Shown here: positions 1 to 38,800 of the stretch, in pieces
Layout: every line of letters starts with the position of its first letter
How positions within the stretch are numbered: the first letter of the stretch is position 1
DNA from: Aquabacterium sp.
Lineage (GTDB): Bacteria; Pseudomonadota; Gammaproteobacteria; Burkholderiales; Burkholderiaceae_C
Direction: 5' to 3'
DNA: 38,800 nucleotides
Assembly (NCBI GenBank): GCA_004322345.1
Contig: SCTQ01000093.1
Span: forward strand, 1 to 38,800
Made by a program: the position numbers and the translations under genes
The notes under the pieces: model-generated
The model's database searches: none
Seen by the model: only the letters and a program-made list of their open reading frames with translations
What the model was told of the DNA's origin: nothing

Positions 1-160
1 CCTCGCCCAGCACGTCGAGGATCTCGTACTCGCCCACCAGCGAGCCTGCGGGCAGTGCGTCGTGGCTGGCGGGCGGATGGCTGGATTGCAGCAGCACGGT
101 CGGCGCGAAGCCGTCGTCGTCAGCGGCGGGGGAAGCGGAGGAGGGGCGGGGGTCGCTCAT
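1..160 (-). CDS. Ser/Thr protein kinase, N-terminal fragment (runs off window)
   Basis: Reverse-strand translation from ATG at 160: MSDPRPSSASPAADDDGFAPTVLLQSSHPPASHDALPAGSLVGEYEILDVLGEG; the GEYEILDVLGEG segment is the typical start of an STPK kinase domain. Confidence 0.7.
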   Translation of the reverse strand, partial: MSDPRPSSASPAADDDGFAPTVLLQSSHPPASHDALPAGSLVGEYEILDVLGE

Positions 161-286
161 GTCATGTCCAGGGCGTACAAACCGGACGACCACCGGGTCG
201 GATGGACGCGGGGCGAAGGAAAAGACTCTATATGCAGAAACGGCCAGGCGAAAGGGGACCCCCGTCAGAGGGCGCTTCGCGTGTGT

Positions 287-302
287 GTAGGTATTTACCT
301 AC
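287..302. promoter_or_regulatory. Perfect dyad GTAGGTA-TT-TACCTAC, possible operator
   Basis: 7-bp perfect inverted arms in the divergent intergenic region between the kinase (minus) and DUF3606 (plus) genes. Confidence 0.45.
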
Positions 303-469
303 GGGGGTTCCGGAGCTTGGGGCCGGCCCGATACCTGCTCCCCTTCGCAGGGGTGTAGCCGGCCGCGCGTCGGCGTATCCCCACGCCGAATGCAGCCTTC
401 GCCGCCTTGTGGTGCGCGTCGTGCACGGGCACGCTGCAATCCGCTTTTCCCAATCAACCTGGAGCGACC

Positions 470-658
470 ATGACTGAACACGTCCAGCAGCCAGCCGCCC
501 TGGAACGGGCGCACATCGACATCCACGAACTGTTCGAGCTCAATGTCTGGGCGCGGCGCTTCAATGTGACGCAGGAGCACCTGAAGGAAGCCGTGCGCAC
601 CGTGGGCACCTGCGCACAGGCGGTGGGCAGCTACCTGGCGCTGCCGCGCGCCAATTGA
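470..658 (+). CDS. DUF3606 domain-containing protein
   Basis: 62-aa MTEHVQQPAALERAHIDIHELFELNVWARRFNVTQEHLKEAVRTVGTCAQAVGSYL; IDIHE..ELNVWARRFNVT pattern of DUF3606; GGAG ribosome-binding site upstream. Confidence 0.8.
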   Translation: MTEHVQQPAALERAHIDIHELFELNVWARRFNVTQEHLKEAVRTVGTCAQAVGSYLALPRAN

Positions 659-665
659 GCGCGGC

Positions 666-890
666 ATGCACGTCCTGGCTGCGCGCCTGCTGCGTCCCGC
701 GAATGTGTTGCTCGCCGTGTTGGTCGGGCTGGGGCTGCTGCGCGTGCTCGTGCGGCGCGGCCCGCCGCGGCCCGTGGCCCCGGCCCTGATGGAATCGATG
801 GTCGGGGAGGAGGATCCCGGCGCCGCGTGGGAGGAGTTCCACCTGCACAGCGGCGCGATGTTGCATCGGGCCGAAGCCGCCCGGCCCTAG
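666..890 (+). CDS. Small hypothetical membrane protein
   Basis: 74-aa ORF 7 bp after DUF3606, with one hydrophobic segment (NVLLAVLVGLGLLRVLV). Confidence 0.5.
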   Translation: MHVLAARLLRPANVLLAVLVGLGLLRVLVRRGPPRPVAPALMESMVGEEDPGAAWEEFHLHSGAMLHRAEAARP

Positions 891-1048
891 TGTCGTGGGT
901 TGCAAGTTCGTTGAAAAAGTCTGCCGAGATCAACGTCATGCGGCGTTGCAAATGCTCGCAATGCCTACGGGCATTGCTGTGCTTTGCGCCTTGCCTGACG
1001 CTGATCTCGACAGACTTTCTTCTTCGACGAGCCTCCAACTCACGACAC
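890..1048. repeat. Long imperfect inverted repeat (~160 bp cruciform/hairpin) between convergent genes
   Basis: Left arm GTGTCGTGGGTTGCAAGTTCGTTGAAAAAGTCTGCCGAGATCAACGTCA matches the reverse complement of the right arm GTGTCGTGAGTTGGAGGCTCGTCGAAGAAGAAAGTCTGTCGAGATCAGCGTCA; centre gcaatgcctacgggcattgc at 958-977. Confidence 0.85.
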
Positions 1049-1068
1049 CGGTCCTCCGTTTCAGTGGA

Positions 1069-2004
1069 CTAAACGACCAGACACCCGCGCGTACGCGCCA
1101 CCTCCACCCGCGCCTCCATGCCGGCGGAGAACACCAGCGCATCGGCCTCCATGCCGTCCGAGAAGATGGTGCCGTTGTCCGGCATGCGCGACCTCAGCAG
1201 CAGCGGCTCGCCCGCGCGCACGCTGCCCCACACCAGCGTGGCCTGCGAGGCCCGGCTGGGGAAGGGCTCGCGCACCGCGAAGCGCAACTCCTCGGTGTCC
1301 CAGGGCAGCGGCGCATAGGGCGTGTCCCGGCCCCCGGCCATGCCGCTGGCCCGCGCCAGCGCGGCCGAACCGGTCAGCATGCTCTTGAGCCAGGCGGTGG
1401 AGCCCAGCCCGGTGGAGACGATGAGCCCGGACGACGACTGCAGCTCGCGCAAGCCGCCGCACTCGATCTCGTACAGCGCCGAGGTGTGCGTGCGCGCGCC
1501 GATGAAGAGGTCATTGACCGCGCGCAGGGCCTGCCCGTCGGACAGGGTGACCTGGGCCATCGTCACCGGCCTGCTGCCGCGCTGGCCCATCGCCACCGGC
1601 CGCAGCAGCGCATGCAGCTGCTGCGCTTCGAAGGGCAGCAGCAGGCCGTCCCAGCGCTGCGGCTCGGGGTTCAGGCCGATCAGCGGCTGGCCGTCCAGGT
1701 ACTTCATCGTGTTGGCCACCAGGCCATCCGAGCCCAGCGCCACCACGATGTCCTGGGTGCCGAAGATGAAGTTCGGCAGGAGGCTGCGGTCGATCACCTG
1801 GTGCCGTCCCCAGCGCTGCAGCGCGGCGGTCGCGGTCTCCAGGCTGCGGGCATAGGCCTCGTCCTCGCGCAGGTAGTCCGAGAAGTCCGCGCCCAGGTGC
1901 TCGAGGTAGAAGCGCGCCTGGGCCAGGGTCTGGTAGCGCGCGGCCAGCTCCTGCAGCCGCGTGCGCCGCGTCACCAGCACGACCTTGCGCTCAGCCCGGG
2001 CCAC
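1069..2004 (-). CDS. NAD(+)/NADH kinase-like protein
   Basis: 311 aa, GTG start; VVALGSDGLVANTMKYLDGQPLIGLNPEPQRWDG and SSSGLIVSTGLGSTAWLKSM resemble the GDG/NE-D and GSTAW elements of the ATP-NAD kinase fold. Confidence 0.75.
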   Translation of the reverse strand: MARAERKVVLVTRRTRLQELAARYQTLAQARFYLEHLGADFSDYLREDEAYARSLETATAALQRWGRHQVIDRSLLPNFIFGTQDIVVALGSDGLVANTMKYLDGQPLIGLNPEPQRWDGLLLPFEAQQLHALLRPVAMGQRGSRPVTMAQVTLSDGQALRAVNDLFIGARTHTSALYEIECGGLRELQSSSGLIVSTGLGSTAWLKSMLTGSAALARASGMAGGRDTPYAPLPWDTEELRFAVREPFPSRASQATLVWGSVRAGEPLLLRSRMPDNGTIFSDGMEADALVFSAGMEARVEVARTRGCLVV

Positions 2005-3031
2005 GGCCCCGTCCCCCGGCCGGCGCCTGCAGCAGCGACTGCAGCAGGTCCGGCGACACGTTGAGCTGGCCGATGTGCTGGGCTTTCTCGGCCAGGCCGC
2101 CGAAGGCCTGGGCGATCAGCTGGCCCGGCTGCATGCCGGAGGCGGCCAGGGCCTGCACGATGCGCGCGTCGGCCTGCTCCAGCGCGCGCATCACGGCGGC
2201 CACGCGGTGGGCCTCGGCCTCGGCCAGGGTGCGGCTGTTGTCGGCCTGGCGCGCGACCAGCGACTTGCGGCTTTCCTCCAGCTCGACGTCGGCGGCCATC
2301 TGTTCGGTGCGCAGTTCGTTCTCGCGGCGTGCCACCGCGGCGCGCGCGTCCATCTGCGCCTCGCCGATCTGGCGCTTCTTCTGCTCCACCGCGACCTCGG
2401 TGTCGAGTTCGGTCTCGCGCACCGCGCGTTCGTTCTCCACTGCGGCCATGCGGCGCGAGTAGATCGCGTCGTCGGCGGCCTTCAGCGTGGCCTCGCGCGC
2501 CTCGGCCTCCAGCGCACGGCCCATGTCGGGTGTCGGCTTGATGGCCAGGATGGACAGGTCCAGGATCTCCAGCCCCAGTGCGGCAACCTCGGCCAGTGCC
2601 GACATCCGGGCCTGCGCGGCGCGCGCGATGGTGGCCGATGCGCGCAGCACCTGCCGCAGGTCCATGGCCTGCACGGCCTGGCGCACGACGACCTCGGCCT
2701 GCAGCACCACGCGCTCGCCCAGGCGCCTGGGATCGTCGCTGGCGTTGCCGCGGCCGTCGCCCGTCAGCGAGAAGTCCAGCAGCGCCGCGATGCGTCGCGG
2801 GTCGGCGACGCGGAAGCTCACCTGGCCTTGCACCGTCACGCTCTGGAAGTCCGCGGTCAGCAGCTCCAGCATGAAGGGCCGGTCCTGGCTGCCGACCGGC
2901 ACGCTGACCAGCACCGAGGTCGGCGCGTAGTAGAAGAAGGCCAGCCCCGCGCCTTCGCGCACCAGCCGCCCGCGCCGGAACTGCATCAGGTGGGTGGTGG
3001 GCTGGGACTTGATGAAACGCAGGCCGAACAT
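1991..3031 (-). CDS. SPFH/band 7 domain-containing protein
   Basis: MFGLRFIKSQPTTHLMQFRRGRLVREGAGLAFFYYAPTSVLVSVPVGSQD... followed by a long Ala/Glu coiled coil; overlaps the downstream kinase-like gene by 14 bp. Confidence 0.8.
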   Translation of the reverse strand: MFGLRFIKSQPTTHLMQFRRGRLVREGAGLAFFYYAPTSVLVSVPVGSQDRPFMLELLTADFQSVTVQGQVSFRVADPRRIAALLDFSLTGDGRGNASDDPRRLGERVVLQAEVVVRQAVQAMDLRQVLRASATIARAAQARMSALAEVAALGLEILDLSILAIKPTPDMGRALEAEAREATLKAADDAIYSRRMAAVENERAVRETELDTEVAVEQKKRQIGEAQMDARAAVARRENELRTEQMAADVELEESRKSLVARQADNSRTLAEAEAHRVAAVMRALEQADARIVQALAASGMQPGQLIAQAFGGLAEKAQHIGQLNVSPDLLQSLLQAPAGGRGRGPG

Positions 3032-3047
3032 GGCGGGTTCCCTTTCT

Positions 3048-3109
3048 CCGGTTGACTTAGTGTTATTGCGCAACTATCATAAGTTCATCAAATGAACTAA
3101 GTCAACCGG
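3048..3109. promoter_or_regulatory. Symmetric divergent promoter/operator region
   Basis: Perfect 14-bp inverted repeat CCGGTTGACTTAGT (3048-3061) / ACTAAGTCAACCGG (3096-3109). Inner dyad AGTTCAT-CAA-ATGAACT (3082-3098). Plus promoter TTGACT (3052-3057)-17 bp-TATCAT (3075-3080). Minus promoter TTGACT (3105-3100)-18 bp-TATGAT (3081-3076). Confidence 0.75.
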
Positions 3110-3153
3110 CCGATTCGCGAGAATGCCCCGGCGGCCACGAAAGGAAACGGGAC

Positions 3154-3710
3154 ATGACCATCCGTACGCTCGACGACCTGCTGCAGGCCCACGGCCGGGG
3201 CCAGGCCCCGGACTACCTGTTCTTCTGGGGCCATCGCGGCGCCAAGGCCTGCCTCAGCCAGTGGTTCGAGGCGGCCTTCGTGGTCGACGGGCTGAGCTAC
3301 GCCTCGGCCGAGCACTTCATGATGGCCGGCAAGGCGCGGCTGTTCGGCGACGACGCCAGCCTGCGCAACATCCTCGCCGCCGCGACGCCGTCGCAGGCCA
3401 AGTCCCTGGGCCGCGCGGTCACCGGCTACGACGAGGCCGCCTGGCGGCAGCACCGCGGCGAGATCGTGCGGGCGGGCAACCTCGCCAAGTTCTCGCAGCA
3501 CGAGGCCCTGCGCGACTACCTGCTGTCCACCGGCGACCAGGTGCTGGTGGAGGCCAGCCCGGTGGACGCCGTCTGGGGCATCGGCCTGGCCCACGACCAT
3601 CCGCACGCGCCGCATCCGCCGCGCTGGCCGGGGCTGAACCTGCTGGGCTTCGCGCTGATGCAGGTGCGCGAGGAGTTGCGCGCCTGCCCTCGATGGGAAA
3701 GGACGGGACG

Positions 3711-3714
<4 letters not shown>
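3154..3714 (+). CDS. NADAR family protein (YbiA-like)
   Basis: 186 aa; [44 protein letters not shown]...AVWGIGLA is typical of the NADAR/YbiA fold. Confidence 0.9.
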
Positions 3715-4208
<494 letters not shown>

Positions 4209-4214
4209 AGCACC

Positions 4215-4538
4215 TCACCCGGCGGGCGGGCCCTCACCCGGATCCGCCCACCCCATCAGCTCCGCCAGCCGCCTCAGCACCCAGCGCGCCTCGGCCTCGT
4301 CCACGCCCGCGGCGCCGCCGGCCAGGCCCTGGGCCACGCGCTGCAGCACGTCGGACTCGGTGATGCCCAGCTGCCACAGCTTGTTGCCGGCCTGCTCGGT
4401 CAGCAGGTGGGCCAGGTCCTCGCAGAACTCGTAGCGCTCGGCGATGTGCTCGCGCGGCGCGTGGGGGCGGGTGCGTCCCGGCTCGACGAAGAGCGCAATG
4501 AAGGACGGCGGGATGAGGATCTGGTTGTCTTCGGCCAT
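4215..4538 (-). CDS. Conserved hypothetical protein
   Basis: MAEDNQILIPPSFIALFVEPGRTRPHAPREHIAERYEFCEDLAHLLTEQA...; coherent acidic small protein. Confidence 0.6.
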   Translation of the reverse strand: MAEDNQILIPPSFIALFVEPGRTRPHAPREHIAERYEFCEDLAHLLTEQAGNKLWQLGITESDVLQRVAQGLAGGAAGVDEAEARWVLRRLAELMGWADPGEGPPAG

Positions 4539-4590
4539 GAGGGGGATTGTCGATGCCATGGCGGCATCGAGACCCCTGTGCCGACAAGGA

Positions 4591-4848
4591 TCAGTTGAGG
4601 CGGCGGGCCATGAAGGCGGTGGCCGCCAGTCCCAATGCGATCAGCATCGCGGTGCTGGGCTTGGGCTCGGGCATGGGTTCGGCGAGCGTGGCCAGTTGGC
4701 GGCCCGCCGGCTTGGCGGCGGCCTTGGTGGCGGCAGGTGTCTCGACGGCGCCCGCGCCGGGGGCACCCAGCAGCATGAAGGCGGCGCCCAGGCACACCAG
4801 TACCGCGGCATGGCGGCGGGCCTGTCTGGCCAGCAGTGAACGGATCAT
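4591..4848 (-). CDS. Small exported protein with PEP-CTERM-like C-terminus
   Basis: MIRSLLARQARRHAAVLVCLGAAFMLLGAPGAGA signal region; C-terminus PEPKPSTAMLIALGLAATAFMARRLN = Pro-Glu-Pro region, hydrophobic helix, Arg-rich end. Confidence 0.55.
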   Translation of the reverse strand: MIRSLLARQARRHAAVLVCLGAAFMLLGAPGAGAVETPAATKAAAKPAGRQLATLAEPMPEPKPSTAMLIALGLAATAFMARRLN

Positions 4849-4997
4849 GTCGTTTCCTCCTGTGCGCAGCCGGCCCTCGTGGGGCCCGCTGCGAAACGTC
4901 AGCATTTGTCGCAGCGCTGCGTGTCCGGTCCATGACGGCCGGCCGCGCGCCGCGGCTTTGGCTGCGACCTGGATGTCTCGACAAAGATCCGTGTTAT

Positions 4998-5031
4998 CCC
5001 GCAAGCGCGGGAGTCGCCCGACCTTGGGCGA
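4998..5031 (-). terminator. Tandem hairpins downstream of the spermidine-synthase-like gene
   Basis: cccgc-aagc-gcggg (4998-5011) and tcgccc-gacctt-gggcga (5014-5031); no strong U-tract. Confidence 0.35.
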
Positions 5032-5071
5032 GCGCCTTGCCCTGTCGCGCGAACGCGCAGCGGCGACGGGG

Positions 5072-7699
5072 TCAGCGACGCAGCTGCGCCGCCGGCACGA
5101 GGCCGTCCGGCGCATCCAGGGAGGAGAGCAGCTCCGCGGCCTCGGCCCGTGCGGGCTGGACGCGCGCCAGCTCCGCCAGCAGTTCGCGCGCCGCGGCGGC
5201 ATCGCTGCGCGACAAGGCCGCGGCCATGCGCAGCAGCGGCTCGTAGGCCGGGCGGAAGTCCGGGCTGGTGCGCAGCACCGACAGCAGCGGCGCCTGCACC
5301 TGGGCCAGCATCAGGCGCACGTCGGACACCGGGCGCACGTCGCGGCCGGCGACGATGAAGCGGTCGCGTGCCCTCCAGTAGGCGGCCAGGCGCGCCGACC
5401 ATGCGGCATCGGCCGCCGCCGGCAGCACCTCGCCGGGGGCCACGTGCAGCTCCTGCAACAGCGCGGCCAGGCGATCGCGCGGGCGCGAGTCGGGCACGTA
5501 GGTGATGCGCGGCGCGAGGTAGGCGACCACGGGATGGTCGTCGGTGTTCAGCGGCGCTCCGACCGCGAAGCGGGCCAGCGCCTGCGGGCCGGCGACGAAG
5601 CTGCCCAGCAGCGCGAACTCGTCGGCCAGGCCGAACTCGGCCGGCGCCTGCGGCAGGGTGCTGTGTGCCAGCCGCTCGCGCACGGCCTGCGGATCGAAGC
5701 GGCCGCCGCCGGCATGTGCCACCAGGCCCAGCACCGGCGTGTCCAGGCTGTTGGTGGCCAGCAGGGCCAGCGCGTCCGGGTTGGCGGCCAGGAAGGAGGC
5801 GACGATGCTGCGCAGGGTCGGCAGGTCCAGCTGGTGCAGCGGCAACCATTGGCAGAACAGCCCGCCGTCGGCCAGGCGCGCGCGCACGGCGCGGAAGTGC
5901 TCCACGGTGTAGAGCGCCGCCGAGCCGCTGCGCGCCGGATGGAAGTTGTCGGAGACGATCAGGTCGTAGCGCGTGGCGGCGGCCCGCACGTAGCGGCGCG
6001 CGTCGCCGGCCAGCAGGTGCAGGCGCGGGTTGGGTTGCCCGCCGCTGATGGCGGGCGTGAAGTGGGACGAGGCTTCGATGACCTCGGGCAGCAGCTCCAC
6101 CGCGTCCACGTCCAGGCCGGGCTCCTGCGCCGCCGACGAGGCGGTGACGCCGGTTCCCAGGCCGAGGAAGAGCGCGTGCTTCGGCGCCGGATGCAGCAGC
6201 AGCGGCAACAGGGCCTGGCGCGCGTCGGCCAGCACCGTGGCGCTGCTGCCTTCCTGTGCGCGGTTGTTGATGCGCAGGCGCGAGACGCCCTCGGCGTCCT
6301 CAACCACGCTGACGGCGGCCATCGCGCCGTCGCGGTAGCTGACGATGCGCCCGCCCTCGGGCAGCTCGACGAAGGCCAGCGGCGCGGCCCACAGTGCCAG
6401 CACGACCCCGAAGGCGGCGGTGGCCAGCGCCGGCAATGCCAGTGGCCCGCGCCAGGCACGCGGCGACAGCAGCACCAGGTAGCCCGCGGCCACCAGCAGC
6501 AGCGCGAGCTTGGGTCCCAGGGCCGGCAGCAGCAGCACGCCGAACACCGGCGGCGCGACGGCCGCCCCCAGCGTGTTGATGCCCAGCGAGCGGCCGAAGG
6601 CGATGCCCGCGGCACGCGCCTGCGTGCTCAGGTGGCTGAACAGCGCGCCCATCACCAGCGTGGGCGGCAGGAAGGCGGCGACGGCCAGGACGGCTTCGGC
6701 CGCCAATGCGCTGCCCATGCCGGCGCCCAGCAGGCCGGCCGTCGTGGCCTGCAGCCAGGGTGCGGCCCACAGGCTGGCGGTGCCCGCCACGCAGCAGGCG
6801 GCCAGCAGGGCGAGCAGCCGGTCGCGCACGAGCTGCGGCCGGTTGCTGCCGCTGCCCCAGCGCTGGTAGGCCGCCGCGCCGAGCGCGCTGCCCACCAGGT
6901 AGACGGCCAGCAGCATCGCGAAGGTGTAGACGGTGTTCTCGGCGACCTCGCCGAGCACGCGCACCACCAGCACCTCGTAGGCGATGCCCAGGGCGCCGGT
7001 GGCAGCCAGCTGCCAGGGCAGGGCGGCGCTGGGTGCGGCCGGCGCGACGGATTCGTCGTCGGCTGCTTCCGCGCCGCCTCGCGGCAGCCGCAGCACGGCG
7101 ACGGCGCACAGCAGGTTGAGCACTGCGCACAGCGCCGCGGTGCGCGTCAGGCCCCAGGCCGGCACCAGCCAGAAGGCGGCCGCCAGCACGCCGATGACCG
7201 CGCCGAAGGTGTTGCCCGCATAGAGCATCGCGATGGAGGCGCCGTGCTGCCGCAGCCGCGCCATCACGCGCTCCATCGCCGGCAGCGTCGCGCCCATCGC
7301 CGCGGTGGCCGGCAGCAGCAGCACGAAGGTGCCGCCGAAGGCCAGCGTCCATTGCCGCAGCGCCGAGGGCCGCGCGCCGGTCAGGCCGAGCAGCCATTCG
7401 CTGGCGGGTGCCATCACGAAGGCGAGCACCAGGCTCCACAGCGCGATGGCGGCTTCGCAGGCGGCATACCAATGGGCGGGCCGCGCGCTGCGCTCGATGC
7501 GTGCGCCCAGCGCCAGCGAGCCCAGCGCCAGCCCGCCGAAGAAGGCAGCCACCACCGCCAGCACGGCAGCCGACTCGTGGCCCAGCCACAGGGCGCTGCG
7601 CTGGGTCCAGACGATCTGGTAGCCGAGCGCGGCGAAGCCCGATGCGACCATCAGGAATAGCGCAAGGCGCCGAGGGCCGGCGGGTACTGCAGTGTTCAC
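5072..7699 (-). CDS. Fused multi-TM / spermidine synthase-like protein
   Basis: N-terminal ~12 hydrophobic segments (MVASGFAALGYQIVWTQRSALWLGHESAAV...) then a SpeE-like domain (ALFLGLGTGVTASSAAQEPGLDVDAVELLPEVIEAS...YDLIVSDNFHPARSGSAALYTVEHFRAV). GTG start at 7699 favoured because the longer ORF runs into the upstream gene. Confidence 0.85.
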   Translation of the reverse strand: MNTAVPAGPRRLALFLMVASGFAALGYQIVWTQRSALWLGHESAAVLAVVAAFFGGLALGSLALGARIERSARPAHWYAACEAAIALWSLVLAFVMAPASEWLLGLTGARPSALRQWTLAFGGTFVLLLPATAAMGATLPAMERVMARLRQHGASIAMLYAGNTFGAVIGVLAAAFWLVPAWGLTRTAALCAVLNLLCAVAVLRLPRGGAEAADDESVAPAAPSAALPWQLAATGALGIAYEVLVVRVLGEVAENTVYTFAMLLAVYLVGSALGAAAYQRWGSGSNRPQLVRDRLLALLAACCVAGTASLWAAPWLQATTAGLLGAGMGSALAAEAVLAVAAFLPPTLVMGALFSHLSTQARAAGIAFGRSLGINTLGAAVAPPVFGVLLLPALGPKLALLLVAAGYLVLLSPRAWRGPLALPALATAAFGVVLALWAAPLAFVELPEGGRIVSYRDGAMAAVSVVEDAEGVSRLRINNRAQEGSSATVLADARQALLPLLLHPAPKHALFLGLGTGVTASSAAQEPGLDVDAVELLPEVIEASSHFTPAISGGQPNPRLHLLAGDARRYVRAAATRYDLIVSDNFHPARSGSAALYTVEHFRAVRARLADGGLFCQWLPLHQLDLPTLRSIVASFLAANPDALALLATNSLDTPVLGLVAHAGGGRFDPQAVRERLAHSTLPQAPAEFGLADEFALLGSFVAGPQALARFAVGAPLNTDDHPVVAYLAPRITYVPDSRPRDRLAALLQELHVAPGEVLPAAADAAWSARLAAYWRARDRFIVAGRDVRPVSDVRLMLAQVQAPLLSVLRTSPDFRPAYEPLLRMAAALSRSDAAAARELLAELARVQPARAEAAELLSSLDAPDGLVPAAQLRR

Positions 7700-7754
7700 G
7701 GTGCGCGGGGGGAACGAAGGGAAATCAGGAAGCTGTCTAGCGTGGCGCACCACA

Positions 7755-8378
7755 CTAGCCGCCGAATGCGATCCTGTAGCCCCAGGAATCCAGGTGCGTG
7801 GGGATCGCATTGAAGGCCATCGTGATGCGCAGCGGCCCCTGGTTGGGCGGCACGGCATGCATCAGGTAGCTGGGGAAGAGCACCATGTCGCCCGGCTCGG
7901 GCTGGGGGCTGATCCACTTGTCTGCGCTGTAGGCGTTGGGCTGGACCTGCGCGTGGTCGTTGCGGAAGGCGAAGTCGTGGCCGCCCGGCGACTTCATGAA
8001 GACCGTGCGCGAGTCCGGATGCGTCGGGGTCAGGTAGACCACGCCGGAGATGAAGCTGTTGGCGTGGTTGTGCATGGCCTGCCGGCCGCCCGTGTCCAGC
8101 AGGTTGACCCACATCTCCTTCAGCGACCAGCCCAGGCGCTCGCCGAAGAGCAGGGCGCCGAACTCGCCCAGCTTCGGGCTGATGCGCCCCGCGGCGGCCA
8201 CCAGCAGCGGGCTGTCGCCGGGCTGCAGCATCGCGGTGTGCGACAGGTTGGCCGACGAGTTGTTCGCCAGGCCGGCCTGCGCGCTGAAATGCTCCACCAG
8301 CCCCGCGACGAGGCCGGCGTCCAGCACTCCCGGCACCCGCATGAAGGGCGTCGGGAACAGGCCGATCACTTCATCCAT
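7755..8378 (-). CDS. Putative 2OG-Fe(II) oxygenase-type protein
   Basis: MDEVIGLFPTPFMRVPGVLD...WVNLLDTGGRQAMHNHANSFISGVVYLTPTHPDSRTVFMKSP...PGDMVLFPSYLMHAVPPNQGPLRITMAFNAI; HxH...H pattern of the putative-2OG-oxygenase (TIGR02466-type) family. Confidence 0.75.
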   Translation of the reverse strand: MDEVIGLFPTPFMRVPGVLDAGLVAGLVEHFSAQAGLANNSSANLSHTAMLQPGDSPLLVAAAGRISPKLGEFGALLFGERLGWSLKEMWVNLLDTGGRQAMHNHANSFISGVVYLTPTHPDSRTVFMKSPGGHDFAFRNDHAQVQPNAYSADKWISPQPEPGDMVLFPSYLMHAVPPNQGPLRITMAFNAIPTHLDSWGYRIAFGG

Positions 8379-8392
8379 CGTCGGACGACGGC

Positions 8393-9052
8393 TCAGGCGC
8401 GGCGGCGGGCGGCGGCCAGGCCGGCCACGCCCAGGACCATCATCACGATGGTGGTGGGTTCCGGCACGGCGCCGATGTGCAGGTTGTCGAAGGCCGCGGC
8501 GTTGGCGGCGTTGCCGAAGGTCACCGAGTGGGCGACGCCGCCGAAGGTGGTGGTGATGCTGTCGAAGTGGCAGATGTCGCTGCTGCTGCAGCCGTCGGCC
8601 TGGGCGTTGGCCGACAGGTCGATCGTCGCCAGCAGGGTGCCGGTGCCGTTGAGACCGCTCCACACCTGCACGGCGTCCGTGACGGCGGCGGAGGAGGAGT
8701 AGGCGAAGCTGATGCCGTAGGCGAAGCCGGCGGCAGCGTTCAGCGTGGCGGCGCCGCTGTCGACGAAGGTCAGCACGCCGACGGGCGACGGGGCGTTGGT
8801 GAAGTACTCGCCGTTGGGGCCGTTGCCCAGGCCGTCGTTGACCAGGCCGAAGGCGGAGCCGCCGAAGCTCACGCCGTAGTTGGTGCCGGTGGCGCCCGCA
8901 CCGTCGGTGCCGCCGTTGTAGAACTCGGCGATCGGGGTGTAGCCGGTGACGGTCTCGAAGTCGAGCAGGACGTCGAGCAGCGGGTCGGCGGCGAAGGCGG
9001 ACGTGGATGCAGCCAGTGCGAGAGCGGCGGCGGCGGCGGGGAACAGCTTCAT
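8393..9052 (-). CDS. PEP-CTERM sorting domain-containing protein
   Basis: Signal peptide MKLFPAAAAALALAASTSAFA and C-terminus VPEPTTIVMMVLGVAGLAAARRRA. Confidence 0.9.
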   Translation of the reverse strand: MKLFPAAAAALALAASTSAFAADPLLDVLLDFETVTGYTPIAEFYNGGTDGAGATGTNYGVSFGGSAFGLVNDGLGNGPNGEYFTNAPSPVGVLTFVDSGAATLNAAAGFAYGISFAYSSSAAVTDAVQVWSGLNGTGTLLATIDLSANAQADGCSSSDICHFDSITTTFGGVAHSVTFGNAANAAAFDNLHIGAVPEPTTIVMMVLGVAGLAAARRRA

Positions 9053-9132
9053 CTGGAACTCCTGTGGGGTGGGCGGCATGCGGTCGTGGTGCACGACTCG
9101 AAGCGGCGCAGTCTAGGAAGCACTTGGCGACA

Positions 9133-9179
9133 GGATCATGACGAACCCCCGCCTAAAGGACGCGGCCGCTTCATGATCC
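9133..9179. repeat. 9-bp perfect inverted repeat GGATCATGA...TCATGATCC
   Basis: Arms 9133-9141 and 9171-9179 in the divergent intergenic region between the PEP-CTERM and PCu(A)C-like genes. Confidence 0.5.
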
Positions 9180-9249
9180 GTTCAGCGGGTTCCCGACCAG
9201 GGCGCTGCTCGCATCCCTGTCATGGCCGCGCCCGATAGTGCCGGCCTCT

Positions 9250-9780
9250 ATGGACCAACGCATTCAACGCCGCCTCCTGCTGCAAGGCGGGTTCGCCATC
9301 GGCGCCTCGCTGCTGCTGCCGCGGGCCCGCGCCTGCGAGTTCTTCGCCACCTCGATGCGCGTGCTGCATCCGTGGACGCGGGCCTCCGCGCCCGGTGCCG
9401 ACGGCGTCGCGCTGTACATGAAGTTCGACGAGGTCACGCAGTCCGACCGCCTGGTCGGCGTGCGCACGCCGGTGGCCGAGGGCGCGCGCATGGCCGGCCC
9501 AGCCTTCGCCGGCAAGGCGCGGCAGGACATCGACTTCGCGATCGCGCGGGGCAGCACCGCCGAGTTCACCGAGGACGGTACGCACGTGCGGCTGACCGGC
9601 CTGCGGCAGCCGATCGAGGTGGGCCGCGCCTATCCGCTGCAGCTCGTGTTCGAGAAGGGCGGAACGATCAACGCGCAGTTCGAGGTCGACTTCCCCGCCA
9701 TCGACGGCGAAGGCCACGGCGCGCACGCCGGCCACACCCATTCCGAGAACAAGGCACAGGGCGCAGAGCACACCGACTGA
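9250..9780 (+). CDS. PCu(A)C-family copper chaperone-like protein
   Basis: Twin-arginine-like leader MDQRIQRRLLLQGGFAIGASLLLPRARA; HPWTRASAPGADGVALYMKF...SDRLVGVRTPVAEGARM...VRLTGLRQPIEVGRAYPLQLVFEKGG; His-rich tail GHGAHAGHTHSENKAQGAEHTD. Confidence 0.85.
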   Translation: MDQRIQRRLLLQGGFAIGASLLLPRARACEFFATSMRVLHPWTRASAPGADGVALYMKFDEVTQSDRLVGVRTPVAEGARMAGPAFAGKARQDIDFAIARGSTAEFTEDGTHVRLTGLRQPIEVGRAYPLQLVFEKGGTINAQFEVDFPAIDGEGHGAHAGHTHSENKAQGAEHTD

Positions 9781-9944
9781 AGACCGCGGGACCTGCGTGC
9801 CATGGATCGCCGCATCCGTCACGCGCAGGTCATTGCGGCTCCCTAGCATCGATCGGGTTCAGCCGGGGAGCCCGGATCGACACAACACCCCAGGACGGCT
9901 CCGCCGTCTGCCCGTCCTTTCATTCATACCTAGGAGCAGTTTCG

Positions 9945-12188
9945 ATGGGATACGGATTCAACAAGTCGAAGATCGCGCTGGCCGCGATCGCGGCGATCAG
10001 CACGACGGCAATCGTCTCGGCGCCCGGCACCGCCAGCGCCGCGAAGACCGCAGGGACCTACGTCTCCGGCGACTTCCACAACCACACCACCTGCTCGGAC
10101 GGCTCGATCTCCATGCAGAAGCTGGTGAAGAAGGTCACCGACAAGGTCGACACGCCCTGGGGCCTGGACTGGTTCGTGCAAGCCGGCCACGGCGGCAGCG
10201 GCAACCGCAACTGCACGCTGGTCGAGGACGCCTCGCTGGCCACGCCCGCCTATCCCTACGTCTCCACCCAGGGCCCGACGACCACCTGGGAAACCTCCGG
10301 CGTGACGCCCAAGGGCCTGGTCTCCGGCACCTCGCCCAACCGCGTCATGTGGCGCTGGCAGTCGATCCAGGAGTTCCAGTACCCGCTGATCGAGTACCTG
10401 GCCGCCGCCAAGAACCTGCCGCTGTTCATCGGCATCGAGTCCGTCGCACCCGGCCATGAGCACGTCTCCGCCGCGGTGATCACCGGCCAGATGCCCGCAT
10501 CGGTCGACACCGCCACGCTGCCCACCACGCCCGGCTACACCGCGCTGGGCAATGCCAGCGCCCTGGCCCAGTGGGAATACTGCTTCGACCGCAACGACAC
10601 CGACACCAGCCGCGGCAACACCGCCGTCGGCTCGGGCATCGGCAACAACTGGTCCTGCGCCGTCACCGGCAGCCTGAACGAGGCCGACGTCAGCTGGAGC
10701 GCCGTCGCCCAGAAGCTGATCCCCGCCGGCGGCACCGGCACCGGCACCAAGGGCCACAACAAGACGCTCGAAGGCCTGAAGTGGATGGCCGAGAAGCACG
10801 GCAACGGCAGCTACTACGTGCCGGCCCACCTGGAGCGCGCCGGCCCCTTCAACCCGGACGGCAACAACGGCTTCAACATCGAGCACCTGCGCAACTTCAA
10901 CAACACCGCGCCGCGCGTGGCCTTCGGCTTCGAATCGCAGCCCGGCCACGGCGCCTCGGACAACCGCGGCGAATACCAGGTCCAGCGCAACACCATCAAC
11001 GGCGTGAAGGTCGACTCCGTCGGCGGCACGACCTATGGCGGCACCGGCGTCTACGCCGGCTACGTCGGCGGCGTGTGGGACGCGCTGCTGGGCGAAGGCC
11101 GCAACTGGTGGTTCTTCGCCAGCTCCGACTGGCACAACCGCGGCAGCTTCGGCCCGGACGACCGCCGCTCCAGCCAGGACTTCTATCCCGGCGAATACCA
11201 GCGCGACTACGTGATGGTGCGCAACGGCGGCGACAAGCTGCGTCCGCAGGCCATCGTCGACGGCCTGCGCAGCGGCAACAGCTTCGCCTCCAGCGGCCAG
11301 CTGATCGACCGCCTGGCCTTCGTCGCGTGCTCGTCCTACGCCGGCATCGGCGCACGCACCAATGCGTCCGTCGAAGCCCTGGCTCTGGCCGCCGCCACCG
11401 GCAACACCGACATCGACAAGGCGGGCTGCGCCACGATGGGCGAGAAGCTCGCCGTGCGTCCGGGCGCGGACATCGTGATCTCGGTCGTCGTGCGCGATCC
11501 GGCGGGCACCAACTACTCGCCCTACACCTTCCCCAACCCGTCGCTGCTGCAGGTCGGCATCAACCAGCCGATCAACCAGCCCGTGCTCGACCACGTGGAC
11601 CTGATCCGCGGCCTGGTCACCGGCTACAAGACGCCGGGCTCGGCCGATTACTCGGGCGAATGGCCGCGCAACACCAACTGGCTGCGCACGGACGGCACGA
11701 CCGCCGGCCTGTCGGCGGTGCCGGCTGCGGCCAAGAACCTGTCCGCCGCGGTCATCCGCACCTTCTCGGGTGCCGGCACGGGGGCGTGGACGGAAGTGAC
11801 GGCCGCCGACGGCAGCAAGTTCCTGAAGATGAGCTACCGCATCCCGGCGGTGGCCGCCTCTCAGTACGTGCGCCTGCGCGGCAGCAACCTGCCGGCCTCG
11901 GTGCCCTACGAGACCGACGCCAGCGGCAACCCGCTGTCCGACCTCTACACCAACGCCAACGACACGTCCAAGCTGCGCATCCCGTGCACGACCGTGGGCG
12001 CCAACGTCCCGACGACGACGGCCACCTACACCGGCGCCAACATCGACGGCTGCCCGGCTCACCTGCCGGTGGTCGGCGGCGTGAAGTACGTGGCCTACGA
12101 CGTGGCCGCATGGTCGGACCTGTGGTTCTACAGCAACCCGATCTACGTCGAGGTGGCCGGCTCCACGGTGGTGGCCGGCGTCAAGTGA
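9945..12188 (+). CDS. Exported PHP-domain-like protein
   Basis: Signal peptide MGYGFNKSKIALAAIAAISTTAIVSAPGTASA; GDFHNHTTCSDGSISMQKLVKKV motif of PHP metal-dependent phosphoesterases; SSDWHNRG later. Confidence 0.75.
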   Translation: MGYGFNKSKIALAAIAAISTTAIVSAPGTASAAKTAGTYVSGDFHNHTTCSDGSISMQKLVKKVTDKVDTPWGLDWFVQAGHGGSGNRNCTLVEDASLATPAYPYVSTQGPTTTWETSGVTPKGLVSGTSPNRVMWRWQSIQEFQYPLIEYLAAAKNLPLFIGIESVAPGHEHVSAAVITGQMPASVDTATLPTTPGYTALGNASALAQWEYCFDRNDTDTSRGNTAVGSGIGNNWSCAVTGSLNEADVSWSAVAQKLIPAGGTGTGTKGHNKTLEGLKWMAEKHGNGSYYVPAHLERAGPFNPDGNNGFNIEHLRNFNNTAPRVAFGFESQPGHGASDNRGEYQVQRNTINGVKVDSVGGTTYGGTGVYAGYVGGVWDALLGEGRNWWFFASSDWHNRGSFGPDDRRSSQDFYPGEYQRDYVMVRNGGDKLRPQAIVDGLRSGNSFASSGQLIDRLAFVACSSYAGIGARTNASVEALALAAATGNTDIDKAGCATMGEKLAVRPGADIVISVVVRDPAGTNYSPYTFPNPSLLQVGINQPINQPVLDHVDLIRGLVTGYKTPGSADYSGEWPRNTNWLRTDGTTAGLSAVPAAAKNLSAAVIRTFSGAGTGAWTEVTAADGSKFLKMSYRIPAVAASQYVRLRGSNLPASVPYETDASGNPLSDLYTNANDTSKLRIPCTTVGANVPTTTATYTGANIDGCPAHLPVVGGVKYVAYDVAAWSDLWFYSNPIYVEVAGSTVVAGVK

Positions 12189-12277
12189 TCGCGTCGACGA
12201 CACGGGCCGAACGCGCATCCGAATAACAAACCGGCAGGCCCGGATGTGAGACCCCGCAGCGATCGGGGCTCCTTGCA

Positions 12278-12307
12278 GGCGCCGCACGGCAACGTGCGGC
12301 GCCTTTT
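12278..12307 (+). terminator. Rho-independent terminator
   Basis: GGCGCCGCACG-GCAA-CGTGCGGCGCC followed by TTTT, downstream of the PHP-like gene. Confidence 0.85.
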
Positions 12308-12414
12308 CATTGGCTGTCATGCGCGCGTCTTGAGCGCTGCCTAGCATGGGCCGTATGACGCAGGCCCATGCGGCCGTCCTCTCCATCCGGCTCACGCTGC
12401 AGTTCACGAGCACC

Positions 12415-13281
12415 ATGTCCACCACCCGAGTCCATCCCGCCGCCGGCGTGTCGCGCCACCCGACGCGCACGTCCGCCTTCCCCGCCTGGCTGCGCGAGCC
12501 GCTGCTGCATTTCGTGCTGCTGGGCGGCGTGCTCTTCGCCATCGACCATGTGCTGTCCGAGCGCACCGGCGACCCGCACACCATCGTCGTCGGCCCCGAG
12601 GTCGACGAGGAGGCCCGCACGCTGTTCAAGGCCTCGCGCGGGCGCGAGCCCGATGCGAAGGAGCTGGCCGCGTTGCACCAGGTGTGGCTGGACAACGAGG
12701 TGCTCTACCGCGAGGGACTGGCGCTGCAGCTGGACCGCGGCGACCGCGCGATCCGCGAGCGCGTGATCTTCAAGGCGCTCAGCGTCGTGGACGCCAACAC
12801 CAAGCTGCCGCCCTACGACGACCAGACCCTGCGCGCCTGGTTCGAGCGCAACCGCGCGAAGTACGACGAGCCCGCCCGCTACGACTTCCAGGAAGCGGCG
12901 CTGGCCGGCGAGAACTCCGAGGCCGCCGTGCGCGGCTTCGTCAAGGCGCTCAATGCGGGCACGCCGGGCGATATCGGCGCCGGGCTGCGTGTCTTCAAGA
13001 ACCGCCCCGAGTCCAACCTCGTGCAGAGCTACGGCGAGGAGTTCGCCGCTGCCTTGCACAACGCGGCACCCGGCCAGTGGCTGGCGCTGCCCACGCACGA
13101 CGGCTGGCGCGCGATCCGGCTGGACGCGGTGTCCGCGCCGAAACCGGCGGTCTACGAGAGCCTGCGCGGGGTCGTGCTGCAGGACTGGACCGACCTGACG
13201 ATGTCCGAGCAGCGCACGGCCGCCGTGCGCGTGCTGGCCAGGAAGTACCGGATCCGCAACGAAGCGGCGGCCGGCAAATGA
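12415..13281 (+). CDS. Peptidylprolyl isomerase, PpiC-type, membrane anchored
   Basis: LREPLLHFVLLGGVLFAIDHVLSERTGDPHTIVV...ELAALHQVWLDNEVLYREGLALQLDRGDRAIRERVIFKAL; typical of PpiC-like (SurA-N) isomerases; ATGA overlap with the next gene. Confidence 0.8.
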   Translation: MSTTRVHPAAGVSRHPTRTSAFPAWLREPLLHFVLLGGVLFAIDHVLSERTGDPHTIVVGPEVDEEARTLFKASRGREPDAKELAALHQVWLDNEVLYREGLALQLDRGDRAIRERVIFKALSVVDANTKLPPYDDQTLRAWFERNRAKYDEPARYDFQEAALAGENSEAAVRGFVKALNAGTPGDIGAGLRVFKNRPESNLVQSYGEEFAAALHNAAPGQWLALPTHDGWRAIRLDAVSAPKPAVYESLRGVVLQDWTDLTMSEQRTAAVRVLARKYRIRNEAAAGK

Positions 13282-14243
13282 GCGGCCTGCCGATGCGCGC
13301 CGTGCGCTGCCTGCTCGCCGCCCTGGCGCTGGTCCTGGCGGCCTCCACCGCCTGGGCGCACGAGATGACGATGGCCGAGATGCAGTTGCAGGAGATCGCT
13401 CCCGGCGACTTCCTCTGGCAATGGACCGCCAGCGAGAAGCGCGCCGCCGCCGAGGACCTGACGCCTCGCTGGCCGCAGGCCTGCCGGGCCGAGGAGGCGG
13501 TGCTGCGCTGCGGGGCCGAGGGCCTGACCGGCACCCTGTCCATCGACGGCGTGGGCAAGCGCTACTCGGCCGTGATGGTCAAGGTGATGTGGCGCGATGG
13601 CAGCAGCCGCGTCTACACGCTGACCGCCGGCCAGCCCGAGGTGCATGTCTACGGCTCGGCCGAGGACAAGCGCGGCATGGGCGAGATCGCCGTGGCCTAC
13701 GTGATCCTGGGCGTCGAGCACATCCTCGGCGGCATCGACCACCTGATGTTCGTCTTCGGCCTGCTCTTCCTGGTCGGCTTCAACCGCCGGCTGGTGGCCA
13801 CCATCACCGCCTTCACGGTCGCGCACAGCCTGACGCTGGGCCTGAGCGCACTCGGCTGGCTGACCTTGAGCCCGCCGCCGGTGGAGGCGACCATCGCGCT
13901 GTCCATCATGCTGGTGGCCGGCGAGGCCCTGCACGACCGCGCCACGCTGTCGCGCCGCTGGCCGGCGCTGGTGGCCTTCCTCTTCGGCCTCGTGCACGGC
14001 CTGGGCTTCGCCGGCGCGCTGAAGGAGATCGGCCTGCCGCAGAACCACCTGCTGGTGGCGCTGTTGACCTTCAACGTCGGTGTCGAGGCGGGCCAGCTGG
14101 CGGTGGTGGGCCTGTCGTGGCTGCTGGTGCGCACGCTGTCGGGCTGGGCGCCCTTCTTGCGCGCACGCGTGCCGGCGCTGTATGCGATCGGCGGGCTGGC
14201 GGCCTACTGGTCGATCGGCCGCATCGTCGCCATCCTGGCCTGA
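13278..14243 (+). CDS. HupE/UreJ family protein
   Basis: C-terminal GVEHILGGIDHLMFVFGLLFLVGFNRRLVATITAFTVAHSLTLGLSALG...VHGLGFAGALKEIGLP. Confidence 0.88.
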   Translation: MSGLPMRAVRCLLAALALVLAASTAWAHEMTMAEMQLQEIAPGDFLWQWTASEKRAAAEDLTPRWPQACRAEEAVLRCGAEGLTGTLSIDGVGKRYSAVMVKVMWRDGSSRVYTLTAGQPEVHVYGSAEDKRGMGEIAVAYVILGVEHILGGIDHLMFVFGLLFLVGFNRRLVATITAFTVAHSLTLGLSALGWLTLSPPPVEATIALSIMLVAGEALHDRATLSRRWPALVAFLFGLVHGLGFAGALKEIGLPQNHLLVALLTFNVGVEAGQLAVVGLSWLLVRTLSGWAPFLRARVPALYAIGGLAAYWSIGRIVAILA

Positions 14244-14249
14244 GCCGGC

Positions 14250-14840
14250 TCAGGCCGTCTGCTGCGGCTTGAGCACCGACTTGTAGACGCTGCGCCGCGG
14301 CGTGGACAGCACGCGCTCCAGCATGGGCATGAAGTGCTCGATGGGCAGCGTGCGGCCCTTGGGGTCGAAGGCCGGGTTGTCGTACTTCTCGCAGAAGTGG
14401 GCCGTGTGCTCGAAGTGCTCGTGGCCGCGGAACTGCTCGCGCATGTCGCGGTCCAGGCCGATGTGATGGAAGAAGTAGTGGCCCTGGAAGATGCCGTGGT
14501 GCTGCACCATCCAGTGGTTGGCCTCGCTGACGAAGGGCTGCAGGATGGCCGCGGCCACGTCCGGATGATTGAAGCTGCCCAGCGTGTCGCCGATGTCGTG
14601 CAGCAGCGCGCAGACCACGTACTCCTCGTCGCGCCCGTCGTCGAGCGCCAGCGTCGCGGTCTGCAGGCTGTGGGTGTAGCGGTCCACCGGGAAGCCGCCG
14701 TAGTCGCCCTGCAGCAATTGCAGATGCTGCACCACGCGCTGCGGCAGGCCGCGGGCGAAGTGCATGAACTCGCCGCCGATCAGCATCCAGTCCTGCTGGG
14801 TGCTGTCCTGCATGCGGACGAAATTGGCGCGGTCGGTCAT
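14250..14840 (-). CDS. HD domain-containing protein
   Basis: YVVCALLHDIGDTLGSFNHPDVAAAILQPFVSEANHWMVQHHGIFQGHYFFHHIGLD; HD phosphohydrolase pattern. Confidence 0.85.
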   Translation of the reverse strand: MTDRANFVRMQDSTQQDWMLIGGEFMHFARGLPQRVVQHLQLLQGDYGGFPVDRYTHSLQTATLALDDGRDEEYVVCALLHDIGDTLGSFNHPDVAAAILQPFVSEANHWMVQHHGIFQGHYFFHHIGLDRDMREQFRGHEHFEHTAHFCEKYDNPAFDPKGRTLPIEHFMPMLERVLSTPRRSVYKSVLKPQQTA

Positions 14841-14901
14841 TTGGAGCGGAGGCGGGTCGGATGGGTATGAGCCCATTGGGGCAGTCTCCAGGGTCTCGAA
14901 C

Positions 14902-14917
14902 TGTCAAATGTTTGACA
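14902..14917. promoter_or_regulatory. Perfect dyad TGTCAAA-TG-TTTGACA, candidate Crp/Fnr-type operator
   Basis: Lies between the divergent HD-domain and Crp/Fnr-family genes; contains a TTGACA hexamer in each direction. Confidence 0.6.
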
Positions 14918-14961
14918 ATTCATGGGTTCGACCCCATCGCCCGCCTGCCGGAGTCCTGCAT

Positions 14962-15711
14962 TTGTCCCTGCCCCCGACGCTCGCCAAGGTCCTGATCGGC
15001 AACCCCTGGTTCGCCTCGGTCCCCGCTGCCGAGCGCGAGGCCTTGTGCGCCGTGTCCGAGCCCTTGCGCCTGGCCGCCGGCGCCATGCTCTTCCGCCAGG
15101 GCGACCGGGTGCCGGCCAAGGGTGGCGCCTTCTTCGCGCTGCTGGAAGGGCGCATCAAGCTGTCGACGCTGCGCGCCGACGGCCGCGAGGCCATCCTGGG
15201 CATGCTGGAGCCGGGCAACTGGTTCGGCGAGATCTCGCTGCTGGACGACTCGCCGCGTGCCCACGACACGACGGCCCTGGTCAACTGCAGCCTGCTGGCC
15301 GTGCCGCGCGCCGCCTTTGCCGCGCGCATGCGCTCGGCGCCTTTCGCGCAGTCCGTCGCGGCATTGGTGGCCGGCCGCGTGCGCAGCCTCTACGACCTGA
15401 TGGAGGACGCCACCTTGCGCAGTTCGCGCGCCCGCGTCGCACGCCGGCTGCTCACGCTGGCCCGCGGCGACGCCACGCGCGCCGCTGAGCCGCGCACCAG
15501 CGTCGTCGTGCCGCAGGAGGCGCTGGCGATGATGCTGGGCGTGTCGCGGCAGACCTTGTCCAAGGAACTGCAGGGCCTGGTGCACGCCGGGGCCATCGCA
15601 CTGGGCTATCGGCGCATCGAGATCCGGTCGCGCGAGATCCTGGACACCCTGGCCGCCGACGATGGCCGCTCGCCGCGCCGCCAGGCCGGGGCCGGGCGGC
15701 GCAGGCCCTAA
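14962..15711 (+). CDS. Crp/Fnr family transcriptional regulator
   Basis: cNMP-binding-like FRQGDRVPAKGGAFFALLEGRIKLSTLRADGREAILGMLEPGNWFGEISLLDD and HTH VVPQEALAMMLGVSRQTLSKELQGLVHAGAIALGYRRIEI; TTG start inferred. Confidence 0.85.
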   Translation: MSLPPTLAKVLIGNPWFASVPAAEREALCAVSEPLRLAAGAMLFRQGDRVPAKGGAFFALLEGRIKLSTLRADGREAILGMLEPGNWFGEISLLDDSPRAHDTTALVNCSLLAVPRAAFAARMRSAPFAQSVAALVAGRVRSLYDLMEDATLRSSRARVARRLLTLARGDATRAAEPRTSVVVPQEALAMMLGVSRQTLSKELQGLVHAGAIALGYRRIEIRSREILDTLAADDGRSPRRQAGAGRRRP

Positions 15712-15743
15712 GCTCGCGGCTGTCCCGTCCCGCTGCACCGCCG

Positions 15744-16604
15744 ATGCCTCGCCTGACCGCTTCCCCCACCCGTCCTTCCGACGCGCCCGCCGGCTCCGGC
15801 GCGCGCATCGTCACCTGGGCCCAGCACCGCATCTCGACGCTGACCCTGCGCGAGGACGCGCTGGTCCTGGTGCGCCAGGGGCGCAAGTCGCTGATCGGCG
15901 CCGGCGGCACGCTGGTGGCCGAGCGCGGGCAGGTCCTGCTGGTGGCGCGCGGCACGCAATGGGATGTCGTCAACGACCCGGCGGGCCAGCCCTGCTACGA
16001 GGCGCTGGCCCTGGGCTTCGGCGACGCGCTGGTGCGCGAGCAATGGCAGCGGCTGGCGGCGCCCGGCACTCCCGCGCTGGACGGCGCGCGCGTGCTGGCG
16101 CACGACCCGGATGTTTCCGAGGCCGCGCAGCGCGCCGCCCGCTTCCTGCAGGCGCGTTCGGTGTCGGAGGCCGTGCAGCGCCATCGCCTGGCCGAGGTGC
16201 TCCTGCTGCTGGCCGAACGCGGCCTGCACTTCCGCCCGCTGGACGAGCTGGGCTGGGACGACCGCGTGCGCCGGCTGGTGGCCCAGCGGCCCGAGGCAGA
16301 CTGGTCGGTCGAGACCCTGGCCGGCGCCTTCAACCTCAGCGCGTCCACGCTGCGCCGCCGGCTGGACGGCTGCGGCGCAAGCGTCGCGGCGCTGGTGCGC
16401 GAGGTGAGGCTGGAGGTCGCGCTGGCGCTGCTGCAGACCACCCGGCGACCCATCGGCGAGATCGCGCAGCGCTGCGGCTGGGAATCGCATAGCCGCTTCA
16501 CGGCGGCCTTCCAGGAGCGCTGGGGCTTCGCGCCCTCCGTGCTGCGCGCCGGGCCGGTGTCGTTGGTGGCACGGCCGGCACATCGATCGGCGCAGGACGA
16601 CTGA
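15744..16604 (+). CDS. AraC family transcriptional regulator
   Basis: WSVETLAGAFNLSASTLRRRLDGCGASVAALVREVRLEVALALLQTTRRPIGEIAQRCGWESHSRFTAAFQERWGFAPSVLR = AraC double HTH. Confidence 0.9.
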   Translation: MPRLTASPTRPSDAPAGSGARIVTWAQHRISTLTLREDALVLVRQGRKSLIGAGGTLVAERGQVLLVARGTQWDVVNDPAGQPCYEALALGFGDALVREQWQRLAAPGTPALDGARVLAHDPDVSEAAQRAARFLQARSVSEAVQRHRLAEVLLLLAERGLHFRPLDELGWDDRVRRLVAQRPEADWSVETLAGAFNLSASTLRRRLDGCGASVAALVREVRLEVALALLQTTRRPIGEIAQRCGWESHSRFTAAFQERWGFAPSVLRAGPVSLVARPAHRSAQDD

Positions 16605-16624
16605 CGCGCAGGCCGGTCGCCGCG

Positions 16625-18700
16625 TCAACCGCCCACGGGCGCCGACACCGCCACCGTGCCGAAGGACTTCAGGTTGACGTTGCCCGGCACCTCGGTGATC
16701 GCCAGGACGCGCAGGTGCGGCAGCAGCCGCTCGGTCAGCGCGCGCAGGTGGCGCCGCAGCTCGGGGGCGCACAGCAGTACCGGCACCATGCTGGACTTCA
16801 TCATCTTCTCCGCCTGCTGGCTGGCCGCGGCCAGCAACTGCTCGGCCGCGCGCGGCTCGATCGCCAGGCCGCCGGCCGCGCCACCGCCGGCGGCACGCAG
16901 CTGCCGCGCCAGGCCCTGCTCCACCGCAGGGTCCAGGGTCAGCACGTGCAGGAAGCCGGAGGCGCCCACCAGCGGCTCGCAGATCGCGCCGGCCAGGCTC
17001 TTGCGCACCAGCTCGGTCAGCGCCACCGGATCCTTCACCGTGCGGCCGCTGTCCACCAGCACCTCCAGGATCAGCTCCAGGTTGCGGATGGAGACCTTCT
17101 CGCGCAGCAGGTCCTGCAGCACGCGCTGCACCTCGCTGAGCGTGAGCACCGCGGGAATCAGCTCGTCGACCAGCGCGCCCTGCGTCTGCCGCAGGCGCTC
17201 CAGCATGGCCGACGTCTGCCCGCGCGTCAGCAGCGCGGGGGCCTGCTGGCGCAGCACCTCGTTGAGATGCGTGAGCAGCACGGTCTCGCCGTCGACCAGC
17301 GTGTAGCGCGCCGCGCGCGCCGCCTCGCGCTCGGCATCGGCGATCCAGAAGGCGGGCAGGCCGTAGGTGGGATCCTTCGTCTCGATGCCGGGCAGCCGCC
17401 GCGTCTCGCCGCCGGAGTAGATGGCCAGCGTGTGGTCCAGCCGGATCTCGCCCTGCGCCACCAGCGCGCCGTAGACGCGCATCTCGTAGCGCCCGCCGCC
17501 CAGCGCCGGCTCGCCGCGGCACTTGATGGTGGGCGTGACGAAGCCGGACTCCAGCGCGAACTGCTTGCGGAAGGCTGCCACGCGGTCCATGAACCCGGTG
17601 CCCTCGGCCTCGATGAAGGGCAGCAGCGCGGACGACAGCTTGAGCTCGAACGGGTCCACTGCCATCGCCTCGTACACGGCCTGCAGGTCGCCGCCGGCCA
17701 CGGCGCCTTCCTGCTGCGCCTTCGCCTGCGCCTGCAGGCGCCGGGCGCGCTGGTTGGCCATCAGCGCGGCCGCGCCGAGCAGCAGGATCATCAGCATGCC
17801 CGGCAGCAGCGGTATGCCCGGTACCAGGGCCAGCATGCCCACCGCGCCCGCGGCCAGGGCCAGCGTGCGCGGATGGGCGGTGACCTGCTTGAATGCCTCC
17901 AGCGCCAGCGTGGTGTCCGCGGAGGATCGCGTGACCAGGATGCCCGTGCCCACCGCGATCACCAGCGCGGGCACCTGCGTGACGATGCCGTCGCCGATGG
18001 TCAGCAGCGTGAAGGTCTGCAGCGCCTCGCCCCAGCCCATGCCCATCTGCATCACGCCGATCACCAGCCCGCCGATGATGTTGATGAGCATGATGAGGAT
18101 GCCGGCGATGGCGTCGCCCTTGACGAACTTGCTGGCACCGTCCATGGCGCCGTAGAAGCCCGCCTCCTTCTCCAGCATCTTGCGCCGCCGCTGGGCCTCG
18201 GCCTGGTCGATGAAGCCCATGTTGAGGTCGGCGTCGATGCTCATCTGCTGGCCGGGCATGCTGTCCAGCGTGAAGCGCGCGGCCACCTCGGACACGCGCT
18301 GCGCGCCGCTGGTCACCACCACGTACTGCACCACCACCAGGATCAGGAACACGATCATCCCGATCACGTAGTTGCCGCCCACCACGAAGGCGCCCACCGC
18401 GCCGATCACCTTGCCCGCGTCCGCCTCGCCCAGGATCAGCCGCGTGGCCGCCACGTTGAGCGACAGCCGGAACAGCGTGGCCACCAGCAGCAGGGAGGGG
18501 AAAGTGGAGAACTCCACCGGCTTGGGCACGTAGAAGGTCAGCAGCAGCAGCAGCAGCGCGAAGCTGAAGTTGGCCAGGATGAGGAAATCCAGCAGCGGCG
18601 CGGGCACCGGCGCGAACAGCGCCGTGAGGATGCCCCCCACCATCAGCACCAGGATCAGGTCGCTGTGCCGCCCCAGGGACTGGCGCAGTGCGTTCATCAT
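16625..18700 (-). CDS. flhA: Flagellar export protein FlhA
   Basis: LLDFLILANFSFALLLLLLTFYVPKPVEFSTFPSLLLVATLFRLSLNVAATRLIL...FVKGDAIAGILIMLINIIGGLVIG; classic FlhA. Confidence 0.95.
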   Translation of the reverse strand: MMNALRQSLGRHSDLILVLMVGGILTALFAPVPAPLLDFLILANFSFALLLLLLTFYVPKPVEFSTFPSLLLVATLFRLSLNVAATRLILGEADAGKVIGAVGAFVVGGNYVIGMIVFLILVVVQYVVVTSGAQRVSEVAARFTLDSMPGQQMSIDADLNMGFIDQAEAQRRRKMLEKEAGFYGAMDGASKFVKGDAIAGILIMLINIIGGLVIGVMQMGMGWGEALQTFTLLTIGDGIVTQVPALVIAVGTGILVTRSSADTTLALEAFKQVTAHPRTLALAAGAVGMLALVPGIPLLPGMLMILLLGAAALMANQRARRLQAQAKAQQEGAVAGGDLQAVYEAMAVDPFELKLSSALLPFIEAEGTGFMDRVAAFRKQFALESGFVTPTIKCRGEPALGGGRYEMRVYGALVAQGEIRLDHTLAIYSGGETRRLPGIETKDPTYGLPAFWIADAEREAARAARYTLVDGETVLLTHLNEVLRQQAPALLTRGQTSAMLERLRQTQGALVDELIPAVLTLSEVQRVLQDLLREKVSIRNLELILEVLVDSGRTVKDPVALTELVRKSLAGAICEPLVGASGFLHVLTLDPAVEQGLARQLRAAGGGAAGGLAIEPRAAEQLLAAASQQAEKMMKSSMVPVLLCAPELRRHLRALTERLLPHLRVLAITEVPGNVNLKSFGTVAVSAPVGG

Positions 18701-19782
18701 GTCGTCTCGCTCCTTGCGGCGCGCATGCGCCGCGCCTCCTGCACCCACACCATGATGCGGGCGACCTGCGGGTACCAGGCCTCGGGCACCGCGGCGTCGA
18801 GGGGCTCTTCATACAGGGCACGCGCCAGGGCGCGGTTCTCCACGATGGCCACGCCGCGGCGCCGGGCCAGTTTCTTCATGGCCTGCGCCATCTCGCCCGC
18901 GCCCTTGGCGACGATCTGCGGCGCCGCCATCTCGCCGTGGCGATACAGCAGGGCCACGGCCACGTGCGTGGGGTTGGTCAGCACCACGTCCGCCTCGCCG
19001 GCGCGGCGCAGCGAGCGGCTGCGCCGGCGCATCTCGGCCTGCAGCTCGCGGATGCGCGCCTTGATCTTGGGGTCGCCCTCGCGGTGCTTGTGCTCGTCGC
19101 GCAGCTCGCGCCGGCTCATCATCAGCTTGCGTGCGTATTCGCGGTTGGCGAAGACCAGGTCCACCAGCGCCACCGCCACCATCGCCAGCAGCAGGCGGAA
19201 GACCACCGTGCCCAGCGCGTCCGTCAGGTGCGGCCCCCAGCCCCGCGCATCGGCGAACAGCAGCGCGCGCAGCGGCCGCATCAACCCCATCAGCGTGAAC
19301 CAGATGACGGCGCCGAACAGCGCCAGCTTCAGCACGTTCTTCAGCGCGTCGAACAGCGCGCGCCTGGAGAACAGGCGCTTGAAGCCCGCGGCGGGATTGA
19401 TGCGCTGCCAGTCCGGCTTCAGCGGCTGCGTGGTGAGCACCAGGCCGAACTGCAGCACCGATGCGGCGATGGCCGCGATCACCACGGCCGCCAGCAGCGG
19501 CCCGATGGCCGACAGCGCCTCGAAGCCGGCCGCGGCGATCCACCGCCACGCGCCGGACGGCCCCGCGGGCAGGGCATCGGCGCTGCCCAGCAGCCGGGCC
19601 GACGCGGCGGCCAGCTGCCGCACGGCGGCACCGCCCCACAGGTAGAGGAAAAGCAGGAAGGCCAGCACCGCGAAGGCCGATCCCACCTCGGTGCTGCGCA
19701 CCACCATGCCCTTCTCGCGCGCCTTCTCGCGCTTGTAGGGCGTGGCCTGCTCGGTGCGATCCTGGTCCTGCTGCTCTGCCAT
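18697..19782 (-). CDS. flhB: Flagellar export protein FlhB
   Basis: DRTEQATPYKREKAREKGMVVRSTE...DPKIKARIRELQAEMRRR...VVLTNPTHVAVALLY; retains the NPTH autocleavage motif. Confidence 0.95.
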   Translation of the reverse strand: MAEQQDQDRTEQATPYKREKAREKGMVVRSTEVGSAFAVLAFLLFLYLWGGAAVRQLAAASARLLGSADALPAGPSGAWRWIAAAGFEALSAIGPLLAAVVIAAIAASVLQFGLVLTTQPLKPDWQRINPAAGFKRLFSRRALFDALKNVLKLALFGAVIWFTLMGLMRPLRALLFADARGWGPHLTDALGTVVFRLLLAMVAVALVDLVFANREYARKLMMSRRELRDEHKHREGDPKIKARIRELQAEMRRRSRSLRRAGEADVVLTNPTHVAVALLYRHGEMAAPQIVAKGAGEMAQAMKKLARRRGVAIVENRALARALYEEPLDAAVPEAWYPQVARIMVWVQEARRMRAARSETT

Positions 19783-19794
19783 GCGTGCCCCCGT

Positions 19795-20559
19795 TCAGCC
19801 CAGCATCTGCTGCCACCAGCCGAAGGTGGTGTCGAACAGGCGTCGCAGCACGGGCGCGGCCGCCGGCAGCGTGGCCATCAGCACCAGCAGGCCGATGAAG
19901 ATCTTCACGACGATGCTGACCAGGAAGACGTTCATCTGCGGCATCGTGCGCGAGACGATGCCCAGCCCCACGTCCACCAGCAGCAGCGCGATGACCACCG
20001 GCGCGGCCAGCGTCAGGCCCAGCACGAACATGGTGCCGAACTGCGCCACCACGGGCGCCGCGTCCCACCACCGGAACGGGCCGCCCGGCGGCAGCTGCTC
20101 GAACGAGAACGCCACGGCGCGCACCAGCATCAGGTGGCCGTCCATCGCATAGAAGACCGCAGCACCCAGCATGGTCAGCAGCGTGCCCAGCACCGGCGAC
20201 GCCGCACGCGTGACGGGATCGAAGATGCTGCCCACGGTGAAGCCGATCTGCATGTCCAGCAGGCGCCCGGCCAGCCCCAGCGCACCGAAGGCCGTGTGCA
20301 GGCCGAAGGCCATGACCGCCCCGATGGCCAGCTCGCGCAGCGCGGCGACGGCGAGCGAGGCGGGCCGCAGGTCCGGCGCGCTCACGTGCAGCGGCAGCGC
20401 GGCCAGCAGCGTGGCCGTCAGGGCCAGGCCCAGCAGCACGCGCGCGCGCGGCGGCGTGCCGGCGCCGCCCAGCACCGGCACCATCACCAGCAGCGCGGCC
20501 AGGCGCATGGAGGCCAGCAGCACCGCCAGCAACCAGCCCGCGTCGACCCGGATGTCCAT
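19795..20559 (-). CDS. fliR: Flagellar export protein FliR
   Basis: RELAIGAVMAFGLHTAFGALGLAGRLLDMQIGFTVGSIFDPVTRAASPVLGTLLTMLGAAVFYAMDGHLMLVRAV. Confidence 0.93.
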   Translation of the reverse strand: MDIRVDAGWLLAVLLASMRLAALLVMVPVLGGAGTPPRARVLLGLALTATLLAALPLHVSAPDLRPASLAVAALRELAIGAVMAFGLHTAFGALGLAGRLLDMQIGFTVGSIFDPVTRAASPVLGTLLTMLGAAVFYAMDGHLMLVRAVAFSFEQLPPGGPFRWWDAAPVVAQFGTMFVLGLTLAAPVVIALLLVDVGLGIVSRTMPQMNVFLVSIVVKIFIGLLVLMATLPAAAPVLRRLFDTTFGWWQQMLG

Positions 20560-20564
20560 GGCGC

Positions 20565-20831
20565 TCAGATCCAGGACGGGATGCTGGCGATCAGCGTGGT
20601 GGCGAACCCCACCAGCCGCTTGAGCATCCACGGCCCGAAGAACACCAGCGCCAGCACCGCGGCCAGCAGCTTGGGCACGAAGCTCAGCGACATCTCCTGT
20701 ATCTGCGTCACCGCCTGGAAGACGCTGATCAGGAGGCCGACGGCCAGCGTGATGCCCAGCACGGGCGCGCCGATCAGCGCCGCGTTCCACAGCAGCTGGG
20801 CCGCCAATTGCAGGGCGAAGTCGCTGCTCAT
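20565..20831 (-). CDS. fliQ: Flagellar export protein FliQ
   Basis: 88 aa; LGITLAVGLLISVFQAVTQIQEMSLSFVPKLLAAVLALVFFGPWMLKRLVGF. Confidence 0.93.
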   Translation of the reverse strand: MSSDFALQLAAQLLWNAALIGAPVLGITLAVGLLISVFQAVTQIQEMSLSFVPKLLAAVLALVFFGPWMLKRLVGFATTLIASIPSWI

Positions 20832-20874
20832 CGCGCGGGCCCGGGCCAGGCGCGCGGCGGGACTCGCACCGGGT

Positions 20875-21240
20875 TCATGCCGCCTCCTGCAGATCCGCCA
20901 GCAGGCGCACCAGCTCGGCGTGCGTGGCCGGGTCGGACTCCAGCGCCTGCTGCACCTCGGCCAGCACCTGGCGGAAGCGCGGCGAGTTGACCAGGCCCTC
21001 GCCAAGCTCGTGCAGCAGCACGGTCTCCAGGAAGACGCGCACGCCCTGGGCCCGGGCACCTTCGCGCCGCAGGTCCAGCCCGTGCAGGCGGCGCACGACG
21101 CGCTCGCGCACGTCGTCCGCGCCGGCTGCGCCGCTGCGTGCCTGCGCTCTCGCGGCCGGCGTGCCCGCCTCGCGGCGGCGCTCGGCCTGGCGCGCGCGCA
21201 TCAGCGCGATGACCTGTCCCAGGCGGGAAACGGGATCCAT
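20875..21240 (-). CDS. Hypothetical protein in flagellar cluster
   Basis: 121-aa ORF between TPR and fliQ genes, 3 bp from the upstream ORF; no family recognised. Confidence 0.6.
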   Translation of the reverse strand: MDPVSRLGQVIALMRARQAERRREAGTPAARAQARSGAAGADDVRERVVRRLHGLDLRREGARAQGVRVFLETVLLHELGEGLVNSPRFRQVLAEVQQALESDPATHAELVRLLADLQEAA

Positions 21241-21243
21241 GGC

Positions 21244-21819
21244 TCAGTGCGCCTTGCCTTTGTAGGCGTCCAGGAACATCGCGGGCACGTCCTCGGCCGG
21301 GGCCGGCGCGGCGGCCGCGGGCACCGGCACGCCGCTGCGCCGGCGCACTTCCTCGGCGATGTTGGCCATGTCCACGCTGAGTGCCTCGTTGATGTCGTTG
21401 CGCGCGATGCCGCGGGCGAGGTGGTCCAGGCAGGCGTCGAACTCGTCGCGCACCAGGTGCAGCAGGCCGGTCTTGAACAGGACGAACGGATGCTCGTCGC
21501 CGAGCCCGCGCAGCGGCTCCCACACGGCCTCGGCCTCGGCCACGCGCCCCGATGTCAGCTGCAGCATGCCCAGCTGGAAGCGCGCGGCGTCCATCTGCGG
21601 GCGCAGCTCCAGCGCACGCTGCATGCTGGCGATGGCGCGTTCGGGCAGCCCGATCTGCGCCTGCTGCGCGCCCAGCAGGTAGAGCGCGTCGGCGCGGTCC
21701 GGCTCCAGGGCCAGCAGGCGCTTGAGGTATTCGATGGCGCTGCCGTTCTGGTCGCGTTCCGTGGCGGTGAGGGCCAGGCGCAGCAGTTCGTCGGCGTCCA
21801 GGCGTTCGGGGGTGTCCAT
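21244..21819 (-). CDS. TPR protein
   Basis: SAIEYLKRLLALEPDRADALYLLGAQQAQIGLPERAIASMQRALELRPQMDAARFQLGMLQL. Confidence 0.8.
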   Translation of the reverse strand: MDTPERLDADELLRLALTATERDQNGSAIEYLKRLLALEPDRADALYLLGAQQAQIGLPERAIASMQRALELRPQMDAARFQLGMLQLTSGRVAEAEAVWEPLRGLGDEHPFVLFKTGLLHLVRDEFDACLDHLARGIARNDINEALSVDMANIAEEVRRRSGVPVPAAAAPAPAEDVPAMFLDAYKGKAH

Positions 21820-21856
21820 GTGCGTGATCTCCGGATGGCGTTCGGTCGGGGGCCGC

Positions 21857-23044
21857 TCAGCGCGTGGGCGGCCGCCGGGCCGCCGGCGACGGACGGCCCG
21901 CCGCGGCCTGTTTGCTGAAGTACAGGCGCAGCTGCTCGGCCATCGGCTCCATGTGGACGGCAGGCCGGCGCTCCAGCATGCGGGCGAAGGTGTCGGCCGC
22001 GTCGTCCTGCCGGCCCTGGGCGGACAGCAGCATGGTCTTGGCGATGTCCGCCCCCATGCTGGCGGCATCCAGCCGCTTGGCCACGCGGATGCCGTGCTGC
22101 GCGCCGTCCAGGTCGCCCAGCCACACCAGGGCCGCGGCTCGGCCGCCATGCGATTCGGCGAGGTTGGGCTCGACCTCGATGGCGCGCTCGAAGACCGCGC
22201 GTGCCCCCGCCGGGTCGCCCGCGACCAGCGTGGCCCAGCCCAGCGTGGCGACGATGCCGGCGTTGTCCGGGTGGATGGCCGCGGCCTTGCCCAGCGCCTC
22301 CACGGCCTGCCGGTATTCCTGCTCGTACAGGTGCACCAGGCCCATGCCCAGCCAGGCGCGGCCGTTGCCGTCCTCGCGCCGCAGCGCGCTGGCGTAATGG
22401 GTGCGCGCGGCATCGGATCGCTGCTGTTCCATGGACCAGATGCCGGCGACCACGTTGGCGTCGACGTCGTCCGGGTCCTCGGCCAGCACCTCGCGCGCCA
22501 GGCCCAGGCCGGACTCGGTGTCGCCGTCGTCCGCGTACAGCAGCGCCAGGTAGCTGCGGGCTTCGCGGCTGCCGTCCAGGTCGAGCCAGCGGCGCGCGGC
22601 CTGGCAGGCCTCCTGCATGCGGCCGAGGTGGTGCAGCGCGCGCGCCAGCCAGGCTTCGTTGGCAGGCAGGGCCATGCCGGCCTCGGCCGCCTCGGCGAAG
22701 AGGCCCGCGGCCTCCTCGTAGCGCTGCTGCTGGTGCAGCGCCAGGCCGAGGTTGTGCAGCAGCGCCGGCGAGCGGTCGCCGGACTCCAGCAGCGGCCGCA
22801 GCAGGGCCTCGGCCTCGGTGAAGCGGTGCAGGGCCAGCTCCACCGCGGCCAGCCGGCTGCGGGCCGCGCTGCCCGCGGGGTCGGCCTCCAGGCAGCGTCG
22901 GTAGCAGGCCTGCGCGGCGTCGAGCCGGCCGGCCTGGCGATAGAGGTCGCCCAGCGCGAGCTGCAGCGCGGTGTTGCCGGGATCGAACTCGGCATAACGC
23001 TCGTGGCGCGCGATGGCCTGGGCCAGGTCCGGTGGGGTCTGCAT
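21857..23044 (-). CDS. TPR protein (multiple repeats)
   Basis: 395 aa with many tandem TPR-like units, e.g. ALQLALGDLYRQAGRLDAAQACYRRCLEADPAGSAARSRLAAVELALHRFTEAE. Confidence 0.8.
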   Translation of the reverse strand: MQTPPDLAQAIARHERYAEFDPGNTALQLALGDLYRQAGRLDAAQACYRRCLEADPAGSAARSRLAAVELALHRFTEAEALLRPLLESGDRSPALLHNLGLALHQQQRYEEAAGLFAEAAEAGMALPANEAWLARALHHLGRMQEACQAARRWLDLDGSREARSYLALLYADDGDTESGLGLAREVLAEDPDDVDANVVAGIWSMEQQRSDAARTHYASALRREDGNGRAWLGMGLVHLYEQEYRQAVEALGKAAAIHPDNAGIVATLGWATLVAGDPAGARAVFERAIEVEPNLAESHGGRAAALVWLGDLDGAQHGIRVAKRLDAASMGADIAKTMLLSAQGRQDDAADTFARMLERRPAVHMEPMAEQLRLYFSKQAAAGRPSPAARRPPTR

Positions 23045-23073
23045 GGTTCGTCTCGCTCGAAGGGGGCTGCGGC

Positions 23074-23604
23074 TCAGCCGAGCACGCGCAGCATCTGTTC
23101 CAGTGCCGCGCGGTGCTCGTGGTCCGGCGGCATGAAGCGCGCGGCCTTGGCGAAGAGGAAGCGCGCCTCCTCGATCTCGTCCAGCTTCATCAGCGCCAGG
23201 CCGCTGAGGTAGTGGGCCAGGAACTCGCCGGGCTGCGGCAGGCAGGGTGCCCAGGCGGCCAGCGCCTCGCGCGGGCGCTGCAGGGCCGCAAGCTGCTCGC
23301 CCAGCTGGATGCGCGCCAGCGTGTTGCCGGGGTTGATCTCCAGCACGCGCTGGAAGCAGGCCACGGCCTGCTCCGGCGCGTTCAGCTCGGCCTGCACCGA
23401 GCCCAGCATGCCGATGGCGATCTCGTGCTTCGCATCCAGCGCGATGAGCGCCTGCAGCGCCTCCATCGCCGTTTCGTAGTGGCCACCGCGCACCTGGGCG
23501 ATGGCCTGCTCCAGCAGCGGCGCGGTGCGGTCGATCAGGGCCTGGCGCGCTGCCTGGGCGGCGGCGCGGGAGGCGGGCTTTGGAGGATGGGCGCGTTTGC
23601 TCAT
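23074..23604 (-). CDS. TPR protein
   Basis: HEIAIGMLGSVQAELNAPEQAVACFQRVLEINPGNTLARIQLGEQLAALQRPREAL. Confidence 0.8.
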   Translation of the reverse strand: MSKRAHPPKPASRAAAQAARQALIDRTAPLLEQAIAQVRGGHYETAMEALQALIALDAKHEIAIGMLGSVQAELNAPEQAVACFQRVLEINPGNTLARIQLGEQLAALQRPREALAAWAPCLPQPGEFLAHYLSGLALMKLDEIEEARFLFAKAARFMPPDHEHRAALEQMLRVLG

Positions 23605-23621
23605 GTGTCTTCTCGGTTGGT

Positions 23622-24422
23622 TCACAGCGCCCAGTCGCGGTGGCGGCCGGCGCGCAGCGTGGCCTGCAGCAGCGCCAGCGCATGGCGGTGGATCTGGGAG
23701 ACGCGGCCCTTGGTGAGGTCCAGCGAGCGGGCGATGGCGTCGAAGGGCTCGCCGTCGAAGTAGTGGCGCTCGATCAGCATGGCCTCGCGCGCGGGCAGCT
23801 CGCGCAGCAGCTCGCGCAGCACGCGGCGCAGCTTGCGCATCTCGGCGTCGGCATAGGTGTTGTCCTCGGCCACGCCCTCCTCGCTGCGGTAGATGCGCAG
23901 GTCGTCGAGCACGAAGCCCAGGGCCATGCCCACCGCCACGTCGGCCATGCGGCCGAAGGCGTCGCCGTCCCCGGCCTGGGCATCCGGCGGCTCGCCGCTG
24001 CGGCGCAGCGAGGCCAGCCGGTCGCAGCGCGTGCGCTGGCGCGCCTCCACCTGGGCGCGCACTTCCGTCTGCTCGCCCAGGCCGCCCAGGATGGCGCCGC
24101 GGATGCGGTGGGCCGCATAGGTGCGGAAGGACGCGCGCCCCAGCTCCGGGCGGAAGCGGTCCACCGCGTCGATGAGGCCCAGCGAAGCCAGCTGCAGGTA
24201 CTCGGCAAAGCCGACGTCGTCGCGCCAGCGCAGGGCATAGATCTTGGCAGCCATGATCTTGGCGAACTCCAGGTGGGCGCGGATCAGCGCGTCGCGGGCG
24301 GACGCGTCGCCGCCGCCCTTGAAGCGCTGCCACAGCTGCTGCTCGTGCTCGGCGGCCAGGCCCGCGGCGTCGGGCAGCGTGTCGTCTTGCGCGTGCGCGG
24401 CTGCATCGGACACGTCCCGCAC
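23622..24422 (-). CDS. fliA: FliA-family (sigma-28-like) RNA polymerase sigma factor
   Basis: FAEYLQLASLGLIDAVDRFRPELGRASFRTYAAHRIRGAILGGL...ALSLDLTKGRVSQIHRHALALLQ-type region 4 (actual: IARSLDLTKGRVSQIHRHALALLQ). Confidence 0.88.
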   Translation of the reverse strand: MRDVSDAAAHAQDDTLPDAAGLAAEHEQQLWQRFKGGGDASARDALIRAHLEFAKIMAAKIYALRWRDDVGFAEYLQLASLGLIDAVDRFRPELGRASFRTYAAHRIRGAILGGLGEQTEVRAQVEARQRTRCDRLASLRRSGEPPDAQAGDGDAFGRMADVAVGMALGFVLDDLRIYRSEEGVAEDNTYADAEMRKLRRVLRELLRELPAREAMLIERHYFDGEPFDAIARSLDLTKGRVSQIHRHALALLQATLRAGRHRDWAL

Positions 24423-24426
24423 CCCG

Positions 24427-25215
24427 TCAGTGGAAGCTGCCGACGAGCGACTTCGCCAGCAGGCTCCAGCCGTCGATCAGCACGAACATCAGGATCTTCA
24501 GCGGCAGCGAGATCATCGCCGGCGGCACCATCATCATGCCCAGCGCCATCAGCACGGACGACACCACCAGGTCGATCAGCAGGAAGGGCAGGAAGACGAC
24601 GAAGCCGATCTGGAAGGCCGTGCGCAGCTCGTTGAGCATGAAGGCCGGGATGAGCTGGGTGAACTTCACGTCCTCCAGGCGCTGCGGCAGCGGTTCGCGC
24701 GCCAGCTCGGCCATCAGCGCCAGGTCCTTCTCGCGCGTCTGCCGCACCATGAAGTCCTTCAGCGGCGCAGCCGCCCGCGGCAGCGCCGCGGCCAGGTCCA
24801 GCTTCTTCTCGCCATAGGGCGTGAGCGCCTGCTCGTCGATCTGCCGCAGCACCGGCGACATCGTGAACAGCGTGAGGAAGAGCGCCAGGCTGACCAGCAC
24901 GGTGCTGGGCGGCGTCTCCTGCATGCCGAAGGCGTGGCGCAGCATCGACAGCACGACGACGATGCGCACGAAGGAGGTCATCGCGATCAGGATGGCCGGC
25001 GCCAGGCTGAGCACGGTCAGGCCCAGCAGCAGCTGCACGGCGGTGGTCATCTGCTCGCGGCCGGCGCTGCCGTTCAACGTGATCTCCACGCCCGGCGCGC
25101 TGAAGACCGTGGTGCCGGCCGGGGCGGCCGCCTGCACGCCCGCGGCACACAGCAGCAAGGCCGCCATCGCGCACGCCGCGACCGCTGCGCTGCCGCGACG
25201 TCCCGCCGCGCTCAT
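24427..25215 (-). CDS. fliP: Flagellar export protein FliP
   Basis: LLGLTVLSLAPAILIAMTSFVRIVVVLSMLRHAFGMQETPPSTVLVSLALFLTLFTMSPV...PAFMLNELRTAFQIGFVVFLPFLLIDLVVSSVLMALGMMMVPP. Confidence 0.96.
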   Translation of the reverse strand: MSAAGRRGSAAVAACAMAALLLCAAGVQAAAPAGTTVFSAPGVEITLNGSAGREQMTTAVQLLLGLTVLSLAPAILIAMTSFVRIVVVLSMLRHAFGMQETPPSTVLVSLALFLTLFTMSPVLRQIDEQALTPYGEKKLDLAAALPRAAAPLKDFMVRQTREKDLALMAELAREPLPQRLEDVKFTQLIPAFMLNELRTAFQIGFVVFLPFLLIDLVVSSVLMALGMMMVPPAMISLPLKILMFVLIDGWSLLAKSLVGSFH

Positions 25216-25628
25216 GGCCCGCCGTCCTGTGCCGGCGCGCCGCCGGACAGCGGCCGCCGGTGCAGCAGCACGGTCTGCTGCTCGCCCTGGGCCAGCAGCA
25301 GCTGCTCGTCCTCGTAGCGCACCACCATCAACGCGGCCTTGGGGCCGGTGCGCCTGATCTCCAGCACCTCCAGCCGGCGCGCCGGATCGCGCAGCGCGCC
25401 GGGGGCGAAGCCGCCGCGGCGCAGCAGCAGGAGCACGCCCCAGCCCACCGCGCCGCAGACCAGCAGCGCCAGCGCGACGCGCGACAGCAGCGCGCCCGCC
25501 GCGGGCCCCTCGGCCTGGTAGGGGATGGAGGCCGCGGCGGCCGGCCCGGCGGCATGCGCGCACGCGCAGGCACCCAGGCAGGCGGCCAGCGCCCAGCCCG
25601 CACCACGCCACGCCAGGCGGGTGTTCAC
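25212..25628 (-). CDS. fliO: FliO-like protein
   Basis: 138 aa, GTG start; one TM segment, then RRLEVLEIRRTGPKAALMVVRYEDEQLLLAQGEQQTVLL; sits directly upstream of fliP. Confidence 0.75.
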   Translation of the reverse strand: MNTRLAWRGAGWALAACLGACACAHAAGPAAAASIPYQAEGPAAGALLSRVALALLVCGAVGWGVLLLLRRGGFAPGALRDPARRLEVLEIRRTGPKAALMVVRYEDEQLLLAQGEQQTVLLHRRPLSGGAPAQDGGP

Positions 25629-26011
25629 AGCGGCGGTGCCTCGGGCGCCTGCGTGATGCTGACGCCGAAGCTGTCGTCCACGGCCACCAGCGTGCCGCGC
25701 GCGACCACCTTGCCGTCGAGCAGGATGTCCACCGGTTCGTCGGCCAGCTTGTCCAGCTTGAGCACGGAGCCGTCGCGCAGCGCGAAGAGCTCCCCCACGC
25801 TCAGCGTGGCCCGGCCCAGCGACGCGGAAAGCTGGACCTTGACGCCGCCCAGCAGGCCCAGCCTGCCGGCGAGCACGGCGCTGCCGGCAGCCGGTGCGGC
25901 GGCGGCCTCGGACATGTCGGCGAGGTCGACGGGGTGCACGGGAACGGCGGAGGAGTTGGATGGCTTGCTCATACGGTCTGCGCCCTGCGGCGCGAAGGTT
26001 CTGACGGTCAT
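25625..26011 (-). CDS. fliN: Flagellar motor switch protein FliN
   Basis: KVQLSASLGRATLSVGELFALRDGSVLKLDKLADEPVDILLDGKVVARGTLVAVDDSFGVSIT = SpoA/FliN domain. Confidence 0.88.
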   Translation of the reverse strand: MTVRTFAPQGADRMSKPSNSSAVPVHPVDLADMSEAAAAPAAGSAVLAGRLGLLGGVKVQLSASLGRATLSVGELFALRDGSVLKLDKLADEPVDILLDGKVVARGTLVAVDDSFGVSITQAPEAPPL

Positions 26012-26778
26012 TGGCCGGCTCCGCTGGCGACGATCTCGATGGCGCGGTGGCCGCCCAGCGCGCCCAGGTAGGCGCGCACCCCGGGGCCGACGCGCTCGTC
26101 GCCCACGCGCAGCTCCAGCGGCTGGTCCAGGGGGGCCTCGAAGCGCATCACGTCGCCGGGTGCGAGGCCGTACAGCGTCTGCAGGTCCATCTCCACCTCG
26201 CCCAGCTGCAGCGACAGCGCCACGGCCTGCCCCTGCAGCGCCGCAGCCAGCGGTGCCAGCGGCGCGCTTGCCCGGTGTGCGGACGGCGGCCGCGGATGCC
26301 CTGCGGGGTGGCAGCACACGGCGCGCAGCGCCTGGCCGGCATGGCGCAGCACCAGCTCCACCACGGCGATGCCCGGCGCGCGGCAGGCCGCGGGCAGCGG
26401 CGCACGCTGCAGCGCCCGCGCACCGCCGCCGGCTTCCAGCCAGGCGGCCAGCAGATCGCGCAGCGCGTCGCCGGCCGCCTGCGCGGCGATGCCCGACGGC
26501 GCGCCGTCGGTACCCAGCAGCCAGTGCGACATCACGCCGGCGCTCGCGGCGTCGGTCCAGACGAAGGCGCCGTCGGCCGATCCGGCGAGCCAGCCGTCGG
26601 CCTCGTCCGGCCGGCGCGTGTCGAAGGCGCGGGCGGACAGCGCGTCGGCCGCCAGCGAAGCGTGCAGCCAGCCGGCGGCCCACATGTCCAGCGCGTGCGC
26701 CGCGCGTTCGCGCGCCGCCGCGAGCACCCGGGCGCTGGGCAGCGTGAAGGCACGGGCGGTGGCCTGCGCGGCGTTCAT
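26008..26778 (-). CDS. Divergent FliM-like switch protein (SpoA-type C-terminus)
   Basis: 256 aa; C-terminal LGEVEMDLQTLYGLAPGDVMRFEAPLDQPLELRVGDERVGPGVRAYLGALGGHRAIEI resembles SpoA; fliM position next to fliN; no LSQ-EIDALL N-terminus. Confidence 0.7.
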   Translation of the reverse strand: MNAAQATARAFTLPSARVLAAARERAAHALDMWAAGWLHASLAADALSARAFDTRRPDEADGWLAGSADGAFVWTDAASAGVMSHWLLGTDGAPSGIAAQAAGDALRDLLAAWLEAGGGARALQRAPLPAACRAPGIAVVELVLRHAGQALRAVCCHPAGHPRPPSAHRASAPLAPLAAALQGQAVALSLQLGEVEMDLQTLYGLAPGDVMRFEAPLDQPLELRVGDERVGPGVRAYLGALGGHRAIEIVASGAGQ

Positions 26779-27953
26779 CGCTTGCCTCGCATGTCCATCA
26801 GCTGCTGCAGCATCTCGTTGGCGGTGGTGATCACCTGCGAGGACGCCTGGTAGCCGCGCTGCGTGATGATGAGTTCGCTGAACTGCTTGGCCAGGTCGAC
26901 GTTGGACAGCTCCACCGTGCGGCCCTTGATGGCGCCGAAGCCCTCGCCGCGCGGCTGGCCGAAGCGCGGCTGGGCACCGCTGCGGAAGACGAAGGCGTTG
27001 TTGCCCACCGGCTCCAGCTGGTCCGGGCTGTCGAACCACGCCAGCGCCAGGCGGCCGTGGCGCGTGGTCTGGCCGTTGGAGTATTCGGTGGTGAAGGTGC
27101 CGTCGGCATCGAAGCTGGTGCGCACCAGCGAGCCCGCCGCATAGCCGTCCTGCGTGCGCAGCGCCAGCGTGGATTCGGTGCCGCCGTCGGTGTTGGTGGT
27201 GTCGTAGGACAGCGCGATGCGCAGCGACAGCGGGGTGCCCGTGGGCGGCTGCCAGGCGACGAGGACGTTGTCGAACCCCGGCTGCGGCCGTCCGTTGGCG
27301 AAGCGCACCTGGCCGCTGCCCACCTGCGTGCCGTCCTGCAGCGCGACGGTCAGGGTCCAGGTTCCCGGCGTGGTGGCCGAGTTGTTGTCCAGCGTGAGCT
27401 TGAGGCTGCGCGCGCCGCCGGCGGCGTCGTAGACGGTGACGTCGGGCAGCACGTGCTGCGTGTCGGCGACCGACAGGTTGCCCGCCAGCTCCACGCTGCG
27501 CGTGGCCAGCGGTGCGGAGAAGCGCAGGCCGGCGATGCCGATGTCCGTCAGGTTGCCGCCGGCGTCCGACGCCGCCACGCGAGCGCCGCTGCTCTTGTCC
27601 ACCAGGCGGCCCTCGTCGTCCAGGCCGAACTGGCCGGCGCGGGTGTACTGCAGCTGCCCATCGTCGCCGCGCAGCACGAAGAGCCCGGCGCCGTCGATCA
27701 TCAGGTCCAGGTCGTTGCCGGTGTCGCGGCCCTCGCCCTGGGCGAAGTTGAGGAAGGTGCCGCCGGTCTGCAGGCCCATGCCCAGCTCCTGCGGCACGTC
27801 GCCGCCGGCGTCGCGGTAGTACAAATCCGCGAACTGCAGCTGCGCGCCCTTGAACCCCGGCGAGTTCAGGTTGGCCACGTTGTTGCTGATGACGTTGAGG
27901 CCCTTGGAGTAGCCGGCCAGGCCGGTGAGGCCGACGTAGATGGATTCGAGCAT
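26775..27953 (-). CDS. flgE: Flagellar hook protein FlgE
   Basis: SIYVGLTGLAGYSKGLNVISNNVANLNSPGFKGAQLQFADLYY...TVELSNVDLAKQFSELIITQRGYQASSQVITTANEMLQQLMDM. Confidence 0.93.
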   Translation of the reverse strand: MLESIYVGLTGLAGYSKGLNVISNNVANLNSPGFKGAQLQFADLYYRDAGGDVPQELGMGLQTGGTFLNFAQGEGRDTGNDLDLMIDGAGLFVLRGDDGQLQYTRAGQFGLDDEGRLVDKSSGARVAASDAGGNLTDIGIAGLRFSAPLATRSVELAGNLSVADTQHVLPDVTVYDAAGGARSLKLTLDNNSATTPGTWTLTVALQDGTQVGSGQVRFANGRPQPGFDNVLVAWQPPTGTPLSLRIALSYDTTNTDGGTESTLALRTQDGYAAGSLVRTSFDADGTFTTEYSNGQTTRHGRLALAWFDSPDQLEPVGNNAFVFRSGAQPRFGQPRGEGFGAIKGRTVELSNVDLAKQFSELIITQRGYQASSQVITTANEMLQQLMDMRGKR

Positions 27954-27960
27954 TCGTGCC

Positions 27961-28368
27961 TCAGCGGATGACGGAAATGGCGCTCAGTCCCAGGTCCGGC
28001 AGCACCTGGCCGTCGGCGGTCTTCACCGTGACCAGCGGCGTGCCGTCGGAGAAGCGCAGCGTGGTCACCGTGCCCACCGCGGTGCCGCCCGTGCCGGCAT
28101 TGGCGACTTCGACGGTGCGGCCGATCAGCCCGATGGACTGCGTGGCCGACTGGATCTCCAGCAGGCCCACCAGGTTGTCGTTGATCTGCCGGTTCTGCTC
28201 CAGCGCGGAGAACTGCGCCATCTGCGCCATGAACTGCTGGTTGTCCAGCGGCTTGAGCGGGTCCTGGTAGGACAGCTGCGTGGTGAGGATGCGGATGAAA
28301 TCCTCCTGGCTGAGGGTGACGTTGGGCGTGCCGGAGGCAAGCGACTGTCCTATCGATTCGACGGCCAT
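27961..28368 (-). CDS. flgD: Hook capping protein FlgD (short)
   Basis: LSQEDFIRILTTQLSYQDPLKPLDNQQFMAQMAQFSALEQNRQINDNL; 135 aa. Confidence 0.9.
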   Translation of the reverse strand: MAVESIGQSLASGTPNVTLSQEDFIRILTTQLSYQDPLKPLDNQQFMAQMAQFSALEQNRQINDNLVGLLEIQSATQSIGLIGRTVEVANAGTGGTAVGTVTTLRFSDGTPLVTVKTADGQVLPDLGLSAISVIR

Positions 28369-29096
28369 GGGAGGGGCTCCTGCAAGTGGGATGAAGTGGC
28401 GGCGAGGTCCGGCGCGGCGGTCCGGCCGTTGAGCGTCAGGCTGATGCGGCGGATGCCGGGCGCGGGCTGCAGCAGCAGCAGCTCGCGCAGGACGGACAGC
28501 GCCTCGTGCGGGGCCAGGCGGGCGTCGCGGATCACGACGTCGAGCACCTCGCCGTCGCGGCGCACGAGCAGGTGGCGTGCGGCGTAGTCGTGGTCGTGGT
28601 CGCCGCGGGCGGGCGTGGCGGGCGTGGCGGCAGCCGGCGGCACGTCCTGCACGGTGGGAGCGCCTGCCCGCAGCCCGCGCGGCACGGGGGCATCGACAGG
28701 CCGCGCCGGGACGGCCGCGGCATTCGGCGGGTCGACGAGTGCACGGGCTGCGGGCACCGCGGGCACGGCCGCGGCACCGTAACCCGCCGGGCCGGCGGCT
28801 GTGCGCGGCCCTGCGGCGCCGGGCACCTGCGCGGCCTGCGGGTGCACGAAGGCCGCCGCGCCACCGGCCCATGGGGCACGCGGCGCCTCGGCGGCCTCGA
28901 CCAGGCCCGGCCGCCAGTGCGGCCCGCGATGCGGCGGGGAGGCGGTGCCCGCCTGTGCTGCGCGTTCGTACTCGCGCATCCAGGCCTGGTGACGGGCCAG
29001 GGCCCGGTCGGCGGCCTGCCCGGACGGGGGATCGGGGTCGGCTGCGGGACGCGGCAGGCCCGCGCTCCACGCGCCGGTCGCGGTGTCGATGCTCAT
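28350..29096 (-). CDS. Putative hook-length control (FliK-position) protein
   Basis: 248 aa, Pro/Ala-rich, between fliJ and flgD; C-terminal HLLVRRDGEVLDVVIRDARLAPHEALSVLRELLLLQPAPGIRRISLTLNGRTA. Assignment is positional. Confidence 0.5.
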   Translation of the reverse strand: MSIDTATGAWSAGLPRPAADPDPPSGQAADRALARHQAWMREYERAAQAGTASPPHRGPHWRPGLVEAAEAPRAPWAGGAAAFVHPQAAQVPGAAGPRTAAGPAGYGAAAVPAVPAARALVDPPNAAAVPARPVDAPVPRGLRAGAPTVQDVPPAAATPATPARGDHDHDYAARHLLVRRDGEVLDVVIRDARLAPHEALSVLRELLLLQPAPGIRRISLTLNGRTAAPDLAATSSHLQEPLPWPSNR

Positions 29097-29560
29097 GTTC
29101 CGGCCTCCTGCGACGGGTGGCGCATGAGCCAGTCGTCGTCCGCCTGGCGGATCTGCTCGCGCTGTCCCTCGGCGCGATGCGCCTGGACCTGGGCCTCGCG
29201 ATGCCGCTCGATGCCGCGCAGGGCCTGCAGCGCGCGGGCGGCCTCGGCCTTCGCGGCCTCGTGAAGCTGATGGGCCTGGTGCAACCGCTCCTCCTGCTGC
29301 CGCTGCTCGTCGTCCAGGCTGTCGGCGTAACGGCGCAGGACGGCGTCGCGTGCCGGGTCCAGGGTGCGGCCGGCCGCACGCAGCCCGGCCAGTTCGCCGC
29401 ACACCGCGGCCGCGCGGTCCTGCAGCCGGGCCAGGGCCCGCTCCTCGGCGGCCAGGTGTCCGCGCGCGGCGGCCAGCTCGGCGCGCAGCGCGTCCAGGTC
29501 CCAGCGGCGCTTGGTCAGCAGCGGCTGCAGCGGATAGCGGAAACGCAGTGGCGTGCTCAT
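29093..29560 (-). CDS. fliJ: FliJ-like export protein
   Basis: FRYPLQPLLTKRRWDLDALRAELAAARGHLAAEERALARLQDRAA...; coiled coil, immediately downstream of fliI. Confidence 0.75.
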   Translation of the reverse strand: MSTPLRFRYPLQPLLTKRRWDLDALRAELAAARGHLAAEERALARLQDRAAAVCGELAGLRAAGRTLDPARDAVLRRYADSLDDEQRQQEERLHQAHQLHEAAKAEAARALQALRGIERHREAQVQAHRAEGQREQIRQADDDWLMRHPSQEAGT

Positions 29561-29576
29561 CGTCCTCGCGGCCTCC

Positions 29577-30944
29577 TCATTGCAGCGCCGCCGGCGGGCA
29601 GAGCCGGCGCAGGCTGTCCATGGCCTGTTCGCGCGGCGTAGCCGCATCCACGCCCTGGCGCACGATGGCCTGCAGCTGCGGCAGCAGGCGCAGCGCCTGG
29701 TCCAGCTGCGGGCTGCTGCCGGCGCGGTAGGCACCGATCTCGACCATCTGGCGGTTCTCGGCATGCACGCCCAGCAGGCCGAGCGCCGTGCGCGCCAGTT
29801 CCTGGTCCGCCGCGCAGAACAGGTCCGGCAGCAGCCGGCTCACGCTGGCCAGCAGGTCGATGGCCGGGTAGTGGCCCTGGTTGGCGAGCTGCCGCGACAG
29901 CACGATGTGGCCGTCGAGGATGGCGCGCGCCGCATCGGCCACCGGGTCGTTCAGGTCGTCGCCTTCGACCAGCACGGTGTAGAGGGCGGTGATGGAGCCG
30001 CCGCCGGGCGCGGTGCCGCAGCGCTCCATCAGCCCCGGCAGCTCGGCGAAGACGGAGGGCGTGTAGCCGCGCGAGGTGGGTGGCTCGCCCACCGACAGGC
30101 CGATCTCGCGCCGGGCCATCGCGAAACGGGTGATGGAATCCATCGTCAGCAGCACGTCGCGTCCCTGCGCGCGGAAAGCCTCGGCGATCGCGGTGGCCGC
30201 GTGGGCGGCGCGCACGCGCACGGCCGCAGGCTGGTCGGATGTGGCCACCACCAGGACGGAGCGCGCCAGCCCTTCGTCGCCCAGGCACTTGTCGACGAAC
30301 TCGCGCACCTCGCGGCCACGCTCGCCGATCAGCGCGATGACGTTGACGTCGGCGCTCATCTCGCGCGCGATCATGCCCAGCAGCGTGCTCTTGCCCACGC
30401 CGCTGCCGGCGAAGATGCCCACGCGCTGGCCCTTGCCCAGCGGCAGGAAGCAGTCGATGGCGCGCACCCGGGTCTCCAGCAGCTCGTCGATGCGCGGGCG
30501 TTGCAGCGGGTTCAGCGGACGGCCCTTCAGCGGCCAGTGCTGCGCCGGCCGCGGCGCCGGCAGGCCGTCCAGCGGACGGCCGAAGGCATCGACCACGCGG
30601 CCCAGCAGCGCATCGCCCACGGCCACCTCGGCCGCAGCCTGCGCGGACTGCACGCGGCAGCCCATGCCCACCCCGGCGCAGTCGGCATAGGGCATCAACA
30701 GCATGCGGCCCTGGTTGAAGCCGACCACCTCGGCGGGCACGGCCTGCAGGCCTTCGGGCTGCAGCAGGCACATGTCGCCCAGCGAGGCGTTGATGCCGGT
30801 GGCCTCGATCAGCAGGCCGGACAGGCGCACCACCGCGCCGCTGCGATCGAACAGCGGGGCCTGCTCGATGCGGCGCACCAGGCGCTCGGCATCCGCCAAA
30901 GGCCCGTGCAGCTGCACAGCAGGCGTGTCCATGCCGGTCCTCAT
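29577..30944 (-). CDS. fliI: Flagellar export ATPase FliI
   Basis: Walker A GIFAGSGVGKSTLLGMIAR; ALIGERGREVREFV; DVLLTMDSITRFAMARREIGLSVGEPPTSRGYTPSVFAELPGLMERCG. Confidence 0.96.
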   Translation of the reverse strand: MRTGMDTPAVQLHGPLADAERLVRRIEQAPLFDRSGAVVRLSGLLIEATGINASLGDMCLLQPEGLQAVPAEVVGFNQGRMLLMPYADCAGVGMGCRVQSAQAAAEVAVGDALLGRVVDAFGRPLDGLPAPRPAQHWPLKGRPLNPLQRPRIDELLETRVRAIDCFLPLGKGQRVGIFAGSGVGKSTLLGMIAREMSADVNVIALIGERGREVREFVDKCLGDEGLARSVLVVATSDQPAAVRVRAAHAATAIAEAFRAQGRDVLLTMDSITRFAMARREIGLSVGEPPTSRGYTPSVFAELPGLMERCGTAPGGGSITALYTVLVEGDDLNDPVADAARAILDGHIVLSRQLANQGHYPAIDLLASVSRLLPDLFCAADQELARTALGLLGVHAENRQMVEIGAYRAGSSPQLDQALRLLPQLQAIVRQGVDAATPREQAMDSLRRLCPPAALQ

Positions 30945-31642
30945 GGTGCGGGCCCGGTGCCGGGGGGCTCGGCGAGCTCGCCCGCCAGGGCCGCGCCGAG
31001 GCGGCGCATCTGCGTGTCCAGGCGCGCATCCAGGCTGCCGCCGGTGAAGGCCAGCACGCAGCCGCCGCGCGGCAGGTCCGCATCGGGCTGCAGCTGCAGC
31101 GCGGCGTGCGGGCCCGATGCCAGCGCCGCGCGCGCCGCAGGCAGGTCGTCCGGGTGCAGGCGCAGCGCCAGCACCTCCTCCTGGCGGGCGGCGGCCAGCG
31201 CGGCACGCACGGCGGACTGCACGGCGCGGCCGTCGTCCACCGCCGGGCCCAGCAGGCGGCGGCAGGCGGCCATCACGGATTGCAGCAGCACGCCCTCGAG
31301 GCCGGCGATCTGGGCGTCGCCTTGCGCGCGCAAGCCGGCCAGCAGGGCTGCCAGCTCGCAGGCCTGCCGCGCGGCTTCTTCCTTCGCGGCGGCGCGGCCC
31401 TCGGCCAGGCCGCGGGCCAGGCCCTCGTCATGTCCCTGGCGGCGCGCGGCCTCGCGCAAGGCGGTGAAGTCCTGTTCCAGCCGCGGCCCCGGCTGCGCCG
31501 CGGCAGCGGACGGGGCGGCCGGTGCCTCGGCGACGGCCGGGCGGGCCGCCGCGGGCCTCGCCTCGTGGCGCAAGGCGGGGCGTGCCGCGGGGCGCTTGGC
31601 CTGCGCAGACAGCGCGGGCGCACGCAGGATGGGGTCGCTCAT
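30941..31642 (-). CDS. fliH: FliH-like export regulator
   Basis: ARRQGHDEGLARGLAEGRAAAKEEAARQA...RLHPDDLPAARAAL...LQLQPDADLPRGGCVLAFTGGSLDARLDTQMRRLGAAL. Confidence 0.88.
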   Translation of the reverse strand: MSDPILRAPALSAQAKRPAARPALRHEARPAAARPAVAEAPAAPSAAAAQPGPRLEQDFTALREAARRQGHDEGLARGLAEGRAAAKEEAARQACELAALLAGLRAQGDAQIAGLEGVLLQSVMAACRRLLGPAVDDGRAVQSAVRAALAAARQEEVLALRLHPDDLPAARAALASGPHAALQLQPDADLPRGGCVLAFTGGSLDARLDTQMRRLGAALAGELAEPPGTGPAP

Positions 31643-32184
31643 CGCGGTGCTCCCCCCCGCGGCGTGCGCCGCGGCAGCCAGCGCGCGAGCCAGCCGCGCG
31701 GCCGCGCCGCGGGCCGGGCGGCCACGTCTTCGGACGGGGCCAGCCGCGCGGCCACGGCCTGGACCAGGCTGGCGCGCAGCGCGGGCGGCACGGCATGGGC
31801 CGGCCCCCAGGACACGCCGGGATGCGCCGACAGGGCGCCGGCCCAATGCTCGCGCACCGCCTGCCGCCAGGGCCAGGCCTGCAGGCTCAGCAGCGCGGCC
31901 ACGGCTTGCGGGGCCTGGCCGCGCAGGGCCTGCAGCACCGAGGCCGCATCGGCGCGGCGCAAGGCCTTGGAGGCGGCGCTGTCCTGCGCCACCTGCTCGC
32001 GCGTGGGCGCCAGCGGCAGCGCGCCGGCCAGGGACGGGTCGGGCGGGATGCCCAGGGACTGCAGCTCGCCCAATGCGGCCTCCACCTCCGGGCGGCCGGC
32101 GGCCGGCAGGCGCGCGAGCATCCAGGCCTGGTCCGCCGGATCCAGGCTGTGCACCAGCAGGGCTGCGCGCTTGATGCCGCTCAT
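31639..32184 (-). CDS. Short FliG-position protein
   Basis: 181 aa between fliF and fliH; N-terminal MSGIKRAALLVHSLDPADQAWMLARL resembles FliG SG..KAAILLLSL; ALRGQAPQAVAALLSL recalls FliG_M; no FliG_C domain. Confidence 0.65.
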   Translation of the reverse strand: MSGIKRAALLVHSLDPADQAWMLARLPAAGRPEVEAALGELQSLGIPPDPSLAGALPLAPTREQVAQDSAASKALRRADAASVLQALRGQAPQAVAALLSLQAWPWRQAVREHWAGALSAHPGVSWGPAHAVPPALRASLVQAVAARLAPSEDVAARPAARPRGWLARWLPRRTPRGGAPR

Positions 32185-32194
32185 CGCTGCTGCC

Positions 32195-33667
32195 TCATCG
32201 CGCGCTGGCGGCGGGTTCGCCCAGCCAGCCTTCCAGCTCGGCCAGCAGGCGCTGGCGCTGCTCGTCGCTCAAGGGTGCGGCGCGGCCATCGCGCGGCAGG
32301 CGTGCGGCAGCGGAGCGACTGGCCCACCAGCCCGCGGCGAAGACCAGGGCCGCCACGCCGGCCAGCGCCGAGACGCCCCAGCTGCGCAGCCAGGACGGCC
32401 GCTGCTCGGGCCGCGTCGGCGCGGACATGGCCGGCAACTGCGTGTCCATGCGGCCGGCAGCGGGATCCTCCGCCGGGCGCGGGGCTGCCGGCGGCGGCCC
32501 CGCGGCCAGGCTGTGCAGCGCCAGGCTGTCGCCGCGCGTGCGGTCCAGGCCGGCTGCCGCCTCGATCAGCTCGCGCAGCTTGGCGGCCTGCGCGGCATCC
32601 AGGTCGGGCGGCAGGACCACGCCCACGCTGATGCGCTTGACGGAGCCCGGCGTGCTGACGATCTGCTCCACGCGCCGGCCCACCTGGTATTCGGTGTCGG
32701 TGCTGGTGACGCCGGCATCGCGCCCGTCGGCCGCGGCGGCGGAAGCGGCCGCGGCCGTCGCCAGCGCGGCTGCGGCGCGCGTGGTCTGCCGCTCGCGCAC
32801 CATGACGCCGGAGCCCAGCTCCTGATGGTCGGGCCCCCTGGCCGGGAGCACTTCCTCGGCGGTCACCTTGACGTTGTCCAGGCTCAGCTGCACGTCCACC
32901 GTCACCGCCCCGCGGCCGGCACCCAGCGCGCCGTCGAGCAGGCTGCGCAGCTTCTTCGCCAGGTAGTCCTCCACCTCGCGCTTGGCCTGCAGCTTCCAGT
33001 CGCCGGCACCGGCATCCTCGCCGCGCGAGGCGGGCCCGCCGTCCAGTGCCAGGCCGGTGGAATCGAGCACGGTCACGCCGGAGGGCTCGATGTCCGGCAC
33101 CGACGCCGCCACCAGCTTCTGGATGCCGGCCACCTGGCCGCGGTCCAGGTGGCGGCCCGGCTTCAGCGCGAGGGTGACGGAGGCCTTGGCCCGGTTCTCC
33201 GCGCGCTTGAACAGCCCGCCGTCGGGCAGGGCCAGGTGCACGCGCGCGGACTGCACTTCGTCCAGCGAGAGGATGGTGCGCGTCAGCTCGCCTTGCAGCG
33301 CACGCTGGTAGTTCACCTTCTGCGCGAACTCGGTCATGCCGAAGTCCGTGTTGCTGAAGATCTCGAAGCCGACGCCGCCGTGCGCGGGCAGGTTCTTCGC
33401 GGCCAGCTGCAGGCGCGTCTTGTGCACCACGGGTTCGGGCACCAGGATGCGGTCGCCGTCCAGCTGGTAGGGCAGCTTCATGCGGTCCAGCTCGGCGACC
33501 ATGGCCGCGGCATCCGCATCGGCCAGGCCGGAGAAGAGCACCTGGTAGTCCTTGGCCAGGGCCCAGCGGGCGAGCACCACGGTCAGCGCGGCGATGGCGG
33601 CCAGGCCCAGCACCAGGCTCCAGCGTGCCGCGGGGCTGGCGGCTTCCCAGCTCGTTCGGATCGACAT
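32195..33667 (-). CDS. fliF: MS-ring protein FliF
   Basis: YQVLFSGLADADAAAMVAELDRMKLPYQLDGDRILVP...GFEIFSNTDFGMTEFAQKVNYQRALQGELTRTILSLDEVQSARVHLALP. Confidence 0.95.
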   Translation of the reverse strand: MSIRTSWEAASPAARWSLVLGLAAIAALTVVLARWALAKDYQVLFSGLADADAAAMVAELDRMKLPYQLDGDRILVPEPVVHKTRLQLAAKNLPAHGGVGFEIFSNTDFGMTEFAQKVNYQRALQGELTRTILSLDEVQSARVHLALPDGGLFKRAENRAKASVTLALKPGRHLDRGQVAGIQKLVAASVPDIEPSGVTVLDSTGLALDGGPASRGEDAGAGDWKLQAKREVEDYLAKKLRSLLDGALGAGRGAVTVDVQLSLDNVKVTAEEVLPARGPDHQELGSGVMVRERQTTRAAAALATAAAASAAAADGRDAGVTSTDTEYQVGRRVEQIVSTPGSVKRISVGVVLPPDLDAAQAAKLRELIEAAAGLDRTRGDSLALHSLAAGPPPAAPRPAEDPAAGRMDTQLPAMSAPTRPEQRPSWLRSWGVSALAGVAALVFAAGWWASRSAAARLPRDGRAAPLSDEQRQRLLAELEGWLGEPAASAR

Positions 33668-33730
33668 GTCTGCAAACTCTCCACTGCTGTGCTGTTCTAT
33701 TCGGTTCTTCACGATCGGGGCGCGGCGGCC

Positions 33731-34042
33731 TCAGATCTGCATGCGCATCACTTCCTGGTAGGACTCCAGCAGGCGGTTGCGCACCTGGGCCACGAGCTGG
33801 AAGCCCAGGCGCGCTTCTTCCAGGTCGATCATCACTTGATGCAGGCTGGGCGCATCGCCCGCGGCCAGCGACTGCAGGCCCCGCTCGGCCGCGCCCACCT
33901 TGCCGTTGACGGCATCCAGCTCGCGCGTGAACCACTGGCCGAAGCCGCTGCCGCCGGCGGCGGCGACGGGATCGGCCTGCGGCGCAGGCTGCGGCAGCGC
34001 GCCCAGCGCGGGCGGCAGGAATCCGATGGCCTCGACGCTCAT
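33731..34042 (-). CDS. fliE: Hook-basal body protein FliE
   Basis: SLHQVMIDLEEARLGFQLVAQVRNRLLESYQEVMRMQI. Confidence 0.93.
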   Translation of the reverse strand: MSVEAIGFLPPALGALPQPAPQADPVAAAGGSGFGQWFTRELDAVNGKVGAAERGLQSLAAGDAPSLHQVMIDLEEARLGFQLVAQVRNRLLESYQEVMRMQI

Positions 34043-34488
34043 GAGCCGCTCCCGATCTCCAGCGCGCGCGCGGCCATGGCCTTGCCCGCGTTCAGCGCGA
34101 CCAGGTTGGCCTCGTAGGCGCGCACGGCGGCCATCAGGTTGAGCATCTCGCCCAGGTGGTCGACGCCGGGGTAGTCCACGTAGCCCTGGGCATCGGCCTG
34201 GGGATGGCCGGGGTCGTGGATGCGGCGCGGGGGCACGTCCACCGCCACCACCTCGCCCTGCGGCAGGCTGGCCGGGGCCTGCAGCGCGTCCAGCGCCTGC
34301 GCCAGCTGGTCGCCGAAGCCGCCCGCAGGCACGCTGCTGGCAGCCACGCGCAAGGGCTTGTAGACGCCGCCGGCCTGGCTGCGCGCCGTGTTCATGTTGG
34401 CGATGTTGAGCGCGGTCACGTCCGCGCGCAGCTTCTCCAGCCGCATGCCGGCTGCGCTGATCTGGAAGGTGCTGGCGTAGTCCATCAC
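34039..34488 (-). CDS. flgC: Proximal rod protein FlgC
   Basis: FQISAAGMRLEKLRADVTALNIANMNT...GYVDYPGVDHLGEMLNLMAAVRAYEANLVALNAGKAMAARALEIG. Confidence 0.92.
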   Translation of the reverse strand: MMDYASTFQISAAGMRLEKLRADVTALNIANMNTARSQAGGVYKPLRVAASSVPAGGFGDQLAQALDALQAPASLPQGEVVAVDVPPRRIHDPGHPQADAQGYVDYPGVDHLGEMLNLMAAVRAYEANLVALNAGKAMAARALEIGSGS

Positions 34489-34856
34489 TTGCGTCCCTCG
34501 TTCAAGGCCAGGCTGATCAGGCTCATGTGCCGGCTCAGGCCGCGCATCAGTGCCTGGTACTGCAGGGTGTTCTCGGCCAGGCCCGCGACTTCCTGGTCCA
34601 GCTCGACGCGGTCGGCGCCGCCGGCCGGCGCATCGGGCTGCAGCGCCTGCACGCCGTCGAGCACGCGCGTGTCGCCCGCCGCCATCGCATCGCGCAGCTG
34701 CGCCAGCTGCTCGCCGAAGCCCAGGCGCAGCGGCGTGTAGCCGGGCACGCCGGCGTTGGCGATGTTGGCCGCGAGCGCGCGGTGGCGCGCCTGCGCGGCG
34801 TCCAGTGCCAGCCGCACCAGCGCGCCGGTGGCGCCGTTCAAGGGGTCGATGTTCAT
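34485..34856 (-). CDS. flgB: Proximal rod protein FlgB
   Basis: ALDAAQARHRALAANIANAGVPGYTPLRLGFGEQL...VELDQEVAGLAENTLQYQALMRGLSRHMSLISLAL. Confidence 0.92.
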   Translation of the reverse strand: MNIDPLNGATGALVRLALDAAQARHRALAANIANAGVPGYTPLRLGFGEQLAQLRDAMAAGDTRVLDGVQALQPDAPAGGADRVELDQEVAGLAENTLQYQALMRGLSRHMSLISLALNEGRK

Positions 34857-34875
34857 GGTCGGGGCCCGTGGAAGA

Positions 34876-36021
34876 TCACTGGATCACCAGCTCGGCATGC
34901 AGGGCGCCGGCGCCCTTGATGGCCTGCAGGATGGAGATGACGTCGCGCGTGCTGACCTTCATGCGCGACAGCGCGGCGACGAGATCGGTGACGGTGTTGT
35001 GCGTGGCCGCGACGAAGCCGCCGCCCGGCTGCTCCGCGACTTCCACGCGCGAGTTGGCGTACAGCTCGGTGCGCACGCCTTCGCTGCGGTCCAGCAGCAC
35101 GCCGGTCGGCTGGGACACGGCGTTCTCGGTGGTGATCGACACCTTGAGTTCGCCGTAGGCGACGGATACCTTGGAGATGCGCACGTCGCCGCCGGAGACG
35201 ATGACGCCGGTGCGCTCGTTGATCACCACGCGCGCCTGGCGGTCCGGCGCCACGCGCAGGCCTTCGAGCCGGGAGACGAAGTCCACCAGGTCGGCGAGCT
35301 GCTGCGGCGTGGGGCGCAGCTCCACCTCGCCGGCCGACAGCGCGCGGGCCGAGCCGACGCCCAGGCCCTCGTTGACGGCGGCGGCGATGCGGTTGGCCGT
35401 GGTGTAGTCCGGCTGCGCGAGCACGAAGGTCAGGCGCTCCTGCGCGGACAGCACGCTGGCCGACACCGGCGACTCCACCAGGGCGCCCGCGGGCACCATG
35501 CCCACGGTCGGGTGGTTCTTCTGAACGACGTTGCCGTTCATGTCGTACTTGTAGCCGCCCACCGAGATGGGGCCCTGGGCCAGCGCATAGATGCGACCGT
35601 CGGGTCCCTTCAGCGGCGCCAGCAGCAGGCTGCCGCCAAGCAGGCTGCGCGCGTCGCCCAGCGAGGTCACGGTCACGTCCAGCGTGGCCCCGCGCCGCGC
35701 CTGGGGCGGCAGCGTCGCGGTGATGAGCACCGCGGCCGAGTTGCGGCTGCTGACCAGCTCCGGCGCGATCTTCACGTCGAAGTTCTGCAGCACCGCCGCG
35801 ATGGACTGGCGCGTGGCCTGGTTGCGCGGCGAATCGCCCGTGCCGGCCAGGCCGGTGACCAGCCCGTAGCCGGACAGCGCGTTCTCGCGCCAGCCGTCCA
35901 GGCGGCCCAGGTCCTTCAGCCGCACCTCGTCGTCGGCCGCCGCGTCCCGCGCGTGCGCGGCGCCGGCGCCCAGCAGCAGGGCGAGGCAGGTCAGGCAGGC
36001 GAGGGCGGCGGCGCGCGTCAT
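34876..36021 (-). CDS. flgI: P-ring protein FlgI
   Basis: RLKDLGRLDGWRENALSGYGLVTGLAGTGDSPRNQATRQSIAAVLQNFDVKI...VVINERTGVIVSGGDVRISKVSVAYGELKVSI. Confidence 0.96.
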   Translation of the reverse strand: MTRAAALACLTCLALLLGAGAAHARDAAADDEVRLKDLGRLDGWRENALSGYGLVTGLAGTGDSPRNQATRQSIAAVLQNFDVKIAPELVSSRNSAAVLITATLPPQARRGATLDVTVTSLGDARSLLGGSLLLAPLKGPDGRIYALAQGPISVGGYKYDMNGNVVQKNHPTVGMVPAGALVESPVSASVLSAQERLTFVLAQPDYTTANRIAAAVNEGLGVGSARALSAGEVELRPTPQQLADLVDFVSRLEGLRVAPDRQARVVINERTGVIVSGGDVRISKVSVAYGELKVSITTENAVSQPTGVLLDRSEGVRTELYANSRVEVAEQPGGGFVAATHNTVTDLVAALSRMKVSTRDVISILQAIKGAGALHAELVIQ

Positions 36022-36599
36022 AGGCCCAGCCAGGTCAGCACGCGCGTGATCAGGCCCACGCGCTGGCCATCGGTGAGCACGCCATCGCCGATGTAGTTGA
36101 TGCGCGCGTCGGCGATGCGGCTGGAGGCCACGGTATTGCCGTCGCCCACGTCCTGGCGGCGCACGCGGCCTTCCAGGCGGATGAGCTGCTTCTCGTCGTT
36201 GATGTCCAGCTGCTGCTCGCCTGCGATCAGCAGGTCGCCGTTGGGCAGCACGCCGGTCACCTTCACCGTCAGCTGGGCCAGCAGGCGCCCGGCGCGCTGC
36301 GTCTTGCCCCTGCCGCTGAAGTCGTGCGATTCCGTGCCCTCCAGCTTGCGGCTGCGCGAGGTGGTGCTGATCTGCGCCGACGCGTTGGTGGCGCGGTCGG
36401 TGGTCGTGTCCGCCGACGTGGTGGCGCTCGCGTTCTCGGTGACCAGCACGGTGAGCAGGTCGCCGGCACGCACGGCCTTCACGTCGCTGGCCCACGCGCG
36501 GTAGGACTCGGGCTGGTATAGGTCGTCGGCCGCGCAGGCCGCGGGCCAGCACAGCGGGGCCGCCGCCAGCAGGCCGAGCAGGCAGGAGCGCAGGCTCAT
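36018..36599 (-). CDS. flgH: L-ring protein FlgH
   Basis: SDVKAVRAGDLLTVLVTENASATTSADTTTDRAT...TVKVTGVLPNGDLLIAGEQQLDINDEKQLIRLEGRVRRQDVGDGNTVASSRIADARINYIGDGVL. Confidence 0.94.
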   Translation of the reverse strand: MSLRSCLLGLLAAAPLCWPAACAADDLYQPESYRAWASDVKAVRAGDLLTVLVTENASATTSADTTTDRATNASAQISTTSRSRKLEGTESHDFSGRGKTQRAGRLLAQLTVKVTGVLPNGDLLIAGEQQLDINDEKQLIRLEGRVRRQDVGDGNTVASSRIADARINYIGDGVLTDGQRVGLITRVLTWLGL

Positions 36600-37498
36600 C
36601 GCCGGTCCTCCTGCGCGAGCGTCACGCGCGCATGGCCGGCCACCGTGCCCACCAGCACCGCGGGGCGCGCGGCGCGGGCCTGGCGCTCGTTGGCCGACGG
36701 CTCCATCAATACACGCGCGCGCTGGCCGATGCGAGCGTCCGCCAGCGCCATGCCGGCGCGCTCCAGGCGGATGGCGCCTTGCTGCAGCTCCACGCTGACG
36801 CGCGCACCGCGTTGCACGGGGGCGGCGCCCTGGCCGGGCGCGGGCAGCGGGCCGCCGTCCGCGGCGCTCAATGCGAACCACACGGGCACGCTGCGCAGCA
36901 GGTGGCCGTCCACGCTCACGTCCACCTGCACGCGCAGCGTCTCGCGCAGGACGGCGGGGGCCTGCGCCGCCAGCGTCCAGTCGCCGGCCGGCAGCGGCAG
37001 CGCGCCGGGACGGCGCAGGGGCTGCAGCGTGGCGGACATGCCCAGGCCCTCCAGCCGGCGTTGCAGCGCGGCGCGCGCCGCCGCGACGATGCGTTCGCCA
37101 TCCATCTGTCCGCCGCTGCGGCGCACCTGGACCTCGGGTGCGCCGGCCCATTCGAGCGCGGCTGCAGCTGCGCGGCCGCGCAGCTGCAGCCGGCGCGCCA
37201 CGTGGCGGGCGATCTCCAGGCGTGCATAGCGCCGCGTACCGGCGTCGATGCGGCCCAGCTCCAGCGCCTGCAGCTCCTGCGCCAGGTCGGCATCGTCGGT
37301 GTCCACCGCTGCCACGTCGCCCAGGCGCACGACGGCCTGCTCGACCAGCGCCGCCGGATGCAGGGTCAGCCTGACGGGAGCAGCCGCGGCCGCCAGGCCC
37401 GGCAGGAAGGCGAGGCAGGCCAGCGCGGTGGCCATCGGCGCGGCGACGGCACGCAGGCGGGTGCGCGGCACGGCGAGGGGGATGGTCGAGGCCGGCAT
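36596..37498 (-). CDS. flgA: P-ring assembly chaperone FlgA-like
   Basis: Signal peptide; C-terminal RGARVSVELQQGAIRLERAGMALADARIGQRARVLMEPSANERQARAARPAVLVGTVAGHARVTL = SAF/FlgA-like end. Confidence 0.85.
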   Translation of the reverse strand: MPASTIPLAVPRTRLRAVAAPMATALACLAFLPGLAAAAAPVRLTLHPAALVEQAVVRLGDVAAVDTDDADLAQELQALELGRIDAGTRRYARLEIARHVARRLQLRGRAAAAALEWAGAPEVQVRRSGGQMDGERIVAAARAALQRRLEGLGMSATLQPLRRPGALPLPAGDWTLAAQAPAVLRETLRVQVDVSVDGHLLRSVPVWFALSAADGGPLPAPGQGAAPVQRGARVSVELQQGAIRLERAGMALADARIGQRARVLMEPSANERQARAARPAVLVGTVAGHARVTLAQEDRR

Positions 37499-37502
37499 CG
37501 CG

Positions 37503-38282
37503 TCAACGCCTCAGGTTGTTGGTGATGGCCAGCATGTCGTCGGAGGCCTGGACCACCTTGGCGCTGACCTCGTAGGCCCGCTGGGCCACCATCAGGCCGA
37601 CCATCTCGTCGACCAGCGAGACGTTGGAGGCCTCCTGGTAGCCCTGCACCATCACCCCGCTGCCGTCCTGCCCCGGCAGCGCCCGCGACACCGTGCCTGC
37701 CCCGTCGTCGGCCGTATACAGGCCGTCGCCCACGGGCTGCAGCGCCGCGGTGTTGGCGAACTGCACCAGCTCCAGCGTGCCGATCTCCTGCGGCGGCGTG
37801 TCGTCGCCGAAGGTGGCGCTGATCACGCCGTCGCGGCCGATGCGCAGGCCGCGTGCGTCCTCGGGCACGCGCACCAGCGCCGCCAGCAGGCTGCCGTCCG
37901 CACTGGCCAGCAGGCCTTCGTCGTTGACCTTCAGATGCGCGGTGCGCGCGTAGGCCGTGCTGCCGTCGGCACGCGTCAGCTCGAAGAAGCCGGCGCCGCT
38001 GACGGCGATGTCGTAGGGATCGTCGGTCTTCTTCAGCTCGCCGCCGGCGAACACGCGGTTCACCCCGCCCACGGTGACGCCGCCGCCCACCCGCTGCAGG
38101 TTGGCCGCATCGCCCGGGGCGCCGTTGGCGCGCAGCACTTCGCGGTACATGGCGTCGTCGAAGCTCAGGCGCGATTTCTTGAAGCCCGGCGTGTTCACGT
38201 TGGCCAGGTTGTTGGAGATCGTGTCGACGTTGAGCTGCTGCGCGCGCAACCCGGTTGCGCCGATGTAGAGGGAATCGTTCAT
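37503..38282 (-). CDS. flgG: Distal rod protein FlgG
   Basis: NDSLYIGATGLRAQQLNVDTISNNLANVNTPGFKKSRLSFDDAMY...EASNVSLVDEMVGLMVAQRAYEVSAKVVQASDDMLAITNNLRR. Confidence 0.95.
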   Translation of the reverse strand: MNDSLYIGATGLRAQQLNVDTISNNLANVNTPGFKKSRLSFDDAMYREVLRANGAPGDAANLQRVGGGVTVGGVNRVFAGGELKKTDDPYDIAVSGAGFFELTRADGSTAYARTAHLKVNDEGLLASADGSLLAALVRVPEDARGLRIGRDGVISATFGDDTPPQEIGTLELVQFANTAALQPVGDGLYTADDGAGTVSRALPGQDGSGVMVQGYQEASNVSLVDEMVGLMVAQRAYEVSAKVVQASDDMLAITNNLRR

Positions 38283-38355
38283 CTGGGTCTGCCTCTATGG
38301 GGTTGCGTTGCCCGGCTCGTGCCGCTTCGTCCGCAGGGCGTCCGCGGACGCGTCT

Positions 38356-38800
38356 TCAGAACTCGCCGAGCTTGCGCAGCGCGCGTTCCATCATGTCGTC
38401 CATGCCCTGCACCACCTTCTGGCTGGCCTCGAAGTGGCGCATGGTCTCCATCAGCGTGACCATCTCGGCCGCGCTGTCGACGTTGGAGACTTCCAGGTGC
38501 TGCTGACGCAGCCGCGCGCGTCCGGGCTCGGCCTGCGGCACCGCGCGGCCGGCGGCGTAGAGCGAGCCGGCACCGCGGTCCAGCAGGTCCTCGCGCTCGA
38601 AGCTCACCAGGCGGATCTGGCCGAGCACGCGCCCGCCGCTGCGCAGCGTGCCGTCGGCGTCGATGGCCGGTGCGTCGCCCACCGGCCCCAGCGGGCCGCC
38701 CTGCCCCAGCACCGGATGGCCCGCGTGGTCGCACAGGCGGCCCTCGGCGTCCACGGTGAAGTCGCCGCGGCGGGTGTAGGCCGGGCCTTCCTCGGTCTGG
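38356..38800 (-). CDS. flgF: Proximal rod protein FlgF, C-terminal part (runs off window)
   Basis: TEEGPAYTRRGDFTVDAEGRLCDHAGHPVLGQGGPLGPVG...LEVSNVDSAAEMVTLMETMRHFEASQKVVQGMDDMMERALRKLGEF. Confidence 0.87.
   Translation of the reverse strand, partial: QTEEGPAYTRRGDFTVDAEGRLCDHAGHPVLGQGGPLGPVGDAPAIDADGTLRSGGRVLGQIRLVSFEREDLLDRGAGSLYAAGRAVPQAEPGRARLRQQHLEVSNVDSAAEMVTLMETMRHFEASQKVVQGMDDMMERALRKLGEF

Follow-up and report, generated by a model that had tools for sequence, protein, structure and literature searches.

A putative bidirectional promoter flanked by two NrtR-type operators between an SPFH/NAD-kinase-like operon and a NADAR-macrodomain operon in Aquabacterium

Can one short stretch of DNA start transcription in two directions and place both directions under a single repressor? 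The question is raised by a 62-bp region (positions 3048 to 3109) between two divergent operons of Aquabacterium sp., within the 38,800-nucleotide stretch of DNA analysed here (the window). This region is a functional-looking regulatory region composed of parts of known kinds; the arrangement of these parts and their evolutionary history appear to be new. The reading which we favour, with a probability of roughly 0.7, is a bidirectional sigma-70-type promoter with overlapping -10 boxes, flanked by two symmetric NrtR-type operators, the likely repressor being the single NrtR of the genome. From the sequence we infer the transcription starts, NrtR binding, cooperativity and the response to ADP-ribose.

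The genes on both sides set the context. On the minus strand, an SPFH/Band 7 protein of 346 aa (1991-3031, ATG at 3031; PF01145, E=5e-15; orthologs 61-75% identical) shares an operon with its conserved neighbour, an NAD-kinase-like protein of 311 aa (1069-2004). The latter resembles human NAD kinase 2 structures (E=1.6e-9), and its match to the NCBIfam NAD kinase model (E=1.7e-5) lies below the cut-off. On the plus strand, a NADAR (YbiA-like) protein of 186 aa (3154-3714; PF08719, E=6e-54) is followed by a macrodomain protein of the O-acetyl-ADP-ribose deacetylase type (3711-4208, 165 aa; PF01661, E=1e-47; NF001664 above the cut-off), whose gene overlaps the NADAR stop codon. Three of these four proteins belong to NAD- or ADP-ribose-linked families, and SPFH is tied to the theme by neighbourhood only. 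A further match of the NADAR protein, to the PADLOC candidate defence model PDC-M42C (E=8e-42), points to a possible role in defence.

Two promoter-like sequences occupy the intergenic region. The plus promoter, TTGACT-17-TATCAT (3052-3080), has its -35 box at 3052-3057 and its -10 box at 3075-3080, and would serve the NADAR-macrodomain operon. The minus promoter, TTGACT-18-TATGAT (3105-3076), has its -35 box at 3100-3105 and its -10 box at 3076-3081, and would serve the SPFH operon. Each agrees with the consensus at 10 of 12 positions. The first-pass annotation had described precisely these identical -35 boxes facing a shared centre with 17- and 18-bp spacing, and its description holds. Shuffles of the region are expected to yield 0.1 such sites, against the two found, and no other promoter-like site was detected between 2500 and 3700. 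The -10 boxes overlap by 5 bp as TATCATA (3075-3081), and the -11A of one strand stands opposite the -7T of the other in a reciprocal manner. Given this overlap, the predicted starts (~3087 on the plus strand, taken from the usual 7-bp distance, and ~3069 on the minus strand) lie 18 bp apart. Overlapping -10 boxes, reciprocal -11A/-7T pairs and starts 7-25 bp apart characterise bidirectional promoters, and all three are present here, the last with predicted starts. In published bidirectional promoters, 18 bp is the commonest start spacing (PMC10268837), and the overlapping -10 geometry has also been described elsewhere (PMC12825309). The earlier suggestion that polymerase can occupy only one direction at a time needs a restriction. 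In five E. coli bidirectional promoters which were tested, basal transcription was too low for polymerases to compete (PMC12825309). Mutual exclusion may therefore be relevant only where one of the two sides is highly active.

The promoter is embedded in symmetric elements of two kinds. The inner ones are putative NrtR-type operators of 21 bp. Operator 1 (op1, 3080-3100) reads TAAGTTCAT-CAA-ATGAACTAA on the plus strand, and its core AGTTCAT-CAA-ATGAACT (3082-3098), with perfect 7-bp arms, covers the plus start region and the minus spacer. At up to two mismatches, the 17-bp core AGTTCATCAAATGAACT has no second copy in the 4.9-Mb genome. The annotation had correctly placed a second dyad over the plus start region; its wording of that dyad, TTAGTTCAT-CAA-ATGAACTAA, does not occur, one letter having been mis-copied. 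It had seen op1 only, and a second site escaped notice. This site, operator 2 (op2, 3057-3077; core AGTTGCGCAATAACACT on the minus strand at 3059-3075), covers the minus start region and the plus spacer and is a second copy of the op1 palindrome, degenerate in one half. Read on the same strand, the two form a tandem pair (AGTTCATTTGATGAACT for op1 and AGTTGCGCAATAACACT for op2) 23 bp, or about two helical turns, apart.

The outer element is the perfect 14-bp inverted repeat (arms 3048-3061 and 3096-3109) from which the annotation had started and which is present as claimed. Its left arm consists of the plus -35 box and the outer edge of op2, its right arm of the minus -35 box and the outer edge of op1, and its centre coincides with the midpoint between the operators (3078.5). 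When perfect inverted repeats of at least 14 bp whose arms are separated by no more than 60 are counted by position, the window gives 5, and 100 dinucleotide shuffles give 0.09 on average. Dyad and promoter-like sequences alike are real features, not products of chance. That the repeat is a hairpin, a terminator or a mobile-element end with no regulatory role is scarcely credible and was rejected, for although its arms are perfect over 14 bp, they stand 34 bp apart with a promoter between them, a search revealed no terminator-like site, the -35 and operator letters are conserved whereas the outer CCGG is not, and the inner palindrome has no other copy in the genome.

How would these parts work together? 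Both operators have the same relation to the two promoters: each sits between the -35 and -10 boxes of one and on top of the predicted start region of the other. A single NrtR dimer, bound at either, might therefore shut down transcription both ways. With a promoter reading in two directions and a matching operator on each side, a single repressor that senses NAD could turn the two gene sets on or off at once. This repressor would most likely be the NrtR encoded elsewhere in the genome, beside the genes of a salvage operon (nicotinamidase, pncB, nadE and nadM). If it behaves like characterised members of the family such as MsNrtR of Mycobacterium, which loses its hold on DNA in the presence of ADP-ribose (PMC6800001), a rise in ADP-ribose would cause it to leave the DNA. 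Its release would then permit expression of the SPFH and NAD-kinase-like genes one way and of the NADAR and macrodomain genes the other way.

The candidate regulator is the single NrtR detectable in the genome (contig C450, 7063-7761). It combines a Nudix sensor with a winged helix (NUDIX and NrtR_WHD; PF21906, E=3e-19) and resembles the Shewanella NrtR structures 3gz5/3gz6 (E=7e-37). Its gene is divergent from those of the salvage operon, in which the nicotinamidase is named by sequence resemblance only, without a Pfam match. NrtR operator motifs vary by taxon (PMC5343134). Salvage operons of other genera share the operator TTAGTTGCA-n6-AACTAA, and a symmetric matrix was trained on 19 NrtR operators of NAD-salvage operons, all outside the genus. 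In the 38.8-kb window it ranked op1 first (19.4) and op2 second (13.9), the next site scoring 5.4; the maximum over 200 dinucleotide shuffles was 10.2, and none reached 13.9. Three of the training sites (L154, L155 and L157) are doubtful. A rerun with the 16 clean sites left the arm-pattern ranking unchanged: of the 11 arm-pattern matches in the genome, op1 scored highest (20.25), closely followed by the genome's own salvage operator (20.24), and op2 came third (14.44). At two mismatches, the pattern TWAGTT-N9-AACTWA is unspecific when used alone (11 places versus 15 for a reversed control); op1 is its only zero-mismatch occurrence in the genome. In addition, op2 is the window's top match for the matrix of NrtR1, the regulator encoded beside SPFH in relatives. 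Elsewhere in the genome, three palindromes of the TTTGTTC-N7 type (TTTGTT...AACAAA; C122:4616-4636, C322:47284-47304 and C322:48882-48902) are probably sites of another regulator.

The operators could nevertheless be real and be bound by a different protein, either a divergent NrtR/NadQ-like regulator or an unrelated repressor, with the salvage NrtR (NrtR2) acting on NAD salvage only. We regard this as unlikely. The inner positions of both sites do depart from the salvage consensus (for op1, TTAGTTCAT versus TTAGTTGCA), and whole-genome model searches recovered salvage operators and not op1 or op2: two sequence-only covariance models of salvage operators (R1 and R2, E<=10) reported neither window site. 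This tells against the reading which we favour; the symmetric model also missed the genome's own salvage operator, which makes the test a weak one. Within the window, the salvage covariance model returned op1 only (E=3.3). Against a separate regulator stand the detection of one NrtR-type protein only and the situation in a congener (G229), where the salvage operator TTAGTTGCGCAATGCAACTAA and the SPFH op2 ATAGTTGCACCGCGCAACTAA are near-copies. Furthermore, of 42 genomes of the genus, 4 have the SPFH gene, all of them among the 6 with NrtR2 (Fisher p=1.3e-4, uncorrected for phylogeny). In three of the four SPFH-bearing genomes, the SPFH locus and the salvage NrtR locus are 7-11 kb apart. One of the congeners (G160, L049:12231-13501) has an elongation factor G-type gene lying between the NAD-kinase-like/SPFH pair and the salvage operon; in other systems, ADP-ribosylation is known to act on translation elongation factors.

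Orthologous loci speak for repression by NrtR. SPFH orthologs were taken from the family (61-75% identity), from the genus and from 80 named genome records. In 76 of these records an NrtR-type regulator (NUDIX and NrtR_WHD) adjoins the SPFH/NAD-kinase-like pair, in 75 of them divergently; of the four exceptions, two are truncated at contig ends and two belong to Aquabacterium, the genus of the window. Upstream of SPFH, TTGAC stands in nearly all regions ahead of a tandem pair of 17-bp palindromes (AGTTGTAnTnTACAACT) spaced by 22-25 bp, so that NrtR-type operators do lie beside nrtR there. The window's op1 and op2 are in register with them, at the same place and with 23-bp spacing, and the ACACT half of op2 recurs in the second sites of Bradyrhizobium. 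The proposal that one NrtR-type repressor gates two divergent promoters with a common -10 element therefore finds comparative support in the conserved block, in the operators beside nrtR and in the choice of both sites by the salvage-operator matrix.

The divergent module made up of the nrtR, SPFH and NAD-kinase-like genes is strongly conserved in Burkholderiales, Gallionellaceae and Bradyrhizobium (loci L055-L134). In Pelomonas, nrtR is followed by the macrodomain gene, and several genera have NADAR downstream of the NAD-kinase-like gene, which makes these genes a recurrent group. A literature search found no work on a NADAR and SPFH operon or on SPFH with NAD kinase and Nudix, and the function of the module seems undescribed in the literature searched. 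In the same loci, a symmetric -10 is contained in the core TAnTnTA of the NrtR1 operator palindrome, and bidirectional -10 boxes inside operator 1 may therefore be present in many relatives too.

Are both directions of the promoter used? Transcription could come from the minus (SPFH) promoter only, the plus match being a by-product of operator symmetry and the NADAR-macrodomain operon being read from elsewhere. The minus promoter is indeed the ancestral one: its -35 box is conserved in the genus, and most orthologous regions, of which 85 are distinct, retain TTGAC. A mirrored look is also likely to arise from operator palindromes. However, the plus -35 box lies outside the core of op2, and the interval 2500-3700 offers no other promoter-like site from which the NADAR gene could be read. 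Moreover, the plus -35 box is perfectly preserved in three species with divergent macrodomain/NADAR genes and absent in G229, which lacks them; we accordingly judge transcription from the minus side only to be quite improbable.

A bidirectional promoter under NrtR control is also the reading to which the genus comparison points. In relatives, the -10 box is mostly located inside operator 1. Among the 85 regions, a -35 facing the shared -10 (at least 4 of 6 matches, scored only in regions with a symmetric -10) occurs only in the window and in two congeners (G160 and G214). These are exactly the regions in which divergent macrodomain/NADAR genes stand in place of nrtR. In G229 the minus promoter is kept and op2 is perfect, with no facing -35. 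The window block is identical to those of G160 and G214 at 49 and 50 of 56 positions, while the 5′ flank is about 50% identical. Conservation of the dyad, the lack of which the annotation would have taken as a refutation, thus extends over the block (88-89% in two congeners) and does not include the outer CCGG; the part kept is GTTGACTTnGT ... ACnAAGTCAAC, that is, the -35 box and the outer operator edge.

The three mirrored cases probably stem from one evolutionary event, and it is plausible that the salvage NrtR took over the operators of a local NrtR that was lost. We tentatively suggest a fuller scenario, whose odds we put slightly short of even. In an ancestor of the three species, nrtR1 beside SPFH would have been lost and macrodomain/NADAR genes would have taken its place. 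The tandem operators would have drifted towards the NAD-salvage NrtR motif, and the promoter, formerly inside operator 1, would have come to lie between the two operators and acquired a mirrored -35, leaving one symmetric switch for two ADP-ribose operons.

These findings tie a conserved and apparently undescribed SPFH and NAD-kinase-like pair to the ADP-ribose-sensing NrtR family in Burkholderiales and Bradyrhizobium, and would link NADAR and macrodomain enzymes to the same signal. The orthologous promoters form a natural series (nrtR-divergent, macrodomain/NADAR-divergent and neither). Such a series lends itself to studying the evolution of bidirectional promoters with symmetric operators and to testing whether a single repressor can gate both directions.

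Three known systems are comparable. The bacterial bidirectional promoters described by Warman, Wade and Grainger (PMC10268837, PMC12825309) share overlapping -10 boxes, the 18-bp distance (between predicted starts in our case) and reciprocal -11A/-7T pairs. Here, by contrast, a near-consensus -35 is found in both directions, both directions lead to protein-coding operons, and symmetric operators occupy both spacers. The NrtR regulons (Shewanella NrtR, 3GZ6; MsNrtR, PMC6800001) likewise combine a palindromic operator of ~21-23 bp, a Nudix and winged helix regulator, a divergent promoter region and NAD-related genes. They differ in their targets, which here would be the SPFH, NAD-kinase-like, NADAR and macrodomain genes, in the two tandem operators per region and in the position of nrtR, which is not adjacent in this genome. 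Lastly, NADAR/macrodomain modules for ADP-ribose reversal (PMC11125620, PMC11833690) encode the same protein families together. In the window, no ADP-ribosyltransferase toxin was noticed in passing beside these genes, which instead face an SPFH/NAD-kinase-like operon across a shared promoter.
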